Shown in pieces: positions 1 to 29,585 of a stretch of DNA of 29,585 nt. How positions within the stretch are numbered: position 1 is the first letter of the stretch; each line of letters starts with the position of its first letter. The DNA lies in IMG/VR virus record IMGVR_UViG_3300021963_000482, positions 1-29,585 of that record. One strand, 5' to 3'. The notes under the pieces are model-generated. The model ran no database searches. It saw only the letters and a program-made list of their open reading frames with translations, and was not told the DNA's origin. This stretch comes from a virus. Position numbers and translations under genes: made by a program.

Positions 1-1536
1 CATACGAAGAGCCAACTCGTTTGGAGTAGGTGCATCTTGGTCTGAGAAGCCGTGAGCACGACGCCATGTATCACCAGAAACAGCCATACGGTCATAACCA
101 GCATCTGCATCTGCAGCACGGTCATTGCGTGTTGAAACTGCTGATGGGTCATACCAAACAACAATCTTGTTTACTTCAGCTTCTGGATAACCGTTAGCAA
201 TAAGATACGGACGCAAGTAAACAACTGTGAGTGCGTCACAGATGAGAAGCATCATTGGCTCAATGTGTGCCTTGTAAAGTGCTTCATCAATTTGAAGTGC
301 GTTTGAATATTTAACATTTGCTAGACCTGTTACAACATCCTTTGGAACATCTAGTCCTTGAAGGATTCGTTCTAGAACACGGTCAGAACGCTCTGCAAGT
401 GCAGGGTCGAATGAACGCTCAAACTTAAACTGCTTAATCTTGTCGCCAAGTTCTGCAGGACCACGAATGATAAGAGGAACAACTGCGCTCGCTGATTCTT
501 CATCGCGAATCGGAGTTGTCATCGCATCAATTAATTGTTCTTCGAATTCGTCTTCTGCTTCTTCGGCAGTAAAGCCTGCGCCGATACCATCTTCAGAATC
601 GTAGGGATAGTCTGGGTCCGCTTGCGCCGCAACCGAAAGACCGTCTGGAAGATAAAGAGCACCAGCATTGAGGCGAGAACGAGCAGTAGCACGGAATGTC
701 CTATTCAGTAGTAGGAGTTCGGCACAAAGATCAAGTAATGCACGAAGTGATGAATCTGCTTCGTCAGAGAAACGTGGATGTGAACGCCAGATGCGTCCTA
801 CAAATGCTTTGCTACCAAGTCGAGAAATACCAAACGCTGCACCTTGTCCAGCTGCTTGTTCTCTACGACCGATAACACTAAAACCACCCTTAGGGTCAGT
901 AACTACTTCGTCAACAGAACGAATATCCCAAGACTCAGGAAGACCACTTCCTGGACGAGCAGGCATCTGAACCAAATAACATTCGCCTGAGACGGAAAGA
1001 TTAAGAGCAGCATCTTTGAGTAAACCTGCTTGACCGCCATATGCTGAGTTTAACCTTTCTAACGCACGTTCTGCTGCTGCTGAAAGATTTCCTTCAACAA
1101 CACGAGATTCATTTACAGATACTGGAGCCTGTGATGGATCATCAACTGCTGCAGCATAAATTCTAATTCGTGAAACAACTGATGCAACTAAGTTGAATGC
1201 ATATTTGATTTCACCGATAGCGTCGTAGTATTCCCAAGCTTCTGCTTGCCATGCTGATGAAGATGCATGACGACGAGTTTTAAATTGCTCAAATTCTGCT
1301 TTGTCATTTACCTTTACTTGAACAGCAGCAGCAGTGAGAGAACGAGGAATGTTATATGCAGCAGACATTGCTGGAGTTCCGCTGGTAAAAATATTAGCGA
1401 AAGAAGATGGAGCAGGTCTCTGCGGAATTTGTACTACTTGTGTTGAGCGCTTTGTGGATGCGCGACGACGGGTTGGGCGCTTAGGAGCTGCAGCTGGTAC
1501 TTCTTCAACTGGCTCTACTTTTTTGAATACGCTCAC
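1..1536 (-). CDS. phage portal protein, partial (C-terminus outside window)
   Basis: Portal protein, the ring at the capsid vertex through which DNA is packaged and ejected. The minus-strand frame is open from a GTG at 1536 to the window edge: 512 codons with no stop. GAAGGG lies eight bases before the GTG. Residues 1-45 are low-complexity and basic (KRPTRRRASTKRS). The body follows the pattern of actinophage portals: a segment around WEYYDAIGEIKYAFNL, then GRIWRSHPRFSDEADSS followed by a Leu/Arg-rich helix (LLLLNRTFRATARSR), an acidic stretch (EEAEDEFEEQ), and ERILQGLDVPKDVVTGLANV. It is the last gene of an operon read from 3045, 39 bases after the DUF1360 stop. Short plus-strand frames opposite it are shadows. 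No large terminase lies between it and the operon start, which is unusual since terminase often precedes portal. The family call is by recognition of sequence pattern. Confidence 0.82.
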   Translation of the reverse strand, partial: MSVFKKVEPVEEVPAAAPKRPTRRRASTKRSTQVVQIPQRPAPSSFANIFTSGTPAMSAAYNIPRSLTAAAVQVKVNDKAEFEQFKTRRHASSSAWQAEAWEYYDAIGEIKYAFNLVASVVSRIRIYAAAVDDPSQAPVSVNESRVVEGNLSAAAERALERLNSAYGGQAGLLKDAALNLSVSGECYLVQMPARPGSGLPESWDIRSVDEVVTDPKGGFSVIGRREQAAGQGAAFGISRLGSKAFVGRIWRSHPRFSDEADSSLRALLDLCAELLLLNRTFRATARSRLNAGALYLPDGLSVAAQADPDYPYDSEDGIGAGFTAEEAEDEFEEQLIDAMTTPIRDEESASAVVPLIIRGPAELGDKIKQFKFERSFDPALAERSDRVLERILQGLDVPKDVVTGLANVKYSNALQIDEALYKAHIEPMMLLICDALTVVYLRPYLIANGYPEAEVNKIVVWYDPSAVSTRNDRAADADAGYDRMAVSGDTWRRAHGFSDQDAPTPNELALRM

Positions 1537-1575
1537 TTGAGATACCCTTCGTCAATTTGGTTACGGAGCATGAGA

Positions 1576-1860
1576 TTATTTATCCTCATACGCAGTTAAC
1601 AGCCCTGCTACTGCAGACAGTGCGAACACCGTTGCTACAGCAATAGTTACTGATGTAATGATAGTAGATATTCCGAAGGCTGATGCCACCCAAATTGAGG
1701 TGCACCACTCGCAAGTGAAGAGATATCCGAACTTAGAAGTCTCTGGAGGGAACTTCTTCCATATCCAATTTCTTGGTGTATTGAGAATCGTGTCTCTCGT
1801 GATAAGCCGTGTCACTCGGTAGGTCGCTAGACCTAAGACAATGAACTCCAAAATACTCAA
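1576..1860 (-). CDS. DUF1360-like small membrane protein
   Basis: 94 residues. It shows the DUF1360 pattern: an N-terminal hydrophobic segment leading into ATYRVTRLITRDTI, a middle CEWCTSIWVA motif, and a C-terminal hydrophobic stretch (about residues 56-88) suggesting two membrane segments. The family is common in phages of Gram-positive bacteria and its role is unknown. The start ATG overlaps the stop of the upstream gene (ATGA), so the two are probably translationally coupled. It sits directly before portal, so it is likely expressed with the late genes. A role in virion assembly or at the envelope would be a guess. Confidence 0.8.
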   Translation of the reverse strand: MSILEFIVLGLATYRVTRLITRDTILNTPRNWIWKKFPPETSKFGYLFTCEWCTSIWVASAFGISTIITSVTIAVATVFALSAVAGLLTAYEDK

Positions 1861-2219
1861 CTAGGGTCCTCTCCTGAAGTAATAAAGCCCCCATATGGGT
1901 TCCAACTACGCAATCTGGACCCACAACCGCAGTTGTCGTCCTTCATAAACGCAATAATCTTGCCTGAAACGGTCAAAATGTGAGTCAGCTTCTTGTCTTG
2001 CACCATTAACTCTACCTGCTCACGGAAAACAATTCTAGGCCCCTCGGGGGAGTCTTCAGCGATCAATAAAGTGTTTTGAAGTACAACAGCCCGACATCTA
2101 TCCAACTTCCTTGTCCCTTGTGGAGCATCTCCAGTTGTTTTTAACATGGTGATGTCGGAAAGGGAGCCTGGAGGAGCGAGTTTTATAACAGCAGGAAATA
2201 CGTCAACTATCTTTTTCAC
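1857..2219 (-). CDS. hypothetical phage protein with C-terminal CGCGSRLRSWNPYG motif
   Basis: 120 residues, no membrane segment. The C-terminal part carries DDNCGCGSRLRSWNPYGG, a Cys/Arg motif seen in small proteins near the terminase and portal genes of actinophages; their function is not established. The middle (residues 40-90) has a beta-rich look (VVLQNTLLIAEDS, VELMVQDKKLTHILTV). Start and stop overlap the neighbouring genes by a few bases, placing it in the operon running from 3045 to portal. It is not recognised beyond this. Confidence 0.75.
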   Translation of the reverse strand: MKKIVDVFPAVIKLAPPGSLSDITMLKTTGDAPQGTRKLDRCRAVVLQNTLLIAEDSPEGPRIVFREQVELMVQDKKLTHILTVSGKIIAFMKDDNCGCGSRLRSWNPYGGFITSGEDPS

Positions 2220-2551
2220 TACTTCTCCGTATATTCAGAAGGGATGTAGAAGTCATTCCACCCCAAAGCTTCTTTTGCTACTCCTAACGGAATAAGTACT
2301 GGTCTAGAACGCTCACTTGAAGGTATGAAAGAAAAGACATCTTCTTTTGTTTTAGCCAACTGGGCGTTTTTCCAAGAGCGATTCTTTGTGAGACTGCGGA
2401 TTGGGAACGCCATTGGGAAACGAGAGTTCTCGGAAGTCATCGTCTCAAGAGCTCTGGACTGTCGAGACTTTATTGCTTTTGGATTAATCCAAACCACAAC
2501 GGCTAATTCTTCTTCTGTATAAATACCAGACTGTGTTTCGTACTGTCTCAC
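2219..2551 (-). CDS. hypothetical phage protein
   Basis: 110 residues. No known domain was recognised. The N-terminal half (IYTEEELAVVVWINPKAIKSRQSRALETM) looks helical and polar; the second half is basic then Pro/Gly-containing (RPVLIPLGVAKEALGWNDFYIPSEYTEK). Its start overlaps the stop of the HTH gene by four bases and its stop overlaps the next start, so gene order and expression are fixed by coupling. The position between an HTH protein and portal suggests a packaging or regulatory accessory; this is inference only. Confidence 0.72.
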   Translation of the reverse strand: MRQYETQSGIYTEEELAVVVWINPKAIKSRQSRALETMTSENSRFPMAFPIRSLTKNRSWKNAQLAKTKEDVFSFIPSSERSRPVLIPLGVAKEALGWNDFYIPSEYTEK

Positions 2552-3045
2552 TTACTCAACCTTCTCGCCATTGCTCGGTAGGAAACCCCTGCAGCCTCGG
2601 CAATAGCCGCAGTCGGTACACCCATGCTTCTCAAAGTCTTTGCTACAGCCGTCAGCTCGTCGTTAGCTAAAGCCAGAGGACTGTCTGGGGCTGTCTTAGC
2701 TCTATACCTTTGGGCTAGAGCACTAAGTTCTTTTAATCTAGGTTTCATATCGGGAGGGACGCCCGGAGAAATGGACCTTAGACGGGGAGCAGACTTGGTA
2801 GGAACCGAAGTGGTTAGGGATTTTGGGGGTGGAGAAGGGATATCCCTAAATTGCTCCACTATTTGCGCTCTTTTTACCCAGAAATGGATTGTGGTCTTAG
2901 GTCTTTGTGGCTGTAGGGAATTACCCAGCGCCTGAAGGGACCATCCTGCTTCCCAGAGGACTCGGAGACGCGATTCTGCCTCTGGACGCGGCAAAGAGCT
3001 GATGAATGTCACTTCATCTGAAGGCAGTAGCGGCGTCTGATCCAT
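2548..3045 (-). CDS. double helix-turn-helix DNA-binding protein
   Basis: 165 residues. Two regions look like HTH modules: residues 20-55 (SRLRVLWEAGWSLQALGNSL) and residues 125-163 (LANDELTAVAKTLRSMGV, then AAIAEAAGVSYRAMARR). They are joined by a Pro/Ser-rich linker. Such proteins head structural operons in actinophages and may be regulators or small-terminase-like DNA binders; the sequence does not decide between these. It is the first gene after the divergent region, with a possible leaderless start: a TACTAT -10 box ends six bases before the ATG and no Shine-Dalgarno sequence is visible. The next gene starts inside its stop codon (ATGA). Confidence 0.78.
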   Translation of the reverse strand: MDQTPLLPSDEVTFISSLPRPEAESRLRVLWEAGWSLQALGNSLQPQRPKTTIHFWVKRAQIVEQFRDIPSPPPKSLTTSVPTKSAPRLRSISPGVPPDMKPRLKELSALAQRYRAKTAPDSPLALANDELTAVAKTLRSMGVPTAAIAEAAGVSYRAMARRLSK

Positions 3046-3051
3046 TTACTT

Positions 3052-3057
3052 ATAGTA
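3052..3057 (-). promoter_or_regulatory. possible -10 box for a leaderless transcript of the 3045 operon
   Basis: On the minus strand TACTAT lies six bases before the ATG at 3045, which would place the transcription start at or next to the start codon. There is no ribosome-binding site and no convincing -35. Leaderless mRNAs are common in Actinobacteria. Weak evidence. Confidence 0.35.
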
Positions 3058-3280
3058 CAGGAGTTTTGAAGTGTCGTACGGGAGAAAGGAAGGGCTATCT
3101 CTTTGTACGGAAGGGGCGAAAAGATGAACATTTACATTATTTGACTTTGGGCTGCGAGCTGGCCCCGCTTATATTTGACACTGCGCCAAATCGTTCCGGG
3201 CTTTTTTTTGCTTTTATCTTGCTTTTATTTTTTGCTTTTGGTTTTGGCTTTTGTGATTGCTTTTATGTTTGTCAAAGTCA

Positions 3281-3604
3281 TCAAAGGTCATCAAGGTCAT
3301 CACTATGTGTGGTCAAGTCATCATTATGTGTGGTCATTGTTGGTCAAGGTGTTTGTTTTATTGTCAAGGTCATCAAGTTGTTAGGAAGTGGTCAAGCCTG
3401 GTCACCAGGTCAAGGTCATCAAGTTGTTAGGAAGTGCTAGGTCTATTTAGTGCTAAGTGCTTGGGCTGGGCTTGGTGTTGGGTCTTGGTCTTGGTCTTAG
3501 GTCTTGGGTCTTGGTCTCTTGTGCTGGGCTGGCTGGGGCTAGGTCTTAGGCTGGGCTAGGTCTTGGGCTAGGTGCTAGGTGCTAGGTCTTGGGCTGGGCT
3601 GGCT
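3281..3604 (+). repeat. degenerate tandem repeats (GGTCATCA / GGTCTTGG / GCTAGGT families)
   Basis: Short G+T-rich units follow one another. GTCATCA recurs several times at 3287-3330, a block of about 25 bases containing CAAGTTGTTAGGAAGT is present twice (3374-3389 and 3420-3435), and GCTAGGTGCTAGGT repeats near 3571-3590. The duplicated CAAGTTGTTAGGAAGT also resembles the 16-bp intergenic motif found elsewhere in the window (two to three mismatches). Confidence 0.75.
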
Positions 3605-3630
3605 GGGGGCTAGGTCATCATCTATCTATA

Positions 3631-3663
3631 GGGGGGGTCTTGGGCTGGCTGGGGGGCTGGGGG
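3631..3663 (+). other. G-quadruplex-forming motif
   Basis: Four G-runs of 7, 3, 6 and 5 separated by loops of 4, 6 and 2 bases meet the classical G3+N1-7 rule. It lies on the plus strand about 80 bases upstream of the first plus-strand promoter. It could act in replication initiation, transcription or only as a consequence of the G-rich repeats. Confidence 0.6.
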
Positions 3664-3744
3664 CTATGCCCTGAGATATCTATAACCCTCTAACCCTTAT
3701 GGGTATTGGGCTAGAAAATAATCTAAAAAATCTTTTATAAATAC

Positions 3745-3773
3745 TTGACAAAGTGCAGGAAGGTTGCTATAGT
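3745..3773 (+). promoter_or_regulatory. sigma70-type promoter with spacer element, upstream of 3822
   Basis: TTGACA (3745-3750), a 17-base spacer, then TATAGT (3768-3773). The spacer is AAGTGCAGGAAGGTTGC, nearly or exactly repeated in three other plus-strand promoters. Strong -35 and -10 matches. Confidence 0.85.
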
Positions 3774-3821
3774 TTCTTTTGTTAGCAATAACGCTAACAC
3801 CGCACACAGGGAGAAAATCTA

Positions 3822-4016
3822 ATGAGCAATCAAGCAACCACCACCACTACAAAGGGTATGCCAGTCGCGGCAGTCCGTATAGGTTCCACAGTTCAGTTGT
3901 GGGTATCAAGTCCAACAGGCGACAGTTCAGATAGTTTTATCTTTGATATCCCTTGCCTTAGCGAAGAGCAGGCAACCGCAGTCCAAGCATCTTGGGCAAG
4001 CATTATCAAGAACTAA
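3822..4016 (+). CDS. hypothetical small protein
   Basis: 64 residues. A Thr-rich N-terminus (MSNQATTTTTKGM) is followed by a beta-like segment (VAAVRIGSTVQLWVSS) and a helical C-terminus (LSEEQATAVQASWASIIKN). No known domain was recognised. It is well supported as a gene: promoter at 3745-3773, AGGGAG ribosome-binding site eight bases before the ATG, and a strong terminator just after the stop. It is the first gene of the plus-strand island and is transcribed alone. Promoter strength suggests high early expression. Confidence 0.8.
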   Translation: MSNQATTTTTKGMPVAAVRIGSTVQLWVSSPTGDSSDSFIFDIPCLSEEQATAVQASWASIIKN

Positions 4017-4032
4017 GCACCGCAAGAAGTAG

Positions 4033-4068
4033 AGCCCCTTAGGTCACCCCCTGACCTGAGGGGCTTTC
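4033..4068 (+). terminator. rho-independent terminator after 4016
   Basis: A 14-bp stem (AGCCCCTTAGGTCA with its near-perfect complement, one G-T pair) and a C5 loop, followed by TTTCT. It sits 17 bases after the stop. Confidence 0.8.
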
Positions 4069-4113
4069 TAGTGTCACCGCAACACACACCGCAACAAACA
4101 AAGGACACCCAAG

Positions 4114-4308
4114 ATGTATCAAGTGACTAACCCAAAGACAGGTAAAAAATACACCTACAGCACCGCAAGACAGGCAGACGCAGAAGGTCTAGCCAAGAAG
4201 TTAGGGGTAGAGGTTGTAGAGGTGATAGCAGTAGGCAGTCTGCCTAACCGCAAAAAAGCTGAAAAAAATCTTTCTGTAGGACTTGACAAAGTGCAGGAAG
4301 GTTGCTAG
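4114..4308 (+). CDS. hypothetical small basic protein
   Basis: 64 residues, Lys-rich. It starts MYQVTNPKTGKKYTYST, continues with a helix (ARQADAEGLAKKLGV) and a hydrophobic strand (VEVVEVIAVGSL). No domain was recognised. AAAGGACACCCAAG precedes the ATG. Its last codons overlap the promoter of the next gene: residues LDKVQEGC are encoded by the -35/spacer sequence and the TAG stop is part of the -10 (4306-4311). No separate promoter is evident before it. The sequence 4141-4148 is a plus-strand copy of GGTAAAAA. Confidence 0.72.
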   Translation: MYQVTNPKTGKKYTYSTARQADAEGLAKKLGVEVVEVIAVGSLPNRKKAEKNLSVGLDKVQEGC

Positions 4309-4311
4309 GCT
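4283..4311 (+). promoter_or_regulatory. sigma70-type promoter with spacer element, upstream of 4375
   Basis: TTGACA (4283-4288), spacer AAGTGCAGGAAGGTTGC identical to the promoter at 3745, then TAGGCT (4306-4311). It overlaps the end of the preceding gene. Confidence 0.75.
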
Positions 4312-4374
4312 CTACACCGTAGAGCAGAAGTCCTATAGAAACACCATAAAACAAACGACGAAAGCAGAACCACG

Positions 4375-4740
4375 ATGACAAAGACACTCAAACAAATACC
4401 GAGAAAGGTTGCACCTCTCACTAGTGGAGAGTCCGCTCAATGGGGGGACACCTATCACCGCAACCAAGTTCGCTACTCAATCCGAAAGCACACCTACAAA
4501 TACGGACAGTATGCAGGCAAGACCCTTTACTATGTCTATGATGAGGAGACTAAAAGCGTCCCCGTATGGGCGCCTGATTTCTTTCTCTACAGGACTTATG
4601 CAGTCGGGAGGCTTCACAAGTTCATCAAATGGCTATGGAGTAATAACTCTAAACAATGGTATGAGATGATGGAAAAAGCTGAAAAAAGCAAATACACCTT
4701 TACCAAGCGTAAAAAGTTAGAACTACGCCACCCAAAATAA
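4375..4740 (+). CDS. hypothetical basic aromatic-rich protein
   Basis: 121 residues, strongly basic and rich in Tyr and Trp (YSIRKHTYKYGQYAGKTLYYVYD, then FLYRTYAVGRLHKFIKWLW). The C-terminus is Lys-rich (KSKYTFTKRKKLELRHPK). No known domain or membrane segment was recognised; the composition would suit nucleic-acid binding, which is inference. The promoter lies 64 bases upstream. The leader contains the AACGACGAAAG box, but Shine-Dalgarno pairing is weak (GAAAGCAG). The next promoter begins 26 bases after the stop. Confidence 0.75.
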   Translation: MTKTLKQIPRKVAPLTSGESAQWGDTYHRNQVRYSIRKHTYKYGQYAGKTLYYVYDEETKSVPVWAPDFFLYRTYAVGRLHKFIKWLWSNNSKQWYEMMEKAEKSKYTFTKRKKLELRHPK

Positions 4741-4765
4741 ATAACAAAAAACTTTCTCTAAACAC

Positions 4766-4794
4766 TTGACAAAGTGCAGAGAGGTCTATAGACT
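4766..4794 (+). promoter_or_regulatory. sigma70-type promoter upstream of 4834
   Basis: TTGACA (4766-4771), then AAGTGCAGAGAGGTCTA, then TAGACT (4789-4794); TATAGA two bases earlier is an alternative -10 with a shorter spacer. It is the same cassette as at 3745 with a few changes in the spacer. Confidence 0.72.
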
Positions 4795-4833
4795 TACACC
4801 GTAAGCAAGTAACAACAAGACAAAGGACACCCA

Positions 4834-5208
4834 ATGACAACAAAGACAGCCTTACAGGTAAAGACTACGGGAGAGGTCACAGAGTTAGACCTATCCTCAG
4901 ACAGTCTACAAACACTACAAACCGCAGTAGGTGGGTGGGTGCAGGCGATAGACCTAGCCTCAGACCTCTCAATGTGGTGCAACGAGGAAGGCAAACTCAA
5001 CTCACTACCGCACAACCCATACGCACAATTTATGTGGGACGAAGTATTCGGAGCACACACGGACTACCTAGTCGGGGACATAGTTCTCACAGGTGGGACA
5101 GACTCAGAGGGTGAGACTATTGGACTCACACAGGAGCAGGTAGACATCATCAAGGCAGTCACCGTAAAGGTGCAGAAGTTCGTAGAACCTAGCATTACAC
5201 TTATTTAG
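4834..5208 (+). CDS. DUF3846-family protein
   Basis: 124 residues. The DUF3846 pattern is clear: LQTLQTAVGGWVQAIDL (residues 27-43), MWCNEEGKLN (47-56), then PHNPYAQFMWDEVFGA (59-74) and DYLVGDIVLTGG (77-88). The family is widespread in phages, plasmids and conjugative elements of actinobacteria; its function is unknown. AAAGGACACCC precedes the ATG and a promoter lies 40 bases upstream. A strong terminator follows, so it is a single-gene unit. Confidence 0.85.
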   Translation: MTTKTALQVKTTGEVTELDLSSDSLQTLQTAVGGWVQAIDLASDLSMWCNEEGKLNSLPHNPYAQFMWDEVFGAHTDYLVGDIVLTGGTDSEGETIGLTQEQVDIIKAVTVKVQKFVEPSITLI

Positions 5209-5225
5209 TCACGGGACAGAAAGAG

Positions 5226-5258
5226 CCCCCCTTGCTTAGGCAGGGGGGTTTTTTCTTT
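5226..5258 (+). terminator. rho-independent terminator after 5208
   Basis: A C-run arm (5226-5231 plus TTGC) pairs with GCAGGGGGG (5240-5248), followed by TTTTTTCTTT. A strong intrinsic terminator for the DUF3846 gene. Confidence 0.85.
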
Positions 5259-5280
5259 TCTACGACACGCCGTAGAGGAC

Positions 5281-5309
5281 TTGACAAAGTGCAGGAAGGT
5301 TGGCATAGT
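5281..5309 (+). promoter_or_regulatory. sigma70-type promoter upstream of 5358
   Basis: TTGACA (5281-5286), spacer AAGTGCAGGAAGGTTGG, then CATAGT (5304-5309). Fourth copy of the plus-strand cassette, with a weaker -10. Confidence 0.72.
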
Positions 5310-5357
5310 TCACTTATTGCTACAGGGAGTAGCAAACAGAACAAAGGAAACGACGAA

Positions 5358-5513
5358 ATGATAAGTGACTTTTTTGGAAACAGACTAGATGACATCTCAT
5401 ATTTTTTTGGAAGTATCGTAGATTGGCTAGAAGAGAACCTAACTACTGACGGCCCCTGGCCCGCATTGCTTGCAGTTGTTGTCTGCACCGTTGTTGGGAT
5501 ATTGACACTGTGA
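5358..5513 (+). CDS. small single-pass membrane protein
   Basis: 51 residues. A polar/amphipathic N-terminus (MISDFFGNRLDDISYFFGS) and an acidic middle (DWLEENLTTDG) are followed by one hydrophobic segment at the C-terminus (WPALLAVVVCTVVGILTL, residues 34-51), so it is likely C-tail anchored. The start chosen is the ATG at 5358, after AAAGGA and the AACGACGAAA box; an upstream extension would read through the promoter. Its stop overlaps the GTG start of the next gene. Function is unknown. Confidence 0.7.
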   Translation: MISDFFGNRLDDISYFFGSIVDWLEENLTTDGPWPALLAVVVCTVVGILTL

Positions 5514-5767
5514 CAACAACAAAGACAGAACCCCTAGATGCAGAAGTAGCAGAGATGCTAAAGAGACATATTCCTAACAACAGCCACAATAGTGAACCGC
5601 ACAAGAAAGAATATCTAGACAGGTGCAATAAGTGTGGGCTAGATATACGAGGCGCATACTATGACGATGAGAAAGACGGACGAGTCTTCATAGGTTGGTT
5701 CTCAAACGAGAAGAACGCTAAAGGTATTTATGTGGAAGTAGTTCGCTGTTCGATAGAAGGACTTTAG
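5510..5767 (+). CDS. hypothetical protein with Cys pair
   Basis: 85 residues from a GTG that overlaps the previous stop (GTGA), so expression likely depends on translational coupling; there is no strong ribosome-binding site. The N-terminus is Thr-rich and charged, then CNKCGLDIRGAYYDDEKDGR and VFIGWFSNEKNAKGIYVEVVRC. The CxxC with a later Cys suggests a small zinc ribbon or knuckle. No family was recognised. Last gene of the plus-strand island; the terminator at 5773-5809 follows. Confidence 0.7.
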   Translation: MTTTKTEPLDAEVAEMLKRHIPNNSHNSEPHKKEYLDRCNKCGLDIRGAYYDDEKDGRVFIGWFSNEKNAKGIYVEVVRCSIEGL

Positions 5768-5772
5768 AAAGA

Positions 5773-5809
5773 GGAGACCCAGAGGGTAAAAATTCCCCCT
5801 GGGTCTTCC
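5773..5809. terminator. bidirectional terminator hairpin with GGGTAAAAATT in the loop
   Basis: GGAGACCCA pairs with TGGGTCTTCC, extended by GGG and CCC around the loop. It lies between convergent genes (stops at 5767 and 5825) and so can serve both. The loop is a plus-strand copy of the GGGTAAAAAT motif. Confidence 0.75.
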
Positions 5810-5824
5810 TGTTCACAGGTCTAA

Positions 5825-6100
5825 CTACTTAGATGCTGCACCCTTACTAGGTGCCCTTTTCTTATCTACAGCCGCAAAGACATCATCTATCTCTGCCGCA
5901 GTGAGTTTCCCATCTTGTAGATAAGCGCGACTCAACCCCTCAACTACGGTCGCCACGCCACCTATGCCAGCCATCAAGATTGCTTGTGTGAGTTCTACGC
6001 CAGCAATAGCGCCAGCCCCAATCACAGACAACCCAGATGCTGCGAACACCGCCATAATTCTTGATAGAACCATTTTGGTCTTTTCTGTATTTGCTGCCAT
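5825..6100 (-). CDS. small holin-like membrane protein
   Basis: 91 residues starting at the ATG at 6100 after GGAAGGACGGCACAAA; a longer frame to 6169 lacks this support. A hydrophobic segment spans about residues 13-50 (MAVFAASGLSVIGAGAIAGV, ILMAGIGGVATVVEGL), possibly two membrane helices. A polar tail follows with an EF-hand-like DGKLTAAEIDDVFAAVDKK and a Lys-rich end. Similar short proteins accompany lysis genes in actinophages. Its place downstream of the peptidoglycan-binding protein and transglycosylase favours a holin or lysis accessory; not proven. Confidence 0.72.
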   Translation of the reverse strand: MAANTEKTKMVLSRIMAVFAASGLSVIGAGAIAGVELTQAILMAGIGGVATVVEGLSRAYLQDGKLTAAEIDDVFAAVDKKRAPSKGAASK

Positions 6101-6151
6101 TTTGTGCCGTCCTTCCATAGTCCGCACTAATGACGTTGCTACGGGACGCAA

Positions 6152-6193
6152 CAACGCCCAGCCCCTCAATAATAGATGAGAGACTGGGCGTTG
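6152..6193. terminator. inverted repeat between 6205 and 6100 genes
   Basis: A perfect 10-bp inverted repeat (CAACGCCCAG / CTGGGCGTTG) with a 22-base loop. There is no long T-run on the minus strand, so it may be an attenuator, an mRNA-stabilising stem or a weak terminator. Confidence 0.5.
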
Positions 6194-6204
6194 ATATGAA
6201 AGAA

Positions 6205-6636
6205 CTAAGGCAGGATTTCTACTGCCGTGCCACTAAATAAAGCCTCAATCGTTGCTAAATCAGCACAATCTTTTGATTCTATTCGCTTGTCTTTTTGGAA
6301 CTCTTGTAGAGCAGAGCAAGTGTTCTCACCGAAGTAACCACTCTTCTCATCTCCTGCAGAGGAGTAACCAAGTTCCATCAGACGCTTCTGAACTGAGATG
6401 ACAGAGCGTGAATTGCGAGCGCTTCCGCAGCAAACAAGCGCAGCCATCTGGACATAAACACCAGAACCTTTGGCAGCTACGTTCGACTGATCGGAATTTT
6501 TACCCCTTTTAGCTTCAGGAGCTGCTGCAGCTACAGCTACAGCTTCTTGCTTCACAACAACTTCTGGTTCTGGGACAACAACAACCGCATCTACTTTTGG
6601 AACAATAGGTTCGGCTGGCTTGAATTCTTCTGACAT
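6205..6636 (-). CDS. peptidoglycan-binding-domain protein
   Basis: 143 residues from the ATG at 6636, preceded by AGGAAGG; the longer frame to 6705 would overlap the transglycosylase gene. Residues 1-60 are a low-complexity Ala/Val/Glu/Pro linker (VVVVPEPEVVVKQEAVAVAA). Residues 78-134 match a PG_binding_1 domain (SVISVQKRLMELGY, GYFGENTCSALQEFQ). It probably binds the host cell wall during lysis, either alone or working with the adjacent lytic enzyme; in other phages these two modules are fused, so this may be a split endolysin. It has no catalytic domain and no signal peptide. Confidence 0.8.
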   Translation of the reverse strand: MSEEFKPAEPIVPKVDAVVVVPEPEVVVKQEAVAVAAAAPEAKRGKNSDQSNVAAKGSGVYVQMAALVCCGSARNSRSVISVQKRLMELGYSSAGDEKSGYFGENTCSALQEFQKDKRIESKDCADLATIEALFSGTAVEILP

Positions 6637-6649
6637 ATAGGTTTCCTTC

Positions 6650-7318
6650 CTATTTTGATGGGAACTTAGCAACCCACGAATAAAGGTCACCAACTTTTCC
6701 ACCATTATAGGCGTTCTTGCCTACCCCCCAAGCGCCGAAATCTTCTCCTCCACCTGACATTAGGAAGGCAATCCGCGCATTGGCTACTGGGTTGAATAGT
6801 TCTTCGTTCGTTGTGAGACCGTATTTTTCACGGCGGTCTGCTCCGAGACCACCAATCATATTGATTTGGAATAATCCATAGGAGTTATCTCCTGTATCTG
6901 AGTTCCCGTTGTGTGAGGTAGGACCTCCACGAGACTCTCGCATCGCAATACCCCAAGCAAGTTTCAAGGCTTCTCCCTTGAATCCAACTGCTTTGAGAAG
7001 TTCTTTGAGTTCCTCAGGCTCCAATGGCGCTCGACGTTCCGCATACTTTGCAAGAACTGATGGGGCTGGAGGATTTGTAGTGACTGAAGCTGCCGTGAGT
7101 GAGTAGATTTTTACCCCTTTATCGACGCGATCAGGGATCACTACGTTCTTCTTTACTGTCGTTGATGTCGTTGTTGATGTATCTGCTACTGCTACTACAT
7201 TGGATTGGCTATCGTCTTTTCCAACTGCTTGTGCGACCGCAGCGCTGGCGCTCAATAGCACGAAAGCCATTGACAAACCGAACACTACTGTTTCTGCTTC
7301 GCGTTTAGAAATACGCAT
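6650..7318 (-). CDS. secreted lytic transglycosylase-like endolysin
   Basis: 222 residues. N-terminal signal peptide or anchor: RISKRE followed by VVFGLSMAFVLLSASAAVAQ (residues 11-30). A Ser/Thr-rich linker follows (40-95). The lysozyme-like domain (about 98-215) shows ALKLAWGIAMRESRGG with Glu128 as the likely catalytic acid, then SYGLFQINM (146-154) and KNAYNGG. This is the transglycosylase SLT/lysozyme-like fold that cuts the glycan backbone. The Sec signal implies export without a holin. AGGAGTAAC precedes the ATG. The next gene begins 14 bases after its stop. The motif GGGGTAAAAA lies inside it (7108-7117), read as GVKI. Confidence 0.83.
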   Translation of the reverse strand: MRISKREAETVVFGLSMAFVLLSASAAVAQAVGKDDSQSNVVAVADTSTTTSTTVKKNVVIPDRVDKGVKIYSLTAASVTTNPPAPSVLAKYAERRAPLEPEELKELLKAVGFKGEALKLAWGIAMRESRGGPTSHNGNSDTGDNSYGLFQINMIGGLGADRREKYGLTTNEELFNPVANARIAFLMSGGGEDFGAWGVGKNAYNGGKVGDLYSWVAKFPSK

Positions 7319-7417
7319 TGTTACTCCTTTGTTAGGGGATAGGGACAGGTGCTATTGAAACTGCACCGAAGGGCGTTAGATAGCCCTCATCGTTTTGTCT
7401 AATACGTCATTACCTCC

Positions 7418-7446
7418 AGCCTAGCACATTTGCAGGGAAATCCACC
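7418..7446 (-). promoter_or_regulatory. weak promoter upstream of the lysis genes
   Basis: TAGGCT (7418-7423) preceded by TGC on the minus strand, with TTTCCCTGCAAATGTGC as spacer but no good -35 (GGTGGA). The spacer carries the TGCAAATGT sequence seen in the promoter at 8139. The poor -35 may mean activator dependence. Confidence 0.4.
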
Positions 7447-7475
7447 CCCCTAAGACTACCCTAGAGGGGGGATTT
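7438..7475 (-). terminator. stem-loop downstream of 7489
   Basis: AAATCC plus a C6 run pairs with a G6 run plus GATTT around a loop of about 15 bases. It lies 14 bases after the stop of the minus-strand gene at 7489 and overlaps the -35 region of the lysis promoter. Confidence 0.5.
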
Positions 7476-7488
7476 ACCCAACAAAAGG

Positions 7489-8109
7489 TTATGGGAGTAT
7501 GAACGCCTTCCTGCACTCCGGGCCAAGCATCAACTCACGACTCTTAGGGTCTGTGAGTTCAGCACCGCATTTACCACAGCATTGGTAATGTTCAGCAAAC
7601 AACTTGGTGTATTTGTATGGGTCAGCCTTGATTATGTTCACAAACACAAGGGCGTCCTCAACGGCTGGTCGGACACGAGTGAACGCTCCAACTGAACCAT
7701 ACAACTTCTTGATGTAGGTCTTTTGCATATATTCCTTGACCTCAACGAAGACTAAATCTCCGTGCACTTTTTCCTTCAGAAGGTCAGTCATCAACTCGGA
7801 AACAGGGATTGCATACTTGCTTTTAGGTATCCCCTGAAGTGCCCCAATAAGTTCCCCATAGAGGTTAGGTTCTGCCTTTTTTACCAATTCAGCGAAGGCT
7901 GGTGATGGCAAGGTTGGCTGGACAACCACTTTTGGGTATCCCAAGAAAAGTCCAATCAGGCTTGATGCCTTCTTGATGTCAAGAGTTTCTTTCTCCGCAA
8001 GGTATGCAGAGACCATCTCTCTCGGGACTTCCCGATTTTTTACCAAGTCATCAAGAAACTTGATTTGCTTCTCTGATGCTGGTGCGTATGTTGATGTCGT
8101 TAGTGTCAT
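7489..8109 (-). CDS. phage protein with C-terminal DUF6011-type zinc motif
   Basis: 206 residues. The N-terminus (ASEKQIKFLDDLVKNREVP, residues 11-29) is a helical segment common in phage proteins of this kind. The C-terminus has CCGKCGAELTDPKSRELMLG followed by PEC (Cys177/178, 181, 199), the DUF6011 pattern that probably binds zinc. Its function is unknown; related proteins sit among early genes of actinophages. GGGAGG lies before the ATG and a promoter at 8139-8167. The stop is followed by a stem-loop, so it is a single-gene unit. Confidence 0.82.
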   Translation of the reverse strand: MTLTTSTYAPASEKQIKFLDDLVKNREVPREMVSAYLAEKETLDIKKASSLIGLFLGYPKVVVQPTLPSPAFAELVKKAEPNLYGELIGALQGIPKSKYAIPVSELMTDLLKEKVHGDLVFVEVKEYMQKTYIKKLYGSVGAFTRVRPAVEDALVFVNIIKADPYKYTKLFAEHYQCCGKCGAELTDPKSRELMLGPECRKAFILP

Positions 8110-8138
8110 TTGATTTGCCTCCCTGTTGGCTTTAGACC

Positions 8139-8167
8139 AATCTACCTGACATTTGCAGAGAAGTCAA
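8139..8167 (-). promoter_or_regulatory. promoter upstream of 8109
   Basis: TTGACT (8162-8167), 17-base spacer TCTCTGCAAATGTCAGG, TAGATT (8139-8144) on the minus strand. Confidence 0.72.
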
Positions 8168-8168
8168 G

Positions 8169-8594
8169 TCATTTACCTGATTTCTTTGTGAAGAGACTTG
8201 GATACTCATCGTAGTAAGAGTCGTCCCAAGTAGTGCGAGGAGGTGTGATGCCCGCATAGGTTGGCTTGGTGTAGCCCTCCTCAACCTGATGCATAACTGA
8301 CCAAACCTCTGAGAGCGAGTGAGTGAACTCAGCACCACGAGTCTGATACATACGAGACTTGTAGTTGTTGTATTCCATCTCCTCAATGGTCTTCATTACC
8401 CACTCCGCATACTTCTTCTTGCTTACGAAGACTCGATGGGGGTAATCGCGTTCGGGAGTATCAAGAATTTTTACCCTAGCGAACTTCGCTAAAGCTTCTA
8501 AACTCTTTTTGTCACGACCACGAACAATCATTTTGTTCTTGTCCTTCAGGTCTACGACCGCAGACATAAAACCTGTTTCACTAAATAGCCACAT
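8169..8594 (-). CDS. conserved hypothetical protein (MWLF...DGF-type family)
   Basis: 141 residues beginning MWLFSETGFMSAVVDLKDKN, a pattern shared by a conserved actinobacterial and actinophage family of unknown function. There is a conserved-looking core (MIVRGRDKKSLEALAKF, YPHRVFVSKKKYAEWV) and SLSEVWSVMHQVEEGY. The start is supported by GAAAGGACGCCAA before the ATG and by the family's MW(L/I)F N-terminus. The GGGTAAAAAT motif is inside it (8468-8476), read as RVKI. The stop lies two bases from the promoter of the next unit. Confidence 0.8.
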   Translation of the reverse strand: MWLFSETGFMSAVVDLKDKNKMIVRGRDKKSLEALAKFARVKILDTPERDYPHRVFVSKKKYAEWVMKTIEEMEYNNYKSRMYQTRGAEFTHSLSEVWSVMHQVEEGYTKPTYAGITPPRTTWDDSYYDEYPSLFTKKSGK

Positions 8595-8625
8595 TTGGCG
8601 TCCTTTCGTCTTTCATTAGTAGTTG

Positions 8626-8775
8626 TTATTTCTCTCTTGCACTCAGAAGTGCAGAAGTTATTGCAATAAAGCCAAACGACATTACGAGGTTTGGGTAGTA
8701 AGTGACCGCAGCGATTACTGATGCGACGCAAGCGAGCGCAGAGATTACTGAAGTCCAAACAATGTTCTTAGGCAT
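8626..8775 (-). CDS. small two-helix membrane protein
   Basis: 49 residues from the ATG at 8775, preceded by AAAAGGAACACAG; the longer in-frame extension to 8889 has no such support and would overlap the HTH gene deeply. Two hydrophobic segments: VISALACVASVIAAVTYY (about 9-26) and LVMSFGFIAITSALLSA (about 29-45). It overlaps the upstream HTH gene by eight bases. Function is unknown. Confidence 0.65.
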   Translation of the reverse strand: MPKNIVWTSVISALACVASVIAAVTYYPNLVMSFGFIAITSALLSAREK

Positions 8776-8968
8776 CTGTGTTCCTTTTCTTGTCAGGTCG
8801 GGTTCTTCCAACCAAACGGGTTGATGGGTCTCTAACGACTGTGCCCTGCGAATAAATCGCCTTGCGTGCAGTTCGGTATGCGACTCCAAGTTCCTTTGCT
8901 ACTGCTTCTATGGCGAAACCTTTGTCATAAAGTTCCGATGCCTGCTGTGCGATGTTTGCACTCTTCAT
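8768..8968 (-). CDS. small helix-turn-helix protein
   Basis: 66 residues. Residues 4-45 look like a homeodomain/resolvase-type HTH (QQASELYDKGFAIEAVAKEL, GVAYRTARKAI), with a basic tail (RLVGRTRPDKKRNTDA). Probably a DNA-binding regulator. The start ATG is part of an AGGTAAAAATG motif whose TAA is the stop codon of the upstream gene, coupling the two. One of the few candidate binders for the dispersed motifs of this window; that assignment is speculation. Confidence 0.78.
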   Translation of the reverse strand: MKSANIAQQASELYDKGFAIEAVAKELGVAYRTARKAIYSQGTVVRDPSTRLVGRTRPDKKRNTDA

Positions 8969-8970
8969 TT

Positions 8971-9477
8971 TTACCTTTCGTATCCTTCTTCTATGGGTCT
9001 TTGGACTGCTCCCGTGATTGTGTCAGGGTTGCCACCTAAAGACGCTATCCAATTACGGGTCTCTTCGTCGTCGGGGTCGCTAGTCACTCTACGACCAGCG
9101 TTCCAAGTGAACGGAGAGGTTGCTCCCACAGGCAAGACAAACAAGTGATACTGATTAGCCGTATCAACAAGTTGGCTTTCGGGTGGGAAGATTTCTATGG
9201 CTTCTCTTTCCGCACCAACAAGTTCGTTCTTGATGCGTTGGAAGTGTCGCCAATCTCTTATTGCTTTTCTGTTTTGATGTCTGATGCTCAGGTGGATTGC
9301 ACCTTCTTCAGTTGCCTCAAACAGAAACTTATGAACTACATAGAACGAGTTAGCCCAAAGGGTTTCGTGTTCCCGTAGTGAGTCTTTTGCTTCCTTCCCG
9401 TGTGCGTATGGGACTGCTTCTTGGAACGGCGTCCATACTTTTTGGGGGAGCGTTCGTCCACCTTTATGCTTTGACAT
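8971..9477 (-). CDS. DUF7694-like phage protein
   Basis: 168 residues. The conserved core is easy to recognise: AIHLSIRHQNRKAIRDWRHF then QRIKNELVGAEREAIEIFPP and ESQLVDTANQYHLFVLP (about residues 60-118), a pattern widespread in phages and annotated as DUF7694; function unknown. The N-terminus is basic. The ATG is part of GGGTAAAAATG with the AACGACGAAAGGA-like leader just upstream. Its stop is embedded in the same motif at the next gene start. Confidence 0.85.
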   Translation of the reverse strand: MSKHKGGRTLPQKVWTPFQEAVPYAHGKEAKDSLREHETLWANSFYVVHKFLFEATEEGAIHLSIRHQNRKAIRDWRHFQRIKNELVGAEREAIEIFPPESQLVDTANQYHLFVLPVGATSPFTWNAGRRVTSDPDDEETRNWIASLGGNPDTITGAVQRPIEEGYER

Positions 9478-9499
9478 TTTTACCCTGTCCTTTCGTCGC

Positions 9500-9688
9500 T
9501 TATGGGTAGAGCAAGTTCTTGCAGAAAGAACTCATCTCTTCTACTGGAACTCGGCACGCTTCAGGTGTCGTGATGTGGTCTGCGAACGCAAACACCGCAA
9601 GGAATAGCAGGAACAAGATTGTCCCAACTACATAGCGTCCTCGCTTAGTGAGGCTTACGCCTAACCATCTCTCAACTGCATTTATCAT
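9500..9688 (-). CDS. small single-pass membrane protein
   Basis: 62 residues. A basic N-terminal part (ERWLGVSLTKRGRYVVG) precedes one hydrophobic helix (TILFLLFLAVFAFA, residues 23-36), then a short outside domain with two Cys (TPEACRVPVEEMSSFCKNLLYP) that could form a disulfide. AAAGGACACGAA precedes the ATG and a promoter lies at 9723-9751. Function unknown. Confidence 0.75.
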   Translation of the reverse strand: MINAVERWLGVSLTKRGRYVVGTILFLLFLAVFAFADHITTPEACRVPVEEMSSFCKNLLYP

Positions 9689-9722
9689 TTCGTGTCCTTT
9701 CGTCGTTTGTCTTACTTATGTA

Positions 9723-9751
9723 AGTCTATCAGACCTTCCTGCATTTTGCAA
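9723..9751 (-). promoter_or_regulatory. promoter with spacer element, upstream of 9688
   Basis: TTGCAA (9746-9751), spacer AATGCAGGAAGGTCTGA, TAGACT (9723-9728) on the minus strand. The spacer carries the shared TGCAGGAAGGT element. Confidence 0.75.
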
Positions 9752-9756
9752 GTAGG

Positions 9757-10068
9757 TTATGAAACTTTCTTTTTTGCGTCAAGCATTTGTCGGGCACGCT
9801 TGGCTCGCATCTTCCTATCCCAACGCTCGGCACGATTGCCAATGCGCTCGGCAAGGAAACCAATGAAGTCAAATAACTTTCCTAACGCCATAATAGGAAG
9901 AAGAACCGCAACCGAAATAAACTCTGAGTCGCTCTCTGCCTTGTCTGTTGCCTTTGGCTTATAAATAAAAGTTGTGTTGTCATCACGACTAACACGCTTT
10001 GCAGACTTCATACTTCTCCTTGCACGCTTGTAAGTGCCATAGATGGCGCTGTCTGGTAATCCATACAT
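9757..10068 (-). CDS. hypothetical basic membrane protein
   Basis: 103 residues. The basic N-terminus (YGTYKRARRSMKSAKRVSR) resembles a nucleic-acid-binding or regulatory segment, followed by a polar linker, one hydrophobic stretch (FISVAVLLPIMALGKLFDFI, about 50-69) and a strongly basic C-terminus (RWDRKMRAKRARQMLDAKKK). CGACGAAAGGACAGCAAG precedes the ATG, with a promoter at 10095-10123. Function unknown. Confidence 0.75.
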   Translation of the reverse strand: MYGLPDSAIYGTYKRARRSMKSAKRVSRDDNTTFIYKPKATDKAESDSEFISVAVLLPIMALGKLFDFIGFLAERIGNRAERWDRKMRAKRARQMLDAKKKVS

Positions 10069-10094
10069 CTTGCTGTCCTTTCGTCGTTAGGACA

Positions 10095-10123
10095 ACTATA
10101 ACAGGAAGTGCAGGAAGATGCAA
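10095..10123 (-). promoter_or_regulatory. promoter upstream of 10068 with inverted spacer element
   Basis: TTGCAT (10118-10123), spacer CTTCCTGCACTTCCTGT, TATAGT (10095-10100). The spacer holds the reverse complement (CTTCCTGCAC) of the element found in other promoters. A 16-bp AAAGTTATTTGGAAGT motif lies 22 bases upstream of the -35 (10146-10161). Confidence 0.78.
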
Positions 10124-10186
10124 GTCTTTGCAAGAAAATCTTTGGAAAGTTATTTGGAAGTGCTATCCAGCCTGGAGGAAATCTAC

Positions 10187-10750
10187 TCAGAAACTCTGGG
10201 TCAAGAGATAAACAGGCTCACCTGAGTTGGGGTCAAGACGGCAAGCGATGGCGACCGCGTTCTTTGCGCTGCTGCGTGCGTGGGACATCGTTCTTTTTTT
10301 ACCCTCTGAAGCTTGATACATCGCACCTAAAGCGTAGTCAGCCCCAGTTCCCAGAGCGTGAAAGCCTCTTTCTTCGTGACACCAATCGTAGCCAGAGCCA
10401 ATTTCATAGATGGTTCCGTGAATAATTACAAGGACATTGGAGTCTTGCTCACCTTTTTCTCCGTATTGGGCTTGGTCAAAGCACTCTTTGAGAGCAGGTA
10501 TGAACTTAGAGGAGATGAACTTATCCAGTTTGATGCCAACATCGGTAGAAGCAGGTAGAGGTGGTTTGAGTGTGTGCGCCAAAAGGTTCACGGCACGCAT
10601 ATCCCCGGCCGCACCTAAAATGTATTGACCATTACGAACAACTTTTCCAGCATCTTTTGGCAGGATAAAGGAACGATTGTCTTCGCAGACGCGGGAATCA
10701 TAGGCAACAACAGCCCAGCCTTCCCCTTGTATCGCAGCAATCGTAGTCAT
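10187..10750 (-). CDS. HslV/proteasome-like Ntn-hydrolase
   Basis: 187 residues. Removal of Met exposes the N-terminal Thr of TTIAAIQGEGWAVVAYDSR, matching the start of HslV and proteasome beta subunits: Thr1 nucleophile, Asp17 in AYDSR, and Lys35 in KDAGKVV near the catalytic Lys33 of HslV. The GxxGD loop appears as GAAGDMRAV (49-57). A C-terminal ALGTGADYALGAMYQA fits the rest of the fold. Predicted to assemble into a cytoplasmic peptidase ring; no partner unfoldase such as HslU is adjacent, the AAA+ protein at 19269 being MoxR-type. GGGAGA precedes the ATG. The substrate is unknown; possibly host protein turnover. It contains an internal GGGTAAAAAA motif (10296-10304). Confidence 0.8.
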   Translation of the reverse strand: MTTIAAIQGEGWAVVAYDSRVCEDNRSFILPKDAGKVVRNGQYILGAAGDMRAVNLLAHTLKPPLPASTDVGIKLDKFISSKFIPALKECFDQAQYGEKGEQDSNVLVIIHGTIYEIGSGYDWCHEERGFHALGTGADYALGAMYQASEGKKRTMSHARSSAKNAVAIACRLDPNSGEPVYLLTQSF

Positions 10751-10812
10751 TGCGTTCTATCTCCCTTGTTCACGCAGCGATGGGCCTGGTTACCAGGCTA
10801 AAATTTTTACCC

Positions 10813-11061
10813 TTAGTCTTCCCACAGCAGATCTCGAAGAAGGTCTTCGTGACGATCAGCGTGATGGGAATTGTTCTTCACCGAAATATCTTCAGAGTCA
10901 ATCAGTCTGTCTAACGACAACACCGCAATGTGCCCTAACTCCTCAAACATAATAACAAGTTTGGTTTCTCCGTCATTTGGGTCGTCAATGATGGCGGCGA
11001 CAAAAGGCGCGGCAGAGCCATTTTGGTGGAACTCTTTATCAACTATTCCGGGTATCAACAT
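10813..11061 (-). CDS. hypothetical protein
   Basis: 82 residues, acidic, no known domain. It begins MLIPGIVDKEFHQNGSAAPF and has a strand-like centre (KLVIMFEELGHIAVLSLD) and a charged C-terminus rich in His and Asp (HHADRHEDLLRDLLWED). No clear ribosome-binding site precedes the ATG and no promoter was seen, so the start is less sure. A GGGTAAAAAT motif follows the stop directly (10804-10812). Function unknown. Confidence 0.6.
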   Translation of the reverse strand: MLIPGIVDKEFHQNGSAAPFVAAIIDDPNDGETKLVIMFEELGHIAVLSLDRLIDSEDISVKNNSHHADRHEDLLRDLLWED

Positions 11062-11306
11062 ACAAGAACTTTACTACTGATTGCTTGGTTCTATAAGGAG
11101 GCTAACCGTATCAGTTTCCGTCTTTAGAGGGGCTGAGCGAGCCTAAAAGTGCTCCTCAGGCAACACCTCTCCCCCTCAGGGAGTAGGAGGAGAGATGCGG
11201 CGGAAGGTAGAGCCGCCTCATCGCACTACGCGAGTATTCTCAGCGCTGCGCGGAGCTTCTAGAATAACTCAGGATTTTTACCCCTATTTCTCCCGCAGCG
11301 CACGTT

Positions 11307-11528
11307 CTACTCGTCTTCTACTAAACCAATCTCGTTTGAGACCGCAACTACGTCCCAGCCGTAGAACTCCTGAATAAGAACTCCAGCCAATCTAATAGCC
11401 AAATCCTCGTCATCTTCGCCCTCTTGACGCATCTCTTCGTTGAGAACAACTGTTGTAATCATTGAGAAGTAGTCCCCAACAAACATCACGCTCTTTGTTA
11501 GAGGTATCAAATCAACTGCTTCACTCAT
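11307..11528 (-). CDS. hypothetical acidic protein
   Basis: 73 residues, acidic (EEMRQEGEDDEDLAI), with hydrophobic stretches before (SVMFVGDYFSMITTVVL) and after (IRLAGVLIQEFYGWDVVAV). No known domain. Its ATG overlaps the stop of the upstream Cys-rich gene (ATGA), so it belongs to the operon read from 12956. A GGGGTAAAAAT motif lies 23 bases after its stop. Confidence 0.72.
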   Translation of the reverse strand: MSEAVDLIPLTKSVMFVGDYFSMITTVVLNEEMRQEGEDDEDLAIRLAGVLIQEFYGWDVVAVSNEIGLVEDE

Positions 11529-11899
11529 ACGGCTACCCTCTTCTCTTTTACTGTCCAGTTACCATCGGCATCTACCGAGAGAACATCATCTCCATCAAAC
11601 GCCCACGCCCATTTGCAACAAGGCTTTTTGTTTTTATCCGCAGGGTGTTGTCCACCTGTGACATTACTAGCAAGCATCGGAAAAGTTTCTAGGAACTTCA
11701 CAACGCAATCGTGACACATTATCCAATCAAGACCTTCTCTTGGTGGATAGTTATCTGTAAAACCGCCGTAATAGCCTGAGTTTAGAAAGTCTAAACGCAA
11801 ACCATCATCAGGAACTCTTTCCTGCTGTGTGCACGGAACTGCTGTCCCGCACGCATCGCACATCTCATAACCGTGTATTGGTTCTTCAGTCACCGACAT
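11525..11899 (-). CDS. Cys-rich zinc-binding-like phage protein
   Basis: 124 residues. Cys pairs CDACG (residues 14-18) and CHDC (62-65), with a further CC later, suggest a zinc-binding fold. The centre LDFLNSGYYGGFTDN is a conserved pattern in an actinophage family of unknown function. The start ATG lies within GGGTAAAAATG, which itself is inside the 3' end of the upstream gene (14-base overlap). The next gene starts inside its stop. Confidence 0.78.
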   Translation of the reverse strand: MSVTEEPIHGYEMCDACGTAVPCTQQERVPDDGLRLDFLNSGYYGGFTDNYPPREGLDWIMCHDCVVKFLETFPMLASNVTGGQHPADKNKKPCCKWAWAFDGDDVLSVDADGNWTVKEKRVAV

Positions 11900-12161
11900 T
11901 TTTACCCTCTGCTTCTTCTTCTTCTTCGTCTACCAACTCCACAACAACTCTTTCTGCAAGATGAGCGAAGTCTTCAGCCGCACTACTTTGGAAGTGCCAC
12001 TCTCCATCTTCATACCGAGTAATAACTTCTGACCAAGCGTCATCTGTCATCTTCGGAGCGCCGTAACTCTCCACCATATCTTTGTCCCAGTAGGCAACAA
12101 TAACTTCGTCATCAGGGAGGTAGTTCATCTGCAACTGATTTACAAGGTCTCTAACTTTCAC
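11886..12161 (-). CDS. hypothetical acidic protein
   Basis: 91 residues. It begins MKVRDLVNQLQMNYLPDDEV and continues VIVAYWDKDMV, a pattern common in small phage proteins (KVRDLI..L...PDDEVFVAYW). The C-terminus is very acidic (VELVDEEEEEAEGKNVGD) and encodes the motif-bearing start of the next gene. It overlaps both neighbours. No function is known; the acidic tail could mimic DNA, which is inference. Confidence 0.75.
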   Translation of the reverse strand: MKVRDLVNQLQMNYLPDDEVIVAYWDKDMVESYGAPKMTDDAWSEVITRYEDGEWHFQSSAAEDFAHLAERVVVELVDEEEEEAEGKNVGD

Positions 12162-12552
12162 GGTCTAACCTCCTATTATCTTCGTCTTGATTTAGATTTT
12201 GCCACTTCTTATTTCCAATTTTTATCCCACTTCGCCACGCATCTGCAAGCAAAATATCATCGGCATCTGTCTTCAGCATCGGTGTTTCTATTTCTCTACG
12301 ACTATCAAACGCTTCATCAAGATAGCCGTAAATAGCGCCATCTATAAACTCCATACGCAAGTCTGTGTTGTCTAGTGATTTATCGTGATACGACAAACTT
12401 CTTGACTCGGCAAGAAAAAACTCTACGGCTTCTAACCGCAAGTGAAGAAACTCTTCTTCAGAAAGAAAAGTTTGATACAAACTAAAAATGCCAACCGCAT
12501 CATTTAGTCCAACGTAGATACTGAACTTCTCTGTAAAGATAATAGTTTTCAT
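12151..12552 (-). CDS. hypothetical protein
   Basis: 133 residues from the ATG at 12552, which overlaps the stop of the upstream gene and lies after an AGGTAAAAAT motif; a start ten codons further upstream is less likely. The N-terminus is MKTIIFTEKFSIYVGL; the middle is helical and acidic (SEEEFLHLRLEAVEFFLAES); the C-terminus is polar and basic (KKWQNLNQDEDNRRLDRES). No domain was recognised. Part of the tightly overlapping operon 12956 to 11307. Confidence 0.72.
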   Translation of the reverse strand: MKTIIFTEKFSIYVGLNDAVGIFSLYQTFLSEEEFLHLRLEAVEFFLAESRSLSYHDKSLDNTDLRMEFIDGAIYGYLDEAFDSRREIETPMLKTDADDILLADAWRSGIKIGNKKWQNLNQDEDNRRLDRES

Positions 12553-12956
12553 TGGATTTTTACCTCTAGCCCAGTCTTCCAATCCGCAAGTTCTTGTTTA
12601 GGTGCAAACTCAATAACCCGAACAAGGGCTTCTCTTGCTATGGAACCACGATGAACCCAAGAGGTTGCGTTACCAAAAAAAGCTGGACTGTGGTCTGTTC
12701 CCACTTCCCATTTAGATTTATCGGTAACCTTCGTGTCAATCTGAAACACAACTAATCTGTCGTGCTTTACGAATACTGGCTCTTCGCCTTTTTTACCCAT
12801 ATGGAAGTGTGACATCAACCTGAAGCCCATAAACGCTAAGCAATCATTTTCACTTTCACTTGCATAGACTTCACCGAACGCTGAGAGTAATCCCTCTCGC
12901 TCAATGCCTTCCTGATTACAAACCGCAGTAGCGTGGTAAAGGTATCTCGGCAACAT
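12549..12956 (-). CDS. ADP-ribosyltransferase-like protein (KptA/DarT-type fold)
   Basis: 135 residues. The N-terminus LYHATAVCNQEGIEREGLLS (residues 6-25) has the His-x-Thr followed by an Ile-x-x-x-Gly-Leu helix seen in the ADP-ribosyltransferase superfamily (Tpt1/KptA, Arr, DarT relatives). VYASESENDCLAF (30-42) fits the next strand and helix, and HRGSIAREALVRVIEF (103-118) a late strand region. A catalytic Glu cannot be assigned with certainty. It could modify a nucleic acid or protein with NAD as donor, as T4 Alt/Mod do. It is first in an overlapping run down to 11307, two bases after the stop of 12959. The call rests on motif resemblance only. Confidence 0.55.
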   Translation of the reverse strand: MLPRYLYHATAVCNQEGIEREGLLSAFGEVYASESENDCLAFMGFRLMSHFHMGKKGEEPVFVKHDRLVVFQIDTKVTDKSKWEVGTDHSPAFFGNATSWVHRGSIAREALVRVIEFAPKQELADWKTGLEVKIQ

Positions 12957-12958
12957 CT

Positions 12959-13207
12959 CTACACTTCCTGCTCTGATAGGTATTGAGCAATCTCATCTTG
13001 TGTAGCGCCTTGCAACTTCTGCAACCGCACCCAAATATCTCCTGCACGAACATACATTTCCATAAAGGCAAACAACTTATCCATTGAGTAATCTTTATGA
13101 TTTTTATGGCGCTCTATTTCGCTTTCCATAAACTTCATAAACAATGCCGTAGCAAGTGTGTTTATCTCTAGTTCTGTTTCGCTTAGTTCTAGGTTTTTCT
13201 TAGACAT
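12959..13207 (-). CDS. hypothetical helical protein
   Basis: 82 residues, nearly all predicted helical by composition (SETELEINTLATALFMKFME, then SMDKLFAFMEMYVRAGDIWV). The C-terminus is LQGATQDEIAQYLSEQEV. No domain was recognised. GGGAGAAATAA precedes the ATG and a promoter lies at 13241-13268; it heads the operon that continues into the ART-like gene two bases after its stop. Confidence 0.72.
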   Translation of the reverse strand: MSKKNLELSETELEINTLATALFMKFMESEIERHKNHKDYSMDKLFAFMEMYVRAGDIWVRLQKLQGATQDEIAQYLSEQEV

Positions 13208-13240
13208 TTATTTCTCCCTGTGTCGTTTTGTCTTAGTAGT

Positions 13241-13268
13241 AATCTATCATCTTTATGCACTTTGTCAA
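13241..13268 (-). promoter_or_regulatory. promoter upstream of 13207
   Basis: TTGACA (13263-13268), 16-base spacer AAGTGCATAAAGATGA, TAGATT (13241-13246) on the minus strand. It begins like the plus-strand cassette (TTGACAAAGTGCA). Confidence 0.72.
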
Positions 13269-13272
13269 GCAT

Positions 13273-13551
13273 TTAGAAAAATGATGGAACTTTGACCATC
13301 AAGTATTTTGGGGTTATCTCAAACTCGTCTTTTACAGTCTTGATGATTGGGTTGTCATCTGCATCGTAGTCATCAACTGTTTTGTATTCTATGACTAGGT
13401 TTCCATCTTCATAGCGAACCTCTACAAGTTCTGCATCACTATCTATGATGAAGCCTTTATAGTTCTCTGTAGCGTATGCGATAAGTGCGGTAGCGTCTTC
13501 GTAAAGTTCGCCTTCACACTCTATGATGTCTTGGTTGTATAAGTTTGTCAT
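13273..13551 (-). CDS. hypothetical acidic protein
   Basis: 92 residues from the ATG at 13551, directly after AACGACGAAAGGACACCCA; the longer frame to 13605 would run into the promoter. Acidic, with alternating strands (ALIAYATENYKGFII, AELVEVRYEDGNLVIEY) and a Lys-containing C-terminus (FEITPKYLMVKVPSFF). No family was recognised. Its own promoter is at 13577-13605, and the next promoter starts just after its stop, so it is a single-gene unit. Confidence 0.75.
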   Translation of the reverse strand: MTNLYNQDIIECEGELYEDATALIAYATENYKGFIIDSDAELVEVRYEDGNLVIEYKTVDDYDADDNPIIKTVKDEFEITPKYLMVKVPSFF

Positions 13552-13576
13552 TGGGTGTCCTTTCGTCGTTGAGATA

Positions 13577-13605
13577 AGCATAGCACCTTCCTGCACTAAA
13601 AGCAA
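13577..13605 (-). promoter_or_regulatory. promoter with spacer element, upstream of 13551
   Basis: TTGCTT (13600-13605), spacer TTAGTGCAGGAAGGTGC, TATGCT (13577-13582) on the minus strand. The 16-bp AAAGTTATTGAGAAGT motif begins 12 bases upstream of the -35 (13617-13632). Confidence 0.78.
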
Positions 13606-13616
13606 GCGTAAGTCAA

Positions 13617-13923
13617 AAAGTTATTGAGAAGTTTTGTCCCCCCCGTGGTGAAAACTGAACGCCCCTCACAAAACAAGCAGTCACCAGAAAAAATCAGCAG
13701 AAAATTAAAGAAGGAAAGTTATTGCGAAGTTCCAGGGCCCTGGCGATCGGCGGGGTAAAAATTTTGCCAGTCTTCAGCTTTTTGCGAGCGCAATCTTTCT
13801 GCAAATACCTGCACCAGGTCCAAAAGTTATTGGGGAGTTTACCGACTTTACTCGCACTGTGAACTGGCATAAGGCTTTTAGCAAATTCTTCTCCGAAGAA
13901 TCCTGAGGAAATTATTGCGAAGT
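13617..13923 (-). repeat. cluster of four 16-bp intergenic motifs
   Basis: Minus-strand forms ACTTCTCAATAACTTT, ACTTCGCAATAACTTT, ACTCCCCAATAACTTT and ACTTCGCAATAATTTC are spaced by about 98, 108 and 85 bases. Same motif family as at 10146, 14551 and 25470-26222. Confidence 0.75.
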
Positions 13924-14019
13924 TACCGACGGCAGCCCGATGCGTGCCCGGCGTCGGCAGCCGCAGCCATCAAAGTGCCAAATTTTTACCCCCGCAGCTT
14001 TGCCGCAGCCTTTCCCAAC

Positions 14020-14053
14020 AAAAGAAAAACTCCCGCATCTTGCGACACGGGAG
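14020..14053 (-). terminator. rho-independent terminator of 14083
   Basis: On the minus strand CTCCCG and CGGGAG pair around a 12-base loop and are followed by TTTTTCTTTT. It lies 30 bases after the stop. Confidence 0.75.
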
Positions 14054-14082
14054 CCTTTCCAACTTTTACTGAGCGGGATTAC

Positions 14083-14469
14083 TTATTCTTCAGGACGCTC
14101 CATCACGCTGAGTGTGAAGTATGCGCCCGTAGGCTCATCGTGTGAGCCTCTCCGCACGCTAAGTGCTGAGCCTTCTAGCGTGAAGGTAAGTCGGAAGTCG
14201 CCATTTAGTGTGAGGGCATCAAGTATTGAGTCAAACTCAACAACCGCATAGCCTTCACTTCGTAGCCAAGTCATCGCCCGGCCGTGAATACGAACAACTT
14301 GCTTATCCGCATCAAAGTTATTGGCATCTGCCCAACCCTTCAGCAAATACTTCAGGTTGTTTTTTGCATCGTCATAGCAACCGAAACAATCGGCTGAGTA
14401 ACTTCCATCTTCATTTGTGCAAGTGCAGTTATTTTCTAACTCCACTACTTGCTTTTCCATTGTGTCCAT
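14083..14469 (-). CDS. Cys-rich hypothetical phage protein
   Basis: 128 residues from the ATG at 14469, right after AACGACGAAAGGACACAA. An N-terminal Cys cluster (CTCTNEDGSYSADCFGC, residues 14-30) suggests zinc binding. A helix follows (DDAKNNLKYLLKGWADA), then a C-terminal beta-rich domain (VVRIHGRAMTWL, GYAVVEFDSILDALTLNGDF). This layout recurs in small actinophage proteins of unknown function. It has its own promoter (14500-14528) and terminator, so it is a single-gene unit. Confidence 0.78.
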   Translation of the reverse strand: MDTMEKQVVELENNCTCTNEDGSYSADCFGCYDDAKNNLKYLLKGWADANNFDADKQVVRIHGRAMTWLRSEGYAVVEFDSILDALTLNGDFRLTFTLEGSALSVRRGSHDEPTGAYFTLSVMERPEE

Positions 14470-14499
14470 TTGTGTCCTTTCGTCGTTATGAACAAAGTA

Positions 14500-14528
14500 A
14501 TCATACCTAACCTTCCTGCAATTTGCAA
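14500..14528 (-). promoter_or_regulatory. promoter with spacer element, upstream of 14469
   Basis: TTGCAA (14523-14528), spacer ATTGCAGGAAGGTTAGG, TATGAT (14500-14505) on the minus strand. A perfect AAAGTTATTTGGAAGT motif starts 22 bases upstream of the -35 (14551-14566). Confidence 0.8.
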
Positions 14529-14671
14529 GCATTTACCGAACAATCTTTACAAAGTTATTTGGAAGTATCGGGACGGGCCGGGAGCTGGCCGGGGAATTCT
14601 TCTCGGCAACTCAAATTTTTACCCCGCATTTTTTTCCGATCACCTTCGCCAACTTCGGAATAATTTTGGGC

Positions 14672-14703
14672 AAAGAAAAACCCCCCACCTTTCGGTGAGG
14701 GGC
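14672..14703 (-). terminator. rho-independent terminator of 14724
   Basis: GGTGAGGGG pairs with its complement in CCCCCCACC around TTTC; on the minus strand it is followed by TTTTTCTTT. A strong intrinsic terminator 20 bases after the stop. Confidence 0.85.
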
Positions 14704-14723
14704 TTCTCCGAAACTCTTTGTCG

Positions 14724-15059
14724 TTATTTGACGACAAGCACCGAATACTCGGTAAGAGTTTGTGTGGCTTCATAAGCCTCAGGGAAGGCTTCTGCTAGTG
14801 CCTTTGTATCTACGCCAGTTCGCTTGCGCTGACTGACCTCAATACGCACCACACCATCAACAACACCTGCTTCTGCTTCGCCAAGTGCCTCACGGATTTT
14901 GGCTTCTAGCGCCTTCTTTGTCTTTTCCAAAGAAGTGAGCATATCGCGTGTTGCGACAAACTCTGTGATTATTGCTTGTGTGTCTTTGTCAAGCGTTACT
15001 GCTTGACGCTCCATCGCAACCTCAGTTACGACCTTGCTGATTACTTTGGCTGTTGCCAT
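14724..15059 (-). CDS. orphan homologue of the C-terminal domain of YqaJ-type exonucleases
   Basis: 111 residues. A coiled-coil-like helix (FVATRDMLTSLEKTKKALEAKI, roughly residues 35-56) is followed by LGEAEAGVVDGVVRIEV and RTGVDTKALAEAFPEAYE. This resembles the domain found after the nuclease core in phage YqaJ exonucleases (a predicted-acid loop, then VDTKAL..E.PE.YE). No PD-(D/E)XK nuclease core is present here, so it cannot cut DNA by itself; it may act in trans with a recombination nuclease elsewhere or be a conserved stand-alone phage protein. AGAGG precedes the ATG; promoter at 15143-15171. Confidence 0.6.
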   Translation of the reverse strand: MATAKVISKVVTEVAMERQAVTLDKDTQAIITEFVATRDMLTSLEKTKKALEAKIREALGEAEAGVVDGVVRIEVSQRKRTGVDTKALAEAFPEAYEATQTLTEYSVLVVK

Positions 15060-15142
15060 TTGGTAACCTCTGTCTTTCTGTCTTTTGCACTACGCACCCT
15101 TTGTGGGTAGTGGTTGGAGAGGCTTGCTCACCAACAAGAACT

Positions 15143-15171
15143 ACATTACACGACCTTCCTGACAAATGCAA
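15143..15171 (-). promoter_or_regulatory. promoter upstream of 15059
   Basis: TTGCAT (15166-15171), spacer TTGTCAGGAAGGTCGTG, TAATGT (15143-15148) on the minus strand. Near-duplicate of the promoter at 21363. Confidence 0.75.
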
Positions 15172-15251
15172 CTCCATTTACAACTTTTCTTTTGTGTCCT
15201 TAGTCACATCTTTTGGGGCAGGGTATCCATACCAATCCCACCAACCTGAGG

Positions 15252-15566
15252 TCATCTCACACCCCCTGAAACTGAAGGGTGGGTAACTATCCCCCCTCGC
15301 TCTTGGTATCGCTTTCGGGCATCTGCCAACTCGGAGAAGTAATCGCCTCTCTCGGCAACAAAACCTTTTGAGGTCGCAATAACTGTCCACACGACATAAG
15401 AGTGATACTCGGTAATTTTTACCCCAATAACTACCCAAGAGGCATAACAATCTCCAACAACTCTTTCACTCAGTTTAGTTCGCATCAAAACCATACGCTG
15501 AGTATCACCAACAAAGTCGCCTAACTGCAACTCGTCATATTCACGAAGTGGATTTGGTTTTATCAT
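15252..15566 (-). CDS. hypothetical protein
   Basis: 104 residues from the ATG at 15566, overlapping the upstream stop (ATGA) and preceded by AGAAGGTAAAAAG; a longer frame to 15647 would overlap the upstream gene. It begins MIKPNPLREYDELQLGDFVG; the middle is beta-like (CYASWVVIGVKITEYHSYVV); the C-terminus is Arg/Gly-rich. No family was recognised. The GGGGTAAAAATT motif lies inside (15416-15425). Confidence 0.7.
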   Translation of the reverse strand: MIKPNPLREYDELQLGDFVGDTQRMVLMRTKLSERVVGDCYASWVVIGVKITEYHSYVVWTVIATSKGFVAERGDYFSELADARKRYQERGGIVTHPSVSGGVR

Positions 15567-15721
15567 CTTTTTACCTTCTTGGGTCTGTCCATCTGAATTG
15601 CTTTCCGCAACGCGCTTTCGCGAGTTGGGTGAAGTTCTATTTGGCAATAGCGGTTTGCCGTATCAACAACCCACCAACCTGTGCTTTCATAATCAGGCTT
15701 TATGTCGTATCTCTGAGTCAT
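15563..15721 (-). CDS. small hypothetical protein
   Basis: 52 residues, outside the usual length cut-off but well supported: ATG at 15721 within GGATAAAAATG, the AACGACGGAAGGA leader immediately upstream, a promoter at 15750-15778 and a stop that overlaps the next start. Sequence MTQRYDIKPDYESTGWWVV then DTANRYCQIELHPTRESALR ending in basic residues (MDRPKKVKR). No domain was recognised. Confidence 0.68.
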   Translation of the reverse strand: MTQRYDIKPDYESTGWWVVDTANRYCQIELHPTRESALRKAIQMDRPKKVKR

Positions 15722-15749
15722 TTTTATCCTTCCGTCGTTTGTTATTTAC

Positions 15750-15778
15750 AATCTAACTCAGAAGTGCAGGCAAGTCAA
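15750..15778 (-). promoter_or_regulatory. promoter upstream of 15721
   Basis: TTGACT (15773-15778), spacer TGCCTGCACTTCTGAGT, TAGATT (15750-15755) on the minus strand. The spacer carries the inverted CCTGCAC element. Confidence 0.75.
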
Positions 15779-15795
15779 GCATCTTCTAGCCGTGT

Positions 15796-16308
15796 CTAAA
15801 AGTGGAAGTCTACGGGGACTAGGTATTGCATCTCAGGTGCAACGGCGAGCCGTTCACGGAAGTATTGCAGGTTGCCCGTGTGTTGCTCCAAGTCGTAGAC
15901 GCCTGTGTCCATAGTCCAATCATCTTGCAAAAGGCTCGCCAACTTTTTCAGGTAATACAACTTCATACCGTCGCCGTCAAAAGGTTGGTTCTTCTCCGTG
16001 TTGTAAGCATCTACTTGCGCTGCCAAGTCTAAAGTTTTTACCTCTTCCAAGTGGCGCAGCATCTCCGCTTTCCTGCCGCCAATCCAATCTTGGAGCTTCT
16101 GCTCCGCAAGCGTTTGGTTCTCCGTGTAACGCAATACATTTTTACCCTTGCCGAAGAAGTTATCCCACCGTCCTGCATACGGACTTGTGTCGTGCCAATC
16201 TGACCAACTCGGATACCGTTCTTCGCCGTGAGTAATGATTGAGGCAACCTTGCTCAAAGCCTCTTCGTGGCTCTCCGCTTCTACTAAAAGTATTTGACAA
16301 GTGTGCAT
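15796..16308 (-). CDS. hypothetical protein
   Basis: 170 residues from the ATG at 16308, whose first base is the last base of the TAA stop of the upstream gene (TAATG). An N-terminal MHTCQILLVEAESHEEALSK resembles small domains in phage proteins, followed by YPSWSDWHDTSPYAGRWDNF with many aromatic residues, then helices (EQKLQDWIGGRKAEMLRHLE). No family was assigned. Two GGTAAAAA-type motifs lie inside (16035-16042, 16139-16147), read in different frames. Confidence 0.75.
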   Translation of the reverse strand: MHTCQILLVEAESHEEALSKVASIITHGEERYPSWSDWHDTSPYAGRWDNFFGKGKNVLRYTENQTLAEQKLQDWIGGRKAEMLRHLEEVKTLDLAAQVDAYNTEKNQPFDGDGMKLYYLKKLASLLQDDWTMDTGVYDLEQHTGNLQYFRERLAVAPEMQYLVPVDFHF

Positions 16309-16469
16309 TACTCGCCAGCCTTCATACACTCAAACATATCCCCCCAGCAGTAGCCGTTGCCTGTCCACCAAAGGTTTGCAGTTATCGTGCCGATAGCAAA
16401 AGCCAAAGCAATCACCGCGATAGACAAAACAACTCGCCGTCTTACTACATACTTGCGTTCCATCTTCAT
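16308..16469 (-). CDS. small membrane protein
   Basis: 53 residues. Basic N-terminus (MKMERKYVVRRRVV), one hydrophobic helix (LSIAVIALAFAIGTITANLW, about 15-34), then an outside tail with two Cys (GYCWGDMFECMKAGE). The ATG at 16469 overlaps the upstream stop (ATGA) and follows GGAAATCAA; the second ATG at 16463 is an alternative. Part of a three-gene overlapping chain from 16621. Confidence 0.68.
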   Translation of the reverse strand: MKMERKYVVRRRVVLSIAVIALAFAIGTITANLWWTGNGYCWGDMFECMKAGE

Positions 16470-16621
16470 TTGATTTCCAACGCTTTGTAGTTTGCTTTGT
16501 GTTTCAGGTCGCCGTATTCATCGCCAACCCACGCATCTGCCATAGCAATCGCCTGTTCTGCCGTCTCTGCCTCAAAGGCAGTATGTATCTCCGCAGTAAC
16601 AATCACATTGTATTTCTTCAT
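16466..16621 (-). CDS. small hypothetical protein
   Basis: 51 residues: MKKYNVIVTAEIHTAFEAET followed by AEQAIAMADAWVGDEYGD, a beta-beta-alpha pattern common in small phage proteins (K-hydrophobic strand, then E/A-rich helix). The start lies in GGATAAAAATG after the AACGACGGAAGGA leader, with promoter 16649-16677. The stop overlaps the next start. Function unknown. Confidence 0.7.
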   Translation of the reverse strand: MKKYNVIVTAEIHTAFEAETAEQAIAMADAWVGDEYGDLKHKANYKALEIK

Positions 16622-16648
16622 TTTTATCCTTCCGTCGTTTGGAATACC

Positions 16649-16677
16649 ATCATAGCAACTCTATGCAAGAAGGTCAA
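16649..16677 (-). promoter_or_regulatory. promoter upstream of 16621
   Basis: TTGACC (16672-16677), spacer TTCTTGCATAGAGTTGC, TATGAT (16649-16654) on the minus strand. It overlaps the 3' end of the upstream gene. Confidence 0.75.
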
Positions 16678-17110
16678 GCATTTCCACGCCAGCATCTTCT
16701 ATTTGTTTTGCGTTCTCAATCTCTTCGTCAAGCCAAGCCTTCGCCGCTTCAATCGCTTCAAGTATGTCGTGATGGATATTGTCGAGATGCTCGCCATTGA
16801 CATACATATCAAACCAGGGGTTCATATCCCAATGTAAATCTCCTGACTCCGATAGGTCGCCAATTTTTTTACCCTCGTCAAATCCCGCAGCGATCAGATC
16901 AGAACCGCATCTATAAACATCTCCGTTAGTTCGGTTCACAATCTTCATATCTCCATCGCAGTAGATGTCTACGCTGAAGCCGTTTCTACTCACCGAGCAG
17001 ATGTAACTCTCATCATCGCGATAGAACGCAGCATCGGTTTGCGTGCCGTGTAATGGATAACCCGTTGCCCACTTGACTTCGTAGTCGTCCGTTCCCAAAA
17101 GCTTCGTCAT
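16661..17110 (-). CDS. hypothetical acidic protein
   Basis: 149 residues, acidic. Central part SYICSVSRNGFSVDIYCDGD and MKIVNRTNGDVYRCG is beta-rich; the C-terminal part is helical (HHDILEAIEAAKAWLDEEIE). No domain was recognised. The start lies in GGGTAAAAAATG; an in-gene motif (16866-16874) is read as GKKI. No promoter was seen in the 162 bases upstream, so it may be transcribed from the VWA operon. Confidence 0.75.
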   Translation of the reverse strand: MTKLLGTDDYEVKWATGYPLHGTQTDAAFYRDDESYICSVSRNGFSVDIYCDGDMKIVNRTNGDVYRCGSDLIAAGFDEGKKIGDLSESGDLHWDMNPWFDMYVNGEHLDNIHHDILEAIEAAKAWLDEEIENAKQIEDAGVEMLDLLA

Positions 17111-17272
17111 TTTTTACCCTTTCTTCTTGCCGTCATTTTTACCCTTGCCGATTTTGATTTCACGAGAGCCCCCACCATCGGGGGAGATGATGAGGGCTTC
17201 TCGCTACTGTTGCTCTCTCGGCAGGTGGACACGCGCTGGAAGGACGCTCCTGCTCCGAGAACTCTATTGAGG

Positions 17273-19054
17273 TCAGGCTACGCGCCTTCCCACATTTGTC
17301 AGCACCCCTGCTGCTGCACTCCCTATTTGTGAGGCTGCTGCCGTAGGGTCTAGCAAATCACTAACAACAATCGCGTTGCCGTGTTTTGCTATCTCCCTAG
17401 CATAGTGCCCCCCATCAAAAGGAAGCCACAAAATCGCCACTCCTGCTTCGGTGCATCGCGTAACCCACTTGCGAGCCTTCTGCACTTCTTCGTGGGTGTA
17501 TTGACCATCTGACACGATTACGAGAAGCCTTGCCCCTGTTCCGTTCAGTAGATTTAGTCCACCATCAAGTGCGCGAAAAGCCTTGTCAAACTTTTCGGTG
17601 TGGTCGTTTGCAGAATAAACTTTGACATCTTCTAAGTGTTGCCCTGCTTTGAGAGTAGGGAAAACATCTGAGCCGTAATAAACCATCGCGCATTTGCCCT
17701 GCACTCTGCGAGTTGCTTCAGACATAACCCACGCAGTTGTCGCCATTGGTTGCATCGCAGAACCCATAGAGCCTGAGATGTCTACCATCACTCCAACTGT
17801 AAGTGTTGGGTCGTCTGTGTGCTTACGAACTGTTCTGCGCCACGCTTCAGTTTGTTGGCGAACTCCACGCTCTTTGAGAGCAGCACCTTGCACTAATGCG
17901 CGAGTGCGTAATCTTCCGGGAGGAGTAACGCTAGTAATTTCCATTTCATCGCGCTCGCGATACTTTGCCTTCTCTAATTGTTGAGCAACAGTTACGGCAG
18001 CAATTCTTTCTTGTGCAGTTGGCTTACGAGTTTCAGTAAGACGAGAAGATGTTTTTCCACCTGACTCGGAAGTGTTCTTTGCAAAAACTTGCGATGCAAC
18101 TTCTTTATTGTCGCTCTGTTCTTTTGCAGAGTCTTGCTTTGACTTGACTTCTTCTTTCCACTCTTCATCTGTCTGCTGGTCTGCAAGTTCATCGCTATTA
18201 GCAATAGAAACTCTTACACCTGCTTCTTCCAATGCTTCCATTATCTCTTCTAAGAACTCTGAAGAAACACCTTCTCCTGAACCTTCTTCAGGTGTGTCTC
18301 CCTTTTCTTCGGCAACTTCGCGAACTAACTTCGCCCACTCTTTTGCCAATTCATAAAGAGGTTCTGCATTTGAGTGAAGAGTGTGTGCCTGAACTTTGCG
18401 AGCAATCTCGCGCAACTTCGCAACAACTTCTGCACTTAGGTAATCCTGAACTAAATCCATCAAGTCTGAAACTTCGTATGGGTCTAGCACTCCTGCATCA
18501 ACGCGAGCGTGAACTGTGGCAACTAGAAACGCTGCACTCTTTGTATTAGATGAACTAGCAAACTTTTCTTTGCTATCGCTAATTACCAAGTCCATAGCGC
18601 AAGCGCGTAGGAACACAAGTGCATCAGGCATCTCGCGTAATCCTTGTGCCTCAATGCGAGACTCTTCTAGTAGCACCAATGCTTCGTGTTCATCTTTTGC
18701 GAGCGCCTTGTATGCCTTCTCTAAATCCCATTGAGAAAACTTTGCGTGGAAGGCTTCGTGCATAATTGCACCTGTCGCCTTAGGGAAATCGTATTGTTGC
18801 TTCCTGTCAGTAAGGTCTCCAACCATCGCAGGTGAAACCATCTTGCCAAAAGCAATCGCAGTATCAACTTCTATTTCTGCAAGTGATGGGTTGTAGCAAG
18901 CAGGTGCGCCGTGTCCTGCATTTGTTCCTACATAACCAACTAGGTCGTAACGACCACTCCACTTGTTAGCAAGTTCTCCAACTGCCTTACCAACTCCTAG
19001 CCACTCGGCAGGAGTTTTCTCTGCGCGAGTTGCGCTATTACTTAGATGAGCCAT
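17273..19054 (-). CDS. VWA-domain protein with N-terminal metallopeptidase-like domain (DUF2201/CobT-like)
   Basis: 593 residues. The N-terminal domain has HEAFH (99-103), an HExxH zinc motif, with LLEESRIE (128-135) as a possible third ligand region; this fits the metallopeptidase-like domain of DUF2201 proteins. A charged, low-complexity middle (245-345) follows. The C-terminal VWA domain has the MIDAS motif DISGSMGS (425-432), Thr/Asp positions downstream and LLVIVSDGQY (510-519). VWA proteins of this type act with MoxR-family AAA+ ATPases, here encoded upstream at 19269. The pair likely remodels or metallates a target protein; which one is unknown. It has its own promoter (19105-19133) and AAGGAAAG before the ATG. 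It contains no GGGTAAAAAT motif, unlike its neighbours. Confidence 0.8.
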   Translation of the reverse strand: MAHLSNSATRAEKTPAEWLGVGKAVGELANKWSGRYDLVGYVGTNAGHGAPACYNPSLAEIEVDTAIAFGKMVSPAMVGDLTDRKQQYDFPKATGAIMHEAFHAKFSQWDLEKAYKALAKDEHEALVLLEESRIEAQGLREMPDALVFLRACAMDLVISDSKEKFASSSNTKSAAFLVATVHARVDAGVLDPYEVSDLMDLVQDYLSAEVVAKLREIARKVQAHTLHSNAEPLYELAKEWAKLVREVAEEKGDTPEEGSGEGVSSEFLEEIMEALEEAGVRVSIANSDELADQQTDEEWKEEVKSKQDSAKEQSDNKEVASQVFAKNTSESGGKTSSRLTETRKPTAQERIAAVTVAQQLEKAKYRERDEMEITSVTPPGRLRTRALVQGAALKERGVRQQTEAWRRTVRKHTDDPTLTVGVMVDISGSMGSAMQPMATTAWVMSEATRRVQGKCAMVYYGSDVFPTLKAGQHLEDVKVYSANDHTEKFDKAFRALDGGLNLLNGTGARLLVIVSDGQYTHEEVQKARKWVTRCTEAGVAILWLPFDGGHYAREIAKHGNAIVVSDLLDPTAAASQIGSAAAGVLTNVGRRVA

Positions 19055-19104
19055 TTGTCTTTCCTTCCATTTGTCGTTTGTCTCTGTGTCCTAGAGATAG
19101 TTCT

Positions 19105-19133
19105 ATCATAGAGCATCTTTGGGTGAGATGCAA
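19105..19133 (-). promoter_or_regulatory. promoter upstream of 19054
   Basis: TTGCAT (19128-19133), spacer CTCACCCAAAGATGCTC, TATGAT (19105-19110) on the minus strand, with the CTCTATGATAGAA context shared with the promoters at 20824 and 24923. Confidence 0.78.
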
Positions 19134-19185
19134 CTTCTATGACTTATTTGTTTCTGCGTGTTTTTAGCTTCTTTTTCCTACAAAC

Positions 19186-19236
19186 CCTTTTGGGGTAGCA
19201 GGGGGGCGCGACACCCAATGAAGCGCCCACCCTGCC
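19186..19236 (-). terminator. probable terminator of 19269
   Basis: GCAGGGTGGGCGC pairs with GCGCCCCCCTGC (one bulge), followed on the minus strand by a second small stem (ACCCC AAAA GGGT). No long T-run directly after the main stem. Confidence 0.5.
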
Positions 19237-19268
19237 TTTTCCAACCAAGACTTAGCCACAGGGAGTAA

Positions 19269-20312
19269 CTAAATCTTGGCAGGCTTGCACTCGTCTCCAT
19301 AAACGCGAGTTAGAACATCAGACACCATTGGTCTGTCTAACTCAGGTGAAGCAGCGAGAAGATTTGAGATTGCGAAAGGAGTTCCGAAAGTTTCCGCGAT
19401 GTCGCGAAACGCTAAGAGTTCGCGCATTTGTGGAGACCAAGAAACTTCTCTTGCAACTTGCTTCTTAGCAAGATTTTGTGCAGCAGTTACCAACGGAACA
19501 GGAACACCCATCTTGCGAGCGAGCGACCAATCAGTTGTCATTTCTGCGTGAATAGTGAAGCGAGATAACAATGCTTCAGAGAGACGAACTCCCGGAGCAT
19601 TTGGGTTTGTCGCAGCGACTACGAAAAAGTTTGGGTGAGCCTTTACAACTCCACGCTCAGGGTTTGCAGTTACAGAAAGTTCTCTGCGTCCGTCCATCAA
19701 ACCATAAACAACTGAAAGAACCTTAGGGTCAATCAAACCAATTTCGTCAATGAAATAAACGCTACCTGTTTCGGCAGCCTTTACTAAATCTCCATCTATC
19801 CACTCAAAACCACCTGAGAGATTTTGCACATAGCCACCAACTAAATCTGCGACTTCTGTATCTCCTGTTCCCATAAGTGTAAAGATGTCGTCAAAAGCAG
19901 CCTCTACGAGTGCAGTTTTTCCACACCCCGGAGCGCCATAGAGAAGAGCGAACATTGGAGAACCCTCTTTACCTGCGAACACAGTTGCAGTTGCTTCACG
20001 CGCTTTGCGTAGCGTTAGAACATCTGAGTGCATACCCCACTTGCGTGAGAAATAGTTAGCACCATTGGGGCGAACATAAGCCTCTTCGCCTTCCATACCT
20101 TCCACATTTACTGCGCTCTCTGCAACCTTTGACTTTCGTGGCGCTCTCGCTGCTCCACTTGCGCGAGCAACATAGCGACCTGAAGGTGCTACTTTTGCAT
20201 TGAGTGTTAGTGAAGAGTCGCTATTGACTCCTTGACTCAAAACATCTATGACGCTTTCCCAAAAGCCTGCGCCAATGTCTGAGTATTTTTCTTTCATTGT
20301 TTCTGTCGTCAT
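19269..20312 (-). CDS. MoxR-family AAA+ ATPase
   Basis: 347 residues. Residues 1-85 are a variable N-terminus. The AAA+ core has Walker A GAPGCGKT (126-133), Walker B SVYFIDE (184-190), a sensor-1 region VVAATNPN (231-238) and the SRF arginine (251) expected of MoxR/CobS/AAA_5 ATPases. It probably forms a ring that works with the VWA protein encoded just downstream, as CobS works with CobT or MoxR with its VWA partner. GGGAGAAAAAA precedes the ATG. It is likely co-transcribed with 20337 (24-base gap, no promoter between). Confidence 0.88.
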   Translation of the reverse strand: MTTETMKEKYSDIGAGFWESVIDVLSQGVNSDSSLTLNAKVAPSGRYVARASGAARAPRKSKVAESAVNVEGMEGEEAYVRPNGANYFSRKWGMHSDVLTLRKAREATATVFAGKEGSPMFALLYGAPGCGKTALVEAAFDDIFTLMGTGDTEVADLVGGYVQNLSGGFEWIDGDLVKAAETGSVYFIDEIGLIDPKVLSVVYGLMDGRRELSVTANPERGVVKAHPNFFVVAATNPNAPGVRLSEALLSRFTIHAEMTTDWSLARKMGVPVPLVTAAQNLAKKQVAREVSWSPQMRELLAFRDIAETFGTPFAISNLLAASPELDRPMVSDVLTRVYGDECKPAKI

Positions 20313-20336
20313 TTTTTTTCTCCCTGTGTTTTCTAG

Positions 20337-20789
20337 TTACGCTACTTCGGCAGGAAAGCCGAGAGCATCTCTTGTTTGGTTGATACGATAAAGTAATTTA
20401 TTAGGTGTTTTACTTGCGCGAACATCATCTAAATCTTTGTTAGAGATTTCTATGTGTAGTGTTTCTTTTGTAAGAACCCAACCACCTGAACGAATACCAT
20501 CAAAGAGTTGAGTAGCAAAAGTCAATCTGCTTTCTGTGAAAGTCTCGCGCTTGTCATTTGGTAGTGAGTCTCCATTGAGTTCGGAGATTGACTTCCAAGT
20601 TAGGTTTGAGTTGCGCCATTGTTTCTTTGGCGTGGTTGGAGTTACAACTCTGCGATAGAGAGAAGCAGGAACTTCTTTTCCATCAGTAGAGAAACCATCA
20701 GGAGTAATGAAAATCTGCATCATCGCTCCGGGTTTTCTGAACTCTGCGTAGAGGGCTACGCCTTGCACTTCTTTTGTTACATCTAGCAT
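20337..20789 (-). CDS. hypothetical protein
   Basis: 150 residues from the ATG at 20789 after GACGAAAGGACACCCA; the longer frame to 20828 reaches into the promoter. Content: MLDVTKEVQGVALYAEFRK, GAMMQIFITPDGFSTDG, WRNSNLTWKSISEL, then a helical C-terminus (DVRASKTPNKLLYRINQT). No family was recognised. First gene of the MoxR operon, so it may relate to that ATPase system as substrate or adaptor; inference from position only. Confidence 0.74.
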   Translation of the reverse strand: MLDVTKEVQGVALYAEFRKPGAMMQIFITPDGFSTDGKEVPASLYRRVVTPTTPKKQWRNSNLTWKSISELNGDSLPNDKRETFTESRLTFATQLFDGIRSGGWVLTKETLHIEISNKDLDDVRASKTPNKLLYRINQTRDALGFPAEVA

Positions 20790-20823
20790 TGGGTGTCCTT
20801 TCGTCATTTGGGCTAGTGGTTTT

Positions 20824-20853
20824 ATCATAGAGGAAGGCTCAACACTTTGTCAA
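20824..20853 (-). promoter_or_regulatory. promoter of the MoxR operon
   Basis: TTGACA (20848-20853), 18-base spacer AAGTGTTGAGCCTTCCTC, TATGAT (20824-20829) on the minus strand. Confidence 0.75.
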
Positions 20854-20873
20854 GCCTTCCCCCATAATTCTTT

Positions 20874-21320
20874 TTAGAGTTTTGCTAGGTCAGGATACTT
20901 AGCGAGGAACTCTGACTCTTTTTGAGCATTGAGGTCAAGTGAAGCGTTGGCAACTTGCACCTGTGGGTTGGCGATGAACTCATCAAATGAAATCTCTCCA
21001 ACTACATTGTCTGAGTTATCGTTTTCACAAACCATAACCATCTTGCGAGACCAATCAACAATCAAGATTTGATTGTAGTCAGCCCCGTGTGTAGTGCCAC
21101 CTACATAAATACCATAACCTGTTTCGTTGCTCCATTGGTCACCAATGAGTTGAGAGATACAAATGCGAGTTGCATAAGAGTCGTCTCCCCATCGTGGTCG
21201 TGCTGCCTCTAATGCAGATGCGAGAACCTCGCTCTGGTCTCCACCTACCCAATGTTGGTAAATGAAAATTGTTGGTGATGAGGGCTTATCTCTAAACCCT
21301 GCTACTGCTCTGTCTCCCAT
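20874..21320 (-). CDS. conserved hypothetical protein (MGDRA-type family)
   Basis: 148 residues starting MGDRAVAGFRDKPSSPTIFI then YQHWVGGDQ. This N-terminus (MGDRA......IYLYxHWxG) marks a family common in actinobacteria and their phages; function unknown. Later conserved parts: YATRICISQLIGDQW, GYGIYVGGTTHGADYNQILI. GACGAAAGGACACCCT precedes the ATG; promoter at 21363-21391. The stop lies 20 bases from the next promoter's -35. Confidence 0.82.
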   Translation of the reverse strand: MGDRAVAGFRDKPSSPTIFIYQHWVGGDQSEVLASALEAARPRWGDDSYATRICISQLIGDQWSNETGYGIYVGGTTHGADYNQILIVDWSRKMVMVCENDNSDNVVGEISFDEFIANPQVQVANASLDLNAQKESEFLAKYPDLAKL

Positions 21321-21362
21321 AGGGTGTCCTTTCGTCGTTTCCTGCCTTTTGGCATTACTGAA

Positions 21363-21391
21363 ACATTACACCACCTATCTGACAAATGCAA
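21363..21391 (-). promoter_or_regulatory. promoter upstream of 21320
   Basis: TTGCAT (21386-21391), spacer TTGTCAGATAGGTGGTG, TAATGT (21363-21368) on the minus strand. Almost the same as the promoter at 15143. Confidence 0.75.
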
Positions 21392-21532
21392 CACCAAAAG
21401 AAAGAAATCTGAAAAATCTTTTTGGCGTGTCGCCATAGCACAGGGGTGTGACAGGATTTTGCATAATGCAAGACATCGCAATAACTTTGACTTCCCTACT
21501 AGCCATCTTGGCAGCGAGGGTAAAAACAGGGG

Positions 21533-21575
21533 AAGAGAAAAGAAAAGTGAGCCAGTTTTATCACGACTTGGCTCA
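21533..21575 (-). terminator. rho-independent terminator downstream of 21628
   Basis: On the minus strand TGAGCCA and TGGCTCA pair around a 14-base loop and are followed by CTTTTCTTTTCTC. A second GC-rich stem lies just before it (21583-21614). Confidence 0.65.
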
Positions 21576-21627
21576 GGTCGGGTTCGCGGGGAAACGACGA
21601 AGAAACCCCGCGAAGACTATAAACTTT

Positions 21628-21936
21628 TTACCCTGCTTCGTATTCTGTCAGGTCTACACCAAGACTGGCAAGTTTTGCACGAAGGGCTGCTTCATCTGCA
21701 TTTGGCTCATACGACTCCGTAAGGACTCGTGCAACTTCAGGGCGTACACCGTCTGATGCTCCTTCAAGGATTTCCCAATCCAGTTCGTTCCAATGCGTAG
21801 TCTCCATAATGGTGAGTCCGCTTGCACTTCCGTAGTTCCCATCTTCAGCAAAGTAGCTCAAGGTGCGAACAACTTCTACGGTTGCTGCTTCGATCAGCTC
21901 CGTCTTCTCAACGCTTGCCGTTTTCTTTTTACCCAC
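21628..21936 (-). CDS. hypothetical acidic protein
   Basis: 102 residues from a GTG at 21936, with GAGAGGATTCAACC upstream. N-terminal Lys-rich MGKKKTASVEKTE, then a helical acidic body (IEAATVEVVRTLSYFAEDG, WEILEGASDGVRPEVARVL) and a C-terminal EAALRAKLASLGVDLTEYEAG. No domain was recognised. The GGGTAAAAA motif is the second to fourth codon (GKK). A pair of stem-loops follows the stop. Confidence 0.72.
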   Translation of the reverse strand: MGKKKTASVEKTELIEAATVEVVRTLSYFAEDGNYGSASGLTIMETTHWNELDWEILEGASDGVRPEVARVLTESYEPNADEAALRAKLASLGVDLTEYEAG

Positions 21937-21971
21937 GGTTGAATCCTCTCCTCTTGCCGTTTGTCTTGCCG

Positions 21972-22121
21972 TTAGTCTAACTGGTCTTCCATCTGCTTTA
22001 TTAGCACTTGCATCTGACTAGCCGTTGTGAGGGTGGTTATCACAGACGACAGATACTTCACGCCGTTATCTGCACCCCACTTCTCTATCACCAAGTCAGC
22101 AAGCCGTTCTTCTACAGTCAC
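21972..22121 (-). CDS. small hypothetical protein
   Basis: 49 residues, not found by simple length filters. The GTG at 22121 follows a strong GGAGG nine bases upstream. Sequence MTVEERLADLVIEKWGADNG then VKYLSSVITTLTTASQMQ and VLIKQMEDQLD: a helical, leucine-rich small protein that may dimerise. The stop lies 35 bases before the next GTG start, with its own ribosome-binding site between. The GGGTAAAAAT motif sits upstream in its leader (22143-22151). Confidence 0.65.
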   Translation of the reverse strand: MTVEERLADLVIEKWGADNGVKYLSSVITTLTTASQMQVLIKQMEDQLD

Positions 22122-22162
22122 GCCGTTCCTCCGTTTCGTTTATTTTTACCCTGCGCTCGCCG

Positions 22163-22190
22163 TAAAGAAGGGGAGGCTCTCGCCTCCCCC
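22163..22190 (-). terminator. terminator of 22209
   Basis: A perfect 8-bp stem GGGGAGGC/GCCTCCCC with a TCTC loop, followed on the minus strand by TTCTTT. It lies 19 bases after the stop. Confidence 0.75.
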
Positions 22191-22208
22191 ACTCCACGCC
22201 GTAAAGTT

Positions 22209-22949
22209 CTAGCCGATTAGTTCGGAGATGTCTTCCATCTGTTGGACTGCTTCTTCCGTTGCCTTCTTGTTGTCGGGGCAATCGTCGTGAAGGTCGTCAG
22301 GGTCGCCTGAGTCCGAGAAGTATTCGCAAGCCCGACAGTCCCAGCCGAGGTCTAAGTAGTCTTGATGTGAAGAGGGAATGTCCCACTCTTTAGTCATAGA
22401 CAACTCGCCGTTCTCGCCAACATACTCAACGCCCCAGCCTTGCTCTTCTTCATTGTAAAACTCAAACTCAAGTTCAGGGTGTTGCTCAACCATTTGACGG
22501 AACGCACCTTCAGCAGGTGACCAAGCCGTATCAAATCGGTAGCCGATAGAACCTGAAGTTGTGTCGTCATTTGTAATCTCAGGATTACAGGCGTCCCACT
22601 TAGTTCCCCAGTTGCGAACATTCCAGTCATACCAGCCGTCGCTTGTGAACTTCATAGCGTGAGCCATACGCTCTTCCATACTCATCTCGTCATAGCCTTC
22701 AGGCTTGTAGTCGCTTGCGCCATAGTAAGCATCAAGGTCAGCAGGAGTTGCGAAGTTCATAAAAGAAATCGGTGCTTCGTGAAGACTCTCTTTTACAATC
22801 TCTGAGTCGTAAGACTTAGTTCCATCTTCCTTCTCAACGAAGTCGCCTTTGTGAAAAGTTTGATAAGACTTTCCAGCCTTATCCATAAACTTCTTTAGGT
22901 CTTCTTCTTTACCTGTAACAGTCATACTTGTAAATACCCAGTTTGGCAT
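22209..22949 (-). CDS. Api92-like ferredoxin-fold phage protein
   Basis: 246 residues. Begins MPNWVFTSMTVTGKEEDLKK, the typical start of the Api92-like/DUF1281 family (MPNW..N.L.I.G). Later NVRNWGTKWDAC (about 112-123), FDTAWSPAEGAFRQMVEQHP (about 138-157) and LEFEFYNEEEQGWGVEY match the family's second half. A C-terminal Cys part (DCRACEY, DDCPDN) is extra. The family is frequent in phages and plasmids and of unknown function. GACGAAAGGAAAACAA precedes the ATG; promoter at 22998-23026; terminator after it. Confidence 0.85.
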   Translation of the reverse strand: MPNWVFTSMTVTGKEEDLKKFMDKAGKSYQTFHKGDFVEKEDGTKSYDSEIVKESLHEAPISFMNFATPADLDAYYGASDYKPEGYDEMSMEERMAHAMKFTSDGWYDWNVRNWGTKWDACNPEITNDDTTSGSIGYRFDTAWSPAEGAFRQMVEQHPELEFEFYNEEEQGWGVEYVGENGELSMTKEWDIPSSHQDYLDLGWDCRACEYFSDSGDPDDLHDDCPDNKKATEEAVQQMEDISELIG

Positions 22950-22997
22950 TTGTTTTCCTTTCGTCGTTTTGTTGATTATCTCTTTCGAGATAACTTC

Positions 22998-23026
22998 ATC
23001 ATACTACCTTGGAACAGGTATCGCAA
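22998..23026 (-). promoter_or_regulatory. promoter upstream of 22949
   Basis: TTGCGA (23021-23026), spacer TACCTGTTCCAAGGTAG, TATGAT (22998-23003) on the minus strand. It overlaps the stop of the upstream gene. Confidence 0.68.
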
Positions 23027-23442
23027 CTACCCATACAACAATCGCAATAATTTTCGTGGGCGTCGTGGGAACAGCAAACAATCTCTACAACAGTCTCTAA
23101 AGTGAAGTCTGTGTTCTCTTCTGTGAAGTCGTCAGTAATAAGTTCATAGTCGGCAATTCTCTCTGCCTCTTCTTGGCTAGTCGCCTCAATGACACACTCA
23201 AGGTGAAGACGCTTAGTTGCACGAACTCTGTATTTTTTTACCTCTACAACCAGAACATCATCAAGCCAATAACCTTCATACTCATCTGACTTAGACTCGT
23301 CACCAAAGGACTCAGCGAACAAATCGCCTTCTTCTCCGTTTATCCACTCAACGCCTTCTGCTTCAGTTGCGAATCGTTTATCCGAATCAAACCAAGCATC
23401 TGCTCTTGAGTCGTGTTTCATAACGGCGTATGCGCCGAACAT
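22999..23442 (-). CDS. hypothetical acidic protein with Cys-rich tail
   Basis: 147 residues. Body acidic with many aromatic residues (WINGEEGDLFAESFGDESKS, YEGYWLDDVLVVEVKKYRVR). A middle strand-helix part (LHLECVIEATSQEEAERIAD) resembles small phage beta-alpha domains. The C-terminal tail holds eight Cys and two His in 25 residues (VCCSHDAHENYCDCC, GSCDTCSK), probably binding metal. The ATG overlaps the upstream stop (TAATG). No family was assigned. Confidence 0.75.
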   Translation of the reverse strand: MFGAYAVMKHDSRADAWFDSDKRFATEAEGVEWINGEEGDLFAESFGDESKSDEYEGYWLDDVLVVEVKKYRVRATKRLHLECVIEATSQEEAERIADYELITDDFTEENTDFTLETVVEIVCCSHDAHENYCDCCMGSCDTCSKVV

Positions 23443-23639
23443 TATTCAGCCTCGTCAAAGATGCCGACTTTTTCTTTGTGGTCTTGCACCAATTCAGAAA
23501 GCAAGCCGTCCAAATAATTTTCGGTTCTTCCCTCGACTTCGCTTACAACTTCCGCCCACTGTTCATCAGTAAGAGGCTCGCCAACCCATTCCTCAAAGTT
23601 TTCCCTAGAGGTGGTGCTGAGTTCTATTTCCTTTGTCAT
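23442..23639 (-). CDS. hypothetical acidic protein
   Basis: 65 residues, very acidic. The pattern LTDEQWAEVVSEVEGRTENY followed by LDGLLSELVQDHKEKVG is common in small phage proteins of unknown function. The start at 23639 follows AACGACGGAAGGAAAATGA. It precedes and overlaps the Cys-rich gene. No good promoter: a TATGAT at 23672-23677 has no -35 at normal spacing. Confidence 0.74.
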   Translation of the reverse strand: MTKEIELSTTSRENFEEWVGEPLTDEQWAEVVSEVEGRTENYLDGLLSELVQDHKEKVGIFDEAE

Positions 23640-23672
23640 TCATTTTCCTTCCGTCGTTTGACAGAAAGACTA

Positions 23673-23903
23673 TCATACCTTCTCTAGTTCCGCAACATCC
23701 AAAACACCGGGCCCGTTTGCCTCATCATCTTGTAGAGGGATTATGACCGTGCCGTCATCAAAGATAATCGCTATTGCTTTCTCTGAGTTGTGGTCATCCC
23801 ACGCGTAGTTGTCCAGTTCCTCTTTTGCAAGGGGACGAACCGCTACAACTTTTTTACCCACGAGCACGCTCGCCTCTTTTGAATAGTAAGTTTCTTTAGA
23901 CAC
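23673..23903 (-). CDS. hypothetical phage protein
   Basis: 76 residues from a GTG at 23903 within the end of the upstream gene; GGAGGAGGG lies ten bases before it. The core AIAIIFDDGTVIIPLQDDEA with NGPGVLDV recurs in small actinophage proteins and may be one conserved beta domain. The GGGTAAAAA motif (23851-23859) is read as VGKKV. Function unknown. Confidence 0.76.
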   Translation of the reverse strand: MSKETYYSKEASVLVGKKVVAVRPLAKEELDNYAWDDHNSEKAIAIIFDDGTVIIPLQDDEANGPGVLDVAELEKV

Positions 23904-24051
23904 TGATCGGGCCCTCCTCCCAAGTCCAAATAACTTCGTAACCTGCTGCTTGGAATCCCTCTACGGTCGAGCCGATAGGGATGGTCAGCGGAAGTGTTGC
24001 TAATTTTTTACCCGTTGCTTTGTCTAAGACGCTAAATCCTGTTGTTGTCAT
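23896..24051 (-). CDS. small hypothetical protein
   Basis: 51 residues from the ATG at 24051, in GGAGTAAAAATG, whose TAA is the stop of the upstream gene; longer frames upstream would overlap that gene. MTTTGFSVLDKATGKKLATL followed by PLTIPIGSTVEGFQAAGYEV: beta-rich. An internal motif copy (24005-24013) is read as GKK. Function unknown. Confidence 0.7.
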   Translation of the reverse strand: MTTTGFSVLDKATGKKLATLPLTIPIGSTVEGFQAAGYEVIWTWEEGPISV

Positions 24052-24053
24052 TT

Positions 24054-24254
24054 TTACTCCTTTGAGAGTGGAACCGTGTTGAGTATTTTTAAAGCTGGAA
24101 GATATTCCGTGTCGTAATCTTCTGCACGCCACTCTTCCTTTTCTTCATCATAGAGCGCACCGTCGGCAAACCTCGCCGTGAAAGTGTCATCATCTATGAA
24201 AGTGGTTTTCTTATCTAAGTCAACCGCTACTACGAAGTGGACAATCCGTGCCAT
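24054..24254 (-). CDS. small hypothetical protein
   Basis: 66 residues from the ATG at 24254 in GGAGTAAAAATG, two bases after the upstream stop. MARIVHFVVAVDLDKKTTFI then DDDTFTARFADGALYDEEKE and a C-terminus with DYDTEYLPALKILN. Pattern of a small beta domain with an acidic loop. No family was assigned. Its own stop is embedded in the next GGAGTAAAAATG. Confidence 0.72.
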   Translation of the reverse strand: MARIVHFVVAVDLDKKTTFIDDDTFTARFADGALYDEEKEEWRAEDYDTEYLPALKILNTVPLSKE

Positions 24255-24256
24255 TT

Positions 24257-24382
24257 TTACTCCCCCTCGCAATCGTGACCGTACCCAAGTTCATCGGGTG
24301 TCAGGTCCTTGCCGCACTCCACACATACTGGAACTCTCGTGCCGTTTATGTATCCGTTGAGGTTTTGGTTGATAGTTGACAT
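24257..24382 (-). CDS. very small zinc-ribbon-like protein
   Basis: 41 residues, below usual gene-finder limits. MSTINQNLNGYINGTRVPVC followed by VECGKDLTPDELGYGHDCEG: CVECG plus a later His-Asp-Cys makes a plausible zinc knuckle. The start at 24382 overlaps the upstream TGA (TGATG) and the stop lies inside GGAGTAAAAATG. Position, overlaps and Cys pattern support it as real. Confidence 0.66.
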   Translation of the reverse strand: MSTINQNLNGYINGTRVPVCVECGKDLTPDELGYGHDCEGE

Positions 24383-24564
24383 CACGCCTCCTTCACAACA
24401 AGCCGTTGACCCTTGCCGAGCCCGAGCTCGCCCAGGCCGTTGACATCAAAACAACTTTGGCACATATATGCCCAAGGTCCCATTTTTGTCACGCCGTCAT
24501 ACTCAGCGGTCTTGCCGCAACCGAAGTCGCAGGAAGGTTTTGTATCTATTACGGTCTTTATCAT
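24382..24564 (-). CDS. zinc-ribbon protein
   Basis: 60 residues. Cys pattern CDFGCG then CQSCF (residues 12, 16, 35, 38) with a conserved-looking TAEYDGVTKMGPWAYMC between: a treble-clef/zinc-ribbon type widely seen in actinobacteria and phages. The ATG at 24564 overlaps the upstream stop. Part of the overlapping operon read from 24893. Function unknown. Confidence 0.78.
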   Translation of the reverse strand: MIKTVIDTKPSCDFGCGKTAEYDGVTKMGPWAYMCQSCFDVNGLGELGLGKGQRLVVKEA

Positions 24565-24893
24565 TAGTACTCCTCCTCATCTTCCTCGTCGTCAAACTGA
24601 CCGACAATACTGATGAACCCCGCGTTAGGGTCTTTAGGGTCCGTGTGAACCGCTTGAATGAAACGCAATTCGCAAGAGTCGTCGAACCACTCCGTTATCC
24701 GTTCATACATATCCTCAGGTGACATCTCGCCTGAAGTGATTAGTGGGTCGTATCCGTATTGCCGCATTAGAACCATCTGCTCCTCGTCCATCAAGACATA
24801 AATCTTGTGGCAGGTATCGAATGCAATTCCCTTGGCATCTCGTAGATACTCTTTGAGATCGCTCTTTTCAATTATCTCGGTTGTTGTTTTCAC
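24564..24893 (-). CDS. conserved hypothetical acidic protein
   Basis: 109 residues from a GTG at 24893, with AAAGGATAACGGC upstream. Core IYVLMDEEQMVLMRQYGYDP followed by SPEDMYERITEWFDDSCELR and FIQAVHTDP resembles a conserved actinobacterial/actinophage family without known function. The C-terminus is very acidic (DDEEDEEEY). First gene of the overlapping chain 24893 to 23673 or beyond; promoter at 24923-24951. Confidence 0.77.
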   Translation of the reverse strand: MKTTTEIIEKSDLKEYLRDAKGIAFDTCHKIYVLMDEEQMVLMRQYGYDPLITSGEMSPEDMYERITEWFDDSCELRFIQAVHTDPKDPNAGFISIVGQFDDEEDEEEY

Positions 24894-24922
24894 GCCGTTA
24901 TCCTTTCGTCGTTGTTGGTTCT

Positions 24923-24951
24923 ATCATAGAGGACGAATCCTACTTTGTCAA
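24923..24951 (-). promoter_or_regulatory. promoter upstream of 24893
   Basis: TTGACA (24946-24951), spacer AAGTAGGATTCGTCCTC, TATGAT (24923-24928) on the minus strand, with the CTCTATGATAGAACC context. Confidence 0.82.
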
Positions 24952-24966
24952 CTATCTATGAATAAA

Positions 24967-25152
24967 TTATTCCGAGCCCCAACTTGCTTTCATCTTTTCA
25001 AAACTTCTATCTAAATCTTTTTGAATTCGTTTGTACTGTCTCTCGTCAAAGAAAACTGGTACAGCCTTACCGACTTGCCGTTTAGCAAAAAAAGCTAACA
25101 GCATCAAGCCGACTAATAGACCTGCTGAAAAAGAAGTTATTACACCTAACAT
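24967..25152 (-). CDS. small membrane-anchored protein
   Basis: 61 residues. N-terminal hydrophobic segment (VITSFSAGLLVGLMLLAFFA, residues 4-23), then a basic, helical cytoplasmic part (KRQVGKAVPVFFDERQYKRI, QKDLDRSFEKMKASWGSE). The ATG is in AGGTAAAAATG; promoter at 25183-25211. Function unknown. Confidence 0.74.
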   Translation of the reverse strand: MLGVITSFSAGLLVGLMLLAFFAKRQVGKAVPVFFDERQYKRIQKDLDRSFEKMKASWGSE

Positions 25153-25182
25153 TTTTACCTACCTAAGTTGTGATGAATTTTC

Positions 25183-25211
25183 ATCATAGAACAAGCCGCT
25201 GCATAATACAA
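25183..25211 (-). promoter_or_regulatory. promoter upstream of 25152
   Basis: TTGTAT (25206-25211), spacer TATGCAGCGGCTTGTTC, TATGAT (25183-25188) on the minus strand. Confidence 0.68.
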
Positions 25212-25842
25212 CTCAGTTGGATTAAATCTTTGGAGGCACGCAACGTGGTCTTTTCAAAGTTAATAAGTTGTTGGCAAGTTCACCTAGCGGCGGAGCCGCT
25301 AGGCTAGCATTATTATTGCTTGATTGCAACTCCGCGTAAATTAGCGGTTTTAGGTTTTGGATTGGATCCGTTCGACAGCTATCCACAACTACAGACAACT
25401 TCTGGTTCTTGCCGACGTGGCCCCTCCAAATCGCTTCACAGGTTGTTCAACGTGCGGGCCGCTGCTGTCAAAGTTATTTGGATGTCTCGATCAGCTCGAT
25501 CAGCTTGATCCGTTGCTGCACTTCCCAATAACTCTGGAAGCTGGGACTGGGATGGCATCAAAATTTTTACCCCCTTGAATCCTCGCCGCTGCGGTTGGAT
25601 CAGAGATCTTCAGCTTGCCGTTAAAAAGTTATTGGGATGTGTTGAACCAGAACGTGCAGCGGTTCATCTGGCATAGCGGTTCATCATAGAGTCTACGCTC
25701 AGGCCGCTAAATTTTTACCCCGTTGAGCTGATCGACAGCTGCAGCTCGACCAGGCCTGTATAAGTTATTGGGATGTGTAACGGTAAACCTCCGCCTCCAC
25801 CGCCACCGTTATTACCACCACCAGCACCACCACCTGAACCAC

Positions 25843-25923
25843 CGTTTAGTAACGCTCGCCGTTAATAACGCGTCCCGTTAATAACGCGTCCCGTTAGTAA
25901 CGCATGCCGTTATTAATTTAAGG
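25843..25923 (+). repeat. five tandem 16-17 bp iterons
   Basis: CGTTTAGTAACGCTCGC, two identical CGTTAATAACGCGTCC, CGTTAGTAACGCATGC and a degenerate CGTTATTAATTTAAGG follow head to tail. Each of the first four contains the near-palindrome GTTARTAAC. Iteron arrays of this length are typical binding sites for replication initiators or partition proteins. Confidence 0.75.
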
Positions 25924-25924
25924 T

Positions 25925-25941
25925 TGAGTCGGTCCGACTCA
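25925..25941. repeat. perfect 8-bp inverted repeat
   Basis: TGAGTCGG, one central T, CCGACTCA, directly after the iterons. A compact dyad suited to a dimeric DNA-binding protein. Confidence 0.6.
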
Positions 25942-26037
25942 GGTTTGGAATCCCTCGCCGCTGATCGGATCCATCCAGGGCCAGGCGGTCTTAAAGTTAT
26001 TCCGATGTGGGATCTGGAGCTGCAGCCCCTCCGTTAG

Positions 26038-26064
26038 TTATCCACAGGCAGGCCGTTATCCACA
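26038..26064 (+). promoter_or_regulatory. pair of DnaA boxes
   Basis: Exact TTATCCACA at 26038-26046 and 26056-26064, same strand, 18 bases apart start to start. A third box with one mismatch lies at 25379-25387, and another TTATCCACA is on the minus strand at about 27901-27909 inside the membrane-protein gene. Confidence 0.65.
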
Positions 26065-26078
26065 GGCCGTTTAATAGG

Positions 26079-26100
26079 ACAGACTTAGAATTAAGTCTGT
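26079..26100. repeat. 22-bp dyad
   Basis: ACAGACTTA, spacer GAAT, TAAGTCTGT: perfect 9-bp arms. It lies between the DnaA boxes and the zinc-ribbon gene. Possible operator. Confidence 0.6.
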
Positions 26101-26130
26101 ACGGGCACGCCGCTTCTCTGAAGCTTTAAG

Positions 26131-26334
26131 CTACCGTTGAGTAGGGGAAGTTATTGAGACCTCGCCGTTGATCGGGCCCGAACGTAGCGGGCCGCTGTTT
26201 GCAGCGAAAGTTATTTGGATGTCACCGATCGCTGCACCTGGTGCAAGACCCGTTGCGCAATTGGGACACCGTTCGTACACGCCGCGTTCGTATGACTCGC
26301 CGCACCAGAAACAATCCGATAAGACCCGTTCCAT
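26131..26334 (-). CDS. small zinc-ribbon protein
   Basis: 67 residues. CFWCGE (residues 8-13) and CPNC (23-26) form a clear rubredoxin-knuckle-type zinc ribbon in the N-terminal half. The remainder (GDIQITFAANSGPLRSG, EVSITSPTQR) is low in recognisable structure and is where two copies of the 16-bp motif lie, so the C-terminus may be shaped by that DNA motif. The ATG is in GGGGTAAAAATG. It borders the candidate origin; a DNA-binding or regulatory role is possible but not shown. Confidence 0.65.
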   Translation of the reverse strand: MERVLSDCFWCGESYERGVYERCPNCATGLAPGAAIGDIQITFAANSGPLRSGPINGEVSITSPTQR

Positions 26335-26367
26335 TTTTACCCCTCGTTATTTGACAAGCCGTTAATT

Positions 26368-26397
26368 ACTAGATAGGATATGAATATCCTAACTAGT
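26368..26397. terminator. long hairpin overlapping the stop of 26389
   Basis: ACTAGATAGGATAT and ATATCCTAACTAGT pair over 14 bases with one mismatch and a GA spacer. The stop codon of the minus-strand gene is inside it. There is no T-run, so it may be a terminator, an operator or an mRNA 3' stabiliser. Confidence 0.5.
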
Positions 26398-26574
26398 TAT
26401 TAACTTAATTTCTGCAGCGCTCGCCGCTATGATGGTGTTGAGAATCTCCACCGCTTCGTTTGCTCTCGCCGTTACGCGGATATGTTCATCGCGGGTACGG
26501 CAATCTTTAATATCTTCTTCCAAGCGGGCCGCATGTCTGGCCGCCATATCCTGAAGTTGTTCTAATGTGGTCAT
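26389..26574 (-). CDS. small helical protein
   Basis: 61 residues, helical throughout: MTTLEQLQDMAARHAARLEE followed by CRTRDEHIRVTARANEAVEI and LNTIIAASAAEIKLITS. Probably a coiled-coil dimer. Its ATG overlaps the stop of the TerS-like gene (ATGA). No family was recognised; position suggests a partner or accessory in packaging, by inference. Confidence 0.74.
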   Translation of the reverse strand: MTTLEQLQDMAARHAARLEEDIKDCRTRDEHIRVTARANEAVEILNTIIAASAAEIKLITS

Positions 26575-27554
26575 AGCTCTTCGAGCTCCTCCGCTGAGAT
26601 TTCTTGGGATTCAACAACTTCTGGTTCTTCAGCCGCTGCGGGTAGGGGGGTAAAAATTTTAGGGTCTTCTGGAGCTACGTCGGTAACATCCGCATCTTGT
26701 ATGGAAGTTGTAGATCCCAGACGTCCAGCAACAATGATTGCTCCTTGGGACAAACGGGCAAGCCGCTCCGCAACAATCTGTGCTGGGGTACGAGCATCCG
26801 TTACTTCTACATCCACGCCGATATCCATGCCGCCTCGTACTCCTGCTCGGTCAAGGATTTCCGTTGAGGCTTTTAACCTGACGGGTTCAGAGATGGCGGT
26901 CTCCATAAGTTCTTCAAGTACATCTACCGCGTAAGGGGCAGACTGCATCAACTTGCGTCTCGCCCGTTCAACATCTTCGCCGGGCTTCCGTTGCGTCTTG
27001 AGATGGACTCGGCACAAGCCGTCATCTTTAATCCGTCCCGATGACCACAGCATGCAGCGGATCCCATCCGACTTCACGATTCTGCAGCGATGTGGGAGAA
27101 CAGCTGGGGCACGCCGTTGAGTTTTCGGGCCGCCATCTTCCTGCTCTTTTAGATAGACGCGGGTGGCAGCGACTACCCACGGTGGGGTGATACGGCACGC
27201 CGATTCGTCCACAATCAGGTCGAGGCCCGTCAAGTAATCAGAGTTATTGTTAAGTGGGTCCGTCATCAGCGGTTTCTTCTCAACTAGTGAGAGGACACGC
27301 CGTTCCTTAGTTTGTTCTTGGGAGCGAGCCGCGATGAGTCCCGTTGGTGCACCCGTCTGGGAATAGACAGCATCCCAGTTCATGTGGGCACCGCGAAGGA
27401 CTTGCCTGTTCTCGTAAGAGTCTTCTACGACGCCGCGTTCTAATTCAATCAATCCGATAGCAGTGAGGTCTGGCCTCATATCAATTGGTGTATCTAACGC
27501 TGGCTCCGTATCTTCTTCTTCCTTTTCAGGCTCGAAGCTGATGAGCTCAGTCAA
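26571..27554 (-). CDS. terminase small subunit-like protein with zinc-finger insertion
   Basis: 327 residues from a TTG at 27554, eight bases after AGAGGG, with the GGGTAAAAAT motif between. Residues about 196-269 (RARRKLMQSAPYAVDVLEEL, EPVRLKASTEILDRAGVRGG, then VEVTDARTPAQIVAERLARL) match a pattern common to actinophage small terminase subunits, which recognise DNA for packaging. Before it, residues 155-184 hold Cys157, Cys167, Cys181 and His184, a likely zinc finger (HRCRIVKSDGIRC, GLCRVHL). N- and C-termini are acidic. No large terminase follows here. A similar call as a general DNA-binding protein is possible. Confidence 0.65.
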   Translation of the reverse strand: MTELISFEPEKEEEDTEPALDTPIDMRPDLTAIGLIELERGVVEDSYENRQVLRGAHMNWDAVYSQTGAPTGLIAARSQEQTKERRVLSLVEKKPLMTDPLNNNSDYLTGLDLIVDESACRITPPWVVAATRVYLKEQEDGGPKTQRRAPAVLPHRCRIVKSDGIRCMLWSSGRIKDDGLCRVHLKTQRKPGEDVERARRKLMQSAPYAVDVLEELMETAISEPVRLKASTEILDRAGVRGGMDIGVDVEVTDARTPAQIVAERLARLSQGAIIVAGRLGSTTSIQDADVTDVAPEDPKIFTPLPAAAEEPEVVESQEISAEELEEL

Positions 27555-27559
27555 AATTT

Positions 27560-27766
27560 TTACCCTCTATCTAGATCAGAAAGTGGGATCGCAATATGTT
27601 CACGAAGTTCCGCACGTTTGGCCTGAAGGTCAAATGAGATGGCTTCCTTCTCCCGCTTGGTGCGGTACTCGCTGTCCCGAAGCTGGCGGATGAATTCTTC
27701 GATTTCTGCCTTAAGGGCAAGTTCTTTGTCGGCGTGTTGCGTAACCGTCATTTTGGGTGTTGGCAT
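27560..27766 (-). CDS. small coiled-coil protein
   Basis: 68 residues. LALKAEIEEFIRQLRDSEYR followed by TKREKEAISFDLQAKRAELR is a continuous charged helix, likely a coiled coil. AGGAGAAAA precedes the ATG. It ends six bases before the TerS-like start, so the two are co-transcribed. Function unknown. Confidence 0.74.
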   Translation of the reverse strand: MPTPKMTVTQHADKELALKAEIEEFIRQLRDSEYRTKREKEAISFDLQAKRAELREHIAIPLSDLDRG

Positions 27767-27796
27767 TTTTCTCCTATGTCCGTTTCCAAGGGGGGT

Positions 27797-27834
27797 AAAA
27801 ATTTATTGAGTCTGGCCCAGATCTCCAGGCCAGA
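27797..27834 (-). terminator. probable terminator of 27847
   Basis: A perfect TCTGGCC/GGCCAGA stem followed on the minus strand by CTCAATAAATTTTT, the T-run being part of a plus-oriented GGGGTAAAAATT motif. Confidence 0.55.
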
Positions 27835-27846
27835 ACCCAACAACTT

Positions 27847-28152
27847 CTACTTCTTTGGAGCTGCTTTCTTCGCCGCTGGCTTCTTTGCTGCGCTCGCGGT
27901 TGTGGATAACTTCTTGGTTACTTCGGCTGCTGCTACCTCAGCGACACGCCCGAAAGCTGGGTCTTGCTTGTTGATGTAGCGAAGTGCCACAGGTACAAGG
28001 GAAGCCCAGAGTGCGTTGGCTACAAGGAGCCATTCGCTTGTGGAGAAGTCAAGAGGGGATGACACTCCTGAGGTCTGCATAACAATCATTACTGCGCCGA
28101 TAACCTGACCCGCAAGGTTGCGGAGGTATGACTCAATCATTGCTTTGTTCAT
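27847..28152 (-). CDS. holin-like membrane protein with Lys/Ala-rich tail
   Basis: 101 residues from the ATG at 28152, after AGAAGGACATAAACCA; a longer frame to 28194 lacks support. Two hydrophobic segments: LAGQVIGAVMIVMQTSGV (about 13-30) and WLLVANALWASLVPVALRYI (about 40-59), the latter followed by NKQDPAFGRV, a pattern seen in small actinophage membrane proteins often called holins. The tail is a Lys/Ala/Pro repeat (AAKKPAAKKAAPKK). It lies far from the lysis genes at 5.8-7.3 kb, so it may be a second holin or another membrane protein. Confidence 0.72.
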   Translation of the reverse strand: MNKAMIESYLRNLAGQVIGAVMIVMQTSGVSSPLDFSTSEWLLVANALWASLVPVALRYINKQDPAFGRVAEVAAAEVTKKLSTTASAAKKPAAKKAAPKK

Positions 28153-28369
28153 TGGTTTATGTCCTTCTAAGAGGGTGGATACTTTTTTACCCACTACCAG
28201 AAGGTTACGACATTTTCAAAACTTTTTCCGGGGAAAATTGAGAGAGTCGAACACCTTTCATAAACAACTAAATCGGTTGCAAGTCAAAAATACGAGGAAA
28301 TAAGGGTATTTAAAACATTGCGAGGATTGGACGACCCGTTCAATATCTGAACAGAAAAGTGCTTCTGAG

Positions 28370-28513
28370 TTAGTCCCAGTTGGTATCTTTTCCAGTGTGT
28401 TTGGATTTTCTGGAATATCGCTTTTTATTTTTGGCAGGGCTAGATGCGGAAGATTTTCTCAAGTCTAAAAGACGACGTAGCTCTTCCCTGCTCTTTTTAA
28501 ATCTGAAGTCCAT
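28370..28513 (-). CDS. small basic protein
   Basis: 47 residues from the ATG at 28513, after AGAAGGATTGAC and two bases past the stop of 28516. MDFRFKKSREELRRLLDLRK followed by a Lys/Ser-rich tail (KNKKRYSRKSKHTGK). Very basic, suggesting nucleic-acid binding. No family was recognised; longer frames would overlap the upstream gene. Confidence 0.62.
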   Translation of the reverse strand: MDFRFKKSREELRRLLDLRKSSASSPAKNKKRYSRKSKHTGKDTNWD

Positions 28514-28515
28514 TG

Positions 28516-28713
28516 TCAATCCTTCTTGTTTTTCCATTTGGTCAGGTGGTATCCGTTGTGGACTTCGCACCTAAACCAAGTTAACTTGACTCCCTGCTCT
28601 TGCTCCGTTTTGAGGATGACGCTGAGCATGGTCGCTGGGTTCTTGTAAATCATTTTGTTCTGATGGCTGTTGCATCGATTTACAAGTTCACCCTTGAGGT
28701 TGTACGGACTCAT
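28516..28713 (-). CDS. small Cys/His protein
   Basis: 65 residues. CNSHQNKMIYKNPATMLSVI, then LTWFRCEVHNGYHLT: a Cys-x-x-His-like pair at each end resembles the short zinc-ribbon proteins of actinophages (C..R.K..Y.....A......YRC..CG.WHLT), here with Cys14/His17 and Cys49/His52. The ATG overlaps the upstream stop. Function unknown. Confidence 0.7.
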   Translation of the reverse strand: MSPYNLKGELVNRCNSHQNKMIYKNPATMLSVILKTEQEQGVKLTWFRCEVHNGYHLTKWKNKKD

Positions 28714-29015
28714 TCTTCTTCTGAAGGTAAGTATTCTTCGGTCTCAAGGATGGGCAGTTGGGAGTAGGCGGTATTACCAGAGATGATGTCAATGGCACGA
28801 CGCAATCCCAGACTATAGAAAGTCTTGTCATCTTCACCCATAGAGGCTTCCCATTCAGAAATCATGGAAGTAATCTGAGCAGTAACCAATTCAGTCCACT
28901 CAGAGATTCCTTCTTGAACGGTTTGTGAAACCTTGAGCATGGACTCAGGTGTGATGGTTCTTTCCAACGTAAGTTGTCGGAGCTTTGAGTTGATTGATTC
29001 CATTGGCTGGGTCAT
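28710..29015 (-). CDS. hypothetical helical protein
   Basis: 101 residues from the ATG at 29015, whose first base is the last base of the upstream TAA stop, preceded by GGAGGAAATC. Mostly helical and acidic (SINSKLRQLTLERTITPESM, VQEGISEWTELVTAQITSMI). No domain was recognised. It overlaps the next gene by four bases. The longer frame to 29033 is not needed. Confidence 0.74.
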   Translation of the reverse strand: MTQPMESINSKLRQLTLERTITPESMLKVSQTVQEGISEWTELVTAQITSMISEWEASMGEDDKTFYSLGLRRAIDIISGNTAYSQLPILETEEYLPSEEE

Positions 29016-29476
29016 TAGATTTCCTCCATACATTTTTCACAAAGGAGAGCGTCACGACCAGTTGCTTTGTAGGCAACTTGCTTTCCTTCGGTGATCGGGC
29101 AAGGAACGATTCGTCCTTCGGTGGCTTGGCATCGGTCGCACTTGATAGGGTCAATCCACTTTGCTTCTTTACCCATATCAGCAAGTGCAGCGATTCCACG
29201 AACTAGAGCATGCTCTACTCCGGGTCCTGTTGTCTTGCGTAGGAACTTACGAGTGTCCTCAACTTCAATAACGGCTCGTACAGACTTACAAGGGCAAACC
29301 ATTCGGCTTGGTGTACAGAGAACGATTCCGTTTTCGTTGATGTGCTTATTGATGGCATGACCACATAGACAGATTCGCGGATCACGAACTTGTCTTTCTT
29401 TAAGTCTTGTGTCGGCTTGAACTGCTTCTTCTAAACCGATACCCATTGCTGCTAGTGCGTCTTTTGCTGATGTCAT
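29015..29476 (-). CDS. conserved actinophage zinc-binding protein
   Basis: 153 residues with two metal-binding clusters. The first (residues 36-63) has CLCGHAINKH, then Cys54 and CPC. The second (113-149) has CDRCQ, a central Cys126 and CEKC. Between them VEDTRKFLRKTTGPGVEHAL is a conserved pattern in a family frequent in actinophages, whose function is unknown. Its ATG overlaps the upstream stop (TAATG) and it overlaps the next gene, within a tight operon that continues to 28370. Confidence 0.82.
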   Translation of the reverse strand: MTSAKDALAAMGIGLEEAVQADTRLKERQVRDPRICLCGHAINKHINENGIVLCTPSRMVCPCKSVRAVIEVEDTRKFLRKTTGPGVEHALVRGIAALADMGKEAKWIDPIKCDRCQATEGRIVPCPITEGKQVAYKATGRDALLCEKCMEEI

Positions 29477-29571
29477 TAGTTCCCGTCCTTATCAAAGTTT
29501 TGAGCAATATTGATGAACTTCATCTCAGTATCAAATTGTTCTTCAATTTCCCCGATAACTTCTTTTATCAT
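29476..29571 (-). CDS. very small protein, possibly the C-terminal part of a longer gene
   Basis: 31 residues from the ATG at 29571 (MIKEVIGEIEEQFDTEMKFI, NIAQNFDKDGN). The frame stays open to the window edge without a stop (RRQ before the Met), and no clear ribosome-binding site precedes the ATG, so this may be the end of a longer gene cut by the window. The stop TAA overlaps the next ATG. Confidence 0.5.
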   Translation of the reverse strand: MIKEVIGEIEEQFDTEMKFINIAQNFDKDGN

Positions 29572-29585
29572 TTTCTGTCGTCTAA

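Follow-up and report, generated by a model that had tools for sequence, protein, structure and literature searches.

A probable HslV/BPH-like threonine peptidase of the proteasome type in a likely actinophage

Proteasome-type enzymes in phages are an already published family and not a new phenomenon. Fuchs et al. 2021 (PMC8665760) described the homologs AAH and PPH from phages, neither of which has an AAA+ partner, and no actinophage AAH was found in that survey. According to the same study, not every proteasome homolog is an oligomeric protease: some are monomers with another activity, and connectase is a ligase. The beta-proteobacteria proteasome homolog BPH (PDB 5ovs/5ovt/5ovu) is a tetradecamer which binds epoxomicin at Thr1 and for which no unfoldase is known; model substrates were not cleaved by it in vitro, and an unknown cofactor or a narrow specificity was proposed by its authors (PMC5777263).

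A gene related to these systems was investigated in a 29,585-bp virus record from IMG/VR, the whole of which is called the window in the following (Table 1). With a probability of about 0.6, it encodes a threonine peptidase of the HslV/BPH-like group I, as defined by Fuchs et al. 2021 (PMC8665760), which belongs to an actinophage subfamily and acts as an accessory, ATP-independent ring with a narrow substrate range.

Table 1 Peptidase gene, its upstream neighbour and the MoxR/VWA genes in the window
Feature	Position	Strand	Remarks
Peptidase gene	10187..10750	-	Proteasome-type (group I) Ntn-hydrolase, 187 aa; catalytic residues conserved, Ntn fold predicted
Ribosome-binding site of the peptidase	10751..10770	-	AAGGGAGAT, 5' of the start codon, read from the sequence
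Small acidic protein	10813..11061	-	82 aa, pI 4.45; in most close relatives the gene immediately 5' of the peptidase; candidate partner
VWA-domain protein	17273..19054	-	VWA_CoxE, weak match; beside MoxR; annotated 'cobalamin biosynthesis' in DSL-LC01
MoxR-type AAA+ ATPase (AAA_5)	19269..20312	-	E=7.5e-21; about 8.5 kb upstream of the peptidase

Active site and fold of the peptidase

A phage-encoded HslV/proteasome-like peptidase had originally been predicted for this gene, with its limits given and its strand left out. The limits correspond to an exact open reading frame on the minus strand; on the plus strand stop codons interrupt the region. The protein starts with Met-Thr-Thr-Ile, hence Thr1 is residue 2 and there is no propeptide. 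Numbered from Thr1, Asp17 (D18), Lys35 (K36) and the oxyanion-hole Gly48 (G49, within GAAGD) are present, as are a G-S/T-G motif (134-136) and a downstream aspartate (D173). When the window protein was aligned with 95 homologs (71 distinct sequences), Thr1 and Lys35 occurred in all 71, Asp17 in 70 (one Glu) and Gly48 likewise in 70. The Thr-Thr-Ile start, Asp17, Lys35 and GAAGD, on which the original prediction was built, are all present, and the loss of Thr1 or Lys in relatives, named there as a ground for rejection, was not observed. With a Thr1 exposed after Met, Asp17, a lysine in the range 33-37 and the oxyanion glycine, the protein belongs to the proteasome-like Ntn-hydrolases (MEROPS T1-type). 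The gene is under purifying selection, since pN/pS was 0.11-0.29 against six relatives. A purine-rich site similar to its ribosome-binding site was seen 5' of most homologs inspected.

With the Pfam family Proteasome only a sub-threshold match was obtained (E=0.088). PHROG 1040 ("peptidase HslV family") matched residues 1-184 with E=4e-27, and a profile of 14 relatives searched against PDB sequences detected BPH (5ovu, E=2e-13), HslV (4e-13) and proteasome beta5 (3e-11), with Thr2 of the query paired with the mature Thr1. The AlphaFold monomer model, built with 33 sequences, reached a pLDDT of 92.9 and a pTM of 0.89. It contains the four-layer alpha-beta-beta-alpha sandwich of Ntn-hydrolases, so the structure prediction that had been proposed as a check gave the fold expected. 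The top Foldseek match was BPH (5ovs/5ovt; E about 1e-12, TM 0.74-0.80), followed by HslV and 20S beta; TM by query length was 0.61-0.78 for BPH, HslV and 20S. On the results for PHROG 1040, the PDB profile search, AlphaFold and Foldseek, the match is above chance. Matches to alphaRep proteins in a single-sequence PDB search were discarded as repeat-driven chance matches.

A ring-shaped peptidase is not the only function conceivable for this active site. The connectase precedent (PMC8665760) makes a ligase or a single-substrate processing enzyme possible, in which a Thr1 acyl-enzyme would serve a single-target transferase/ligase or processing reaction and not degradation in a compartment. The lack of an unfoldase and the inertness of BPH on general substrates (PMC5777263) are consistent with such a role. 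However, no connectase-like helical insertion between S3 and S4 is predicted, strands 20-23 and 26-29 being joined by a short turn, and ring-forming peptidases are the best fold matches. We consider this function improbable.

For the favoured peptidase, the following course may be envisaged. A host methionine aminopeptidase would remove Met1 and free Thr1, and the nucleophile would be activated by Lys35/Asp17, as judged from the biochemistry of HslV and BPH. The subunits would form a homo-oligomeric double ring with the active sites inside, like HslV and BPH. Having no ATPase of its own, such a ring may, in the infected cell, cleave a narrow set of proteins of the host or the phage that are unfolded or delivered by an adaptor. 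By analogy, the need for a cofactor or the narrow specificity proposed for BPH likely applies to the phage peptidase, too.

Relationship to described proteasome homologs

Of the original name, the proteasome-type fold and active site hold, but the protein is not HslV itself. It scored 20.1 and 21.3 bits with the HslV equivalog models TIGR03692 and NF003964, whose cut-offs are 157.75 and 137 bits, and 11.6 bits with the model of the 20S proteasome beta subunit PrcB (TIGR03690; cut-off 191.9 bits). Because these scores are far below the cut-offs, the protein is neither HslV nor 20S; a further argument against HslV proper is that no HslU was detected in the window and 22 related records, most of them fragments. 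With HslV (ClpQ) it shares the fold and the Thr1/Asp17/Lys catalytic set, but only about 20% identity. BPH, the best solved structural match, has the same catalytic residues and no known unfoldase; the differences are an identity of about 20%, a lysine at position 37 and a long, acidic pore loop in BPH. Like PPH, the peptidase is phage-borne and without an AAA+ partner. In contrast, PPH is shorter, with about 140 residues, and has no helix H2, whereas the window protein has 187 aa and a predicted long second helix. Thus, PPH identity was rejected on the length and on the helices at residues 51-60 and 72-93 of the AlphaFold model.

The members of PHROG 1040 have the same length class and active site as the window protein. 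They include the actinophages DSL-LC01, Pumpernickel, LeeroyJenkins and Pitbull, the T5-like phage Eps7 and Geobacillus phage E3. DSL-LC01, the closest named phage, is the only close one (44% identity); the others share 24-34%.

The closest bacterial sequences found were plasmid proteins of Rhizobium, Mesorhizobium and Streptomyces, mostly annotated as hypothetical. Bacterial kin of the peptidase come from the taxa that define AAH (PMC8665760) and are likened to AAH by this taxonomy; they carry Lys33, the window protein Lys35. A profile of the window clade scored the AAH-like bacterial proteins with 66-71 bits, compared with 45 for BPH and 33-38 for HslV, and a profile-profile comparison with them gave E=8e-28. 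In the tree, these bacterial proteins formed a separate clade with the T5-like and Geobacillus phage homologs (99/98; some branches long), and they read FTSS where the window clade reads GAAGD. From the separate clade, the FTSS/GAAGD difference and the equivalog and profile scores, the window clade would seem to be a sister group within group I that is peculiar to actinophages. Judged by the alignment, the actinophage subfamily keeps the oxyanion glycine, unlike the PPH/AAH-like sequences examined. Among the plasmid proteins are uncharacterised proteasome-type hydrolases, annotated as hypothetical, at three loci (L183, L184, L185); the plasmids are rhizobial or, in Streptomyces, linear.

Distribution, hosts and unfoldase candidates

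Relatives of the peptidase are encoded in at least 578 viral contigs. Among 84,980 bacterial and archaeal species genomes, one contig with a relative was found (L099, JAURLY010000091.1), in a MAG labelled "Gammaproteobacteria". Its peptidase is of the actinophage type and lies close to a WhiB gene, for which reason it is probably a misbinned actinophage contig. The subfamily is phage-borne, as shown by these counts and by the WhiB gene on the single genome contig. A WhiB gene also adjoins the peptidase of DSL-LC01, for which Actinomycetia were predicted as hosts (PMC10611076). From both WhiB genes and this host prediction we infer that the window phage probably infects an actinobacterium. So far, the subfamily has been found almost exclusively in phages that likely infect actinobacteria, and among these it is widespread.

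In named phages the peptidase is often located near genes of nucleotide metabolism and replication (DHFR, ThyA/ThyX, MazG, ligase, RNR). Because such genes are nearby in several unrelated phages, a non-structural, early or middle role is suggested. Other neighbours were noted as well. In another peptidase clade (L060, L062, L099 and similar), the peptidase is immediately preceded by a gene of about 400 aa in 12 of 26 loci, and the product of this gene in L099 resembles calcineurin-like metallophosphoesterases. In Ochrobactrum phage OC an annotated Ser/Thr phosphatase follows directly 3' of the peptidase. In the window, adjacent genes for a peptidoglycan-binding protein and an SLT lysozyme-like protein (6205-7318, minus strand) are conserved in related phages and probably constitute a lysis pair.

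The original prediction had stated that no HslU or Mpa partner is adjacent and had advised a search of the remaining genome for an unfoldase. The first point was borne out and the search was negative: the HslU/ClpX-type AAA_2 domain (PF07724) was detected in none of 23 records (the window and 22 related ones), which include the complete 129-kb genome of phage DSL-LC01; most of the others are fragments. In keeping with this result, no AAA+ partner was found for AAH or PPH, either (PMC8665760).

The nearest AAA+ gene is of the MoxR type, as had been predicted, and together with its VWA partner it might be thought to supply the unfoldase. MoxR homologs occur in 19 of the 23 peptidase-bearing records, and in the compared loci they are situated about 8-10 kb from the peptidase on the same strand. 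However, the conserved neighbour of MoxR is the VWA gene (adjacent in 11 of 11 related loci) and not the peptidase. Gordonia phages carry MoxR without a peptidase match, MoxR is kept at about 70% identity in three of five peptidase-less contigs tested, and it is absent from the peptidase-bearing records G018 and G019. Since each gene occurs without the other, MoxR was rejected as an obligate or dedicated unfoldase, and it is scarcely credible as an unfoldase for the peptidase at all. The MoxR/VWA pair (17273-20312, minus strand) shows a CobS/CobT-like arrangement, and the AAA+ gene is also present in Gordonia and Microbacterium phages.

In G018, a record without MoxR, a 542-aa AAA/AAA_lid_3 ATPase is encoded about 10 kb upstream of the peptidase homolog (L192, 807-2435). 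A match of comparable strength was found in none of the other records, and this classical AAA+ protein was set aside as a partner.

A host AAA+ protein could be the partner of the peptidase. Actinobacteria often possess a 20S system of their own, and with probably actinobacterial hosts (the WhiB genes beside the peptidase in DSL-LC01 and L099, and the host predicted for DSL-LC01, PMC10611076) the phage enzyme might use a host unfoldase or subvert the host proteasome. Against this stands that Actinobacteria are not listed for HslV, and thus HslU, in Table 1 of PMC8665760. We regard such a dependence as very unlikely.

The small upstream gene and the probable accessory role

The protein encoded directly upstream gave no Pfam, PHROG or significant PDB-fold match. 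A four-stranded sheet with a C-terminal helix is predicted for it (pLDDT 81). In actinobacteria pup is located upstream of prcB. This analogy was rejected for the small gene, because its product has no C-terminal GG motif and a predicted beta-sheet plus helix; Pup was taken to be disordered, about 64 aa long and to end in GGQ/GGE.

Of 96 peptidase loci, 59 have the small gene in the 2.6 kb upstream of the peptidase, in most cases as the immediate neighbour, and in L011-L014 both genes overlap by 4 nt. When only the small gene was used as the query, a peptidase was detected downstream on the same strand in 71 of 80 loci, and in 38 of 47 loci if only contigs not reached through the peptidase are counted. 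Furthermore, the small protein ends with an LRxxLW motif that hardly varies among peptidase carriers but is altered in a clade without the peptidase. Together with the inertness of BPH and the cofactor proposed for it (PMC5777263), these data would fit a module of two genes, with the small protein as the cofactor (activator, gate-opener or adaptor) or the dedicated substrate or inhibitor of an otherwise latent ring. On the other hand, many peptidases occur without the small gene, and other neighbouring pairs are equally conserved (11/11, 12/12 and 10/10 adjacent, compared with 17/20 for small gene and peptidase). The linkage is suggestive, not exceptional.

The clade without the peptidase comprises nine contigs (L110-L112, L117, L120, L121, L124, L127, L135; e.g. 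L110/G022) with the same surrounding genes. In the MoxR protein tree it is nested among carriers (93/95, a moderately supported fork); on this basis the peptidase was probably lost there. The small gene is retained in this clade under purifying selection (pN/pS about 0.1). LRxxLW changed only once, and this change may simply be a scar left at the deletion junction. The control with neighbouring pairs and the retention without peptidase weaken a strong functional linkage of the small gene. A module of both genes is thus possible but rather unlikely, and it is doubtful that an ATPase-free ring is switched on, gated or fed with substrate by the small acidic protein. If this were true, the small protein would be the cofactor that has been postulated for enzymes like BPH.

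Between the small gene and the peptidase, the palindrome CCTGGTAACCAGG was noticed at 10785-10797; among the relatives inspected it is kept in L002-L005 only. A palindrome CCTGGTCACCAGG is located at 3397-3409. As a meaningful site CCTGGTAACCAGG was dismissed, since it is limited to the closest relatives and the motif with mismatches is no commoner than chance.

The ATP-independent peptidase ring favoured here is apparently accessory and not essential, because one nested phage clade seems to have lost it. PADLOC gave no match for the peptidase or the small protein, and no result points in particular to counter-defence, which had been considered among the possible functions beside degradation of host proteins and processing of phage proteins.

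In general, the original prediction correctly recognised a genuine and conserved enzyme, of a kind that had been described from phages before. As a discovery it is ordinary; of moderate interest are its actinophage subfamily and the neighbour gene, which can be tested. BPH, AAH and PPH are unfoldase-free homologs without known substrates or activators. The family presented here offers phage genomes, a defined neighbour gene and close relatives lacking the peptidase, and thus the questions of substrate and cofactor become testable.
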